A DNA stretch of 44,383 nucleotides. Origin: an uncultured Eubacteriales bacterium (GTDB lineage: Bacteria > Bacillota > Clostridia > Oscillospirales > Acutalibacteraceae). How positions within the stretch are numbered: position 1 is the first letter of the stretch; each line of letters begins with the position of its first letter. Location: assembly GCA_900317085.1 (NCBI GenBank), contig ONFJ01000017.1:1-44383 (forward strand). Direction: 5' to 3'. Below are positions 1 through 44,383 of this stretch, one piece after another. The notes below the pieces were generated by a model, which was given only the letters and a program-made list of their open reading frames with translations, did not search any database and was not told the DNA's origin. The translations under genes were made by a program, and so were the position numbers.

Positions 1-5
1 TACGC

Positions 6-1424
6 TCAGCCCTTATGACGTTTGCCGAGACCGAAGGTGTAGCCCTGGGCGCGGCCCAGTTCCTTCGCGCTCTTCTCGTTGATGAGCTGTTCCATGCGGA
101 TGAACGCGCGGACCTGCTCTTCCATGAGGTCGAGGTCGAACTTGTCCATCTCCTGGCCTTCGGAGACGACGGTCAGGTAGTCCGGAGCCACGCAGAGCGA
201 GATGTCCGGGATGCCCACGTTGAAGGTGGACTGGCCTTCGCCGAAATGCATGAAGTTATGGGGCCGCAGGGAGACCGTACGGACTTTGCTGCGCTCCTCT
301 TCCAGCGCCTGGTACAGGATGTCATCCATGACCTGGTTGCCGGTGTAAGTGACTTCGATGTCGACGTCGTTGGTCTTCTGATAAACACCTTTGACGTCCT
401 TCCATTCGGCACAGCCGAAGTGCTCCAGAGCCAGAGCGGCAACGGTGTACTTGTGGCGGCGTTTGCCGTCCCACAGGTCTCTGTGGTCGTTGAGCCAGCC
501 GGAAGTCGCCTGCTGGACCGGGGCGATGGAGTTTCTGTGCTCGAATGCCGGCAGACGGAAGTGGCCTGCGACGAACGCGAAGATGAGGTCGCGCTCCGGC
601 TGATGGGTCTTGTAGTAACGGAGCATCTCCAGCATGGCGATGGGACCGTTCTCTTCGACCGCGTTGACACCGTCGGTATGGGTGTTGATGATGACGTTCT
701 CTTTGTGGTTCTTACCGGGAACGACAACATAGAAGGACTCGGCGGTAGCCTTTTTCTCGATTTCTGCATCGAGGGTCAGAGTGGCCTTCGTCTTTTTCTT
801 TCTGGCTTTCAGAAGCTCTTTGCCGGCCTCTTCATTGACCCAGAGGGTCGGGATGCCAAGGTGGCCGAGAATGAAGTTCAGGTACTGGCCCTGGACCATC
901 TCGTTCGACATTTTCTGCCAGATGAAGACCGCGGACTTCGCGCCGGTGAACTTGGCAAGGAAGATGCCGATAGTCGCTTTGACGAACGCGACGGCGACAG
1001 GACCCTTGTAGAACCTGGTCAGGTGCAGGTCGGCCGGCATGGCACGGCGTTCGGAGAACGCGACCGCTGACGGGATGCGGCTGAAGTCGGGCATGCGCAT
1101 GACGACGATGTCCTTGAACGGACGGAGTTTGGACAGTTTGCCGGTGAAGCCTTCCGGGCAGGTCTCGCCGGAATACGGGAACGCGGATGCGACAGGGATG
1201 TCCACATCGCCCTTCTTCGTGTGAAGAACGAGCTTCGTTTCTTTCTCTTCCCAGCGCTCGAAGGTCTTGACATCAGACACCGGTTCATAACCGATGGCGC
1301 GGACCTCTTCCTTGAGGTATTCGACGAATTCGTGGTGGCCTTTCGACCCGGTCAGTCGGGACCCGAAGGCGTTCATGTCGTTCATGCCTTTCAGCATGTT
1401 CTCTTTTGACAGTTGGATGCTCAT
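6..1424 (-). CDS. PA-domain M28-like metallopeptidase/hydrolase
   Basis: 472-residue protein without a signal peptide or membrane segment, so probably cytoplasmic. A protease-associated-type region lies at about residues 135-200 (GPVAVAFVK...GIPTLWVNEEAG). The core has an M28-like strand and metal motif INTHTDG (H249, D251), followed by EENGP and LEMLRYY, as in zinc aminopeptidases. The segment where M28 enzymes usually carry a Glu-Glu pair reads AFVAGHFRLP, so the second half of the zinc site is not canonical. GGAAGGGG precedes the ATG by about 8 nt. It lies downstream of yajC, behind a terminator. The fold assignment is fairly safe; peptidase activity and substrate are not. Confidence 0.6.
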   Translation of the reverse strand: MSIQLSKENMLKGMNDMNAFGSRLTGSKGHHEFVEYLKEEVRAIGYEPVSDVKTFERWEEKETKLVLHTKKGDVDIPVASAFPYSGETCPEGFTGKLSKLRPFKDIVVMRMPDFSRIPSAVAFSERRAMPADLHLTRFYKGPVAVAFVKATIGIFLAKFTGAKSAVFIWQKMSNEMVQGQYLNFILGHLGIPTLWVNEEAGKELLKARKKKTKATLTLDAEIEKKATAESFYVVVPGKNHKENVIINTHTDGVNAVEENGPIAMLEMLRYYKTHQPERDLIFAFVAGHFRLPAFEHRNSIAPVQQATSGWLNDHRDLWDGKRRHKYTVAALALEHFGCAEWKDVKGVYQKTNDVDIEVTYTGNQVMDDILYQALEEERSKVRTVSLRPHNFMHFGEGQSTFNVGIPDISLCVAPDYLTVVSEGQEMDKFDLDLMEEQVRAFIRMEQLINEKSAKELGRAQGYTFGLGKRHKG

Positions 1425-1459
1425 GACAGCACGCCCCTTCCATAAACGTTTCTCTTTCG

Positions 1460-1492
1460 AAAAAAGACCTGGCGAAATGTCGTCAGGTCTTT
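1460..1492 (-). terminator. Intrinsic terminator after yajC
   Basis: On the minus strand AAAGACCTG pairs with CAGGTCTTT across an 11-nt loop and is followed by six T. It lies 14 nt past the yajC stop and ends the queA-tgt-yajC unit. Confidence 0.85.
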
Positions 1493-1505
1493 GCGGTTCC
1501 GGAGT

Positions 1506-1919
1506 TTAGTCCTTCTTTTTGCCTTCTTTTTTGGCGGCCTTTTCTTTGGCCTTGGCAGCCTCTTTGGCTTCCTTGTCTGCCTGTGCACGGGCATTGGCGG
1601 AAGCGTTGGTGGCAATGGCGGCCTTGGTGAAGCGGATCTTGTTGCGGTCTGCGCCGGTCTCGAGGACGACGGTCTCGTCCTTGACGGAGACGACCTTGCC
1701 GAGGATGCCGCCGATGGTGACGACTTCATCGCCGACCTTCAGATTGTCTCTCATGGTCTGCTCTTCATTGCGGTTCTTCTTCTCTCTGCGGCTCATCATC
1801 CACATGTAGACGACGAAGAAGAGAAGAATGACGATCATGAATCCGCTGGAGCCCAGTGCTGCGCCCTGACCAGAGGCAGAAGCGCCGGAAGCGGTGTTCA
1901 GTAAAATTGCGAAATCCAT
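1506..1919 (-). CDS. yajC: YajC, Sec translocon accessory subunit
   Basis: 137 residues, slightly longer than usual because of a Lys/Ala-rich charged tail (residues about 108-137). One membrane helix (about residues 25-43, FMIVILLFFVVYMWMM) is followed by the family signature: MRDNLKVGDEVVTIGGILGK, then VVSVKDETVVLETG. YajC associates with SecDF-YidC at the inner face of the membrane. GGAGGT sits 8 nt before the ATG. The order queA-tgt-yajC is common in bacteria; the usual next genes secD/secF are absent here, an M28-like hydrolase coming next instead. Confidence 0.95.
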   Translation of the reverse strand: MDFAILLNTASGASASGQGAALGSSGFMIVILLFFVVYMWMMSRREKKNRNEEQTMRDNLKVGDEVVTIGGILGKVVSVKDETVVLETGADRNKIRFTKAAIATNASANARAQADKEAKEAAKAKEKAAKKEGKKKD

Positions 1920-1967
1920 AGTGAGTTACCTCCAATGTATTGTGCCTGATAGCACATGTTGCCATAA

Positions 1968-3210
<1,243 letters not shown>

Positions 3211-4242
3211 TTAGTTACTGGTTATCATCATGGAATCGCCGAAGCTGAAGAAGCGGTAACGCTCTTTGACGGCTTCGGCGTAAGCGTTCATCGTGTGGTC
3301 GTAGCCGGCGAAGGCGCTGACGAGCATGATGAGGGTGCTTTCCGGCAGGTGGAAGTTCGTGATGAGGCCGTCCATGGCCTTGAACTCGTAGCCGGGATAG
3401 ATGAAGATGGACGTCCAGTCTTCGTCTTCGGCGATGCATCCGAGCTTCGTCGCGACGGACTCGAGGGTCCGGCAGCTCGTCGTGCCGACGGCGATGACCC
3501 GTCCCCCATTCGCTTTGGTGCGGTTGATGAGGTCGGCGGTCTCCTTCGGCATCCAGTAGTGTTCCGAATGCATCTTGTGTTCTTCGATGTTGTCGACTTT
3601 GACCGGTCGGAAGGTGCCGAGGCCGACATGCAGTGTGACTTTGCCGATGGCGACACCCATGTCCTCGACCTTTTTCAGCAGTTCCGGCGTGAAATGAAGG
3701 CCGGCGGTCGGTGCCGCGGCAGAGCCCAGCTCGTTGCTGTAGACCGTCTGGTACCGTTCCTGGTCTTCGAGTTTTTCCTTGATGTACGGCGGCAGCGGCA
3801 TCTGGCCGATCTCTTCGAGGATGGCATAGAAGTTGCCGTCATACGTGAACTTCACGACTCGTCCACCGTCGTCCGTGACGTCGGTCACAGTGCCTTTGAG
3901 ACGTCCATCGCCAAAGGAAAAGACCGTGCCCGGTTTGGCACGCTTGCCCGGCTTGCAGAGGCACTCCCAGAGGTCCAGTTCCCGCTGTTTTAAAAGCAGG
4001 AACTCGACGACCGCACCGGTCTCCTCCTTCACTCCATAGATGCGGGCCGGCAGGACCCGGGTGTCGTTCAGGATGAGGCAGTCTCCGGGACGCAGATAGT
4101 CGAGGATGTCCGTGAAGTGTCTGTGTTCGATAGCTCCGGTCTCTTTGTCGAGGTGGAGCATGCGCGATGCGTCTCTCTGTTTCAGAGGTGTCTGCGCGAT
4201 GAGTTCTTCCGGCAGGTCATACCAGAAGTCTGATGTATTCAT
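3211..4242 (-). CDS. queA: S-adenosylmethionine:tRNA ribosyltransferase-isomerase
   Basis: 343 residues from the chosen start. QueA transfers and isomerises the ribosyl group of SAM onto preQ1-tRNA, making epoxyqueuosine. Family motifs are [33 protein letters not shown] and [19 protein letters not shown]. An in-frame GTG at 4263 would add MSGDFIH, but AGGAG lies 11 nt before the ATG at 4242 ([11 protein letters not shown], the usual QueA N-terminus), so 4242 is preferred. First gene of queA-tgt-yajC, divergent from asd. Confidence 0.97.
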
Positions 4243-4298
4243 ATGGATGAAATCTCCTGACACAGGACGATTTTAACGCTTTAACGCGTCATTTTTTA

Positions 4299-4327
4299 TT
4301 GACTTTGAATTTGTCCTGTAATATAGT
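4299..4327 (+). promoter_or_regulatory. Promoter of asd-dapA-dapB
   Basis: TTGACT (4299-4304) and TATAGT (4322-4327) with an exact 17-nt spacer. The predicted start near 4334 leaves a leader of about 80 nt, which contains CCGGTT-TAC-AACCGG followed by a T-rich run. Confidence 0.8.
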
Positions 4328-4343
4328 ATTAAAAACTTGCTTT

Positions 4344-4372
4344 ATTATAGTAAAAGATGAGCCGGTTTACAA
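4344..4372 (-). promoter_or_regulatory. Promoter of queA, face-to-face with the asd promoter
   Basis: On the minus strand TTGTAA (4367-4372) and TATAAT (4344-4349) with a 17-nt spacer. Its start point (about 4337) nearly coincides with that of asd, so each polymerase must cross the other's promoter. The -35 lies inside the CCGGTT/AACCGG inverted repeat. Confidence 0.7.
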
Positions 4373-4415
4373 CCGGTTTTTATTCTTATTATTTTTCGAA
4401 AGAAGTGGAAACAAC

Positions 4416-5498
4416 ATGAAACAGTACAACGTAGGTATCATCGGCGCCACCGGCATGGTCGGTCAGCGCTTCGCCACCCTCCTCTCGGGTCATCCGTGGT
4501 TCAATATCGTTGCGCTCGCGGCCAGCTCCCGTTCTGCCGGCAAGACGTACAAAGACGCCGTCGGCGCCAAATGGAAGCTCCAGACCCCGATGCCGAAAGA
4601 GCTCGAAGACGTCATCATCATGGACGCAGAGAACGACATCGAGAAGATCGGCGAGATGGTCGACTTCGTCTTCTGTGCTGTCAACATGTCCAAGGAAGCC
4701 ACCGCGGCTCTCGAAGAGAAGTACGCGAAGGCTGACATTCCGGTCGTTTCGAACAACAGCGCACATCGCCACACAAAAGACGTCCCCATGGTCGTCCCGG
4801 AACTGAACCCGGAGCACCTCGACATCATCCCCGCTCAGAAGAAGCGTCTCGGCACCACCCGCGGCTTCATCGCCGTCAAGTCCAACTGCTCCCTTCAGAG
4901 CTATGTCCCGCCGCTCTTCCCGCTGCATGAGAAGTATGGCGTCGAAGATGTCCTCGTCTGCACCTACCAGGCCATTTCCGGTGCCGGCAAGACCTTTGAA
5001 GACTGGCCGGAGATCCTCGACAACGTCATCCCCTACATCGGTGGCGAAGAGGAGAAATCCGAGAAAGAGCCTCTGAAGATCTGGGGCAAGGTCGAAGGCG
5101 ATGAGATCGTCCCGGCCACCGAGCCTCACTTCACCGCGCAGTGCCTGCGTGTCCCCGTTTCGGACGGTCACCTCGCCGCGGTCTTCGTACGCTTCAAGAA
5201 CAAGCCCACCAAGGAAGAGATCCTCGACTGCTGGAAGAACTTCTCCGCGAAGCCCCAGGAGCTGAAACTCCCGATGGCACCGGAACACTTCCTCAACTAT
5301 TTCGAAGAGGACGACCAGCCCCAGACCAAGGAGAAGAGAAACCTTGAGAAGGGCATGGCGGTCTCCATGGGCCGTCTCCGTGAAGACACCCAGTATGACT
5401 ACAAATTCGTCTGCGTCTCCCACAACACCCTGCGCGGTGCTGCCGGCGGAGCCGTGGAACTGGCCGAACTGCTTGCCGCAGAAGGCTATTTTGACTAA
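4416..5498 (+). CDS. asd: Aspartate-semialdehyde dehydrogenase
   Basis: 360 residues, the longer archaeal/fungal-like type. It reduces aspartyl phosphate to aspartate semialdehyde with NADPH, feeding lysine/DAP and the threonine-methionine branch. The dinucleotide loop is GIIGATGMVGQRF (residues 7-19), the catalytic Cys is C158 in KSNCSLQ, and the downstream His is in SDGHLAAVFV. An in-frame start at 4299 lies inside the -35 box, so ATG 4416 (MKQYNVGIIG) is chosen; its Shine-Dalgarno (GTGGA) is weak. First gene of asd-dapA-dapB. Confidence 0.97.
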   Translation: MKQYNVGIIGATGMVGQRFATLLSGHPWFNIVALAASSRSAGKTYKDAVGAKWKLQTPMPKELEDVIIMDAENDIEKIGEMVDFVFCAVNMSKEATAALEEKYAKADIPVVSNNSAHRHTKDVPMVVPELNPEHLDIIPAQKKRLGTTRGFIAVKSNCSLQSYVPPLFPLHEKYGVEDVLVCTYQAISGAGKTFEDWPEILDNVIPYIGGEEEKSEKEPLKIWGKVEGDEIVPATEPHFTAQCLRVPVSDGHLAAVFVRFKNKPTKEEILDCWKNFSAKPQELKLPMAPEHFLNYFEEDDQPQTKEKRNLEKGMAVSMGRLREDTQYDYKFVCVSHNTLRGAAGGAVELAELLAAEGYFD

Positions 5499-5519
5499 TA
5501 CTTTACAGGAGGAACGACA

Positions 5520-6419
5520 ATGAAAGGACCCAAGCCCATCTTCGAAGGCGCCGGCGTCGCGCTGGTCACCCCCTTCGACAACTACGGTAACATCAACTAC
5601 CCGAAAATGGCGGAACTCATCGAAGAGCAGATCGCCGCAGGCACCGACGCCATCATCAGCATCGGCACCACCGGTGAAGGCTCTGCCCTCGACATCGTTG
5701 AGCACGTCAAAGGCATCGAGTTCACCTGCAAGCAGGTCGCCGGCCGTGTCCCGGTCATTGCCGGTACCGGTTCCAACGACACTGCCTTCGCGGTCAAACT
5801 CTCCAACGAGGCCGAGAAGGTCGGTGCGGACGCGCTCCTCATGGTAACGCCTTACTACAACAAGACTTCCCAGAGAGGCCTTGTACGCCACTACAGATAC
5901 ATCCACGACCGTGTCTCCAAGCCGATCGTTCTTTACAACGTTCCGTCCCGTACCGGCGTCGACATCAAGCCGGAGACCTATGCGGAACTCGCGGAGATGC
6001 CCCGCATCGTCGCTGCCAAAGAGGCCAACGGCAACATCGCGGCCTTCGCCAAGACCATGAAGCTCTGCGGAGACAAGCTCGACTTCTACAGCGGTAACGA
6101 CGACCAGATCACGGCCCTCTGTGCCCTCGGCGGCAAGGGCGTCATCTCCGTCCTCTCCAACGTGGCGCCGAAAGTGGCCCACGACATCGCGATGGAAGCC
6201 ATCAACGGCAACGTGGCCGAGTCCGCGAGACTGCAGATCGAGTACATCGACCTCATCAACGCGCTCTTCAGCGACGTCAACCCCATCCCGGTCAAAGAGG
6301 CGATGAACCTCATGGGCAAGGAAGTCGGCGACTGCCGCATGCCCCTCGACGTCATGTCCGATGCCGGCCGTGAGTCCCTGAAGCAGGTCCTCATCCGCTA
6401 CGGTCTCGTCCAGGAATAA
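5520..6419 (+). CDS. dapA: 4-hydroxy-tetrahydrodipicolinate synthase
   Basis: 299 residues, standard length. It condenses aspartate semialdehyde with pyruvate in a TIM barrel. GTTGEGS carries T50/T51 of the proton relay, YNVPSRTG gives Y139 and R144, and AAKEANGN gives the Schiff-base lysine K167. AGGAGG stands 8 nt before the ATG. It begins 21 nt after asd and is co-transcribed with asd and dapB. Confidence 0.98.
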   Translation: MKGPKPIFEGAGVALVTPFDNYGNINYPKMAELIEEQIAAGTDAIISIGTTGEGSALDIVEHVKGIEFTCKQVAGRVPVIAGTGSNDTAFAVKLSNEAEKVGADALLMVTPYYNKTSQRGLVRHYRYIHDRVSKPIVLYNVPSRTGVDIKPETYAELAEMPRIVAAKEANGNIAAFAKTMKLCGDKLDFYSGNDDQITALCALGGKGVISVLSNVAPKVAHDIAMEAINGNVAESARLQIEYIDLINALFSDVNPIPVKEAMNLMGKEVGDCRMPLDVMSDAGRESLKQVLIRYGLVQE

Positions 6420-6428
6420 GGTGTCAGC

Positions 6429-7187
6429 ATGGTCAATATTCTGATGAACGGATACCTCGGCCGCATGGGCCGGGTCATCCTGGAACTCTCCAAGGAGCGG
6501 GACGACCTCGAAGTCATCGCCGGTGTCGACTACAAGGCGCCGGAAAACGAAGTCTTCTCCTTCTCCACGTACACCGACTACTCGAACATCGAGACAAAGC
6601 CCGATGTCATCATCGACTTCTCGAACCCGGTCGCTCTGGACGGCATCCTGTCCTATGCCCTGGCCAATGAAGTCCCCGTCGTCATCTGCACGACCGGCTT
6701 CAGTGAAGAGCAGCTGGCGAAGATCGATGAGGCCTCGAAGTCCATACCGGTCTTCTTCTCCGCCAACATGTCGATCGGCGTCAACCTCATCTCCGAGCTC
6801 GCCAAGAAAGCGGCCGAGATCCTCTACCCCGGTTTCAACATCGAGATCGTCGAAGCGCACCATAACCAGAAGCTCGACGCCCCCAGCGGCACGGCTCTGA
6901 TGATCGCCGACGAGATCGCTTCCGTCCTGCCGGAGAAAGTCGACTACGAGACCAACCGCGCCGCGAAGCGTGAGAAGCGTCCGGTCAATGAGATCGGCAT
7001 CCACGCCGTCCGCGCCGGCACCATCGTCGGTGAGCACGAAGTCATCTTCGGCGGCCCGGACGAGGTCATCAAGATCTCCCACCACGCCGCCAGCCGGAAG
7101 ATCTTCGCGAACGGCGCCCTGAACGCCGCCGCCTTCCTCGCCGGCAAAGCACCCGGCAAGTACTCCATGAAAGACCTCATTGGTTGA
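6429..7187 (+). CDS. dapB: 4-hydroxy-tetrahydrodipicolinate reductase
   Basis: 252 residues, normal for DapB. It reduces the DapA product with NAD(P)H. The N-terminal loop NGYLGRMGR binds the cofactor (the usual GxxGRMG starts here with N-G-Y). The catalytic/substrate motif EAHHNQKLDAPSGTA holds H144, H145 and K148. The gap to dapA is 9 nt. Last gene of the lysine/DAP unit, closed by a strong terminator. Confidence 0.98.
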   Translation: MVNILMNGYLGRMGRVILELSKERDDLEVIAGVDYKAPENEVFSFSTYTDYSNIETKPDVIIDFSNPVALDGILSYALANEVPVVICTTGFSEEQLAKIDEASKSIPVFFSANMSIGVNLISELAKKAAEILYPGFNIEIVEAHHNQKLDAPSGTALMIADEIASVLPEKVDYETNRAAKREKRPVNEIGIHAVRAGTIVGEHEVIFGGPDEVIKISHHAASRKIFANGALNAAAFLAGKAPGKYSMKDLIG

Positions 7188-7190
7188 TTG

Positions 7191-7222
7191 AAAGAGCAGT
7201 TCGAAAGAACTGCTCTTTTTTT
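7191..7222 (+). terminator. Terminator of asd-dapA-dapB
   Basis: Perfect 12-bp stem AAAGAGCAGTTC with a GAAA tetraloop, followed by a T run. It begins 3 nt past the dapB stop. Confidence 0.95.
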
Positions 7223-7398
7223 GGAGCAGAACGCTGCTCCGCCCCTCGTTACAAGGTCCGTTCCTCGCGAGAGGTAGAATTCTATCGCCTTCCGGCGAGC
7301 GCTCCGGTACGATTGTAACTAGTGACGGACATCGTTATGCTCCCGAACCATCCGTACTTGCTTCGACAAACTTTTCCAGCAAATTGTTCAAACAAAAT
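7223..7398 (+). other. Structured non-coding gap between dapB and the exonuclease
   Basis: No open reading frame or promoter is evident. The gap is full of inverted repeats: GGAGCAG-AACG-CTGCTCC (7223-7240), CCTC-GCGA-GAGG (7263-7274), the palindrome TAGAATTCTA, and TCGCC-TTCC-GGCGA (7285-7298). GTTACAA (7248-7254) and GTCCGT (7256-7261) have complements TTGTAAC (7313-7319) and ACGGAC (7325-7330) in an order that would make a pseudoknot. It lies between convergent genes. An RNA or a decayed repeat is possible; no function is assigned. Confidence 0.4.
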
Positions 7399-7430
7399 AA
7401 AAGCGTAACTCGTTGAGAGCTACGCTTTTT
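7399..7430 (-). terminator. Terminator overlapping the exonuclease 3' end
   Basis: AAAAGCGTA and TACGCTTTT pair across a 13-nt loop. The 5' arm on the minus strand is inside the last codons (KKKKKA-stop). T runs flank both sides, so it may work in both directions. Confidence 0.8.
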
Positions 7431-8283
7431 TCTTTTTCTTATCTTTGATTTTGAGAACTGTTTTCTTCGAAACCACCTGGTTGTACTGCCGTTTGAACTG
7501 GACGTTCACGCGGTACTTCTGGTTGCAGGGGCCGCATTTGTAGATCGCGTGGAAGGAGCTTCCGGAGAAGCGCCATTCGGACACTTTCGTGGCGGGCGCG
7601 CCGCAGAGGATGCAGGAGCAGTCGAGCATCGCCTTGTCGACGCCGGTGTCGTCCATGTCCTTGATGATGTACGGTTTGAAGAGCATCTGCTGGTAGAACT
7701 CCTCGTCGACCTCTACCACGAAGTCGTCCAGTTCCACGTCATCGCAAATCGCCCGGAAACACACAGCGGCCAGCAGGCTGTCGTCCAGCGCCCGGTGCAG
7801 GGCGAAGGTCTCGGGGTCGACGTCGATCATCTCGGCGGCAGTCGAGAGCCCCACCTGGTGGGCTTTTGGCAGGCCTTTCTGCTTCATGAAGCAGTCCTGC
7901 AGGTCTACGTAATGGTGGATGTACGGGATGCGGACATTGTTGAAGGCCGCGCCGTTATTGCTGATGAGCGCCCGGATGTCCATGTCTCCCCAGCTCATGA
8001 AGATGGTGTCGGGGTCCTCCCCGATCCAGTCCGTGAAGTGGTTCGTGACGGGCAGGTACTTTTCTGCGTTCTGGACGTCTTCGTTCGTGATGTGCGTCAG
8101 CTTGCGCACCCGGGACGTCAGTTTCTTTTCGATGACCGGTTTGACGAAACTCGAGAACGTGTCGACCTCCTCGAGGTGTTCGTCCAGTTTCACCGCGCCG
8201 AATTCGATGATCTCGTTGACGAACTCCTTGCGGCGTTTGTCGAACGCGGTGTTCCATTCCAGATCCAGTATGATGTATTGCAT
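7420..8283 (-). CDS. DEDDh-type 3'-5' exonuclease with zinc ribbon
   Basis: 287 residues. The exonuclease domain covers about 1-180: ExoI DLEWN (D7, E9), ExoII WGDMDIRAL (D102) and ExoIII HRALDD (H163, D168), the pattern of ERI-1/KapD-like DEDDh nucleases that release nucleotides from 3' ends of RNA or DNA. A C-terminal zinc ribbon has C224-x2-C227 and C250-x2-C253, followed by a Lys-rich tail. GAGGG precedes the ATG, within the end of the upstream DHHW gene (5-nt gap). The substrate cannot be read from the sequence. Confidence 0.85.
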   Translation of the reverse strand: MQYIILDLEWNTAFDKRRKEFVNEIIEFGAVKLDEHLEEVDTFSSFVKPVIEKKLTSRVRKLTHITNEDVQNAEKYLPVTNHFTDWIGEDPDTIFMSWGDMDIRALISNNGAAFNNVRIPYIHHYVDLQDCFMKQKGLPKAHQVGLSTAAEMIDVDPETFALHRALDDSLLAAVCFRAICDDVELDDFVVEVDEEFYQQMLFKPYIIKDMDDTGVDKAMLDCSCILCGAPATKVSEWRFSGSSFHAIYKCGPCNQKYRVNVQFKRQYNQVVSKKTVLKIKDKKKKKA

Positions 8284-8288
8284 TGCGG

Positions 8289-8705
8289 TCAGCCCTCGTT
8301 TTCTGTCTCGGAAGTGGAGGTCACATCCTGCAGGGACTGTCCGCCAAAATCGTCCGGTTGATTGTTCTGTACGACGACCACATCGTCCGAGCGGAACGAC
8401 ATGCGGCTCGTCAGTTTGGAAATGCCCTGGTTCACGGCCAGGAAGAAGTTGCGCAGCGGGAACGTGTCAGAGTAATACTCCTCCACTTTCGGGATGTACT
8501 CCCCCGCGAAGAGGCTGGAGACCGTAAAGGCAGGTTTCGTGGCCAGTTTCCGGTTTTCCTGTTCGGAGACGGTGGCGTCGGTGTCGAAGATGGAAAACAC
8601 GAAGAAGAACATGGTCACCGCGAGCAGCATGGCAAGGAGCGCCACGCCTATCCGGGAATAGCGCAGCAACGGCAGCGCGTTCGGGTCAGTCTGTCTGTGT
8701 TTCAA
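8289..8705 (-). CDS. Truncated DHHW-family membrane protein
   Basis: 138 residues with one N-terminal membrane helix (about 18-40). Then comes the N-terminal signature of DHHW proteins that accompany MBOAT acyltransferases: SEQENRKLATKP, then SLFAGEYIPKVEEYYSDTFP and LRNFFLAVNQGI. Full DHHW proteins are roughly 350-400 residues and carry an SGNH/AlgX-like domain; here the homology stops near residue 105 and a Ser/Thr/Glu-rich tail (VTSTSETENEG) ends the protein. The next gene starts 5 nt on, so the rest is deleted rather than frameshifted. It is 12 nt downstream of the MBOAT gene. Confidence 0.75.
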   Translation of the reverse strand: MKHRQTDPNALPLLRYSRIGVALLAMLLAVTMFFFVFSIFDTDATVSEQENRKLATKPAFTVSSLFAGEYIPKVEEYYSDTFPLRNFFLAVNQGISKLTSRMSFRSDDVVVVQNNQPDDFGGQSLQDVTSTSETENEG

Positions 8706-8717
8706 AGGGAAAACTCC

Positions 8718-10133
8718 TTAGAATCTGAAATAAAGGAAGGGGTTGTAGGTGGACCCCACGATGGCAGCTGTGTCGAGGAAGAGCAGGACGACGGCGAAGA
8801 CGACGAGGCCTGCATCGGCCAGTTTCGCGTTCTGCACACTGCTGCGGCCAAAGGCGATGTACCGTTCCCGGATGGTACGGGAGACCGGCAGACACGCCAC
8901 GATGGCGAAGACATAAAACAGCAGGTGGTTGAGCAGGATGGATACATCGCCCGCGGTGGCACCGGCGGAAGCGCCGAAACCGAAGAGCACCGAGAAGAAC
9001 TGGCGCAGGCGGGACATGTCATCGAAGTAGAAGAGTCCCCAGCCAAGTACGACGAGCAGCAGTGTGTAAAAGTGCCCGACGAACTTCGGGGCCTGTTCGA
9101 GCGCTTTGCCGAGGAACAGCTTTTCCGCGAGAATGAGGACAAAATAGTACAGTCCCCAGCCAATGAAGTTCCAGGAAGCGCCGTGCCAGAAGCCGGTCAG
9201 CGCCCAGACGAGAAAGAGGTTCAGCACCTGGTGTTTGCGGTTGCCACCGAGCGGGATGTACAGGTACTCCCGGAAGAACGTGGTCAGCGAGATGTGCCAG
9301 CGCCGCCAGAAGTCCGTGATGCTGTTGGCGATGTACGGATAGTTGAAGTTCTCCTTGTACCGGAAGCCGAAGATGCGGCCGAGACCGATGGCCATGTCGG
9401 AGTAGGCGGAGAAGTCGAAGTAGATCTGCAGCGTGTAGCTCAGGATGCCGAGCCAGGCGCCGAGGACCGACAGGTTCGAAAGGTTCCCGTCGAGGAACGT
9501 GCTGGCCACTTCGCCGGCGACGTTCGCGAGGACCGCTTTCTTGAAGAGGCCCGTCAGGAAGCGCAAAACACCTTCCCCAACATCTTTTCCGTGCAGCGTC
9601 CGCTTGCGGATCTGCGCTTCGATGTCCACGTACTTTACGATGGGTCCGGCGATGAGTTGCGGGAACATGCTGACATACAGCAGCAGGTAGCCGAAGTTCT
9701 TCTGCACCGGAGCCTTGTCCCGGTAGACGTCGACGATGTACGTGATGGTCTGGAACGTGTAGAACGAGATGCCGATGGGCAGCGTCAGTTCCAGAAGCTT
9801 CGCGTTCGTGTGGAAAATGGTGTTGAAGTTGAAGGTGAAAAAGTCTAAGTATTTGAAGATGAAGAGGAAGGTCAGAGCCACGCCGACACTGACGCCGACG
9901 GCGGCTTTCGCCTTCCAGGTCCCCCGGTTCCTGTCCACCACAAGGGCGCCTGCGTACTCGACTGCGGTCGAAATGATCATCAGCAGGATCCACTTGGGCT
10001 CGCCCCATGCGTAGAAAAACAGGGACATGGCCAGGAGGAAGTAGTTCTTCCACTGCAGTTTCGGCAGCGCGAAGGCGCCGAGGAGGCAGATGGGAAGGAA
10101 AATATATAAAAACGATAAGCTGGAAAAGACCAC
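8718..10133 (-). CDS. MBOAT family O-acyltransferase (AlgI/DltB-like)
   Basis: About 471 residues, polytopic membrane protein. It probably moves acyl groups across the membrane onto an exported polymer, as AlgI and PatA do. Motifs are YTFQTITYIVDVYR, FPQLIAGPIVKY, DFSAYSDMAIGLGR, FWRRWHISLTTFFREYLYIPLGG and GFWHGASWNFIGWG with the essential His. The longest frame begins at GTG 10145, but the family N-terminus VVFSSLSFLYIFLP starts at GTG 10133, 13 nt after AAGGA, so 10133 is preferred. Its usual partner, a full DHHW/SGNH protein, is truncated here, so the acceptor is unclear. Confidence 0.9.
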   Translation of the reverse strand: MVFSSLSFLYIFLPICLLGAFALPKLQWKNYFLLAMSLFFYAWGEPKWILLMIISTAVEYAGALVVDRNRGTWKAKAAVGVSVGVALTFLFIFKYLDFFTFNFNTIFHTNAKLLELTLPIGISFYTFQTITYIVDVYRDKAPVQKNFGYLLLYVSMFPQLIAGPIVKYVDIEAQIRKRTLHGKDVGEGVLRFLTGLFKKAVLANVAGEVASTFLDGNLSNLSVLGAWLGILSYTLQIYFDFSAYSDMAIGLGRIFGFRYKENFNYPYIANSITDFWRRWHISLTTFFREYLYIPLGGNRKHQVLNLFLVWALTGFWHGASWNFIGWGLYYFVLILAEKLFLGKALEQAPKFVGHFYTLLLVVLGWGLFYFDDMSRLRQFFSVLFGFGASAGATAGDVSILLNHLLFYVFAIVACLPVSRTIRERYIAFGRSSVQNAKLADAGLVVFAVVLLFLDTAAIVGSTYNPFLYFRF

Positions 10134-10152
10134 GCTGGTGCACACATCCTTC

Positions 10153-10602
10153 TTATACCGTGATCTGGTCTTTCAAAGATTCAAACGTCTTCTGGCCGAT
10201 GCCGCTCACCCGCGTCAGGTCTTCGATGCTGGAGAACGGTCCGTTCTCGTTGCGGTCATCGAGGATGGCCTGGGCTTTGGAGTCCCCTACCCCTTTCAGG
10301 GTCTTGAGGTCTTCCAGTGTGGCGGTGTTCAGGTTCACTTTCCCGGTCGCGTCGATGCCGGGCGCCTCGGTAGGAGCCTCGGTAGCGGGCTCTGTGGGCG
10401 TTTCTGCCGGTGTTCCCGCCTCTGTGGGCGATCCACCTTGGACAGACAAAGAAACCGTGGTCGTTGCGACAACAGTTTCCGTAGTGACCTCCTCTTCGAC
10501 CGTCACTTCATAGCGAAGGGGCGATGAGAGGACATGATAAAGTATGATTCCGGCCAGTAGTACGAGCGCTATTACAGAAAGGATCTGCTCCTGTTTGCGC
10601 AA
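10153..10602 (-). CDS. comEA: ComEA-like helix-hairpin-helix DNA-binding protein
   Basis: 149 residues from the chosen start. An N-terminal membrane anchor (LSVIALVLLAGIILYHV) is followed by a Thr/Pro/Glu-rich spacer (TEAGTPAETPTEPATEAPTE) and two helix-hairpin-helix motifs: VNLNTATLEDLKTLKGVGDS and FSSIEDLTRVSGIGQKTFE. ComEA binds DNA outside the membrane during uptake; no other com gene is in the window. The longest frame starts at ATG 10617 with no ribosome site, whereas GGAGGT lies 7 nt before TTG 10602 (MRKQEQILS), which is preferred. The SLBB domain of many ComEAs is missing. Confidence 0.8.
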   Translation of the reverse strand: MRKQEQILSVIALVLLAGIILYHVLSSPLRYEVTVEEEVTTETVVATTTVSLSVQGGSPTEAGTPAETPTEPATEAPTEAPGIDATGKVNLNTATLEDLKTLKGVGDSKAQAILDDRNENGPFSSIEDLTRVSGIGQKTFESLKDQITV

Positions 10603-10637
10603 AAGCAGTACCTCCATACATATAATAGTCGTGTCGT

Positions 10638-10666
10638 ATTATACCACAGAAAAAGACCACCGACAA
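10638..10666 (-). promoter_or_regulatory. Promoter of the comEA-MBOAT unit
   Basis: TTGTCG (10661-10666) and TATAAT (10638-10643) on the minus strand, 17 nt apart. The -35 box lies inside the stem of the preceding rpsA terminator. Confidence 0.65.
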
Positions 10667-10680
10667 CAGTCGGTGGTCTT
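10653..10680 (-). terminator. Terminator of ispH-rpsA
   Basis: 12-bp perfect stem AAGACCACCGAC with a 4-nt loop, followed on the minus strand by TTTTTC; 22 nt past the stop. Confidence 0.9.
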
Positions 10681-10702
10681 GTAATTTCTGAGTGTGAAAA
10701 GC

Positions 10703-12802
10703 TTATTCAGCAGCCTCTTCAGCAGGAGCTTCCTCTGCGGGAGCTTCCTCTTCAGCAGCTTCTTCTGCGGGAGCCTCTTCGACGACTTCCTCGACCTCTT
10801 CGGCAGCTTCTTCGACAGGAGCTTCCTCTTCTTCGGTCTCAAGGATGTCGGTCAGGTCCTCATCCTCATCGAGGAGAGCACGGATGGAAAGGCTGACGCG
10901 TTTCTTGTCGTAGTCGATGTCAGTGATCTGACATTTGACTTCCTGGCCCTTCTTCAGGACATCGTCCGGTTTCTCGATGCGCTTGTTGGCGATCTGAGAA
11001 ATGTGGATGAGGCCGTCGATGCCGGGGATGATGTTGGCAAACGCACCGAATGCGGTCATACCGACGATGGTGGCGTCGACAACGTCGCCGACTTCATAGG
11101 TCTTGGAAAGAACGACCCAGGGGTTGTCCTCGTCCTTCTTGTAGCCAAGAGAAATACGATCGTTCTCGAGGGACTTGATGTAAACTTCGACCGTGTCGCC
11201 GACGTTCAGAACTTCAGACGGATGCTTGATGCGCTTCCAGGAGAGTTCGGAAATGTGGATCATGCCGTCGATGCCGCCGATGTCGACGAACGCACCATAG
11301 GAAGTGAGGGATTTGACGACGCCGGTGAAGGTCTGACCTTCTTCAGCAGTCTCCCAGAACTTCTCGCGGGCCGCCTTGCGCTCTTCCTTGAGAACGTCTC
11401 TGATGGAACCAACAGCACGTTTTCTCGGCTTGGCAAGCTCGATGATCTTGAAGCGGACGCGGGTGTTGCGAAGGTCTTCCAGGGGCTCGCCTCTGCTGGC
11501 AGTAGCAAGAGAGCCGGGGATGAAGACGCGGGAACCCTTGTCGGTGGTGGCGATGACGCCGCCCTTGTTGATGTCGGTGACAGTACCTTCGATGATGGTA
11601 CCTTCCTCAGCAGCGGTCTCCAGCTCGCTCCAGGCATTGGCGCTGTCGAAACGTTTCTTGGACAGCATGATGGTGCCTTCGGCGTCGTTGGTCTTCATGA
11701 TGACGCAGTTGATGGTGTCGCCCACTTTGACGTCGGTCGCGGGGTCAACAGTCGGGTCATAGCTGTACTCATCGTACTTAATGTAACCGGTCTGTTTTCT
11801 GCCGATGTCGACCTGGATCTCGGTGGCGGTGATGCCAACAACGGTGCCTTCGACGCGGCCGTCGGTAGACATGTTGCTGAGGCTCTCTTCGAGCATCGCC
11901 TCAAAATCTTCGTTTTCTTCGGTCATGGTTTTTACTTCTTCGGACATGGACTCAAGTACCTCCTTTATTGTCGCAGAGGGCGTGGAAGCCCCTGCGGTGA
12001 CACCGATAGTGTCAGCTCCCTCAAGAAACGCCGGGTCTAGCTCGGACGCGTCCTGAATGAGCAAAGTATCACAGTTTTTCCTGCAAACATCGTAGAGTTT
12101 GACAGTGTTGGAACTGTGCCTGCCACCGACAACTATCATTCTGTTTACCTGCTTGGAAAGTACTTCAGCTTCATGTTGGCGTTCTTCGGTAGCTTTACAT
12201 ATTGTACCAAATATAGCGGTATTTGTACACAATAAATTTATTGTCGTTACGCACTTTTCCCATTCTTCGAGACTGTAAGTCGTCTGCGCGATGAGATTGA
12301 CTTTCTTCCCTTCCCATTCCGTTTCGTGGGCGATGTACGTCTCCTTCAGCTCTTCGGCGTCGTGAACGACATACGCCGGGCAGGTTGCAAAGCCCAGCGT
12401 ACCGGTAACTTCCGCATGTCCCACCGTGCCGGCGAGGAGCAGCACATCGGTCTCCGGGTCGAGCTTTTCAACGATTTTGTGGATGCGTTTGACGAAGGGA
12501 CAGGCCACATCGAGGTACGGGATGCCCCGTTCCTCGTAGTACTCATACACGCGTTTCGGGACGCCGTGGGTGCGCAGCACGACCTGAGCGTCGTCCGGGA
12601 CCTTCGTCTCGTCTTCTTCGAAGTGGAGACCCATGCTCTCGAGGCGCTCGTTGACGGCGTTATTGTGGACGACCTGGCCCATCGCGTAGACATTGGGCTG
12701 CGTTTTCAGGTAATCCTCGATCTGATCGATCGCCCGTTCCACACCGAAGCAGAAGCCGGCATGGTCGGCGAGGATCACCTTTACATCTCGTCTTTGTCCC
12801 AT
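10703..12802 (-). CDS. ispH: IspH (HMBPP reductase) – ribosomal protein S1 fusion
   Basis: 699 residues, a fusion known in Clostridia. Residues 1-285 are IspH, which makes IPP and DMAPP in the last step of the MEP pathway: its [4Fe-4S] cysteines are C18 (GFCFGV), C101 (VACPF) and C202 (TICKAT), with THGVP and GHAEVTGT also present. Four S1 RNA-binding domains follow (about 315-383, 402-467, 488-556, 570-643; [17 protein letters not shown] is the clearest). The acidic tail (646-699) has repeated EEAPAEEAA blocks. The ATG used overlaps the plsC gene by 22 nt with AGGAG only 2 nt away; GTG 12778, next to the plsC stop, is a real alternative start. Confidence 0.95.
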
Positions 12803-13494
12803 AACTCCTGGACCTTCTTCCAGATGATCTCTGCCGCCGCGTTCAGTTCCTTCTTCTTCCGGGAACCCGGAGTGAAGCCAAGGTCCTCATACGGGATCGG
12901 CTCGCCGAAGCGGACGATGCATTTCGGATGTTTCTTTTCAAGATCCGCTTCGAGATGGACGGACGCCGGAACGACCGGGACTTTCGCTTCGCGGGCGATC
13001 ATGGCAAAGCCGTTGGCCGTCGAATCGAGTTCCGGACGTTTGCGCTGACGGTCTCTGGAACCCTGCGGGAAGATGACGAGGCCGAACCGGCCGTCTTTCA
13101 GGACGCGTTCCGCGAACTTCATGGAATCGCGATCTGCGGTGCCTCTTTTTACCGGGAAGCCGCCGAGGGGCTCGAGGATCCAGCGGATGTAGAACGTGCG
13201 GAAGAACTCTTCCTTCGCCATGAAGAAGAAACGGCGGCGGGCACGGATGCCGTAGACCATGGTGATCGGGTCGAAGCCGTTGACGTGGTTCGCGACGAGG
13301 ATGAACGGACCGTTCCGGGGCACATTCTCGGTGCCGTAGAAGTCGAGGGCCTCGAACTCCCGGTTCAGCAGGACGTGGGCGACCGGCATCCAGAAATGGT
13401 ACAGGCCGACCCGCTCGACGAGGGGTTTGTCCCAGTTGAAATCGTACGGTTTGTCTGACATCAGGGGGATCTTTTTGACTTTGGTGGAACTCAT
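12781..13494 (-). CDS. plsC: 1-acyl-sn-glycerol-3-phosphate acyltransferase (PlsC-like)
   Basis: 237 residues, the usual PlsC size. It acylates lysophosphatidate in phospholipid synthesis at the membrane. The catalytic box is NHVNGFDP (NHx4D type); the second box reads FPQGSR, where FPEGTR is typical, a variant seen in the family. ATG overlaps the cmk stop as ATGA, so translation is coupled. Order: cmk, plsC, ispH-rpsA. Confidence 0.88.
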   Translation of the reverse strand: MSSTKVKKIPLMSDKPYDFNWDKPLVERVGLYHFWMPVAHVLLNREFEALDFYGTENVPRNGPFILVANHVNGFDPITMVYGIRARRRFFFMAKEEFFRTFYIRWILEPLGGFPVKRGTADRDSMKFAERVLKDGRFGLVIFPQGSRDRQRKRPELDSTANGFAMIAREAKVPVVPASVHLEADLEKKHPKCIVRFGEPIPYEDLGFTPGSRKKKELNAAAEIIWKKVQELWDKDEM

Positions 13495-14153
13495 ACTTGT
13501 CTCTCCTTCGCGAGGTCTTCAATGGCTTTGACGACCTCATCAAAACTCATATTGGTCGTGTCGAGCAGGACGGCATCGTCCGCCTGCTTCAGAGGGGCGA
13601 TCTCCCGGTGGGTGTCCTGGTAGTCTCTCTGGTTGAGGTCTTTCAGGACTTCCTCATAGGTGACATCGCTCTTGTCTTTGATCTGCTCATAGCGGCGTCT
13701 CGCCCGTTCTTCGGGGGTGGCCGTCAGGAAGATCTTGAGCTGGGCATCGGGCAGCACGACCGTGCCGATGTCCCGGCCGTCCATCAGGACGTCATTTGTT
13801 TTCGCCATATCTCTCTGGAGGTCGAACAGGAACTGCCGGACCTCGGGAATGGCGGAGACGGTGGAAGCGGCCGCGGAGACCTCCGGAAGCCGGATGTCCT
13901 CAGAGACGTCTTCCCCGTTCAGGAACACTCTCTGTTCCCCGTCCACGAAGCCCATCGAAACTTCGATGGCGGGCAGGAGTGCGATGATCTCTTCTTTGTC
14001 TTCGGACTTGAGGCCCCGTTTGAGGGCAGCCAGTGCCACAGTGCGGTACAGCGCTCCCGTGTCCACATAGATGAACCCGAGGTTCGCGGCCGCCGCGCGG
14101 GCGATGCTGCTCTTGCCGGCCCCGGCGGGACCGTCAATGGCGATATTGAACAT
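13491..14153 (-). CDS. cmk: Cytidylate kinase
   Basis: 220 residues, normal length. It phosphorylates CMP and dCMP with ATP. The P-loop is GPAGAGKSS (residues 8-16), followed by YVDTGALYRTVA, the substrate motif LMDGRDIGTVVLPDA, and EERARRRYEQ of the lid. It begins 14 nt after the flavoprotein gene and overlaps plsC by 4 nt. Confidence 0.97.
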   Translation of the reverse strand: MFNIAIDGPAGAGKSSIARAAAANLGFIYVDTGALYRTVALAALKRGLKSEDKEEIIALLPAIEVSMGFVDGEQRVFLNGEDVSEDIRLPEVSAAASTVSAIPEVRQFLFDLQRDMAKTNDVLMDGRDIGTVVLPDAQLKIFLTATPEERARRRYEQIKDKSDVTYEEVLKDLNQRDYQDTHREIAPLKQADDAVLLDTTNMSFDEVVKAIEDLAKERQV

Positions 14154-14167
14154 ACTCTTGTATCCTC

Positions 14168-15400
14168 CTAGATGCTGAGGCCGGCCAGACGACCGGTCGA
14201 AAAGGCGATCTGTAAGTTGAACCCGCCCGTATAGGCGTCGACGTCCAGCACTTCGCCTGCGAAATACAGGCCCTGAACAAGTTTCGACTCCATGGTCTTC
14301 GGGTCCACTTCCTTCACCTGCACACCGCCGGATGTGACGATGGCTTCCTCCACAGGCCGGAACCCGGAGAGCGGGATGGTGAACTCCCGGAGTGTATGCA
14401 GGATCGCCCGCCGTTCTTCGCGGGTGATCTGATTGACTTTTTTGTAGGGGTTGACCCCTGTTTTCCGCAGGAAGACGGGGATCATGCTCTTCGGCAGTAA
14501 ATCGCCGAGGGAATTGCGGAAATCTTTGTTCGAGTTCGCTTCGAAGTCCCGCAGGAGACGGGCTTCCAGCTGCTCGTCGGAGAGCGCCGGTTTCAGGTCG
14601 ATCCGCAGTTCATACTCACCCTCCTGCAGTTCGTGCAGGTGCGAGCTCGCGCTGAGGATGACGGGCCCGGAGACACCGAAGTGGGTGAACAGCATCTCAC
14701 CAAAGTCCGAATAAACGCTCTTCCCCGTTTTCACGTCCACGACCGACACCGCGACATTGCGAAGGGACAGGCCCTGCATGTCGGCGCAGGAGCGGTCGTC
14801 GGAGGTCATGGGGACCAGAGACGGGACGATATCCGTGACCGTGTGCCCCACTTCCTTCGCCATCCGGTAGCCGTCGCCGGTGGAGCCGGTGCGCGGGTAG
14901 GACAGTCCGCCGGTGGCCAGGATGACGCCGTAAGCGCTGATGACTCCGTGGTGCTCGGTTTCAACGCCGGTGACGACGCCGTCTTCCACGAGGATGTGCT
15001 GTACGGTATCGTTCAGGCGATGTACGCCGGTCTGCCCCAGCCATCGGTCCATCGCGTCCACGATGTCCACGGCCTTGTCCGAGACCGGAAAGACCCGGTT
15101 GCCCCGCTCGACCTTGAGCGGCACACCGAGACCTTCGAAGAGGTCCATGGTGTCGACGGGCATAAAACAGTGGAACGCACTGTAAAGAAAGCGCGGGTTC
15201 ACCAGAATGTTCTCGAGCAGTTCCTCCACGGTATACGTGGCATTGGTGACGTTGCATCGACCTTTCCCGGTGATCATCACTTTTCTTCCAATGCGTTCGT
15301 TCTTTTCGATGAGGAGGACTTCATGTCCCTGCTCCGCTGCCGTACAGGCCGCCATGACGCCGGCTGCGCCGCCGCCGATGACCACGACATCATTCGTCAC
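14168..15400 (-). CDS. HI0933-family NAD(P)/FAD-dependent oxidoreductase
   Basis: 410 residues. The FAD-binding Rossmann motif VVVIGGGAAGVMAA is at 5-18; the family signature follows as ERIGRKVMITGKGRCNVTNA, then ATGGLSYPRTGSTGDGY, and near the end TSGGVQVKEVDPKTMESK and GGFNLQIAFSTGRLAG. This family includes BaiN, but most members have no proven substrate. The start is GTG with GGAGG 9 nt upstream, inside the end of the RpiR gene (11-nt overlap), so the two are co-expressed. Confidence 0.88.
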   Translation of the reverse strand: MTNDVVVIGGGAAGVMAACTAAEQGHEVLLIEKNERIGRKVMITGKGRCNVTNATYTVEELLENILVNPRFLYSAFHCFMPVDTMDLFEGLGVPLKVERGNRVFPVSDKAVDIVDAMDRWLGQTGVHRLNDTVQHILVEDGVVTGVETEHHGVISAYGVILATGGLSYPRTGSTGDGYRMAKEVGHTVTDIVPSLVPMTSDDRSCADMQGLSLRNVAVSVVDVKTGKSVYSDFGEMLFTHFGVSGPVILSASSHLHELQEGEYELRIDLKPALSDEQLEARLLRDFEANSNKDFRNSLGDLLPKSMIPVFLRKTGVNPYKKVNQITREERRAILHTLREFTIPLSGFRPVEEAIVTSGGVQVKEVDPKTMESKLVQGLYFAGEVLDVDAYTGGFNLQIAFSTGRLAGLSI

Positions 15401-16268
15401 TGTGGACTTCCTCCGGTTTCTCGTAAATATCGTATTCCGCCCAGATCTTCTCCAGTTCCGCGAGGTTCTGCTTCGTCGCGTTGCGTCTTCCTCTCGCGGA
15501 GGAGACGATGAGCGCGTTGACGAGGCTCAGCGGAGCCGTCAGGGAGTCGATGAAGGACACCATGTTGCTCTTGGCAACAAGGATGTAGTCCGCGAGTTCG
15601 GCGATGGGCGAATCGTCGTTGTCGGTGATGGCGATGGTCTTCGCGCCCTTGTCCCGGGCATAGCTGACGACGCTCAGCACCTGTTTCGAATACCGCGGGA
15701 AACTGAAGGCGACACAGACGTCTTCCGGTCCGATGCGGTAGATCTCTTCAAACATCTCGCTCGAGCTGTTGGAGCTCATGAGACGGACATCGTCGTAGAT
15801 CATCTTGAAGTAGAAGTACATGAAGTTCGCGAGGGGTGCGGCACTCCGGACCCCGACGATGTAGATGCGCCGCGCGCCGTTGATGGCTATCGACGCTTTT
15901 TCGAAGTCTTCCTTGGAGACGGCCGTCATGGTGTTGCGGATCATCTCCCGGTCCTTCTGGAGGACAGAGGTGACGAGGTCGTTGTCCTGGATCTGGTTGC
16001 CGGCCACCTCGATGCGCTGGGTGGACGTCAGCTTGCCCTTGATGGTCTCCCGCAGGGCATCCTGGAACTCCGGGTAGCCCTCATAGCCGAGCGTCGTCGC
16101 GAAACGGACGACCGTGGACACACTGATGCCGGTGGTCTCACCCAGTTTCGCCGCCGTCAGGAACGCAGCCTTTTCATAGTTTTCGAGAATGTAATCGGCG
16201 ATGCGTTTATGGCTCTTCGAAAGGCCGTAATAAGCGTCTTCGATCCGGTTGAATACGGAATAACTCAT
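15390..16268 (-). CDS. MurR/RpiR family transcriptional regulator
   Basis: 292 residues from the chosen start. An N-terminal winged-helix domain (about 1-75: RIADYILENYEKAAFLTAAKLGE, then ISVSTVVRFATTLGY) and a SIS sugar-phosphate domain (about 110-250: RRIYIVGVRSAAPLANF, VAFSFPRYSKQVLSVVSYA, AIAELADY-type end). Such proteins sense phosphosugars, but no sugar gene is adjacent. A longer frame starts at 16319; GGAGGA 7 nt before ATG 16268 (MSYSVFNRIED) decides the start. AGAACGTTCT just after its transcription start is a candidate autoregulatory site. Confidence 0.9.
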   Translation of the reverse strand: MSYSVFNRIEDAYYGLSKSHKRIADYILENYEKAAFLTAAKLGETTGISVSTVVRFATTLGYEGYPEFQDALRETIKGKLTSTQRIEVAGNQIQDNDLVTSVLQKDREMIRNTMTAVSKEDFEKASIAINGARRIYIVGVRSAAPLANFMYFYFKMIYDDVRLMSSNSSSEMFEEIYRIGPEDVCVAFSFPRYSKQVLSVVSYARDKGAKTIAITDNDDSPIAELADYILVAKSNMVSFIDSLTAPLSLVNALIVSSARGRRNATKQNLAELEKIWAEYDIYEKPEEVHSDE

Positions 16269-16300
16269 GACAGTTCCTCCATTAGAACGTTCTCCGTGAT

Positions 16301-16329
16301 ATTCTACATCAAAGGACAAATTCTTTCAA
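16301..16329 (-). promoter_or_regulatory. Promoter of rpiR
   Basis: TTGAAA (16324-16329) and TAGAAT (16301-16306) on the minus strand, 17 nt apart. Confidence 0.65.
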
Positions 16330-16355
16330 TATAATGGATAAATTAAAGATAGATA

Positions 16356-16384
16356 TTGTAAATCGCCCGAGAATTTTATAAACT
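16356..16384 (+). promoter_or_regulatory. Weak candidate promoter of the S26-like membrane protein
   Basis: TTGTAA (16356-16361) and TAAACT (16379-16384), 17 nt apart; the -10 box matches only 4 of 6 consensus bases. Confidence 0.35.
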
Positions 16385-16430
16385 ATTACAGAACGTTTTT
16401 ACCATATCACCACATTGGAGGAGGTCACTC

Positions 16431-17579
16431 ATGCCTGACAACAGAATCGAGCAGGATGGACTTTACGGCCGCATCAATTCCCTGGAAGAGGAGATCGCCG
16501 ACCTCAAATACACAAACCAGAAACTGTACAAGGACTGTGTCACCTTCGCGAAAAAGCTGAAGAAGATCCAGGTCTCCGGCATCCTCGACGAGGACGTCGA
16601 CGGCCTCAAGGAACTGAACAGCCAGTACGCCGATGAGATCGCCGCCCTCAAGGAGCAGATCGTCGCGCTGACCATCGAAAACCAGAACATGCGCGAAGTC
16701 TCCCAGGCCAACGAGCTGAAAGAGACCCTCGAAGACATCGAGGACGAGCTCCCCGTCATCCTGGAGCCCGCCGCTTCGGAAGACGAAGAAGAACTCTTCG
16801 CCGACGAGATCGCCGCTCCTTCCCTGGAGACCATCCAGAACACCGAACTCGCGAACGCGACCCGCACCGGCAACACCGTCAGCTTCAAGGCGCTGAAGCT
16901 CGATGAACCGGAAGCAGAACCCGAAGTCGGTCCCGCGATGCGCAACTCGAACCGGGAACGCGTCAAACGCCAGCCGGCTCCTCCGCAGCAGGCACGGCCC
17001 GCGAAGCGCAAAGGTTCCGCCGGAAGACGTGTCCTCCGCGGCATCCTCGCAACGCTCCTGACCCTGGTCCTGCTCCTCGCAGCCATCAGCGGCGTGGTCG
17101 GACTCTTCGCCCACAACATGCCCGACGCCACCATCGGCGGCCTTCGCTGCTACACCGTCCGCAACGACGCCATGGCCCCGAACGTCAAACAGACCGATGT
17201 CATCGTCGTCAAGAAGGTCGACATGGAGAAGCTCCAGCCCTCCAACGTCATCCTCTCCACCTACGGCGACCGCTCCTTCGGTTCCGTCGAAGCCATCGAG
17301 ACAAGAGAAGGCGCGAACTACATCGTGGCCGCGGACAACACCGGTGCCACCTATGACATCACTGGTGACCAGTATCTCGGAAAAGCCGTATACCGCATCG
17401 CCGGCATTGGCAAGCTCGCGAAGTACGCTCTCACCCACCGGATCAACTATTTCGCGGTGCTCGCGTCTCTCGCACTGGTGCTCATCGCCATGCTCATCCT
17501 GATCCCCTCCCGGAAGCCCCGGAGAAGAGATCAGCCGAAATTCGGCCGGGATTACAACGTTGAAGATTTCACGATTTAA
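16431..17579 (+). CDS. Membrane protein with degenerate S26 signal-peptidase-like domain
   Basis: 382 residues. N-terminal coiled coil (about 14-105) and an acidic then basic linker, both predicted cytoplasmic; membrane helix 204-225; an external domain (about 232-335); second helix 339-359; basic tail. The external domain follows the layout of SipW-like signal peptidases: CYTVRNDAMAP, DVIVVKKVD, NVILSTYGD, IVAADNTGATYD, GKAVYRIAGIGKL. Where active enzymes have SGSMxP, this one has N-D-A-M-A-P, so the catalytic Ser is A247, and the usual HRV motif reads SVEAIE. It is probably inactive. GGAGGAGG precedes ATG. Divergent from rpiR; function unknown. Confidence 0.7.
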   Translation: MPDNRIEQDGLYGRINSLEEEIADLKYTNQKLYKDCVTFAKKLKKIQVSGILDEDVDGLKELNSQYADEIAALKEQIVALTIENQNMREVSQANELKETLEDIEDELPVILEPAASEDEEELFADEIAAPSLETIQNTELANATRTGNTVSFKALKLDEPEAEPEVGPAMRNSNRERVKRQPAPPQQARPAKRKGSAGRRVLRGILATLLTLVLLLAAISGVVGLFAHNMPDATIGGLRCYTVRNDAMAPNVKQTDVIVVKKVDMEKLQPSNVILSTYGDRSFGSVEAIETREGANYIVAADNTGATYDITGDQYLGKAVYRIAGIGKLAKYALTHRINYFAVLASLALVLIAMLILIPSRKPRRRDQPKFGRDYNVEDFTI

Positions 17580-17619
17580 GAAACGATAAACTATCATACA
17601 TTTTTGAATGTTTTCAGCA

Positions 17620-17655
17620 GAACTCTGACAAATCGCCGGGGTTCTGTTGTTTTAT
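17620..17655 (+). terminator. Terminator after the S26-like gene
   Basis: CAGAACTC and GGGTTCTG pair (8 bp, one G-T) across a 13-nt loop, followed by TTGTTTTATT. Confidence 0.6.
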
Positions 17656-17669
17656 TATACAAATACAAT

Positions 17670-17698
17670 TTGCGTGCGTTTCTGTTTGACAGTATAAT
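17670..17698 (+). promoter_or_regulatory. Promoter of the SDR/epimerase gene
   Basis: TTGCGT (17670-17675) and TATAAT (17693-17698), spacer 17 nt. A second candidate is TTGACA (17686-17691) with GAATAA (17709-17714), also 17 nt apart but with a poor -10. Confidence 0.6.
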
Positions 17699-17741
17699 AA
17701 AATTGTTCGAATAAATTGTTTACCAAGGAGGATTGATCCCA

Positions 17742-19274
17742 ATGGCAAAGAACAACAAAAAGGTCTTCATCACCGGTGCTTCCGGCCACATGGGCTGGGC
17801 CACCTTCAAGGAGATCTACTGGAACAGACCCGACCTCACCATCTCCGTCCTCATCAGAGATTCCGAGAAGAACCACAAGCTCTTCGACGGCTATCTGAAC
17901 GATGACAGAGTCGAGATCGTCTGGGGCGACTTCGGCGACTACGATGCCATCCTGAAAGGCATCACCGGCGCGAGCTATGTCCTGCACATCGGCGGCATGG
18001 TCTCCCCCGCAGCTGACTACTGGCCGAAGAGAACCCTCAAGACCAACGTCATGGCTGCCGAGAACATCGTCAAGGCTGTCAAGGCACAGAAGAATCCCGA
18101 CGACATCACCGTCGTCTACATCGGCACCGTCGCCGAGACCGGTAACCGCTGTGAGCCCATGCACTGGGGCCGTTGCGGAGACCCGATCAAAATCTCCATC
18201 TATGACCACTATGCCATTTCCAAGGTCAAAGCGGAGCGCGTCTTCGCTGAGTCCGGTCTGAAGAAGTGGGTCTCCCTGCGTCAGTCCGGCATCCTCTATC
18301 CGCAGATCCTCAAAAACATGGACCCGATCATGTTCCACGTCCCGCTGAACGGCGTTCTGGAATGGGCCACCGTCGAAGACTCTGCCACCCTCATGGAGCG
18401 TATGTGCTCTGACAACATCCCCGACGACTTCTTCAGAAGATTCTACAACATCGGTTCCGGCGACCAGTATCGGATCACCAACTACCAGTTCGAGGACCTT
18501 CTCCTGAACGCCATCGGCATGGGCCATGACGCCACCAAGCGTGTCTTCAAGCCGCAGTGGTTCGTCGACAGAAACTTCCACGGTCAGTGGTATGCAGACG
18601 GCGATGTACTGGAAGAGGCACTCCACTTCCGTCACAACACCCCGATCGAGCTTTACTTCAAGAACATGGCAAAGCAGGTCGAGTGGTTCTATCAGCTGTC
18701 CATCGTGACTCAGCTGCCCGTCATCTCCACCCTCGCCCGTGAAGGCCTCGGCATGATCGCCCTCAACAAGCGCTTCGGTACCCGCACCTGGGTCAAGAAC
18801 AACAACACCGAGCGTCTGACCGCGTTCTATGGCGACACCAAGACTTCCGGCATGGAGCACTACAAGACCCTTCCCACCACCTGGGACAAGGCCGACATCC
18901 ACATCCCGTCCAAGACTCCGGTCCTTCTCGACCACGGTTACGATGAGACCAAGCCCTTCGACGAGCTGACGGTAGAAGACCTCCAGAAGGCAGCTGCCTT
19001 CCGCGGCGGTAAACTCATCTCCACCGAGATCGTTGACATGTACACTCCGGTCACCTGGGAAGATGCCGAAGGCAACCAGTTCGACATGACGCCGAACACC
19101 GTCCTTCGCGGCGGCCACTGGTCCCCGGCACAGGATCCGTTCCCCTGGAGATACGACGAGATCGCGAAGCAGAACCCGTTCTTCGCTCAGGTCTGGTACA
19201 TCGACCACAACCCGAACGAGAACAATGTTTACGGCGAAGAGATCTACAGAGATTACGACGAATATCAGAAGTAA
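17742..19274 (+). CDS. Long NAD-dependent epimerase/dehydratase (extended SDR)
   Basis: 510 residues. A Rossmann domain at the N-terminus has the nucleotide loop TGASGHMGWA (residues 11-20), a TVAETG segment in place of the usual active-site Ser/Thr strand, and catalytic Y157-x3-K161 (YDHYAISK). Homology to extended SDRs ends near residue 320; the remaining about 190 residues, rich in Trp and Tyr (LRGGHWSP, DPFPWRYDE), match no family I can name. Substrate unknown. ATG 17742 is chosen because AAGGAGG lies 10 nt upstream; a TTG at 17733 is too close. It has its own promoter and terminator, so it is monocistronic. Confidence 0.78.
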   Translation: MAKNNKKVFITGASGHMGWATFKEIYWNRPDLTISVLIRDSEKNHKLFDGYLNDDRVEIVWGDFGDYDAILKGITGASYVLHIGGMVSPAADYWPKRTLKTNVMAAENIVKAVKAQKNPDDITVVYIGTVAETGNRCEPMHWGRCGDPIKISIYDHYAISKVKAERVFAESGLKKWVSLRQSGILYPQILKNMDPIMFHVPLNGVLEWATVEDSATLMERMCSDNIPDDFFRRFYNIGSGDQYRITNYQFEDLLLNAIGMGHDATKRVFKPQWFVDRNFHGQWYADGDVLEEALHFRHNTPIELYFKNMAKQVEWFYQLSIVTQLPVISTLAREGLGMIALNKRFGTRTWVKNNNTERLTAFYGDTKTSGMEHYKTLPTTWDKADIHIPSKTPVLLDHGYDETKPFDELTVEDLQKAAAFRGGKLISTEIVDMYTPVTWEDAEGNQFDMTPNTVLRGGHWSPAQDPFPWRYDEIAKQNPFFAQVWYIDHNPNENNVYGEEIYRDYDEYQK

Positions 19275-19293
19275 TAAGCCTTTCCGGCACAAC

Positions 19294-19325
19294 GGAAAAA
19301 GCCACCCTTTCGGGTGGCTTTTTCC
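19294..19325. terminator. Bidirectional terminator between the SDR gene and gltD
   Basis: Perfect 14-bp stem GGAAAAAGCCACCC with a 4-nt loop. The A- and T-rich outer stem lets it serve the convergent SDR gene (+) and gltD (-). Confidence 0.9.
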
Positions 19326-19353
19326 TGTCAAGAATGGAGTTTATATTAACAGA

Positions 19354-20841
19354 TTACACCAGTGAGAGATTGGTGTAACCCATTAAATACTCGTCGACTT
19401 CGACGGCGCAGGCCCTGCCTTCGGCAATGGCCCAGACGACCAGGGACTGGCCCCGGTGCATGTCGCCTGCCGTGAAGACTTTATCTACGCCGGTGGCGTA
19501 GTGGCTCTGCTCCGTCTGAACAGTGTTGCGGGGACCGCAGGCCACACGGAACGCTTCCGGTGTGTAGCGCTCACAGCCGGTGAACCCGGCGGCGATGAGC
19601 AGAAGGTCACAGGGCAGCGTCTCTTCGGAGCCCTCGACTTCCTTCGGGACCATCCGTCCGGAGGCTTCGTCTTTCACGAAGTCCAGCTTCACGGTTTTGA
19701 CCGCCTTGATGTTGCCTTTCTTGTTCGGGATGACTTCCTTGATGGTCGTCTGATAGACTCTCGGGTCTTTTCCGAACACCGCAATGGCCTCTTCCTGACC
19801 GTAGTCTGTCTTCAGTTTGACAGGCCATTCGGGCCAGGGGTTGCTGGCCGGACGCTCTGCCGGCGGCTGGGGCATCATTTCAAGCTGTGTGACCGAAGCA
19901 CAACCTTCCCGCAGGCAGGTGCCGACACAGTCGTTGCCGGTGTCTCCGCCGCCGACGATGATGACCTTTTTGCCTTTGGCTTCGGTCATCGGGTTGCCGG
20001 CCAGCAGGGTCCGGGTCTGACGGGTCAGGAAGTCTACGGCCGGGAACACGTTACCGACCTGATCTTCTCCGACCCCCAGTGTGCGGGCCTGTTTAGCACC
20101 GCAGCAGAGGACCACGGCATCGTATTCCGCGAGGAGCTCTTCTGCAGGGACGTCTGCCCCCACGTTGCACCTCGTGCGGAACACGACACCTTCGGCCTCC
20201 ATCAGCGCCTTGCGGCGCCCGATGATCTGTTTTTCGAGTTTCATGTTGGGGATGCCGTACATCAGGAGGCCGCCGACGCGGTCTTCCCGTTCGTAAACGG
20301 TGACATTGTGTCCCCGCTTGTTGAGGGCATCCGCCGTCGCCAGACCGGAGGGGCCGGAGCCGATGACTGCGACCTTTTTGTCGGTCCGGACGGCCGGTGT
20401 CTTCGGCTGCATTTTCCCGGTGGCATAGGCCTGTTCGATGAGGAACAGTTCGTTCTCCCGGACCGTGACCGGGTCTCCGTTCAGCCCGCAGGTACAGGCA
20501 ACTTCACAGAGTGCCGGGCAGACCCGACCGGTGAATTCCGGGAAACTGGCCGTCTTCAACAGACGGTCTTTCGCGCTGTCGTAATGGCCCTGGTAGAGTT
20601 CATCGTTCCACTCCGGGATGAGGTTGTGGAGCGGACAGCCGGACACCGCCGGACCTTTGCCGAAGGCGACGGCCGACTGGCAGAACGGGATGCCGCAGTT
20701 CATGCATCGCGCCGCCTGCTCTTCCCGTTCCTCCACATGCAGCGGAGGGTGGAACTCGTGGAAATCCTTCAGACGCTCCAGAGGAGCGACCGCCGGGTTG
20801 GTCTTCCGTTCATAGTCCAGGAATCCTGTTGTTTTTCCCAT
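19354..20841 (-). CDS. gltD: Glutamate synthase small subunit
   Basis: 495 residues, the usual beta-subunit length. It takes electrons from NADPH through FAD and Fe-S centres to GltB. Cysteine motifs are at the N-terminus (CMNCGIPFC and, after a gap, [20 protein letters not shown]). The FAD-binding motif is [17 protein letters not shown] (about 153-169) and the NADPH motif is [15 protein letters not shown] (about 297-311); [18 protein letters not shown] is near the end. AAGGAGGGGAG precedes ATG. It follows gltB by 15 nt. Confidence 0.97.
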
Positions 20842-20856
20842 GGTGTCTCCCCTCCT

Positions 20857-23800
20857 TTATGCGCCCATGATCGCATTGAATGCCTCGAGTTCGGCATCTT
20901 CCTGCGACAGGCCTTTGCTGAGTTCTTCGTAGATCTTATCTTTCATGACCGCATACTCGTGCGGGATGATCTTCTTGAAGGACGGAACATAGTCGTCGAA
21001 CGAGTCGAGGATCTTCTGGCCCAGTGCGGAGCCGGTGGCTTCCACGTGTTCTTCGATCATTTCCTTCAGTTTCGCGATGTCCGCCTTGCGGCTCACCGTA
21101 CTGACTTCGACCATTTCTTTGTTGAGTCTGCGATAGAGGTCGTGTTCCTCGTCGAGGACGTATGCGGTACCACCGCTCATGCCGGCCGCGAAGTTCTTGC
21201 CGGTGCGTCCCAGGACAACGACCGTGCCGCCGGTCATGTATTCACAACCGTGGTCTCCGACGCCTTCGACGACCGCTTCCGCTCCGGAGTTCCGGACACA
21301 GAACCGTTCGCCCGCGATGCCTCTGACATAGGCCTTTCCGGCGGTGGCTCCGTACATCGCGACATTGCCGATGATGATGTTCTCTTCGGCTTTGAACGCT
21401 GCGTCATCCGGTGGATAGACGGCCAGGGTGCCACCGCTGAGGCCTTTGCCGAAGTAGTCGTTGCTGTCCCCTTCGAGGTCGATGGAAACGCCTTTCGGGA
21501 GGAACGCGCCAAAGGACTGACCACCGCCGCCCTTGCAGTGGACTTTGCACAGGTCTTCGGGTGCATCGATGCCGTACGCTCTGGTCACTTCCGAGCCGAG
21601 GATGGTGCCGAAGGACCGGTCTGTACTGGTGACCTCCAGCGAGAGGTCCATGCCCTTCCCCGCCTTCTGCGCCTTGCGGAATGTCGGGACGAGCTCTTTC
21701 ATGTCGAGGGTCTCTTCCAGCCGGAAGTCGTACTCGTCTCCGTCGATGTGGTGGACCGCATTGCAACCGCCTTCATTGTGGTTGCCGAGGATGTTCGAGA
21801 GGTCGACCATGGCGGCGCGGTGGGTGATCGCGTTCTCCTTCACCTTCAGGAAGTCCGTGCGTCCGACGAGTTCATCGACGGTGCGGACCCCGAGTTTGGC
21901 CATGATCTCCCGCAGTTCTTCGGCGATGTACATCATGAAGTTGATGACATATTCCGGTTTTCCCGCGAAGCGGGCCCGAAGGCGCGGGTCCTGAGTCGCG
22001 ATGCCGACCGGACAGGTGTTCTGGTTGCAGACACGCATCATGACACAGCCCATGGCGATCAGCGGCGTCGTGGCAAAGCCGAATTCTTCGGCGCCCAGCA
22101 TGCAGGCGATGGCCACGTCACGGCCGGTCATCAGCTTGCCGTCGGCTTCGACCCGGACCCGGGTCCGCAGACCGTTCTGGATGAGCGTCTGGTGGGTCTC
22201 GGCGAGGCCGAGTTCCAGCGGCAGGCCGGCGTTATGGAGCGAGCTCAGCGGAGCCGCGCCCGAACCGCCGTCGTATCCGGAGATGAGGATGACTTCGGCA
22301 CCGCCCTTGGCGACGCCGGAGGCGATGGTGCCGACGCCGGCTTCCGAGACGAGTTTGACGTTGATGCGCGCATCGCGGTTGGCGTTCTTCAGGTCATAGA
22401 TGAGCTGCGCCAGGTCCTCGATGGAATAGATGTCGTGGTGCGGCGGCGGAGAGATCAGCGAGACACCGGGCGTGGAGAACCGGGTCGCCGCGACCCAGGG
22501 GTAGACCTTTTTGCCCGGAAGGTGTCCGCCTTCGCCGGGCTTGGCGCCCTGCGCGAGTTTGATCTGGATCTCCTTCGCGGAGACCAGGTATTCACTGGTG
22601 ACGCCGAAGCGGCCGGACGCGACCTGTTTGATCGCGCTGTTGCGTTCCGTTCCGAACCGGTCGCGGAGTTCGCCGCCCTCACCGGTGTTGGATTTTGCGC
22701 CGAGGCGGTTCATCGCCACAGCCATGCATTCGTGGGCCTCTCTGGAGAGAGAACCGTAGGACATGGCGCCTGTCTTGAAGCGCTTGACGATCTCCGACGC
22801 GGGCTCCACTTCCTCGAGCGGGATGCCCTTTTCGGGGTACTCGAAGGCCAGCAGGCCTCTCAAGGTGTGCGGGACGTTCTCGTCGTCGACCATGGACGAA
22901 TACGCTTTGAAGCGCTCGTAGTCGCCGTCCTGGACGGCTCTGCGCAGGTTGATAATAGTCCGGGGGTTGTAGAGGTGGTCCTCTTTCCCGGCGCCGCTGC
23001 GCAGTTTATGGTAACCCATGCTGTCGACGGTCGTGTCAGTACCGAGGCCCAGCGGATCATACGCGTGGTCATGCCGGTACTCGACGCCCTCCGCGATCTC
23101 CGGAAGGCCGATGCCGCCGACACGGCTCACGGTGTTGGTGAAATATTTCTCGACGACGTCTTCCCGGATGCCCACGATCTCGAAGATCTGCGCGGACTGG
23201 TAGGACTGGATGGTCGAGATGCCCATCTTGGAGGCGATCTTCACGATGCCGTTCAGTACCGCTTCGTTGTAGTCGTCGATCGCCGTGTGGGGGTCCTTGT
23301 CGAGGAGGCCCTTCTCGATACACTCTTCGATGCACTCATGGGCCAGGTACGGGTTGACCGCCCGGGCGCCGTACCCGAGGAGGGTCGCGAAGTCGTGGAC
23401 ACAGCGGGGCTCCGCACTCTCGAGGATGATGGAGATGGCGGTCCGCTTCTTCGTGCGGATGAGGTACTGCTCCATCGCCGAGACAGCCAGCAGAGACGGG
23501 ATGGCCACGTGGTTCTCGTCGACGCCGCGGTCCGACAGGATGATGATGTTCGCACCCTTCTTGTAAGCCTTGTCGCACTCCACGTAGAGGTGGTCGACGG
23601 CCTTCTCGAGGGACGTGTTCTTGTAGTACAGGATGCTGACCGTTGCCACTTTGAGGCCCGGCAGATCCATGTTTTTGATTTTCAGCAGGTCGACGCTCGT
23701 GAGGATGGGATGCCGAATTTCCAGGACCTGGCAGTTGTCCTCCTTGTCCTCGAGCAGGTTACCGTCCGAGCCGACATAGACCTGAGTGTCCGTGATGACC

Positions 23801-25392
23801 CGTTCCCGGATGGCGTCGATGGGCGGGTTCGTGACCTGCGCGAACAGCTGCTTGAAGTAGCTGAACAGGAGCTGGTGCTTCTCGGACAGGACCGCGAGCG
23901 GGATGTCGATGCCCATGGCGGCGATGGGTTCCGAGCCGTTCTGAGCCATCGGAAGAATGGACGTATTGATGTCCTCATAGGTGTAACCAAAGACCTTGTA
24001 GAGCCGGTCACGCTGCTCCTGGGTGGACTCCTCCACCTTCTTGTTCGGAATGGGCAGTTCGTGGAGCGTTTTGAGGTGCATGTCGAGCCATTCCCCATAG
24101 GGGTGGCGATGTGCGTACCGTTCTTTGCACTCATCGTCCGAGATGATGCGCCCTTCCCGGGTATCGATCAGGAGCATTTTGCCGGGCTGCAGCCGGGACT
24201 TCTTCACGATATGGCTGTCGTCCGGCGGCAGGACCCCGACTTCCGAGGACAGGATGAGCAGGTCATCATCGGTCACATAGTACCGGGAAGGCCGCAGACC
24301 GTTGCGGTCGAGGCAGGCGCCGACCTGGTCGCCGTCCGTGAACAGGACCGCGGCGGGACCGTCCCAGGGCTCCATCATCGTGGAGTAGTAGTGGTACATG
24401 TCCTTCTTCTCGCGGCTCATGGTGTCGTCGGACTTCCAGGGTTCCGGGATGCAGATCATCATGGCGAGGGGCAGGTCCATGCCGTTCATGACGAGGAACT
24501 CGAGAGTGTTGTCCAGCATGGCGGAATCGGACCCGGCGGTGTCGACCACCGGCAGGATCTTCTCGTAGTTCTCGGAGAGGAACGGAGACTCCATGGTCTC
24601 GCCCCGGGCGAGCATGCGGTCCGCGTTGCCGCGGATGGTGTTGATCTCACCGTTGTGGACGATGAACCGGTTCGGGTGTGCCCGTTCCCAGCTGGGGTTC
24701 GTGTTGGTGGAGAACCGGGAATGGACCATGGCGATGTGCGAAACGAAGTCCTCTTCCTGGAGGTCTTTGTAAAAGCTTCTCAGCTGATGTACGAGGAACA
24801 TGCCTTTATAAACGATGGTCCGGGAGGACAGCGAGCAGACGTATGTGTTGTCGTTGGACTGTTCGAAGACCCGGCGGACCACATAGAGTTTGCGGTCGAA
24901 GTCGATGCCGGTCTCGCAGTCCTCCGGTTTTTCGATGAAACACTGCTCGATGAAGGGCATCTTGTCGATCGCTTTCTGCCCGAGAGTCTCGGGACAGGTC
25001 GGGACTTTACGCCAGCCGAGGAACTTGAGGCCCTCTTTGGCGGTGATGATCTCGAGCATCTTCTTCGCCTGGGCACGGCGCAGTTTGTCCTGAGGCAGGA
25101 AGAGCATGCCGATGCCGTATTCCCGTTCATCGCCAAGTGTGATGCCGCACTCAGTGGCTTTCTCTTTGAAGAACGCGTGGGGCGTTGCTACGATGATGCC
25201 GACGCCGTCACCGGTCTCCCCGGCCGCGTCTTTGCCCGCGCGGTGCTCCAGCTTCTCGACGATCTGCAGCGCGCTGTCGACGATGCGGCGGGACGCGACG
25301 CCCTTGATGGAGACGACGGTCCCGATGCCGCAGGCATCGTGTTCGAACTGCTCTCTGTAAAGCAGATTGTTTTGCAAAGTTTCATTTTTCAT
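20857..25392 (-). CDS. gltB: Glutamate synthase large subunit
   Basis: 1511 residues, full length. It converts glutamine and 2-oxoglutarate to two glutamates. A 20-residue propeptide precedes the nucleophile C21 (HDACGIG) of the class II glutamine amidotransferase domain; the FMN synthase domain follows with GEGGHLPGKKV, ISPPPHHDIYSIEDLAQLI and GYDGGSGAAP, the [3Fe-4S] motif is CNQNTCPVGIATQ, and the GXGXG domain is C-terminal. The frame extends upstream to a GTG at 25482, inside the leader hairpins; AGGGAG 9 nt before ATG 25392 fixes the start. Regulation by the leader terminator is likely. Confidence 0.97.
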   Translation of the reverse strand: MKNETLQNNLLYREQFEHDACGIGTVVSIKGVASRRIVDSALQIVEKLEHRAGKDAAGETGDGVGIIVATPHAFFKEKATECGITLGDEREYGIGMLFLPQDKLRRAQAKKMLEIITAKEGLKFLGWRKVPTCPETLGQKAIDKMPFIEQCFIEKPEDCETGIDFDRKLYVVRRVFEQSNDNTYVCSLSSRTIVYKGMFLVHQLRSFYKDLQEEDFVSHIAMVHSRFSTNTNPSWERAHPNRFIVHNGEINTIRGNADRMLARGETMESPFLSENYEKILPVVDTAGSDSAMLDNTLEFLVMNGMDLPLAMMICIPEPWKSDDTMSREKKDMYHYYSTMMEPWDGPAAVLFTDGDQVGACLDRNGLRPSRYYVTDDDLLILSSEVGVLPPDDSHIVKKSRLQPGKMLLIDTREGRIISDDECKERYAHRHPYGEWLDMHLKTLHELPIPNKKVEESTQEQRDRLYKVFGYTYEDINTSILPMAQNGSEPIAAMGIDIPLAVLSEKHQLLFSYFKQLFAQVTNPPIDAIRERVITDTQVYVGSDGNLLEDKEDNCQVLEIRHPILTSVDLLKIKNMDLPGLKVATVSILYYKNTSLEKAVDHLYVECDKAYKKGANIIILSDRGVDENHVAIPSLLAVSAMEQYLIRTKKRTAISIILESAEPRCVHDFATLLGYGARAVNPYLAHECIEECIEKGLLDKDPHTAIDDYNEAVLNGIVKIASKMGISTIQSYQSAQIFEIVGIREDVVEKYFTNTVSRVGGIGLPEIAEGVEYRHDHAYDPLGLGTDTTVDSMGYHKLRSGAGKEDHLYNPRTIINLRRAVQDGDYERFKAYSSMVDDENVPHTLRGLLAFEYPEKGIPLEEVEPASEIVKRFKTGAMSYGSLSREAHECMAVAMNRLGAKSNTGEGGELRDRFGTERNSAIKQVASGRFGVTSEYLVSAKEIQIKLAQGAKPGEGGHLPGKKVYPWVAATRFSTPGVSLISPPPHHDIYSIEDLAQLIYDLKNANRDARINVKLVSEAGVGTIASGVAKGGAEVILISGYDGGSGAAPLSSLHNAGLPLELGLAETHQTLIQNGLRTRVRVEADGKLMTGRDVAIACMLGAEEFGFATTPLIAMGCVMMRVCNQNTCPVGIATQDPRLRARFAGKPEYVINFMMYIAEELREIMAKLGVRTVDELVGRTDFLKVKENAITHRAAMVDLSNILGNHNEGGCNAVHHIDGDEYDFRLEETLDMKELVPTFRKAQKAGKGMDLSLEVTSTDRSFGTILGSEVTRAYGIDAPEDLCKVHCKGGGGQSFGAFLPKGVSIDLEGDSNDYFGKGLSGGTLAVYPPDDAAFKAEENIIIGNVAMYGATAGKAYVRGIAGERFCVRNSGAEAVVEGVGDHGCEYMTGGTVVVLGRTGKNFAAGMSGGTAYVLDEEHDLYRRLNKEMVEVSTVSRKADIAKLKEMIEEHVEATGSALGQKILDSFDDYVPSFKKIIPHEYAVMKDKIYEELSKGLSQEDAELEAFNAIMGA

Positions 25393-25430
25393 AATGGATG
25401 CTCCCTCTTGACGGAGTTGGAAACGGAAAC

Positions 25431-25482
25431 AAAAAAAGCCACAGAACGCAGAATATTCTGCGTCCTGTGACTTCTTCGCCAC
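25431..25482 (-). promoter_or_regulatory. gltB leader attenuator (terminator and competing hairpin)
   Basis: Between promoter and start codon lies a strong terminator hairpin (25438-25471; GTCACAG pairs with CTGTGGC around a GACGCAGAA/TTCTGCGTT stem) followed by seven T on the minus strand. Just upstream GTGGC pairs with GTCAC around the hexaloop GAAGAA (25467-25482); it uses the same GTCAC as the terminator, so the two structures exclude each other. Confidence 0.7.
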
Positions 25483-25497
25483 GTTTTTGTTGCACCT

Positions 25498-25526
25498 ATT
25501 ATAATACGCTATTATGAAAAATGCAA
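25498..25526 (-). promoter_or_regulatory. Promoter of gltB-gltD
   Basis: TTGCAT (25521-25526) and TATAAT (25498-25503) on the minus strand with a 17-nt spacer. The predicted start near 25491 gives a leader of about 100 nt. Confidence 0.8.
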
Positions 25527-25541
25527 CAGTGAACTTTTCAT

Positions 25542-25770
25542 TTATTCGGTTTCGACCGCTTTTGCCTTCAGTTTTTTGACAGCAGCCTTCTCTTTGGCCT
25601 TCTTTTCGCCGTAAGCTTTCTGCTTTTCAAGGGCGACATTTTCGAGGGAAAGGTCAGCGCCGGTGTCATGGGGGTCGGACTCATCGAAGATGTAGTCTTT
25701 GCCCGGAAGGATGGCGTTGAGCAGGATGCCGGCGATGGAACCGACGGCCAGCGCGGACAGCGTGATGGTG
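25542..25770 (-). other. Out-of-frame 3' end of the uracil permease gene
   Basis: Read one base out of phase with the 5' part, this segment continues the permease: TFTITLSALAVGSIAGILLN (last membrane helix), AILPGKDYIFDE, and a Lys/Ala-rich tail ending KAKAVETE and TAA at 25542. The extra base is one C of TTCC on the minus strand at 25770-25771. Confidence 0.8.
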
Positions 25771-26985
25771 GAAGGTCAGGCCGTCGGTCATACCGAGGGC
25801 ACAGACGAGGATGACAGCGGCAATGATCAGGTTGCGGCTCTTGGAGAAGTCGACATGGGATTCGACCATGTTCCGAAGACCGGCCGCGGAGATCATACCG
25901 TAAAGGACGAAGGAGATACCGCCGATAGTTGCGGTCGGGATGGTGTGGATGATGGCCGCAAATTTCGGGCTGAAGGACAGGACCGCCGCAAAGCAGGCCG
26001 CGATGCGGATGACCTTCGGGTCGTAGACTTTCGTCAGGGCCAGGACACCGGTGTTCTCACCGTAGGTTGTGTTGGCCGGCGCGCCGAACAGGGACGCGAT
26101 GGTGGTGGCAAGACCGTCACCGGTCAGCGTTCTGTGGAGGCCCGGGTCGGCGATGTAGTTCTTTCCGACGGTAGCACTGATGGCGGAGATGTCGCCGATG
26201 TGCTCCATCATGGTCGCGAGAGCGATCGGGACGATGGCGACGATGGCGGTGATGACCAGAGAGCTGTTGCCGAAGTCCACGCCACCAAAGACGGTGCTGT
26301 GCCAGTGGATCGGGGAACCGATCCAGGCGGCTTCCTTGATGGGCGTGAAATCCACATCGTGGCAGAGGACCGCAACGATGTAGGAGACGACGACACCCAT
26401 GATGATCGGGATGATCCGCATCATACCGACGCCCCAGATGTTGAACATGATGACGACGACGAGTGCGGAGAAGGCGACCAGCCAGTTCTCCTGGCAGTTC
26501 GCGACGGCGGAGCCGGAGAGGCCGAGGCCGATGGCAACGATGATCGGACCGGTGACGACCGGCGGGAAGTACTTCATGACCTTGGTGGTACCAAAGGCAC
26601 GGATGACAGCGGCCAGGATGAGGTAGACGAGACCGGCACAGGCGACGCCGAAGCAGGCGTACGGCAGGAGCTGGGCCTGTGTCATGTTCTCATCGGCAAG
26701 GCCAGTGATGGCGGCATAACCGCCGAGGAAGGCGAAGGACGAACCCAGGAACGCGGGCACCTTCATCTTCGTGATGAAGTGGAACAGCAATGTACCGAGG
26801 CCTGCGAAGAGCAGCGTCGTCGAGACATCGAGTCCGGTGATCAGCGGTACGAGGACCGTGGCGCCAAACATGGCAAACATGTGCTGGAGACCGAGGATGA
26901 CCATTCTGGGCGTGCCCAGTTTGGTGGCATCGTAAATGGCCTCCCCTGCTTCAAACGCAGGAGCTTTGGTTTTTTCTTCTGCCAT
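25681..26985 (-). CDS. uraA: NCS2 uracil:H+ symporter, frameshifted near the C-terminus
   Basis: The open frame gives 434 residues. Membrane transporter with 13 of the expected 14 helices. UraA signatures are QHMFAMFGATVLVPLITGLD, the substrate/proton Glu in MMEHIGDI, and PANTTYGENTGVLALTKVYDP with the second Glu. After GMTDGL the frame turns into an unrelated His/Arg-rich tail because of a one-base insertion; restored, the protein would be about 480 residues and end at 25542. AGGAGAG precedes ATG. It has its own promoter. Uracil is the likely substrate; xanthine is less likely given the motifs. An assembly error is possible. Confidence 0.85.
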   Translation of the reverse strand: MAEEKTKAPAFEAGEAIYDATKLGTPRMVILGLQHMFAMFGATVLVPLITGLDVSTTLLFAGLGTLLFHFITKMKVPAFLGSSFAFLGGYAAITGLADENMTQAQLLPYACFGVACAGLVYLILAAVIRAFGTTKVMKYFPPVVTGPIIVAIGLGLSGSAVANCQENWLVAFSALVVVIMFNIWGVGMMRIIPIIMGVVVSYIVAVLCHDVDFTPIKEAAWIGSPIHWHSTVFGGVDFGNSSLVITAIVAIVPIALATMMEHIGDISAISATVGKNYIADPGLHRTLTGDGLATTIASLFGAPANTTYGENTGVLALTKVYDPKVIRIAACFAAVLSFSPKFAAIIHTIPTATIGGISFVLYGMISAAGLRNMVESHVDFSKSRNLIIAAVILVCALGMTDGLTFHHHAVRAGRRFHRRHPAQRHPSGQRLHLR

Positions 26986-27044
26986 AAAAATCTCTCCTCA
27001 ACAAAATAACATACACAACATAAGCAACATACTTACTGTGTAAA

Positions 27045-27073
27045 ATTCTACCAACATACATAAAAAAACGCAA
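27045..27073 (-). promoter_or_regulatory. Promoter of the uracil permease gene
   Basis: TTGCGT (27068-27073) and TAGAAT (27045-27050) on the minus strand, 17 nt apart. The -35 box lies 25 nt from the edge of the tRNA-tail repeat array. Confidence 0.6.
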
Positions 27074-27097
27074 CATCTGGTGGCGTACAAGTTAATT

Positions 27098-27251
27098 GTG
27101 CGGACGACGGGACCTGGTTCGCCGCAAGCGCTTTGCGCTCTGGTGCGGACGACGGGACTTGGTTCGCCGCAAGCGCTTTGCGCTCTGGTGCGGACGACGG
27201 GACTTGGTTCGCCGCAAGCGCTTTGCGCTCTGGTGCGGACGACGGGACTTG
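27098..27251 (-). repeat. Tandem 45-bp repeats carrying tRNA-Leu(CAG) 3' tails
   Basis: Four copies of the tRNA-Leu(CAG) 3' end at a 45-bp period (copies at 27098-27116, 27141-27161, 27186-27206 and 27231-27251). Copies 2-4 keep 21 nt from the T-loop through CCA, read on the minus strand; the first has a changed T-loop base and no intact CCA. The other half of each unit is GTTCGCCGC followed by a small AGCGC-TTT/AAA-GCGCT hairpin. Open frames read across this array (15-residue repeats) are artefacts of the kind produced by antisense tRNA sequence. Confidence 0.9.
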
Positions 27252-27253
27252 AC

Positions 27254-27329
27254 GCAATTTTGCTTTGCAAAATTGCTCCGAGGTGCTGCCGCACCTCACT
27301 CGCCTAAAAACATGCCACCGGCATGTTTT
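27254..27329. repeat. Three-hairpin module downstream of tRNA-Leu(CAG)
   Basis: Successive stems: a 10-bp stem GCAATTTTGC (27254-27276), GAGGTGC-TGCC-GCACCTC (27280-27297), and AAAACATGCC-ACC-GGCATGTTTT (27307-27329). The last two recur with changed but still paired bases beside the other two tRNA genes in the window. Confidence 0.8.
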
Positions 27330-27349
27330 CTTGACGGCTCGCCCCTACC

Positions 27350-27437
27350 GGGTTCAAGTCCCTGTCCGCAAAAAGAAACAGCGAATACGCAAAAGCGTAT
27401 TCGCTGTTTCCTGGTGCGGACGACGGGACTTGAACCC
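27350..27437. repeat. Quasi-palindrome spanning the tRNA-Leu(CAG) 3' end
   Basis: GGGTTCAAGTCCC (27350-27362) is an inverted copy of the T-arm of the adjacent tRNA (27425-27437). TGTCCGCA, then the 16-bp terminator stem, continue the match, so the two arms are about 41-43 nt with a 4-nt centre. The copy has AAA where the tRNA has CCA, which supplies the terminator T run. Confidence 0.9.
27375..27410 (-). terminator. Terminator of tRNA-Leu(CAG)
   Basis: Perfect 16-bp stem (GAAACAGCGAATACGC) with a 4-nt loop, starting one base after CCA, followed by TTTTT on the minus strand. Confidence 0.95.
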
Positions 27438-27498
27438 ACATGAACTTGCATTCACTAGAACCTGAATCTAGCGCGTCTGCCAATTCCGCCACGTCCGC
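27412..27498 (-). tRNA. tRNA-Leu(CAG)
   Basis: 87 nt including encoded CCA. Acceptor stem GCGGACG/CGTCCGC, discriminator A; anticodon stem CTAGA/TCTAG with loop TTCAGGT, anticodon CAG (reads CUG); long class II variable arm; T-arm TGGGTTCAAGTCCCG. Confidence 0.97.
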
Positions 27499-27541
27499 AT
27501 ATGTATGTCAAGCGAGGAGACCCCGCGTTGACTGCTTGAAT

Positions 27542-27570
27542 ATAATAGCACAGCAAATCGCCAAATGCAA
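27542..27570 (-). promoter_or_regulatory. Promoter of tRNA-Leu(CAG)
   Basis: TTGCAT (27565-27570) and TATTAT (27542-27547) on the minus strand, 17 nt apart. No clear terminator for purF lies between the purF stop and this promoter. Confidence 0.7.
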
Positions 27571-27587
27571 CGATATTTTTTCAGTTT

Positions 27588-29039
27588 TTAATCTAAAACG
27601 GCAAACTCTCCGATCTTTTGATCGAACTTGTTTTTCGTGACCTCTTTCGGGACCGGGATCGGGTAGTCGCCGGAGAAACAGCCGGTGCAGAAACCGACGG
27701 AAGCGCCTTCCGCGATATGCTTTGTGGCGTCTACGGACAGGTATCCGAGGGAATCGACACCGATCGCCTTTCCGATCTCCTCCACGGTCTCGTACTGGTT
27801 CGCGATGAGCCGGTCGCCGCTGTCCACGTCCGTCCCAAAGTAGCAGGCGTGCTTGAAGGGTGGCGATGAGACACGCATATGGACCTCCTTCGCGCCGGCT
27901 TCCCGCAGGAGCTCGACGATCCGCGCACAGGTCGTACCGCGGACGATGGAGTCATCGATCATGATGACCCTCTTCCCCGCGATGTTCTCCCGGATGGCGT
28001 TCAGCTTGATGCGCACCGCATCCTCCCGCTGTTCCTGAGAGGGTTCGATGAAGCTGCGGCCGATGTACCGGTTCTTCACGAAGCCGATGCCGTACGGGAT
28101 GCCGCTGTCTTTCGCGTAGCCCATCGCCGCGTCCAATCCGGAGTCCGGCACACCGATGACGATGTCCGCCTCCACCGGATGCTCCTTTGCGAGGAACTCC
28201 CCGGCCCGGATGCGCGCATGGTGGACCGAAGCGCCGTCCAGGACCGAATCCGAACGGGCGAAGTAGATGTACTCGAACACGCAGATGCTGCTGCCTTCCG
28301 GCTTGCTGCAGTTCGTCGCAATGGACTGCACGCCCTTCCGGCTGATGACGACGACCTCACCGGGCCGGATGTCCCGCACCAGCGTCGCGCCGATGGAGTC
28401 GAAGGCACAGGATTCACTGGCCACGACATAGGCACCATCCGGCGTCTGGCCGAGACTCAGAGGCCGGAACCCATTCGGGTCCCGGAACGCGATCAGCTTG
28501 GTTGCGGTCATCACGATGCAGGAGTAGGCACCGCGCAGCGAGTCCATGGTTCGAAGCACCGCCTCTTCCGTGCTTTTGCTTTTCAGTCGGTTCGCCGCGA
28601 TGGTATACGCGATGGACTCGGTGTCGGACGACCCGTGGAAAATGCCACCCGAGAGTTCGAACGACCGACGGATCTCATCCGCGTTCACCAGATTCCCGTT
28701 GTGCGCCAGCGCCATGTTCCCCTTGATGTGCCGGATGACCAGAGGCTGGACGTTCGTAAGGTCCCCACCGCCGGTGGTGGAATAGCGCACATGGCCGATC
28801 GCCATATTGCCCTTCCCCAGTCCCCGCAGATGTTCCTCCGAGAACACCTCATGAACGAGGCCGTGGCCCTTCAGGTGGGCGAAAACACCGTCATCGTTGA
28901 CGACGATGCCACAAGACTCCTGCCCCCTGTGCTGGAGCGCATAGAGGGCAAGGTAAGTCGTATGAGAGATGTCTGTAGTCTTCGTTTCGAAGATGCCGAA
29001 GACGCCGCATTCTTCATGTAAGCTGTCAAAAACGGTCAT
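27588..29039 (-). CDS. purF: Amidophosphoribosyltransferase
   Basis: 483 residues from the chosen start. It makes phosphoribosylamine from PRPP and glutamine, the first committed step of purine synthesis. A 10-residue propeptide precedes the nucleophile C11 (EECGVFGIF); class II amidotransferase motifs are ALQHRGQES, GHVRYSTTG, HNGNLVN and SDTES; the PRPP loop is VIMIDDSIVRGTT. The C-terminal CFSGDYP Cys suggests the Fe-S (B. subtilis-like) type. The frame is open 90 codons further up, but that part is Arg-rich shadow of asnA; ATG 29039 overlaps the asnA stop as ATGA. No other pur gene is near. Confidence 0.95.
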   Translation of the reverse strand: MTVFDSLHEECGVFGIFETKTTDISHTTYLALYALQHRGQESCGIVVNDDGVFAHLKGHGLVHEVFSEEHLRGLGKGNMAIGHVRYSTTGGGDLTNVQPLVIRHIKGNMALAHNGNLVNADEIRRSFELSGGIFHGSSDTESIAYTIAANRLKSKSTEEAVLRTMDSLRGAYSCIVMTATKLIAFRDPNGFRPLSLGQTPDGAYVVASESCAFDSIGATLVRDIRPGEVVVISRKGVQSIATNCSKPEGSSICVFEYIYFARSDSVLDGASVHHARIRAGEFLAKEHPVEADIVIGVPDSGLDAAMGYAKDSGIPYGIGFVKNRYIGRSFIEPSQEQREDAVRIKLNAIRENIAGKRVIMIDDSIVRGTTCARIVELLREAGAKEVHMRVSSPPFKHACYFGTDVDSGDRLIANQYETVEEIGKAIGVDSLGYLSVDATKHIAEGASVGFCTGCFSGDYPIPVPKEVTKNKFDQKIGEFAVLD

Positions 29040-30043
29040 AACAGGATGATCCCGTGCTCGGCACACTCTTCCCGCATCTCGTCGGGCCAGAGCGCGCACT
29101 GGACTTCGCCGATGTGAGCTTTCTCGAGGAGCAGCATGCAGAGTCTCGACTGGCCGATGCCTCCGCCGATGGTCAGCGGAAGTGTTCCATCGAGGATCCC
29201 TTTGTGGAAGGGACGTTCCTCGCGGTCCAGGCAGCCCTCGATCTCGAGCTGGCGATGCAGGCTCTCCGCGTCGACACGGATGCCCATCGAACTGATTTCG
29301 AACGCGCAACCGAGGAGCTCGTTCCAGGCGAAGATGTCGCCGTTGAGCGCCCAGTCATCGTAGTCCGGCGCACGGCCGTCATGTTTCTGACCGCTCTTCA
29401 GAGCGCCGCCGATCTGACCGATGAACACGGTGCCGCGTTCTTTGACGATCGCGTCTTCCCGCTCTCTCGGTGTGAGGTCCGGCCAGCGGTCCTCCAGTTC
29501 CTGGGTCGTGACGAAGTACACATCATCACTCATTTCAAAACCCAGCATCGGGTAGATTTCCTTGACGACCTCGTTGGTCTCGACAATGGCTTTGACGATC
29601 TTCTTCACGATCTCCTGCAGGAACTCGGTCGTCCGGTCTTCTCGGCGAATGACGCGGCACCAGTCCCACTGGTCGACAAAAAGGGAATGCAGGTTATCCA
29701 TATCATCGTCCCGGCGGATCGCGTTCATATCGGTATAGATGCCCGTGCCGGCTTCGTATCCGTAGTACCAGAGCGCGTGGCGTTTCCACTTGGCCAGACT
29801 CTGGACGACCTGTGCCTCTCCCTCCATGTTTTTCATGGTGAAATGCACTTTGCGCTCCACACCATTCAGGTCATCGTTCAAGCCGCTGGCTTCGGTCACC
29901 ATGAGCGGAGCCGTCACTCGGTCGAGGTTCAGCGCCTTGCTGAGTTTGAACTGGAACGTGTCCTTGACGGTCTTGATCGCGTACTGCGTCTCTCTCTGCG
30001 AGAGCTTGCTTTTATATCCTTCCGGATAGATGGGATAGATCAT
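29036..30043 (-). CDS. asnA: Aspartate--ammonia ligase (asparagine synthetase A)
   Basis: 335 residues, typical AsnA size. It makes asparagine from aspartate, ATP and ammonia with a class II aaRS-like fold. Family motifs are RVTAPLMVTEASGLNDDLNG, SLAKWKRHALWYYG, GTGIYTDMNAIRRDD, HSLFVDQWDWCRVI and PLTIGGGIGQSRLCMLLL. AGGAGGGAG precedes ATG. It follows glnA by 27 nt and overlaps purF by 4 nt, forming a nitrogen-assimilation unit that uses ammonia directly. Confidence 0.97.
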   Translation of the reverse strand: MIYPIYPEGYKSKLSQRETQYAIKTVKDTFQFKLSKALNLDRVTAPLMVTEASGLNDDLNGVERKVHFTMKNMEGEAQVVQSLAKWKRHALWYYGYEAGTGIYTDMNAIRRDDDMDNLHSLFVDQWDWCRVIRREDRTTEFLQEIVKKIVKAIVETNEVVKEIYPMLGFEMSDDVYFVTTQELEDRWPDLTPREREDAIVKERGTVFIGQIGGALKSGQKHDGRAPDYDDWALNGDIFAWNELLGCAFEISSMGIRVDAESLHRQLEIEGCLDREERPFHKGILDGTLPLTIGGGIGQSRLCMLLLEKAHIGEVQCALWPDEMREECAEHGIILL

Positions 30044-30070
30044 AGGTCTCCCTCCTTGATCTGTTGTCGG

Positions 30071-31414
30071 TTAATAGTTGATCAGATACTGGTCGATCTC
30101 CCACTGAGAGATCTTGGTTCTGTAGTCGTCCCATTCGGCCTTTTTGCCGGCGATGTAGTTTTCAAACACATGATCGCCCAGGGTCTCTCGGACGAACGGA
30201 TCTTTCTCCGCTTCGGCAATGGCTTCTTCCAGGGTGCCCGGCAGACAGTCGATGCCTTTTTCTTTGAGTTCTTCATCGCTCAGGACGAAGACGTTCTCAT
30301 CGTAAGCCGGCTGTGGGACAAGGCCTCTCTTGATGCCGTCCAGACCGGCGGCAAGGCAGAGCGCCATCTCCAGGTACGGGTTGCAGGTCGGGTCCGGGCA
30401 GCGGAGTTCGACACGGGTGCCCTTGCCGCGGCTCGCGGGAATACGGACGAGGCAGGAACGGTTCGAAGTGCTCCAGACGAGGTAGCTCGGTGCTTCATAG
30501 CCGGGGACCAGACGCTTGTAGGAGTTGACGGTCGGGTTCGAGAAGGCCGCGATGCCTTTGACGTGTTCCATGATGCCGGCGATGAACGCATAGGCCTCTT
30601 TGGAAAGACCGAGGTCACCGTCGGGGTCGTCGAACACGTTCTTGCCGGTCGCGAGCTCGTAAAGGCTCATATTGGTGTGCATACCGGAACCGTTGATGCC
30701 GTAGATGGGTTTCGGCATGAAGGTCGCGTGCAGTCCGTGCTTGGTGGCATAGGTCTTGACGACATGCTTGAAGGTCATGACACGGTCGGCGGTCATGAGG
30801 CCTTCACCGAACTGGAAGTCGATCTCATGCTGCCCTTCCGCCACTTCGTGGTGGGACGCCTCGATGATGTAGCCCATCTCTTCCAGCGCCAGGCAGATGT
30901 CTCTGCGGCAGTTCTCACCGTGGTCGATCGGGTTCAGGTCGAAGTAACCGGCCTTGTCGGCGACTTCGGTGGTCGGCTTGCCTTCCTCGTCCAGTTTGAA
31001 GAGGAAGAACTCACACTCGGGGCCGACGTTGAAGCCGTAGCCCATCTCTTTGGCCTCGTCGATGACTTTCTGGAAGACGTTTCGCGGATCGCCTTCGAAC
31101 GGGGTCTTGTTGTCGGACATATAGACGGAACAGATCAGACGGCCGGTCTGGATCTCTTCGTGCTTTCTCCAGGGAACGATCGCCCAGGAGTCGTAATCGG
31201 GATGCAGATACATGTCACTCTCATCGATGCGGACGAAACCGTTGATGGAGGAACCGTCGAACATGCACTCATTGTCCAGTGCCTTTTCGAGCTGGGACAC
31301 CGTGATGGCGACGTTCTTCATGATGCCAAACAGGTCGGTGAACTGAAGTCTGACGAATTCCACGTGGTTCTCTTTTGCGCTCTGCAAAATCTGTTCTTTT
31401 GTGAGCTTACTCAT
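30071..31414 (-). CDS. glnA: Glutamine synthetase, type I
   Basis: 447 residues, matching the shorter GSI-alpha class of Gram-positives. It assimilates ammonia into glutamine; the enzyme is a dodecamer. Motifs are [52 protein letters not shown] and [14 protein letters not shown]. The adenylylation-loop type tail of GSI-beta is absent. AAGGAGG precedes ATG. The leader holds a promoter and a terminator hairpin, so attenuation is likely. First gene of glnA-asnA-purF. Confidence 0.98.
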
Positions 31415-31454
31415 AAGATCCTCCTTCTCGACATTACATCGATCTGAAAATTTG

Positions 31455-31497
31455 ATAAAAAAGAAGAAGGCGCTCCGATGGAATTCGGAACGCCTTC
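31455..31497 (-). promoter_or_regulatory. glnA leader attenuator hairpin
   Basis: On the minus strand a 13-bp stem (GAAGGCGTTCCGA with TCGGAGCGCCTTC; 31466-31497) with a 6-nt loop is followed by TTCTTTTTT. It lies between promoter and glnA start. GAGCG-AAGG-CGTTC, a small hairpin overlapping the 5' arm, could be a weak antiterminator. Confidence 0.65.
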
Positions 31498-31516
31498 GCT
31501 CTTTATCTTGGCTAAG

Positions 31517-31546
31517 AGTCTACACCCCGTGGCGAGACTTTGTCAA
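31517..31546 (-). promoter_or_regulatory. Promoter of glnA
   Basis: TTGACA (31541-31546) and TAGACT (31517-31522) on the minus strand, 18 nt apart; predicted start near 31510. Confidence 0.75.
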
Positions 31547-31609
31547 CACTTTATCACTATGTTTTGAAATTTTTACATTTCGTTTTTTCATTTTCGGCAA
31601 GGAATTCGA

Positions 31610-32800
31610 TCAAATCGTCTTGATTCCCTTCATATAACGAACGCCGACGAGGTAGATATTTGCAGCGCGGGGAACGTTCGTCTTGACCCTCAGGTTCACA
31701 TCGTCCGTGACGATGCCGACGGTCGCTTTCGAGGAATAGGAGATCTTGTGGATCTCATCCGCTTTCACCCGGGTGCTCCTGCCGTCCCACAGGACTTCGA
31801 TGCTGTCCTTGTACAGACGGATGACGCCGTGCTCATCGGCAAGGTGTACATCGCCCCGCTCATCCATGACGGAGACATGCTGTTCGTCGTGCTCCACCAG
31901 GACCTCGTCCGGGTCCGTGGCCTCATCGATGAGTTTGTAGATGAGTTCCTTCTGGTACCGGTCCCAGTCCGGGATGTTGTCCCAGTCCATGTCCTTCGAG
32001 TGCCAGAAGCCGTAGTCGTCGACGATGGCTTCGAAGTCGCAGCAGTCACAGAAGATCTTGTCGTGTTTCGTGTGGAGCTTACCGACGGAGCCGCATTTCG
32101 GGCAGCCGTACAGCACGTACTCCGCGCACTGGGCAGGGTTTTCGGCGATGTACTTCTGCTGCTTGACACGGTTCTCGTCATAGGCATTGACGTAGAGGTC
32201 ACGGCACATCGCCTCATAGACCTCGTCTTCCGTCATCTGAGCCACTTCGGCCTTCGTGTAATGATGGACCACCTCTCCATAGACAGGGCCCTTGCGGCGC
32301 TCGTCCGCCCACCGCGGGATGGTCAGGTAACCACCGGTGATGCGGTGTGTGATGAACCCGCAGCCCGCCTCCTTGACGAGGGTCGCGTTGCGGCGGGAGA
32401 TGTAACCGGTCTCCCCCGTGTCTGTCACGCGGGCTTCCGCCATCAGCTGGACGTTGATGCCCCGCTTCAGAGACGTGAGCATGTTGTTGTACACGACGTC
32501 GCTCGAATCTTTCTGATAGTTGATGATCGGGCGGCCGATGAACATGAAGATGAACCGGATGAACGGGTTCTCCATGACGTGGTCGCTGGAGACGAACCGA
32601 AAGTAGGCCCGGACGTCGCTCAGGACGAACCCGGGGTCCGCCCCGTCGGTGTGGTTGGACACCAGCAGGAACGGCTCCTCTACGGGTTTATAGACAGTTG
32701 GATGGAACCCGAACAGTTTGTCGAAGGGCGGTGCCAGGACCGGGGCCACATACTTCCAGATCCACTTGACGCGGCGGAAGTTTTTCGGCTGCTGATTCAT
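31610..32800 (-). CDS. Lysophospholipid acyltransferase-like protein with zinc ribbon
   Basis: 396 residues. The first about 200 residues resemble PlsC/LPLAT enzymes: NHTDGADP gives the NHx4D catalytic box, and IGRPIINYQ follows. The FPEGTR box is replaced by AEARVTDTGETG. A zinc ribbon (C-x2-C...C-x-C-C: YGCPKCGS and KIFCDCCDFEA) lies at about 262-290, and a C-terminal beta-rich, PH-like part (HGVIRLYKDSIEVLWDG) follows. The start ATG is joined to the stop of the AMP-ligase gene as TAATG; the longer open frame above it is a shadow of that gene. Probably acts with the ligase on acyl chains. Confidence 0.72.
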   Translation of the reverse strand: MNQQPKNFRRVKWIWKYVAPVLAPPFDKLFGFHPTVYKPVEEPFLLVSNHTDGADPGFVLSDVRAYFRFVSSDHVMENPFIRFIFMFIGRPIINYQKDSSDVVYNNMLTSLKRGINVQLMAEARVTDTGETGYISRRNATLVKEAGCGFITHRITGGYLTIPRWADERRKGPVYGEVVHHYTKAEVAQMTEDEVYEAMCRDLYVNAYDENRVKQQKYIAENPAQCAEYVLYGCPKCGSVGKLHTKHDKIFCDCCDFEAIVDDYGFWHSKDMDWDNIPDWDRYQKELIYKLIDEATDPDEVLVEHDEQHVSVMDERGDVHLADEHGVIRLYKDSIEVLWDGRSTRVKADEIHKISYSSKATVGIVTDDVNLRVKTNVPRAANIYLVGVRYMKGIKTI

Positions 32801-35370
32801 TATTTCTTCTCCTCTGCCGCGGCTTTCTTTGCAGCGGCGACTTTGGCGTTCTCCTCTTCCTCGAGGGCATGGAAGGCGACTTTGCCGACCAGGGTCTTCG
32901 GAAGTTCGGAACGGAATTCGATTTCTCTCGGGAGCGCATAGCCGGCGACGGACTTGCGGCACTCGTTGACGATCTGCTTCTTCAGTTCGTCGGTGCCTTC
33001 CACGCCGTCCTTCAGAACGACGAAGGCCTTGATGCGCTGCATCTTATAGTCATCCTGGACACCGATGACACAGCAATAATCGACATAGTCCAGTTCGTTG
33101 ATCGCACCTTCGATCTGCGCCGGAGAGACGTTGTAGCCGGAGGTGATGATCATGCGCTTCATGCGCTGATGGAAATAGACGAAGTTCTCCTCGTCCATGT
33201 GGCCGAGGTCTCCGGTGTGGAGCCAGACTTCTCCGTTCGAATGCTGTACGAGCGTCTTGGCAGTCTCTTCCGGCTGGTCTTTGTAACCCAGCATGACGGA
33301 GGGACCCTGGATGGCGATCTCACCTTCCTCGCCCGCAGAGAGGAATTCTTCGGTGCCGGGCTTGACGATCTTGTAAGTGGTGTCGGGGTAACCGACGCCG
33401 ATGGAGCCTTCTTTATACTTGGTGCGGGGCGTCAGGCAGGAGGCCGTGACGGTCTCGGTGAGGCCGTAGCCCTCGCGGACCTGGATGCTCGCGCCGTGCT
33501 CTTTCAGCCACTTGTCGACTTCACGCTTCAGCGGGACCGGGATGGAGTCGCCTCCGGAGAACATACCCATGAGGTAGGAGACGTCGGCGTCCTTCATGTA
33601 TTCGGACTCGATGAGCATCTTGAAGAGGGTCGGGACGCCGGCGATGAGGTTCGGATGGAACTTCTGCATGGCCTCCGAATAGCTCTTCGTATTGACGGTC
33701 GGGATGAGGACATCGCAGCCGCCGTTGATGAGGATGGTGTGGATGCCGACGCCGAGACCGAAACCGTGGAAGACCGGCATAGCTGCCAGGAACCGCAGGT
33801 CGCGGAAGAAGTCGAAGTCGATCGCCACCGCACACTGGAGTGCGAGCGCGTTGAAGTTCTTGTCGGAGAGCAGGATGCCCTTCGGAGCGCCGGTGGAACC
33901 GCCGGAGTACAGGATGATGGCGGTGCGGCCCTCCTCATAAGGTACGAGAGACGGGGTCTTGCCCTGGCCGGCCTTCATGTAGTCTTTCCAGGCCGTGCCC
34001 TTCCCCTTCAGCGGGTACTTCGTGAACTTGCGGCCCTGGGTCGCCCAGAAGCCGACGTTCAGCGGGAACTTGAGGTAGTCCTGCATGCGGGCGACGATGA
34101 TGTCGATCGGACGGTCGATTTCTTCGGTCGCGGCAAGGACTTTATCGTAGAAGAGGTCCGGAACGAGGACTGCTTTACTTTCGGACAGGGTCAGGTAGTG
34201 GACGATCTCCTTTTCCGCCGACAGCGGGTGGATCAGAGAGACCGTGACACCGATGCGGTTGAGGGCATACAGCGTTTCGATGGCCTGCGGGATGTTCGGC
34301 ATGCAAAGGGTGACTGTATCGCCTTTCTTCACGCCGTGTGCTTCGAATGCCGCGGCGATCATCAGGATGTGCTCATGCATCTCGTCAAAGGTCGTCGGGG
34401 CACCCTGGAACATGTAGGCCGCCTTGTTCGGCAGACGGTCTCTGGCCATCTTCAGCATCTCGTACATGGTCTTGTCCGGGTACGCGATGTGCACTTCATC
34501 GTCGAATACGAGCGAGTCATTCTCGGCAAAGAAGGTGTCGACCGCATTGCGGAACGTTTCCGCGTCAGAGTCATAGCAGCCGTCCAGCTTCGCCTCCGGG
34601 AACGAGACGAGCGTGCTCTTCTTCGGATAAGCCGTGCAGAGGTCGCTGACCCAGTTCTTCGGGAACTGATCGTTCTTCATGGACTGCAGGAACAGCGCCG
34701 GACGCTGGCAGAGACGCCAGAGGGCATCGCTGTTGCTGGAGACAGCATCCTGACGGAAGGTGTCGTTCAGGTAATCTTCGAGGGCATTGTACTCATGCTC
34801 GCCTTTGCCGGTAGCCTTCTTCAGGATGTACGGCATGGCGATCATCGCTTCCTCGATGGGGTCCTCCAGGATAAAGCCCTTGACGTTGCCGGGAAGGGCA
34901 CGCATGTTGGCATAGAGGGCAGCGGCAGCACCGAGGTCTTTACCGTAGACGTAGATCGGTTTGCCGGCGCCGTTGTAGGAGCGGTCCAGTTCCCAGAGCG
35001 TGGCGACGACGTCGAATTTCTCCTTGACGCCCCACATGGTGAACGCCTTTTCCCCACAGTCGCTTTCGCCGTGGTTCCGAAGGTCCATCGTGCAGACGGA
35101 TGTGCCCTTTGCGAGGAGTCCGGGTATCAGGTTCTTGAAATCGCTCACCCCGTCGGAGCCGTAGCCGTGGACGCAGAGCAGGATGCGCTCTTCGCCGGAG
35201 GCCTTCCAAAGTTTGGACGCGATGGTGACACCGTCATAAGCGACGGCTTTGAAGGTAGCGGTCGGTTTCTGTTCGAATTTCTGTCCGGAAACAGCAAAAG
35301 AACCCCACGCGACTTTGTCTACGCAGAATTCTTTGAAGGTCGGATCGATATGTGCCTTTTTCGTTGCCAT
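32800..35370 (-). CDS. Alpha/beta-hydrolase–AMP-dependent acyl ligase fusion
   Basis: 856 residues. Residues about 40-285 have an alpha/beta-hydrolase fold (LLCVHGYGSDG, MDLRNHGESD), but the nucleophile elbow reads YGKDLG with D145 in place of Ser, and the expected His region reads PEAKLDGCYDSD. Residues about 300-845 are an ANL adenylating enzyme: P-loop YSGGSTGAPKG (488-498), GYGLTETV, HTGDLG, GYNVSPAQIE and the late Lys in PKTLVGKV, so it should activate a carboxylate, likely a fatty acid. ATG 35370 (MATKKAH) follows AGGGTG by 7 nt; a start at 35391 has no ribosome site. Coupled to the acyltransferase gene. Confidence 0.8.
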   Translation of the reverse strand: MATKKAHIDPTFKEFCVDKVAWGSFAVSGQKFEQKPTATFKAVAYDGVTIASKLWKASGEERILLCVHGYGSDGVSDFKNLIPGLLAKGTSVCTMDLRNHGESDCGEKAFTMWGVKEKFDVVATLWELDRSYNGAGKPIYVYGKDLGAAAALYANMRALPGNVKGFILEDPIEEAMIAMPYILKKATGKGEHEYNALEDYLNDTFRQDAVSSNSDALWRLCQRPALFLQSMKNDQFPKNWVSDLCTAYPKKSTLVSFPEAKLDGCYDSDAETFRNAVDTFFAENDSLVFDDEVHIAYPDKTMYEMLKMARDRLPNKAAYMFQGAPTTFDEMHEHILMIAAAFEAHGVKKGDTVTLCMPNIPQAIETLYALNRIGVTVSLIHPLSAEKEIVHYLTLSESKAVLVPDLFYDKVLAATEEIDRPIDIIVARMQDYLKFPLNVGFWATQGRKFTKYPLKGKGTAWKDYMKAGQGKTPSLVPYEEGRTAIILYSGGSTGAPKGILLSDKNFNALALQCAVAIDFDFFRDLRFLAAMPVFHGFGLGVGIHTILINGGCDVLIPTVNTKSYSEAMQKFHPNLIAGVPTLFKMLIESEYMKDADVSYLMGMFSGGDSIPVPLKREVDKWLKEHGASIQVREGYGLTETVTASCLTPRTKYKEGSIGVGYPDTTYKIVKPGTEEFLSAGEEGEIAIQGPSVMLGYKDQPEETAKTLVQHSNGEVWLHTGDLGHMDEENFVYFHQRMKRMIITSGYNVSPAQIEGAINELDYVDYCCVIGVQDDYKMQRIKAFVVLKDGVEGTDELKKQIVNECRKSVAGYALPREIEFRSELPKTLVGKVAFHALEEEENAKVAAAKKAAAEEKK

Positions 35371-35481
35371 TAGAATCACCCTGATTTCCATTAAAAATAA
35401 AAAAATATTATTTAACAGAGGGGAGTCTAACAGAGTTTTCTAAACTGAATCGAAACGGATCGATGATTTTTGAGGATACTA

Positions 35482-36597
35482 TCAAACTTTCGGCAGTTTT
35501 ACCGTGAATACCGTCAGACCGAAGGTGGACGTGACGGAAATGGTGCCCCTGTGCAACTCCACGATGCGTTTGCAGATGGAGAGGCCGAGGCCGTTACCGA
35601 CGGTCGCGTGGGACGGGTCGGTCTGGTAGAACTTGTCGAAGATGCGGTCGAGGTCTTTCCCCGGGATCTCTTCCCCGGTGTTCCGCACTTCTACGGACAG
35701 GGAGTTGTCTCTCTGGAACACCTTGACGATGATCTTGCCGCCCTCCGGGCTGAACTTGATGGCGTTGTCGAGGAGGTTGATCCAGACTTCGGACAGCATG
35801 TCCTCGTTACCGGAGACATAGTATTCCGGGAGGTCGATCTCGATCTCCTGGTTCTTCTCTCCCCACTTCTTCTCCAGCATGAGCACGCAGTGGCGCAGCT
35901 GTTCCGAGAGGTTGAAGCGGGTGATGTCCGTGAGGACGCCGACGTTGTCCAGCTTGCTCATGTCGAGGACGTTCATCGCCATATTCGAAAGCTTTTCGGA
36001 TTCGGTCTCGATGATGGACAGGTATTCCGCCTGCTGCTCCTCGGTCAGGTTTCCCTTCTGAAGCAGTTTGGCAAAGCCGGAGATGGAGACGATGGGTGTC
36101 TTGAACTCGTGGGAAAAGTCGTGGATGAAGTCGTTTCGCAGGACTTCGTTACGGCCCAGCTCCTCTGCGAGTTTATTGAAGCTCTCTTCCAGTTCCCGGA
36201 AGGGACGGAACCGGCGCAATACTGCCGGGATCTTGATACGGGTATCGAACTTTCCCTGCGTCAGGCGGTCGATCATGTCGATATACTGCTCCAGGAGGCG
36301 CAGCGGCACACTCATGACGCCGGCGGAAAGCCCGGTCCCGATGAGGATGGAGAACAGCGCCACGATGACACCGGCCCAGCGGGTCGAGGCCACCGAGAGG
36401 TCCGGGATCTTCTTCAGGATCTTCAGTTTGTGCAGGAGGATCGCGCCTCCGATGATGATGATGGAGGTGGTCAGCAGAACGACGGCGACGATGGCGGAAA
36501 ACAGGGCGGTCAGCTTGGCATACCGTTTCCGGTTTTCGATGGTCTCCGCGTCCGGACGCGGCAGTTTGTCGAGAATGTCATAACGGCGTTCGCTCAC
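35482..36597 (-). CDS. Sensor histidine kinase
   Basis: 371 residues from GTG. Two membrane helices (about 29-53 and 74-95) with a short outer loop of about 20 residues, then a HAMP-like linker and the kinase. The phospho-His is H163 in FIHDFSHEFKTPIVSISGFAKLL; the N box is NLLDNAIKFS, G1 reads VRNTGEEIP (the N-T-G variant), F box FDKFYQTD, and G2 GNGLGLSI. With so little outside the membrane it may sense a membrane or cytoplasmic cue. GGAGGGGAG lies before GTG 36597; the longer frame is a shadow of the regulator gene. Partner of the next gene. Confidence 0.9.
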   Translation of the reverse strand: MSERRYDILDKLPRPDAETIENRKRYAKLTALFSAIVAVVLLTTSIIIIGGAILLHKLKILKKIPDLSVASTRWAGVIVALFSILIGTGLSAGVMSVPLRLLEQYIDMIDRLTQGKFDTRIKIPAVLRRFRPFRELEESFNKLAEELGRNEVLRNDFIHDFSHEFKTPIVSISGFAKLLQKGNLTEEQQAEYLSIIETESEKLSNMAMNVLDMSKLDNVGVLTDITRFNLSEQLRHCVLMLEKKWGEKNQEIEIDLPEYYVSGNEDMLSEVWINLLDNAIKFSPEGGKIIVKVFQRDNSLSVEVRNTGEEIPGKDLDRIFDKFYQTDPSHATVGNGLGLSICKRIVELHRGTISVTSTFGLTVFTVKLPKV

Positions 36598-36614
36598 GGT
36601 TCTCCCCTCCTTTT

Positions 36615-37289
36615 TTACTGGTTGGTAGTCGCTTTGTAACCCAGTCCGCGGACCGACTGGATGTTGAATTCGTCCCAGTCGGCAAAGTGCTTGCGCAGCC
36701 GGGAAATGTGGACGGTCACGGTCTCCCATCCGGTCTCGCTGTCTTCTCCCCAGACGGCATCCATGATCTGGATGCGGGTGAAGATGCGTCCCGGAGAGGA
36801 CAGCAGCAGGTACAGGAGCTGGAACTCCTTCTGGGGCAGTTCGACGACTTCATTGCCACGGGATACGGTCAGTGCCTGCTCGTCTAGGACGACGTCTCCG
36901 ACCGTGATCTTCTGTTCGACGGAGATCTGGAACCGGCGGAGCAGCGCCTTCACGCGGAGCACCATTTCTTCGGGGTCGATGGGCTTTGTCATGTAGTCGT
37001 CGGAGCCGGCGCGAAGTCCGGCCTTGATGTCGGACGAGAGCGCTTTGGCGGAGACCATGAGGATCGGCAGATCGCCCCCGATCTGGCGGAGCATTTTCGT
37101 GAATTCGAGGCCGTCCATCTCCGGCATCATGACGTCGACGACTGCGAGGTGGACCTGTTCGGTGTCCATGAGTTCCAGCGCTTCGACGCCGTTGGCGGCG
37201 GACAGGACTTCGTAGCCCTCTGCCGCGAGGATCTCGGAAAACAGTTTCCGGGTGTTGCGGTCGTCATCGACGACGAGGATGCGTACCAT
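36615..37289 (-). CDS. OmpR/PhoB-family response regulator
   Basis: 224 residues. Receiver domain (1-120) with acidic pocket VVDDD, phospho-acceptor D52 (VVDVMMPEMDG), S in LMVSAK and K in TKPIDPEE. C-terminal winged helix (about 128-222) with LPQKEFQLLYLLLSSPGRIFTR and VTVHISRLRKHF, then VRGLGYK. Located between the MFS gene (24-nt gap) and its kinase (17-nt gap), so the three form one unit. Confidence 0.95.
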   Translation of the reverse strand: MVRILVVDDDRNTRKLFSEILAAEGYEVLSAANGVEALELMDTEQVHLAVVDVMMPEMDGLEFTKMLRQIGGDLPILMVSAKALSSDIKAGLRAGSDDYMTKPIDPEEMVLRVKALLRRFQISVEQKITVGDVVLDEQALTVSRGNEVVELPQKEFQLLYLLLSSPGRIFTRIQIMDAVWGEDSETGWETVTVHISRLRKHFADWDEFNIQSVRGLGYKATTNQ

Positions 37290-37313
37290 GGGACGGTCTC
37301 CTTTCGTGAAAGA

Positions 37314-38504
37314 TCAGACGTGGTTCGTTTTCCGTCTCACCTGCTCGTACATGACGAACATGAGGACCAGCAGACCCAGCAGGTAGGCCGGCCAGAGGCG
37401 GATGGAGATGTGCTGGGCGATGAGCCCGAAGAGCGGCGGCATGACGGTCGTGCCCACGTAAGCACTGGCCATCTGGACCCCGATGATCTCCTGGGACTCC
37501 CGTTTCCCGAAGTGGGCCGGGGTCGAATGGATGATGCAGGGGTAGACCGGCGCGCAGCCGAGGCCGATGAGCATGATGGCGATGAGCTGATAGTTCTCGA
37601 CATGGATCGGCAGGAGCAGCATGACGGTACCGATGGCGATGACGGTCTCTCCGAGATGGATGAGCTGATCGTCGGTAAATTTGAATGCGAGGAAACCGTT
37701 CAGGGCACGACCGATGGTGATGCCGAGGAACGCGAGGCTCGTGAAAGTGGCGGCCGCCTCCGCACTGAGACCGGTGTGCAGGGTCAGGTAGCTGCCCGTC
37801 CAGAGGCCTGTGGTGGACTCCAGGCCGCAATAGCAGAAGAAGGCGACCATGATTTCTTTGACGCCGGGAATGCGGATGACCTCTTTCAGAGGACGGGGTT
37901 TCCAGGGCTCGTCCGGGGCACTCTCTTCTTCCTCTTTGCCCTCTTCCCGTTCGTCGTCGGCGGCTTTCCAGAGCGGAAGCGCGATGACGAGGGCGAGGAC
38001 CAGTGCCATCTGGAAGAAGCTGAGCATGCGGTAGCCCATGTTCCAGGGCAGGCCCTGGGCCAGGACGTGACCCATGATGTACGGGCCGAGTGTTGCGCCA
38101 ACACCCCACATGCAATGGAGCCAGCTCATATGGTGGCTCTTGTAATGGATGGCGACATAGTTGTTGAGGGCGGCGTCTACGCTGCCGGCGCCGAGTCCGT
38201 AGGGAACGGCCCAGAGGCAGAGCGCCCAGAAGTTGTGACAGATGGAGAAGCCGTAAAGCGCAGCCGCGGTCATGGCGACACTGATGGCCGTCACTCCCCC
38301 GGTCTTCAGGACCGAGATGAGCCGTGCGCTGAGGAGCGAAGAGATGACCGTGCCCACCGAGATGATGGCCGAGACGATGCCGGCGTAGGACACCGGGACA
38401 CCGAATTCCGGGTAGATCGTCGGCCAGGCAGAGCCCAGGACCGAGTCCGGAAGACCCAGACTGATGAACGCCGCATAGATGATGGGCAGCAAAAAACTGA
38501 GCAT
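37314..38504 (-). CDS. MFS transporter
   Basis: 396 residues, about 12 membrane helices in two halves joined by a very acidic cytoplasmic loop (DDEREEGKEEEESAPDEP). Features such as GLGAGSVDAALNNYVA and MSWLHCMWGVGATLGP resemble the FucP/YfkF-like sugar or drug branches, but no substrate can be named. AAAGGAG precedes ATG. First gene of the unit with the two-component system, which may control or respond to it. TATAAT (38537-38542 on the minus strand) lies upstream without a clear -35. Confidence 0.85.
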   Translation of the reverse strand: MLSFLLPIIYAAFISLGLPDSVLGSAWPTIYPEFGVPVSYAGIVSAIISVGTVISSLLSARLISVLKTGGVTAISVAMTAAALYGFSICHNFWALCLWAVPYGLGAGSVDAALNNYVAIHYKSHHMSWLHCMWGVGATLGPYIMGHVLAQGLPWNMGYRMLSFFQMALVLALVIALPLWKAADDEREEGKEEEESAPDEPWKPRPLKEVIRIPGVKEIMVAFFCYCGLESTTGLWTGSYLTLHTGLSAEAAATFTSLAFLGITIGRALNGFLAFKFTDDQLIHLGETVIAIGTVMLLLPIHVENYQLIAIMLIGLGCAPVYPCIIHSTPAHFGKRESQEIIGVQMASAYVGTTVMPPLFGLIAQHISIRLWPAYLLGLLVLMFVMYEQVRRKTNHV

Positions 38505-38548
38505 AGGCCGACTCCTTTCTGTGGAATACTGGATTGATTATAACATAA

Positions 38549-38571
38549 AAAGAGAGCTGTCGCTCTCTTTG
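38549..38571 (-). terminator. Terminator after the tRNA-tail copy, ahead of the MFS gene
   Basis: AAAGAGAGC-TGTC-GCTCTCTTT hairpin next to the CCA of the tail copy, followed by TTTTATG on the minus strand, copying the tRNA-CCA-terminator arrangement. Confidence 0.75.
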
Positions 38572-38590
38572 GTGCGAGAGACGGGACTTG
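38570..38590 (-). repeat. Direct copy of the tRNA-Leu(GAG) 3' tail
   Basis: 21 nt identical to the tRNA from the T-loop CAAGT through CCA, about 266 nt beyond the gene. The break point in the T-loop is the same as in the tandem copies beside tRNA-Leu(CAG), and the base string following it (GTTCGC) is also shared. Confidence 0.9.
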
Positions 38591-38707
38591 GTTCGCAGCA
38601 CTGCGCTGCCTGTGGCAGATGAAGCAGGGCTGTCGAACAGGAAGAAACAAGGAGTATCGCGAAGCGCTCCAAGCGAGCGAGACGACTATGTTTCTGACCG
38701 TCCGCGC
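38591..38707. other. Non-coding insert between tail copy and hairpin module
   Basis: About 117 nt rich in GCG/CGC short repeats (GCAGC...GCTGC hairpin at 38596-38609; GCGAAGCGC; AAGCGAGCGAG). Short frames exist on both strands, but none has a ribosome site or recognisable product. No gene is called. Confidence 0.4.
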
Positions 38708-38779
38708 TTTCGCTTCGCGAAACCGCACCGAGCTGCTTCCGCAGCTCCCGTCGCTAAAAACAGTCCACAGGACTGTTTT
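38708..38779. repeat. Hairpin module downstream of tRNA-Leu(GAG)
   Basis: TTTCGC-TTC-GCGAAA (38708-38722), GAGCTGC-TTCC-GCAGCTC (38730-38747) and AAAACAGTCC-ACA-GGACTGTTTT (38757-38779), in the same order and spacing as next to tRNA-Leu(CAG). Confidence 0.8.
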
Positions 38780-38797
38780 CTTGACGCTCCGGCCCAA

Positions 38798-38882
38798 GGG
38801 TTCAAGTCCCGTCCGGACAAAATGAAAAGCCAGACCCATACGGGTCTGGCTTTTCATGGTGCGAGAGACGGGACTTGAACCC
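38798..38882. repeat. Quasi-palindrome spanning the tRNA-Leu(GAG) 3' end
   Basis: GGGTTCAAGTCCCGTC (38798-38813) is the exact inverse of the tRNA T-arm (38867-38882, 16 nt). A 9- and 10-nt internal loop separates it from the 15-bp terminator stem. Confidence 0.9.
38823..38856 (-). terminator. Terminator of tRNA-Leu(GAG)
   Basis: Perfect 15-bp stem (TGAAAAGCCAGACCC) with loop ATAC, directly abutting CCA; TTTTGT follows on the minus strand. Confidence 0.9.
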
Positions 38883-38941
38883 GTACGAGTCGCCCCACAC
38901 GCCCCTCAAACGTGCGCGTCTGCCGATTCCGCCACTCTCGC
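38857..38941 (-). tRNA. tRNA-Leu(GAG)
   Basis: 85 nt with encoded CCA. Acceptor GCGAGAG/CTCTCGC; anticodon stem CACGT/GCGTG with loop TTGAGGG, anticodon GAG; class II variable arm TGGGGCGACTCGT; T-arm ACGGGTTCAAGTCCCGT. Confidence 0.97.
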
Positions 38942-38976
38942 GTGTTTCGTGAGTTTCGCCTCACGCAACATTGACT

Positions 38977-39005
38977 ATTATAGTGATTACCCCGGTCTTT
39001 GTCAA
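38977..39005 (-). promoter_or_regulatory. Consensus promoter of tRNA-Leu(GAG)
   Basis: TTGACA (39000-39005) and TATAAT (38977-38982) on the minus strand with a 17-nt spacer: a full sigma-A consensus. Confidence 0.9.
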
Positions 39006-39031
39006 CCAAAAAACGGGGATTTTTTCACTTT

Positions 39032-40267
39032 TTAATCGTAGTATTTTTCCCGGTGTTTCCGACGGGCAAAATGGAAGATGCCATACCCTGCCACCGCCAC
39101 GACGAAGGCGATGAGTCCGATGTAGACCGAGCGGTTCGAGCTGCCGTCGACCTTGAGGTCGGACCAGTAGTTGCTCATGAGCGTCTGGGTCTCGGAGGGC
39201 AGGTTGTGGAAATACTGGTAGTTCTCGAAGAGAGACTCATCCGGGTACAGCGTCTCGTCCCCCTTGTAGGTGTACTCGTCCATTTTGAGCACTTCCGTGT
39301 TCGGGGTCGCATAGGCGATGTACTCCGCATTCGCCAGAGCCACCTCCGGTTCCTCCATGAAGTTGATGTACAGTTCCGCGGCACCTTTGTTCTTTGCCGT
39401 GGTGGGTACGCACATCGCGTCCACGAAGATGTTCGCGCCTTCCTTCGGGAAAGCCACCGCCAGGTCGTCGTTGTTCTCGGCCATGGTGAAATAATCGCCC
39501 ACATAGTATGGAGCCATGGCGGCCGCGCCGCTCTCCATGATGTTGTAGACTTCATCCATGACGTACGCCCGGACGACCGGTTTCTGCTCGAGGAGCTTGT
39601 CGTACGCCGCGGCCCACTGCGCGGGGTCGGTGTCGTTGTAGTCCTGGCCCAGCAGGGACTGCGCGATGGCAAAGGCGTCTCTCGGGTTGTTGAACATGAG
39701 GATCTGACCCTCATACTTCTCGTCCCAGAGGATGTCCCAGCTGTCCGGCGTCTCGTCGACCAGCTTTTTGTTGTAGATGAGCGCCACATAGCCGACGTTG
39801 TACGCGACCGTGTACTCGTCCTTCGGGTCGTAATACAGGCTCTTGTACTTGCTGTCGATGTACTTGAAGTTCGGGATATGGGAATAGTCCAGCTTCTCGA
39901 GGAGCCCTTCGTCAATGAGCCGTTCGATCATGTAGTCGGACGGGATGACGAGGTCATAGTTCGCGCCGCCACTCTTGAGCTTCGCGTACATGTCCTCGTT
40001 CGAGTCGAAGTTCGTGTAGTTGACCTTGATGCCGGTCAGTTCCTCGAACTTCTTGTTGACGTCGAGAGAGCCTTCTCCCCCGTCCGAGATGTACTCGCCC
40101 CAGTTGTAGACATTCAGGGTAGAGCCCCGGTACGGGTTGTTGCGGTAGAAGTCCTCGTTCTCGATATTCGCGGTGTTCGGCGCGCTGCTCGGGACCGCGA
40201 AGGCAAACAGGCAGGAGCTGAGCACCATGACGAGGGCCATGAGCCCTGTGGCGATGTATTTCCTCAT
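39032..40267 (-). CDS. potD: Spermidine/putrescine ABC transporter substrate-binding protein
   Basis: 411 residues. N-terminal signal (about 1-24) with a possible lipobox LSSC at residues 16-19, or type I cleavage after AFA. The mature part is PotD-like: LNVYNWGEYISDG, VNYTNFDSNEDMYAKLKSGGANYDLVIPSDYM, and YVGDYFTMAENND. Unusually there is a C-terminal membrane helix (IGLIAFVVAVAGYGIFHF) followed by a basic tail (RRKHREKYYD), so it may be anchored at both ends. Start overlaps the potC stop by 4 nt. Last gene of potABCD; tRNA-Leu(GAG) follows. Confidence 0.95.
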   Translation of the reverse strand: MRKYIATGLMALVMVLSSCLFAFAVPSSAPNTANIENEDFYRNNPYRGSTLNVYNWGEYISDGGEGSLDVNKKFEELTGIKVNYTNFDSNEDMYAKLKSGGANYDLVIPSDYMIERLIDEGLLEKLDYSHIPNFKYIDSKYKSLYYDPKDEYTVAYNVGYVALIYNKKLVDETPDSWDILWDEKYEGQILMFNNPRDAFAIAQSLLGQDYNDTDPAQWAAAYDKLLEQKPVVRAYVMDEVYNIMESGAAAMAPYYVGDYFTMAENNDDLAVAFPKEGANIFVDAMCVPTTAKNKGAAELYINFMEEPEVALANAEYIAYATPNTEVLKMDEYTYKGDETLYPDESLFENYQYFHNLPSETQTLMSNYWSDLKVDGSSNRSVYIGLIAFVVAVAGYGIFHFARRKHREKYYD

Positions 40268-41097
40268 TTCGCCACCTTCTCTCTGTTACGCAGGCTCCCG
40301 TTCTCCGCGCGGTTCTGGATGACGTTCAGCGCGATGAGAAGGATGAGCATGACGAGGAAGATGATGGTGGAAAGCGCATACATGTCCGGCGTCACGCGCT
40401 TCTTCGTCATCGAATAGATGCGGATCGGCAGCGTCTGGAACTCCGGACCGCTGACGAAGTACGAGATGACGAAGTCATCGAGTGACAGCGTGAAGGCCAT
40501 GATGGCGCCGGCGATGACGCCGGGGCGGATCTGCGGCAGCGTGACCTTGAAGAAGGCCTGGACCGGCGTACAGCCGAGGTCCTGGGCGGCTTCCGTCAGG
40601 TATCCGTCCATCGCCCGAAAACGCGGAAGGATGTTCAGGATGACGTAGGGCAGCTGGAACGTGACGTGGGCAATGAGCATGGTGCCGAAGCCCAGCACGC
40701 CCTGTCGGTGCATCAGAGTGCCCGCGAAGACGAACAGGAGCATCATGGAGATACCCGTGACGATGTCCGGGTTCATCATGGGGATGTTGTTCGTGGTAAG
40801 AAGGGTCCGCTTGTAGTAGCGGCTGCGTGTGTAGTTGATGCCCACCGCGGAGACGAGGCCGAAGACCGTCGAGATGACCGCGGAGATGACGGCGAGGACC
40901 ACCGTGTTGCGGAAGGCCGCGATGGTGGCGCCGTCCTTGAAGAGCTCAGCATACCATTTGAGCGAGAAGCCCGCCATGACGCTCGTACTGTTGGAGGAGT
41001 TGAAGGAGAAGACCATCAAAACCACCATCGGGGTGTAGAGCAGGATCATGAACAGAGTCAGATAGACGCGTTCGAGGACCGTAGTTTTCTTCTTCAT
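40264..41097 (-). CDS. potC: Spermidine/putrescine ABC transporter permease PotC
   Basis: 277 residues, about six membrane helices. The BPD transporter EAA loop reads YLTEAAQDLGCTPVQAFFKVTLPQIRPGV, the contact for PotA. TTNNIPMMNPDIVTGISMMLL is typical PotC. It overlaps potB by 4 nt and potD by 4 nt, consistent with strict co-translation. Confidence 0.95.
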   Translation of the reverse strand: MKKKTTVLERVYLTLFMILLYTPMVVLMVFSFNSSNSTSVMAGFSLKWYAELFKDGATIAAFRNTVVLAVISAVISTVFGLVSAVGINYTRSRYYKRTLLTTNNIPMMNPDIVTGISMMLLFVFAGTLMHRQGVLGFGTMLIAHVTFQLPYVILNILPRFRAMDGYLTEAAQDLGCTPVQAFFKVTLPQIRPGVIAGAIMAFTLSLDDFVISYFVSGPEFQTLPIRIYSMTKKRVTPDMYALSTIIFLVMLILLIALNVIQNRAENGSLRNREKVAK

Positions 41098-41909
41098 ACG
41101 ACCATCCCCTCCTCCGCGTCGCCAAAGCGGTTCATGACCGCGAGGCAGATCAGGATGAAGATCATCAGGAGCAGCGAGATAGACGCGCCGAGATGGTAGT
41201 TGTAGGCGGTCTGGAACTGCATTTCGATGACGTCACCGATGAGGGTGTATCGCCCGCCGCCCAGCTTCTGAGAAATGTAGAAGGTACTGACGGAGGGCAC
41301 GAAAACCATCGTGACCCCGGAGATGATGCCGGGTTTGGTCAGGGGGATCATGACGTCTTTGAAAATCTGGAATCCATTGGCGCCAAGGTCTCTCCCCGCT
41401 TCGATGTACTTGTAGTCGAGCTTCGTCATGGTCGTGTACAGTGGCAGGACCATGAAGGGCACGTAGTTGTAGACCATACCGAAGATGACGGCGCCGCTCG
41501 TGTTGATGAGATGGAGCGGACTGAGGCCGATGCTCTGCAGGAAATGGTTGATGATGCCCGTGTCTTCGAAGAGGACCATGATGGCGTAGGTGCGGAGAAT
41601 GAAGTTCATCCACATGGGGATCATGATCAGCATGACGAGGACCGTCTGGGTGCTGGCTTTCGTCTTCGAGAAGATGTAGGCCAGCGGGTACGCCGTCACA
41701 AGACACAGGATGGTGGCCACCAGACCGAACCAGACGGAACGGAAGATGGTGTCCGTATACAGCGAGAGCTGTGTGATGTTGTCGAGGCTGAAATTGCCGG
41801 CGGCGTCCGTCAGCGCGTAGTACGCGACGATGGCCAGCGGGGCGACGATGAACACCGCCATCCACAGACCGTAGGGCGCCGTGATGGCATTGGAAGTGCG
41901 GTTATTCAT
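41094..41909 (-). CDS. potB: Spermidine/putrescine ABC transporter permease PotB
   Basis: 271 residues, about six membrane helices. The EAA loop is [28 protein letters not shown]. The frame is open to 41933, but CGGAGG lies 9 nt before ATG 41909 ([16 protein letters not shown]), which overlaps the potA stop by 8 nt; 41909 is preferred. Confidence 0.95.
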
Positions 41910-43059
41910 CTTCGTCGACCTCCGTGATGTCATCGAGGTCGGTGATGTCGAGTTCCGCGTTGGAGATGTAGTCCATCTCGTCGGAGAAGCTCGAGTAGTC
42001 GCCGAACTCGCCGGAGTACTTCGACTTCTTCATGATGTGGATCTCATCGGGTTTGATGAGGATACCGATGGTCTCCCCTTCGGCAGAATAGTCGGTCGTC
42101 TGGATCATCCACTTGAAGTCGTTGATGTCAACGATGATCTCATAATGGAGGCCCTTGAAGGTGACGGACGTGATGACACCGGTCAGCATGCCGTCGCCCG
42201 GCGCGCAGATGTCCACGTCTTCCGGACGGATGACGACGTCGACGGGCTCGTTCTGGGCGAAGCCCTTGTCCACGCAGTCGAAGTCGTGGCCGGAGAAGCG
42301 GACACGGCAGTCGGACAGCATGACACCGTCGAGGATGTTGGACTCGCCGATGAAGTCGGCGACGAAGGCGTTGGCCGGCTCGTTGTAGATGTCTTCCGGC
42401 GTGCCGATGTGCTGGATCTCGCCGCCGTCCATGACGATGACCTTGTCGGACATGGAGAGCGCTTCCTCCTGGTCATGGGTGACATAGATGAACGTGATGC
42501 CGAGGCGCTGCTGGATGTTCTTGAGTTCGACCTGCATGTCCTTGCGGAGTTTGAGGTCGAGAGCGCCGAGGGGCTCATCGAGGAGGAGCACTTCCGGGTC
42601 GACTGCAAGCGCTCTGGCGATGGCGACGCGCTGCTGCTGTCCGCCGGACAGAGAGTCGATGGACCGGCGCTCGAACCCCTTGAGGTCCACGAGGGCCAGC
42701 ATCTCCTTGACCTTCGCCTGGATAGCGTCTTCCTTCATCTTTTTGAGACGCAGACCAAAGGCGATGTTCTCATATACGTTCAGGTGCGGGAACAGCGCAT
42801 AACGCTGAAAAATGGTGTTCACGCGCCGTTTGTGGGCCGGGACACCATTCATGACCTGATTATCAAAAATGACCTCGCCGGAGTCCGGTTCCTGGAAGCC
42901 CGCAATAATGCGCAATGTCGTCGTTTTACCACAGCCCGAAGGGCCGAGGATCGTAACGAATTCCCCGTCTTTGATGTCGAGGTTGAGGTTGTTCAGGATC
43001 GTTTCTCCGTCAAAGGCCACGCAAATGTCTTTGAGAGTGATGATGACGTTTTCTTTCAC
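41902..43059 (-). CDS. potA: Spermidine/putrescine ABC transporter ATP-binding protein
   Basis: 385 residues. Walker [10 protein letters not shown] (about 39-47), Q-loop [21 protein letters not shown], signature [15 protein letters not shown], Walker [13 protein letters not shown] and H-loop YVTHDQEEA; a TOBE-type C-terminal domain ([10 protein letters not shown]) follows. The last about 35 residues form a very acidic tail ([18 protein letters not shown]) not seen in classic PotA. AAAAAAGGAAG precedes ATG. First gene of potABCD. Confidence 0.97.
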
Positions 43060-43127
43060 TTATGCACTTCCTTTTTTAACCGTAAATTGCTGTACTTGAA
43101 ACAACATTACAGACCGAGTCAAAGAAA

Positions 43128-43159
43128 ATTTCCGACAGACGTATCCGTCTGTCGGAAAT
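43128..43159 (-). terminator. Strong hairpin in the potA leader, possibly also ending DUF362
   Basis: Perfect 14-bp stem ATTTCCGACAGACG with a 4-nt loop, followed by TTTTCTTT on the minus strand. It sits about 5 nt past the predicted potA start point, and 52 nt past the stop of the upstream DUF362 gene. Confidence 0.75.
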
Positions 43160-43170
43160 CCGCTAGATAA

Positions 43171-43199
43171 ACTATATAATTTTTAAAACTAAAAGTCAA
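43171..43199 (-). promoter_or_regulatory. Promoter of potABCD
   Basis: TTGACT (43194-43199) and TATAGT (43171-43176) on the minus strand, 17 nt apart; the same boxes as at asd. Confidence 0.8.
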
Positions 43200-43210
43200 T
43201 CGCGAAGGGG

Positions 43211-44107
43211 TCAAACTTCGACGAGTTCGTACTCTCTGGTGCCGAAACCGAGCTCTGCGGCCGCTTCGATGGTGTGGACACCGTGACGGGTCTCGACACG
43301 CTCGATGAAGTGCGCCTGTCCGGGGTCGTCCTTCGCGGCATAGATGAGGTCGAGGCAGGCCTGGTCGATGGCGACCGGGTCGGTGGATGCCAGGATGCCG
43401 ATGTCCGCCATGCAGGGGTCTTCCGCGACTTCGCAGCAGTCACAGTCGACGGAGAGGTTCTTCATGACGTTGATGTAGGCGATGTTCTCCCCGAAGTGCT
43501 TCACGACGGTGGATGCGGCGTCTGCCATCGCTTCGCAGAACGTATCCTGTTCGGCATGACCTTTGCCCCAGCAGCCGATGTTGTCGGTCGTGTTGCCGCC
43601 GGAGTGGATGAGTGCTTTACCGGCAGCGGATGCACAGCCAATGGAGAGCTGCTTGAGCGCGCCGCCGAAGCCGCCCATAGGATGACCCTTGAAGTGTGCG
43701 AGGACCAGCATGGAGTCATAGTTCAGGATGTTCTTGCCGAGGGTGTTGGTCTTCAGGACCTTGCCGTTCGGGATGTCCCAGACGATGTCCGGGCTTTCGG
43801 CGTCCATGAGGTCGACAGGCAGGTACTTGGTCCAGCCGTGGTACTCGAGGAGCGCGAGATGGCCTTCGGTATGGTCGCGGACACCGCCGGCGGCATCGCC
43901 ATATGCGGTGTTATTTTCAACGAACGTGCCGTTCACTTCATCGAGCATCGGTTTCCAGAATGCCGGACGGATGAAGTTCTGGTTGCCCTTCTCACCGGAA
44001 TGGACTTTGACAGCTACTTTCCCGGGAAGGTCCACACCGAGTTTATGGTAGAGTTCAACGACCTTTTCAGGCGTGATCTCTCTGGTGAAATATACAGTTG
44101 CAGCCAT
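43211..44107 (-). CDS. DUF362 domain-containing protein
   Basis: 298 residues, covering the DUF362 core: KVAVKVHSGEKGNQNFIRP, YGDAAGGVRDHTEGH, VLAHFKGHPMGGFGGALKQLSIG, and the cysteine cluster VDCDCCEVAEDPCMADIGIL, then STDPVAIDQACLDLI. The ferredoxin-like domain found behind DUF362 in many clostridia is absent, but five Cys near residues 221-233 could hold a metal or Fe-S cluster. Activity is unknown for the family. AAGGA lies about 8 nt before ATG; it has its own promoter. Confidence 0.88.
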   Translation of the reverse strand: MAATVYFTREITPEKVVELYHKLGVDLPGKVAVKVHSGEKGNQNFIRPAFWKPMLDEVNGTFVENNTAYGDAAGGVRDHTEGHLALLEYHGWTKYLPVDLMDAESPDIVWDIPNGKVLKTNTLGKNILNYDSMLVLAHFKGHPMGGFGGALKQLSIGCASAAGKALIHSGGNTTDNIGCWGKGHAEQDTFCEAMADAASTVVKHFGENIAYINVMKNLSVDCDCCEVAEDPCMADIGILASTDPVAIDQACLDLIYAAKDDPGQAHFIERVETRHGVHTIEAAAELGFGTREYELVEV

Positions 44108-44159
44108 AGGATGTTCCTTTCTTTCATGTACAAAAATACGTTATTCAAATCCCGGATAT

Positions 44160-44189
44160 ATTGTACACAATGGAAGTACAAGTGGTCAA
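44160..44189 (-). promoter_or_regulatory. Candidate promoter of DUF362
   Basis: TTGACC (44184-44189) and TACAAT (44160-44165) on the minus strand, 18 nt apart. The -35 lies 14 nt from the hairpin module of tRNA-Pro. Confidence 0.6.
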
Positions 44190-44202
44190 GGATAATATGC
44201 CC

Positions 44203-44251
44203 GAGCTGCTGCCGCAGCTCCCGTCGCTAAAAACAGTCCGCAGGACTGTTT
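44203..44251. repeat. Two-hairpin module downstream of tRNA-Pro(GGG)
   Basis: GAGCTGC-TGCC-GCAGCTC (44203-44220) and AAACAGTCC-GCA-GGACTGTTT (44231-44251). The third hairpin and the tail copies seen at the tRNA-Leu loci are missing; the DUF362 promoter stands there instead. Confidence 0.8.
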
Positions 44252-44272
44252 GTTTAACGGCGCGGCTCTGCC

Positions 44273-44359
44273 GAGTTCAAGTCTCGCCTGGAAAGTGAAA
44301 AGAGCATCGGGCAAAAGCCCAATGCTCTTTTCATGGTCCGAGTGGCGAGACTTGAACTC
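44273..44359. repeat. Quasi-palindrome spanning the tRNA-Pro(GGG) 3' end
   Basis: GAGTTCAAGTCTCGCC (44273-44288) is the exact inverse of the tRNA-Pro T-arm and adjoining bases (44344-44359), different from the leucine copies and matching its own neighbour. Confidence 0.9.
44296..44333 (-). terminator. Terminator of tRNA-Pro(GGG)
   Basis: 17-bp stem with one C-A mismatch (TGAAAAGAGCAT then GGGC) and a 4-nt loop, abutting CCA. Confidence 0.85.
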
Positions 44360-44383
44360 ACGGCCTCTTGACCCCCAGTCAAG
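44334..44383 (-). tRNA. tRNA-Pro(GGG), 3' part only
   Basis: The window ends inside the gene. Visible are anticodon stem CTTGA/TCAAG with loop CTGGGGG (anticodon GGG), T-arm GTGAGTTCAAGTCTCGC, 3' acceptor strand CACTCGG and ACCA. Confidence 0.93.

Follow-up and report, generated by a model that had tools for sequence, protein, structure and literature searches.

Target-matched arms around a structured core behind tRNA genes of Clostridia: a candidate family of small insertion elements

What is an inverted copy of a T-arm doing beyond the terminator of the very tRNA gene that it matches? The question is raised by a 44,383-nucleotide stretch of DNA (the window, by which we mean this whole stretch) that forms part of contig C40 in a draft genome of 1.94 Mb and 133 contigs from a group of uncultured Clostridia of the gut; every genome compared with it here is also a draft. 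In the window ARAGORN identifies two minus-strand genes, for tRNA-Leu(CAG) and tRNA-Leu(GAG), and a third, tRNA-Pro(GGG), is truncated at the window edge on the same strand. Contig C77 ends in a whole tRNA-Pro(GGG), which is taken to be identical to the edge-cut gene. A sequence-only reading had described, at these genes, the order T-arm, acceptor, CCA, terminator hairpin, T run and inverted T-arm copy, and both the copy and this order were read at three of three sites on the minus strand, with the CCA region facing the T run at Leu(CAG). The inverted copy is therefore real, but it is the left arm of a larger conserved structured element of about 120 nt. The layout runs from the tRNA 3' end and CCA through the terminator hairpin, T run, left arm and a core of about 95 nt to a right copy (Table 1), and it is in this last part, a direct copy of the 3' end of their own tRNA that is absent from the earlier reading, that intact elements terminate. 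We consider it fairly probable that the inverted copy of the T-arm forms one arm of an insertion element that is small, structured and non-coding and that targets the 3' ends of genes, above all the T-arms of tRNA genes.

The element in the window and in its genome

Table 1. Features of the three elements in the window (all positions refer to the window)
Feature	Position	Strand	Basis
tRNA-Leu(CAG), host gene of element 1	27412-27498	-	ARAGORN; Rfam RF00005
Element 1, terminator hairpin	27375-27410	-	sequence
Element 1, T run	27370-27374	-	sequence
Element 1, left arm, inverted copy of own T-arm and acceptor 3' strand (GGGTTCAAGTCCCTGTCCGC on the plus strand)	27350-27369	-	sequence; own-versus-shuffled test
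Element 1, conserved structured core, hairpins A, B and C	27253-27349	-	alignment A1; covariation; R1 match 27233-27371
Element 1, right copy, direct, tRNA positions 55-76 including CCA	27231-27252	-	sequence; junction table
Tandem 45-bp array of partial tRNA 3'-end copies, includes the right copy	27096-27251	-	repeat families D1, D2, D4
tRNA-Leu(GAG), host gene of element 2	38857-38941	-	ARAGORN; Rfam
tRNA-Leu(GAG) terminator hairpin and T run	38819-38856	-	sequence
Element 2, left arm, inverted copy of own T-arm	38798-38813	-	sequence; own-versus-shuffled test
Element 2, conserved structured core	38703-38797	-	R1 match 38684-38819
Unrelated second repeat (type 2), between core and right copy	38591-38702	-	sequence; recurs at other tRNA loci of the genus
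Element 2, right copy, Leu(GAG) 3' end from position 56, then a second terminator	38570-38590	-	sequence; junction table
tRNA-Pro(GGG), 3' part, cut at the window edge	44334-44383	-	sequence; whole gene on C77
Element 3, left arm, inverted copy of own T-arm	44273-44288	-	sequence
Element 3, truncated core, hairpins A and B only	44201-44272	-	R1 match 44172-44294, 57 bits

No right copy was seen behind the truncated core at the Pro(GGG) locus. Each unit of the tandem 45-bp array consists of a partial tRNA-Leu(CAG) 3' end and a small hairpin; short-spaced copies of the tRNA 3' end are also present at the same tRNA in G007 (L126) and G003 (L107), and these resemble the footprints of repeated insertion. 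The second repeat is about 110-150 nt long (GGTCAGAAACATAGTCGTC...), adjoins the first element, and is found elsewhere at Leu(CAG) in G004 (L098) and G007 (L126), at Ser(CGA) in G003 (L114) and at the second Asn gene of G000 (L043); at the Leu genes its end abuts the tRNA copy directly.

A covariance model built on ten elements from the window's own genome (R1) matches that genome at 12 places with E < 1e-13, ten of them behind complete tRNA genes, one behind the edge-cut Pro gene and one, on C126, near a contig edge and without a tRNA. As the genome has 36 tRNA matches, the element is carried by 11 of the 36, and the earlier statement that every tRNA gene has it is correct for the window (three of three) and does not extend to the genome. 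The same order was also read at Pro(CGG), Arg(CCG), Arg(ACG), Leu(TAA), Leu(CAA), Met, Asn and Ser(CGA) of this genome, in which R1 finds eight further weak matches (E 0.01 to 1). For the T-loop motif GTTCRANTC by itself there is no enrichment in the window: its 7 matches compare with 4.86 expected and are reached by 22 of 100 shuffles. Genome-wide it has 132 occurrences, compared with 30 of the reversed control, in a genome where 36 tRNA genes are found. Unlike the bare motif, the match of the copy to its own gene is beyond chance.

Arms that match the host gene

The match between arm and gene was assessed on a set of 95 different elements whose hairpin has a tRNA 40-130 nt upstream, covering 31 kinds of tRNA and drawn from the window genome, its relatives and, among the matches listed, named genomes; this set pools the genus with more distant genomes, and related sequences within it are not independent. 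The locus-specific match of the left arm, as claimed in the sequence-only reading, was borne out, with a summed score of 2685 against the own tRNA and 1663 against shuffled partners (sd 42, maximum 1813; 10,000 permutations). For the right copy the corresponding values are 2977 and 1282 (sd 43, maximum 1463; 10,000 permutations). Taken singly, 68 of the 95 left arms match their own tRNA better than at least 95% of tRNAs with other anticodons (49 of the 95 beat all of them) and 27 fall below the 95% mark, while 84 of the 95 right copies lie above it.

As a control, 90 tRNA genes of the genus that lack the element and have at least 200 nt of flank were scored. An inverted arm of comparable score was present in one, which is the decayed element L126, and a direct copy outside any other tRNA gene was present in three, L126 among them, with another core in two of the three. 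The idea that such arms are a general property of tRNA terminators was rejected, as the control shows just the one comparable inverted arm. At 20 positions in nine loci the tRNA and the right copy differ, and here the left arm sides with the tRNA at 17, with the right copy at 2 and with neither at 1; the signal that the left arm follows the tRNA is weak, since 2 of the 17 positions lie outside the copy and 5 at a contig edge.

The earlier reading had also suggested that a read-through transcript could form a hairpin with the T-arm, and this agrees with the folds predicted here. In minimum-energy RNA folds of the sequence up to the left arm, with pairing counted from 4 bp upwards, the 3' strand of the T-stem is predicted to pair with the left arm in 36 of 47 loci of the genus, and in 35 of 47 when the whole element is folded; an intact T-stem is retained in 0 and 1 of the 47, respectively, in a prediction that is rough, as a tRNA folded alone retains its T-stem in just 30 of the 47. 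Single-stranded DNA could form the same pairing between T-arm and left arm. One explanation takes the RNA fold as the function of the element: on read-through the inverted arm would act as a trap for the T-arm, leading to the removal or altered processing of tRNA precursors that are unprocessed or misfolded. The trap predicted at most of the 47 loci, the arms that remain matched to the tRNA and the conserved structure of the core are all consistent with this, but the T run precedes the copy, 25 of the 36 tRNA genes in the window's own genome do without an element, as do all of those scored in the regions fetched from G002 (18) and G006 (37), sister species are patchy, a protein gene (rpsI, below) also carries the element, and the direct copy is left unexplained. 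From the position of the T run, the lack of the element at most tRNA genes, the rpsI sites and the direct copy we regard a functional RNA of this kind as very unlikely, and the role in quality control or processing put forward in the sequence-only reading as disfavoured.

Distribution, target sites and junctions

R1 matches at E 0.001 or better occur in 19 of 40 genomes (the own genome and 39 relatives). Within the eight genomes of the genus there are 12 matches in the own genome and 8, 0, 11, 17, 7, 1 and 14 in the others (11 in G003 and 14 in G007), counts that include contig-edge fragments and a few overlapping matches on opposite strands; six of the seven other genomes thus have between 1 and 17. 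The single match in G006 lies away from any called tRNA gene. Beyond the genus the matches are few and weaker, the best being 8e-16 in G031, which has four.

A scan of named genomes for the central hairpin returned at least 118 stretches, from Clostridia bins, Ruminococcus, Oscillospiraceae and a few others such as Bifidobacterium. Among the matches listed, part have the same tRNA architecture with other cores and part are other repeats; a tRNA lies within 500 nt upstream in 64 of 147 listed hairpin matches, and 15 of the 147 are in viral contigs. Among the matches listed, 100 hairpins in named genomes had enough flank for three arm tests, which were passed by 27, 14 and 41, and 43 passed none of them; the tests are insensitive, since some of the 43 are visibly linked to a tRNA gene or to rpsI. 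The hairpin AAAACAGTCC-GGACTGTTTT was rejected as evidence when it stands alone, because it occurs in other repeats without a tRNA. Its exact pattern is present in 21 of 393 genomes of the class, and the 8 of 20 hairpin regions from G370 and G424 that were examined after an orientation filter all lack a tRNA gene and belong to a different repeat. Such other dispersed palindromic repeats with AAAACAGTCC-GGACTGTTTT are seen at L328, L329, L332 and L337 (G370) and at L341-L343 and L347 (G424), and also in phage-like viral contigs (L263-L274), away from tRNA genes. The letters of hairpin A alone occur in 12 viral stretches, within other repeats; those of hairpin B of element 2 have no match in viral contigs, and element 2 as a whole has none in phage or plasmid records.

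Sister species differ in whether the element is present at the same tRNA. Where the flanks are homologous, Thr(CGT) has an element in G005 and none in G000 and G007; at the empty sites CCA is closely followed by a terminator with GGGCACCC, and in G005 the element has another terminator in front of it and the GGGCACCC terminator behind its right copy. Pro(CGG) is likewise empty in G007 and occupied in G003 and G005, with a related terminator behind the right copy in G005, and at Ser(TGA) an element is present in G005 and absent from G004 and G000. Further pairs with homologous flanks are Pro(TGG), occupied in G007 and empty in G000, and Ala(GGC), where G001 has a truncated element, compared with G000. 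The direct copy of the gene end is found in occupied sites and not in empty ones, the truncated Ala element being the exception. In two loci, Pro(CGG) of G004 and Arg(ACG) of G007, it is the first terminator that looks like the ancestral one, which counts against a clear left boundary. Given the fixed start of the copy, the empty sister sites and, in the clearest pairs, the original terminator behind the direct copy, the elements are most likely insertions, and the polarity of change would be gain rather than loss.

Such elements are not restricted to tRNA genes. Among the matches listed in named genomes, 11 hairpins at 10 loci are no more than 400 nt downstream of a gene whose product has the C-terminus RAPQFSKR, as ribosomal protein S9 has, and which we take to be rpsI. 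Behind the core these loci have a direct copy with CAGTTC as its first letters, in several (L149 and L168, for example) part of the gene end can be seen by eye in inverted orientation, and at L166 and L233 the terminator is repeated too. A position behind tRNA and rpsI genes, together with a strongly covarying fold, might suggest a domesticated DNA structure, for example one that prevents conflicts between replication and transcription, or a folded site to which a protein binds, downstream of highly transcribed genes. Species within one genus differ in its presence, though, and we know of no protein bound to such elements; we judge this explanation highly improbable.

The start of the right copy is regular within the genus. 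In 34 of 42 elements the 190 nt that follow the hairpin contain an exact copy of positions 55-66 of the own tRNA, and in 35 of 41 scored elements the copy starts 22 nt before the end of CCA, at tRNA position 55. In the other set (53 elements, 46 scored) the copy starts mainly at 18 nt (12 elements), 14 nt (9) or 22 nt (7), the last group including members of the genus from the named collection. Cores of the 22-nt type end in CG before TCRA in 36 of 41 listed rows, and those of the 14-nt type in TA or CA in 8 of 9. L136/L222, at Arg(CCT) and with a right copy from another tRNA, and the tRNA-less L051 are at contig edges and may be assembly artefacts.

The core itself covaries. In 55 sequences from the genus (alignment A2) 98.0% of the cells in 38 modelled pairs are paired, both sides have changed in 20 of the 38, and the covariation score is 0.307 compared with 0.114 for shuffled and 0.033-0.056 for slid alignments; A2 was fitted to the model, which favours structure, and the unfitted alignment A1 of ten sequences has double changes in 17 of the 38 pairs. 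By its covariation the core is either a folded RNA or a folded strand of DNA.

These data bear on whether the arms could have arisen by template switching during replication, without any dedicated enzyme. A nascent strand would fold back at the terminator palindrome, copy the 3' end of the tRNA in reverse, enter a foreign hairpin core through shared T-loop letters and then turn forward again, giving the direct-inverted-direct order of a tandem inversion duplication. That order is what is read at the intact loci among the matches listed, the first turn sits at the terminator hairpin, and most genomes of the genus have none of the candidate enzyme families; at Arg(ACG) of G006 (L288), moreover, an unrelated core is combined with arms of the same kind. 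Chance switches, on the other hand, should not give a covarying core common to 55 loci, and the 14- and 18-nt junctions lie at tRNA sequence that is not universal, which chance would not lead one to expect. We therefore hold this account of the whole element to be unlikely, while repeated local inverted duplication or template switching, as proposed in the earlier reading, is a possible origin of the arms. That the element is a mere by-product of terminator palindromes, the other suggestion made there, is not supported in view of the covarying core, the direct copy at a fixed position and the empty sister sites.

When cores are compared between loci, descent with the tRNA locus leaves a weak signal and spread within a genome leaves none. 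Cores at the same tRNA but from different genomes have a mean identity of 0.818, and those that share neither have 0.800 (permutation 0.045), with 0.803 for different tRNAs within one genome (permutation 0.257); these values and the tree counts are based on 51 rows, four of the 55 in A2 having been dropped for want of a clear tRNA name. The core tree is poorly resolved (51 rows, 92 columns, 22 of 48 inner branches open), and three small starred branches within it hold 3, 4 and 3 kinds of tRNA, for instance Asn with Ser(CGA) and Glu. An identity of 0.95 is reached between Tyr of G003 and Arg(CCG) of G000. Similar cores at different kinds of tRNA indicate that cores and arms are separable, through movement with new arms or through recombination between loci.

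Some loci are more complex. Tandem units lie behind one tRNA at L257, L258 and L260, and the units of L258 have different terminators. In a search for versions that carry genes, a far copy of the tRNA end was present at five loci, one of which spans genes: the 3.4-kb stretch with a restriction-modification-like gene at Pro(CGG) of G000, which is probably a separate island. At L035 (1911-4763) a 950-aa gene lies between tRNA-Pro(CGG) 3'-end copies, one of them at about 5145-5170, in the manner of a small defence island; its product appears to resemble a restriction-modification protein of type IIG. At tRNA-Lys(TTT) the alleles L086 (G004) and L119 (G007), which share the same flanking gene, have exchanged right copies, and this could reflect ectopic recombination, cassette exchange or assembly error.

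Enzymes, known systems and a possible mechanism

The tandem units lead to a comparison with integrons. If the elements were integrase-driven cassettes, a mobile unit would bring along a tRNA 3' end of its own together with a terminator, an inverted arm and a core, and would replace the matching tRNA end by recombination in the T-loop, with selection removing insertions that do not match. The different terminators of L258, the chimera-like Lys alleles and a left arm that mostly agrees with the copy on the tRNA side all fit such exchange. An integron-type integrase was not seen in the PF00589 search of the eight incomplete drafts of the genus, however, near-identical cores at different kinds of tRNA would need core exchange between units, and the Lys alleles have the other possible origins given above, so that we rate cassettes, too, as a rather unlikely explanation. 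The likeness to cassettes and attC sites, in the available parts of the published accounts, is in arrays of small units, long imperfect palindromes and variable arms with a kept fold. The difference is in the lack of a cassette gene and in the target: attC core sites are RYYYAAC and GTTRRRY, whereas here it is the GTTCRA of the T-arm, with CG joined to TCRA in 36 of the 41 listed genus rows and other junctions in the other types.

Reverse transcriptase (PF00078) is found in 0 of the 8 genomes of the genus, Y1 transposase (PF01797) in one (G007) and Cas1 (PF01867) in one (G006, the genome with a single R1 match). One tyrosine recombinase (PF00589) is common to 7 of the 8 and, judged by eye from its size and sequence, looks like the host Xer protein; further ones occur in four genomes, and in the drafts of G003 and G007 the PF00589 search found none besides the Xer-like protein. 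None of the enzyme families searched explains the distribution of the element. The element contains no integrase gene itself, the distance of at most 190 nt from hairpin to right copy in 34 of 42 elements being too short for a gene.

Phages, ICEs and islands that insert into the T-arm leave the tRNA 3' end duplicated on the far side of the insert, and the 3' end of rpsI is a known target of integrative elements. The elements described here share with them a tRNA 3' end that is directly duplicated around the insert, and the existence of empty sites, and differ in their length of about 120-190 bp, the lack of an integrase gene, the inverted copy of the target and the many kinds of tRNA occupied per genome. 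MITEs and REP-type repeats are small, non-coding, palindromic, dispersed and non-autonomous. A target site duplication is a further likeness to MITEs, in the form of the direct gene-end copy in occupied sites (the truncated Ala element excepted), but there are no shared terminal inverted repeats, the ends instead varying by locus and following the host gene; no parent transposase of the MITE or REP kind was seen, Y1 transposase being present in 1 of 8 genus genomes. Group II introns and retroelements are set apart by the host reverse transcriptase (0 of 8) and the lack of an Rfam match.

Casposons, which are Cas1 transposons, insert at tRNA 3' ends with target duplication, and as far as the accessible portions of their descriptions go they resemble the present elements in both site and duplication; Cas1 is missing from 7 of the 8 genomes, though, and the present elements are far smaller and have an inverted target copy. 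Tandem inversion duplications (DUP-TRP/INV-DUP, ODIRA) have the same direct-inverted-direct order of one segment in those parts of the reports that were available. They form at inverted repeats and are far larger de novo rearrangements without a conserved core, unlike the elements here, which have a conserved core at junctions beyond local repeats.

The element matches no family in Rfam, either at the gathering score (window and 20 loci) or at E up to 1 (6 loci). A known RNA family was thus rejected, tRNA being the sole match above gathering at the elements; T-box, SAM and 5S matches lie elsewhere, and weak matches to miRNA and sRNA families, far under their cut-offs, are regarded as chance. 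The open literature, in the parts available and with subscription papers and preprints outside its scope, yielded no published description. The statement in the sequence-only reading that no class like it has been described therefore stands for Rfam and for this literature, and reaches no further.

On our reading, then, these would be a family of mobile repeats directed at T-arms, with target-derived arms, and they would appear to be largely selfish. The tRNA would keep working because its complete 3' end and terminator stay ahead of the insert. The least certain part is how the insert arrives: this may be by strand exchange or copying on single-stranded DNA in folded form, always at one position in the T-arm and perhaps helped by an enzyme acting in trans, in which case T-arm, terminator and inverted arm would together make up, as a hairpin, the folded target site. 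Arms derived from the target gene would allow one core to fit many tRNAs. A bolder version, to which we give tentative and less than even credence, is a mobile DNA that rewrites its own ends, its conserved core copying the 3' end of the target both directly and inverted, perhaps through recombination or copying on folded single-stranded DNA, and so fitting any tRNA or rpsI. To our knowledge no transposition with target-copying ends has been described, and if true this mode would be new. The 95 elements at 31 kinds of tRNA gene, and further ones at rpsI, with related cores joined to host-matching arms, form a natural set in which it can be tested whether a mobile element takes its end sequences from its target. 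They also bear on the origin of integron cassettes and their palindromic sites, on tRNA 3' ends as hot spots of insertion, and on how tRNA genes retain a terminator after an insertion behind them.

Two further kinds of repeat were seen. Gut-1 (RF01706), a separate repeat, lies directly behind two elements (L262, 4544-4620; L194, 507-578), where it appears as a series of small hairpins with GUGAAAU spacers. In the window, 15-bp periodic repeats at 10702-10828 lie in the 3' part of a 699-aa reading frame (10703-12802, minus strand).

Follow-up and report, generated by a model that had tools for sequence, protein, structure and literature searches.

A small structured insert behind tRNA genes that carries inverted and direct copies of the adjacent tRNA 3' end

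tRNA genes are classic integration targets, and the integrases that use them are, to our knowledge, matched to particular tRNA genes. The attC sites of integrons carry the motif GTTRRRY. In Escherichia coli, the rtT repeats at tyrT reportedly follow a tRNA gene in tandem and contain its 3' end in every unit, as seen at one locus of the present element; they are confined to that one E. coli locus, and we know of no inverted T-arm in them. REP/RAYT and MITE-type repeats are small, non-autonomous and palindromic, a likeness shared by the element described here. Unlike such repeats, this element is found in its own genome only at tRNA genes or copies of their 3' ends and its arms are copied per target; furthermore, unlike the situation for REP/RAYT, no Y1 transposase is present in seven of the eight members of the genus.

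According to the Islander description (PMC4383910), tDNA islands consist of an intact tRNA gene, the insert and a displaced direct 3' fragment, with the T loop and tmRNA genes among the known targets. An intact tRNA gene with a displaced direct 3' fragment was also found for the present element, which differs from the islands, as portrayed there (PMC4383910), by its size (less than about 200 bp in the simple case), the absence of an integrase, the presence of an inverted T-arm and the use of one core at many tRNA types. The filters described there drop candidates that are shorter than 2 kb, lack an integrase or are oppositely oriented, so these units would be discarded (PMC4383910). The nearest mechanical parallel is offered by integron cassettes and attC sites, which, as described in PMC3053210, are alike in their array-like units and in a folded palindromic site with unpaired bases. 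Our element differs from them in that its own genome has no integron integrase, there are no cassette genes and the target is the T-loop. A literature search, with thin coverage of subscription journals, returned no description of this architecture, and the units appear to form a family of small elements, so far undescribed, that adapt to the individual tRNA gene and leave it unbroken.

The insert in the window and in its own genome

The DNA analyzed here, referred to as the window, is a stretch of 44,383 nucleotides. Three tRNA 3' ends lie in the window, all on the minus strand, and behind each of them the sequence shows a terminator hairpin with its T run and then the T-arm of that tRNA in inverted copy (T'), just as a sequence-only reading of the window had reported (Table 1). 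The word GTTCAAGTC occurs six times in the window, three times per orientation, against an expectation of 0.41, and six copies were reached in none of 100 shuffles. That reading was correct about T' but missed what stands behind it: a core of about 95 nt with four hairpins (H0-H3) and, at two of the three window sites, a further copy (T2) of the 3' end of the same tRNA in direct orientation, starting at T-loop base 55 or 56. There is no protein gene in the element, which is shorter than about 200 bp in its simple case.

Table 1. Parts of the three tRNA loci in the window, with the basis of each assignment (R1, covariance model of the core)
Feature	Position	Strand	Basis
tRNA-Leu(cag), CCA encoded	27412..27498	-	ARAGORN; Rfam
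Terminator hairpin with T run, left part of insert, tRNA-Leu(cag) locus	27370..27411	-	sequence
T', T-arm of tRNA-Leu(cag), inverted	27350..27369	-	sequence; fold
Core with hairpins H0-H3, tRNA-Leu(cag) locus; H1 at 27308-27328	27253..27349	-	model R1 27253-27344, 94.4 bits; fold
T2, tRNA-Leu(cag) positions 55-76, direct copy	27231..27252	-	sequence; positional profile
Three additional tandem units of 45 bp, all containing a tRNA-Leu(cag) 3'-end copy	27091..27230	-	repeat search; sequence
tRNA-Leu(gag)	38857..38941	-	ARAGORN
Terminator hairpin with T run, tRNA-Leu(gag) locus	38819..38856	-	sequence
T', T-arm of tRNA-Leu(gag), inverted, 16/16	38798..38813	-	sequence
Core with H1-H3, tRNA-Leu(gag) locus	38703..38797	-	model R1 38703-38794, 110.8 bits
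Second, unrelated repeat, between core and T2 of tRNA-Leu(gag)	38591..38702	-	sequence comparison
T2, tRNA-Leu(gag) 3' end from C56 to CCA, direct copy	38570..38590	-	repeat search; sequence
tRNA-Pro(ggg) 3' part, gene truncated by contig end	44334..44383	-	sequence; full gene at contig end in L021
Terminator hairpin, tRNA-Pro(ggg) locus	44292..44333	-	sequence
T', T-arm of tRNA-Pro(ggg), inverted, 16/16	44273..44288	-	sequence
Core, tRNA-Pro(ggg) locus; right end degraded, no H3 and no T2 seen	44177..44272	-	model R1 44177-44267, 64.5 bits

Two of the window loci, Leu(cag) and Leu(gag), were compared across congeners by means of their neighbor genes (a xanthine/uracil permease and an MFS transporter), and the copy number and spacing of the tRNA 3' ends proved to be species-dependent. 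Behind tRNA-Leu(cag), congeners show other copy numbers of the 45-bp units, with linkers of about 6-8 nt at the same site. The unrelated repeat behind tRNA-Leu(gag) belongs to a family that recurs at tRNA-Asn (L013) and at the Leu(cag) genes of congeners G004 and G007 (L190 and L271). The window ends within tRNA-Pro(ggg), near the anticodon, and the full gene closes another contig at its CCA (L021); in G004, the 3' part of this gene adjoins an integrase-family gene (L185). An integrated element may be what breaks the assembly at window position 44383.

In its own 1.94-Mb draft assembly the core is present in 12 copies, 11 of them behind a tRNA gene or fragment. The core hairpin pattern was found at 11 places in this genome, every one directly 3' of a tRNA gene or 3' fragment, and the reversed pattern used as a control was found at none. 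The twelfth core, detected with covariance model R1, lies near a contig end beside a T2 resembling tRNA-Val(gac) (L249). ARAGORN identified 36 tRNA genes in the fetched stretches of the assembly, 10 of which carry the core, so the earlier statement that every tRNA gene has an inverted copy applies to the window and not to the genome. At the ten core-bearing tRNAs, none of which has a second tRNA gene within 260 nt downstream, an ungapped count gives 9-13 matches between T' and the 13 bases of the own T-arm, three of them reaching 9 only. Among the 26 core-less tRNAs, one has no flank (contig end); for the other 25 the best match lies between 6 and 10, with a single gene at 9 and another at 10, and these values are taken as chance. 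The 25 include Val(gac), with a flank of only 107 nt, and the Asn gene of L013, with a degraded T' and another insert. The inverted copy thus recurs at the ten core-bearing genes and is absent above chance at the 25 others. No T' above the chance range was found in this genome without a core, which indicates that T' belongs to the insert and not to tRNA genes as such, and which speaks against the free-standing local inverted duplication first proposed.

Specificity of the copies and folding of the unit

In an element-enriched collection of 155 flanks, 44 carry a T' of at least 12/13, compared with a mean of 1.8 and at most 4 for permuted partners, in agreement with the earlier claim that the copy matches the adjacent gene. 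At 61 element loci, picked via the core hairpin, the variable T-arm part of T' scores 7.97 with its own tRNA vs. 5.58 ± 0.16 with permuted ones, and T2 scores 13.6 vs. 6.5 (in each case, 0 of 10,000 permutations reach the own value). The own tRNA is the strictly best partner in only 16 of the 61 loci for T' and in 48 for T2, because the letters of the T-arm are common to many tRNAs. From 29 class loci chosen by tRNA score alone, irrespective of the element, 31 tRNAs were taken that stand alone or close their cluster. None of them reaches at least 12/13 and the single one at 11/13 bears the element; at 10/13 there are four, vs. 1.5 for permuted partners. None of 52 tRNAs inside clusters has a T' of 11 or more.

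A positional profile of 39 loci in the genus places the start of T2 at base 55, with an agreement of 0.90-0.97 over bases 55-69 and 0.36-0.51 at bases 74-76. The last matching base of T2 is at 67-76 in 30 of the 32 loci where it was measured, and a measurable T2 is absent in seven more. T', present in 36 of the 39 loci, is specific to its own tRNA from base 57 to 66 and at background beyond, the other three loci being without an inverted T-loop. At the 22 loci of other genera, the start of T2 is variable (about 55-62) and a clear T' is missing at some loci (L068 and L103). Where T2 and the tRNA disagree (33 positions in 52 loci, some of which precede the T2 start), T' sides with the tRNA at 29 positions and with T2 at one. 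T' follows the tRNA rather than T2, and the T'-T2 stem is therefore imperfectly kept. Departures of T' from the T-arm at 78 loci comprise 10 T>C plus G>A changes vs. 7 C>T plus A>G changes, so G-U-compatible changes are hardly favored and there is no clear wobble preference.

At L177 and L192, tRNA-Lys and its direct copy carry two versions of the T-arm, and which of the two has which version is reversed from one congener to the other, as though a swap of the 3' parts had taken place. We also considered T' as the trace of a donor tRNA. The most distinct example, in which T' at Pro(cgg) of the own genome matches the tRNA-Ser tail of another genome at 16/16, was judged to be chance, and this idea was rejected.

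When 32 cores of the genus were aligned, RNAalifold predicted 23 pairs, 10 of which show two-sided changes. The T'-core-T2 sequence of the window is predicted to adopt a closed multi-branched fold (z of -6.9 as RNA and -6.7 as DNA) with a closing stem and bulges, the T-loop being GTTCRAN. An alternative hairpin formed by the T-arm, CCA, terminator and T' is predicted at -70.3 kcal/mol (z of -11.5), and a read-through transcript could indeed tie up the T-arm as had been suggested. Since both folds are stable, T' has two competing partners.

The 22 core pairs counted, which omit one H1 column pair that is G-U in 27 of 32 sequences, comprise 688 Watson-Crick, 1 G-U and 15 mismatched cells (G-U 1/704). 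By comparison, the acceptor stems of 149 tRNAs from the same loci (tRNAs ending in CCA, with at most one mismatch) comprise 981 Watson-Crick, 58 G-U and 4 mismatched pairs (G-U 58/1043). The near-absence of G-U in the H1 and H2 core pairs points to pairing at the DNA level rather than in RNA. The H3 stems, when extended with G-U allowed, have 22 G-U in 196 pairs, which counts against that reading, as do the omitted H1 column pair and the lack of independence among related sequences.

Occupied and empty sites, and distribution among relatives

Comparison of orthologous sites in congeners identified occupied and empty states. Three genes, Thr(cgt), Pro(tgg) and Ser(tga), have an occupied site in which the tRNA with its CCA is followed by a new terminator, T' and the core; a repeat of the stretch from base 55 to CCA comes next, and behind it lies the homologous flank. 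In the matching empty orthologues the homologous flank comes directly after CCA, with the terminator itself diverged at Pro(tgg). Target duplication together with empty sites, as expected of MITE-like elements, was thus found at these three genes, in comparisons between species in which the Thr and Pro T-arms differ between the two species compared. A fourth gene, Ala(ggc), is occupied with a rearranged right end. The own genome is the empty partner in all four comparisons, which give presence vs. absence between congeners and not which state is older. At Ser(tga), the unit introduces a terminator between two tRNA genes of one cluster.

Mean core similarity is 0.71 for the same tRNA in different genomes (22 pairs), 0.63 within a genome (129 pairs) and 0.65 across both (590 pairs). 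The likeness is thus slightly greater where the tRNA is the same, and recent hopping from tRNA to tRNA is not demonstrated; the copies seen are mostly old and locus-bound, and no movement inside a species was seen. The terminator hairpins are almost wholly different among orthologues at Arg(ccg) (G000, G001 and G004) and Pro(cgg) (G000, G003 and G004), even though, at Arg(ccg), G000 and G004 have cores that are 98% alike. At Ser(cga) and Leu(taa), the terminator hairpins of G000 and G004 are nearly identical. Unlike terminators combined with like cores at orthologous genes are something that a simple unit fails to account for.

The strict hairpin pattern was found in 10 of 20 relatives, including seven of the eight genus members (the own genome among them) and not G002. 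These relatives have 41 distinct matches (43 with two repeated), 32 of which have a tRNA or tmRNA gene upstream; of the nine without one, four lie where a contig ends, and in a fifth a different integration has disrupted the tRNA. Within the genus, the element is behind 12 tRNA types plus tmRNA. Using the covariance model (E up to 1e-4), matches were found in 45 of 291 genomes of the class, representing 36 of 181 genera. Fifty model loci were examined. A tRNA or tmRNA gene lies within 500 nt upstream in 31, and four at contig ends (L228, L232, L243 and L244) are outside the judged set. Among the remaining 15, twelve show by eye a T' or tRNA 3' end but no whole tRNA, L223 and L245 have neither, and the fifteenth, L234, has its core on the 5' side of a tRNA, as described below.

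Duplicated blocks from T-loop to T' flank the core on both sides at L053, L115, L189 and L246, and arrays of two units are found at L119, L121 and L224. At L234 (G232:C4, minus strand 1620-1360), a related core lies 5' of tRNA-Pro(cgg). A partial upstream region and the tRNA 5' part, ending in the D-loop (CAGTTGG), are followed by the core and then by the same stretch with the intact tRNA. This arrangement is the D-loop mirror image of a T-loop insertion, and an inverted T-arm is also present downstream of the same tRNA-Pro(cgg).

In a hairpin scan of named genomes, 21 among the 121 matches listed are within 400 nt behind a tRNA. Among these listed matches, the hairpin follows tRNA genes in Clostridia such as Ruminococcus, and in a Cyclobacterium and a planctomycete without a clear T'; it lies away from tRNA genes in Streptococcus, in Treponema and in many Ruminococcus copies. 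Many of the listed matches are off tRNA genes, and hence the hairpin itself is not specific to them. At the planctomycete locus (L068), tRNA-Ala is followed by a core in which this hairpin is present, and about 80 bp from the T-loop on are directly repeated, with no clear inverted T-arm. No match was found in phages for a Clostridia-type unit (L254) or for a unit of the own genome (L219), nor in plasmids for the latter. Two strict patterns gave zero and one stretch in viral contigs, the one stretch having no tRNA gene in the 13,983 bases examined. Rfam 15 annotated only tRNA and tmRNA at the gathering threshold in 17 loci. In window positions 26900-27600 (701 bases, E up to 1), around the tRNA-Leu(cag) locus, it gave the tRNA and five weak matches below gathering scores, and no match to RtT.

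Candidate enzymes and possible origin

Several enzymes were considered as the mover of the element. The Y1 transposase was rejected, being absent in 14 of the 20 relatives, including G000-G006 (seven of the eight genus members); it is present in the other six, among them the hairpin-bearing G007, G014 and G019. A reverse transcriptase was likewise rejected, with no RVT_1 in eight of nine element-bearing genomes, and so was Cas1, absent in all 10 genomes tested; both absences are from draft assemblies. G028 has 11 model matches, a completeness of 100 and no RVT_1. Among four genus members, tyrosine recombinases number one each in G003 and G007 and two each in G000 and G004. The first of G000, 328 aa in length, falls under every NCBIfam equivalog cut-off, with its best score to XerC and its nearest cut-off that of XerA. 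Scores of 87 and 59 bits, far below the TIGR02249 cut-off of 265, show that the two in the own genome are not integron integrases. The second of G004 lies beside the 3' part of a tRNA-Pro(ggg) gene broken in its anticodon region, and was set aside as a separate prophage-type integration. No integrase gene was noticed inside the units inspected, and the length of those in the own genome and congeners leaves no room for a gene. For the enzyme of the element, the own genome offers its Xer-like tyrosine recombinase as a candidate, and only a candidate.

We put the odds at somewhat better than even that these sequences are a mobile element that is small, non-autonomous and devoid of protein genes, and whose insertion at tRNA and tmRNA genes is directed by the T-loop. 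The insert, composed of terminator hairpin, T' and core H0-H3, is located directly behind the encoded CCA. Its right end is followed by a second copy of the tRNA from base 55 onward, which leaves the tRNA itself intact. T', which covers bases 54 to about 66 in inverted form, could pair with bases 55 to about 66 of the direct copy T2 and thereby close a folded unit with co-varying stems. Recombination or cleavage would take place at the T-loop, between bases 54 and 55, probably on folded single-stranded or cruciform DNA and not on RNA, and mobility would be provided by a partner enzyme. T2 may stem from the target, as a 22-bp duplication, or may be brought along as in tRNA-targeting islands. 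T' might be copied from the target, perhaps through fold-back synthesis primed from the terminator hairpin, and would be retained because the closing stem is needed. Template-switch correction, put forward in the sequence-only reading, is another possible way in which T' is written.

A different arrangement of the same parts has a lesser though real chance of being correct: a tyrosine recombinase that works on folded DNA could excise a unit running from base 55 through CCA, terminator and T' to the core and insert it at T-loops, with T' and the T-arm as an attC-like stem and with spread mainly among like tRNAs of different genomes. The presumed cut at the inner end of this stem, the existence of unit arrays, the agreement of T' with the T-arm at the head of the unit and the slightly greater likeness of cores at the same tRNA could all be explained in this way, and one or two tyrosine recombinases per genome (G003 and G007; G000 and G004), the first of G000 being Xer-like, are at hand. 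However, one core behind 12 tRNA types would demand many tRNA-specific units, no integrase gene was noticed in the units inspected and, in the scan of the own genome, neither recombinase is an integron integrase. Integration scars left by ordinary prophages or islands in tRNA genes would explain the displaced direct 3' fragment, as well as the G004 tRNA-Pro(ggg) 3' part and unit near an integrase-family gene. This origin is very unlikely, being disfavored by a core shared among many tRNA types, by units too short for an integrase gene and by the inverted own T-arm. An insertion by a retroelement or by Cas1 of the casposase type is the least credible origin. In its favor, the inverted 3' end of a tRNA is similar to a primer-binding site, and the duplicated blocks are reminiscent of CRISPR repeats. 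Casposases are known to target tRNA 3' ends with duplications of 14-15 bp (PMC6977970). The lack of RVT_1 in eight of nine genomes and of Cas1 in ten of ten largely refutes such an origin for these draft genomes.

Two further explanations dispense with mobility. T' could be a mutational by-product of template switching at terminator palindromes and T2 one of slippage, with no mobile element involved. At L152, the sequence from the T-arm through the terminator to T' is by eye a near-perfect palindrome, and the short-linker tandem 3'-end copies at Leu(cag) and Leu(gag) differ between congeners. Nevertheless, a structured, conserved core accompanies T' in the own genome and has model matches in 36 of 181 genera, and core-less tRNAs have no T' above chance; we regard this explanation as unlikely. 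Slightly more doubtful still is an element acting at the RNA level, in which T' in read-through RNA would trap the T-arm as a quality-control or attenuation switch, with T2 competing. The strong read-through hairpin, the competing T'-core-T2 fold and the fidelity of T' to its tRNA are in its favor. The scarcity of G-U in the H1 and H2 core pairs, the lack of a clear wobble preference in T' and the presence of the element at some tRNAs only, variable between congeners, argue against it, and the quality-control role raised in the earlier reading is unsupported.

Extending the preferred reading of a small mobile element, we tentatively suggest, as something less likely than not, that this DNA is re-tailored at each landing. 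On entering the T-loop of any tRNA or tmRNA gene, it would take on a direct copy and a fold-back-written inverted copy of the local T-arm, which form the closing stem of the next folded substrate, and the target would be regenerated; a single machinery, possibly a housekeeping tyrosine recombinase, could then serve for every tRNA gene. If true, this would be a new way to exploit a universal target unharmed, with ends fitted to whichever tRNA or tmRNA gene is entered. It would also explain the arrays of tRNA 3' ends and the fast-changing terminators behind tRNA genes, and would mean that searches for tRNA fragments that drop short or inverted matches lose real biology.
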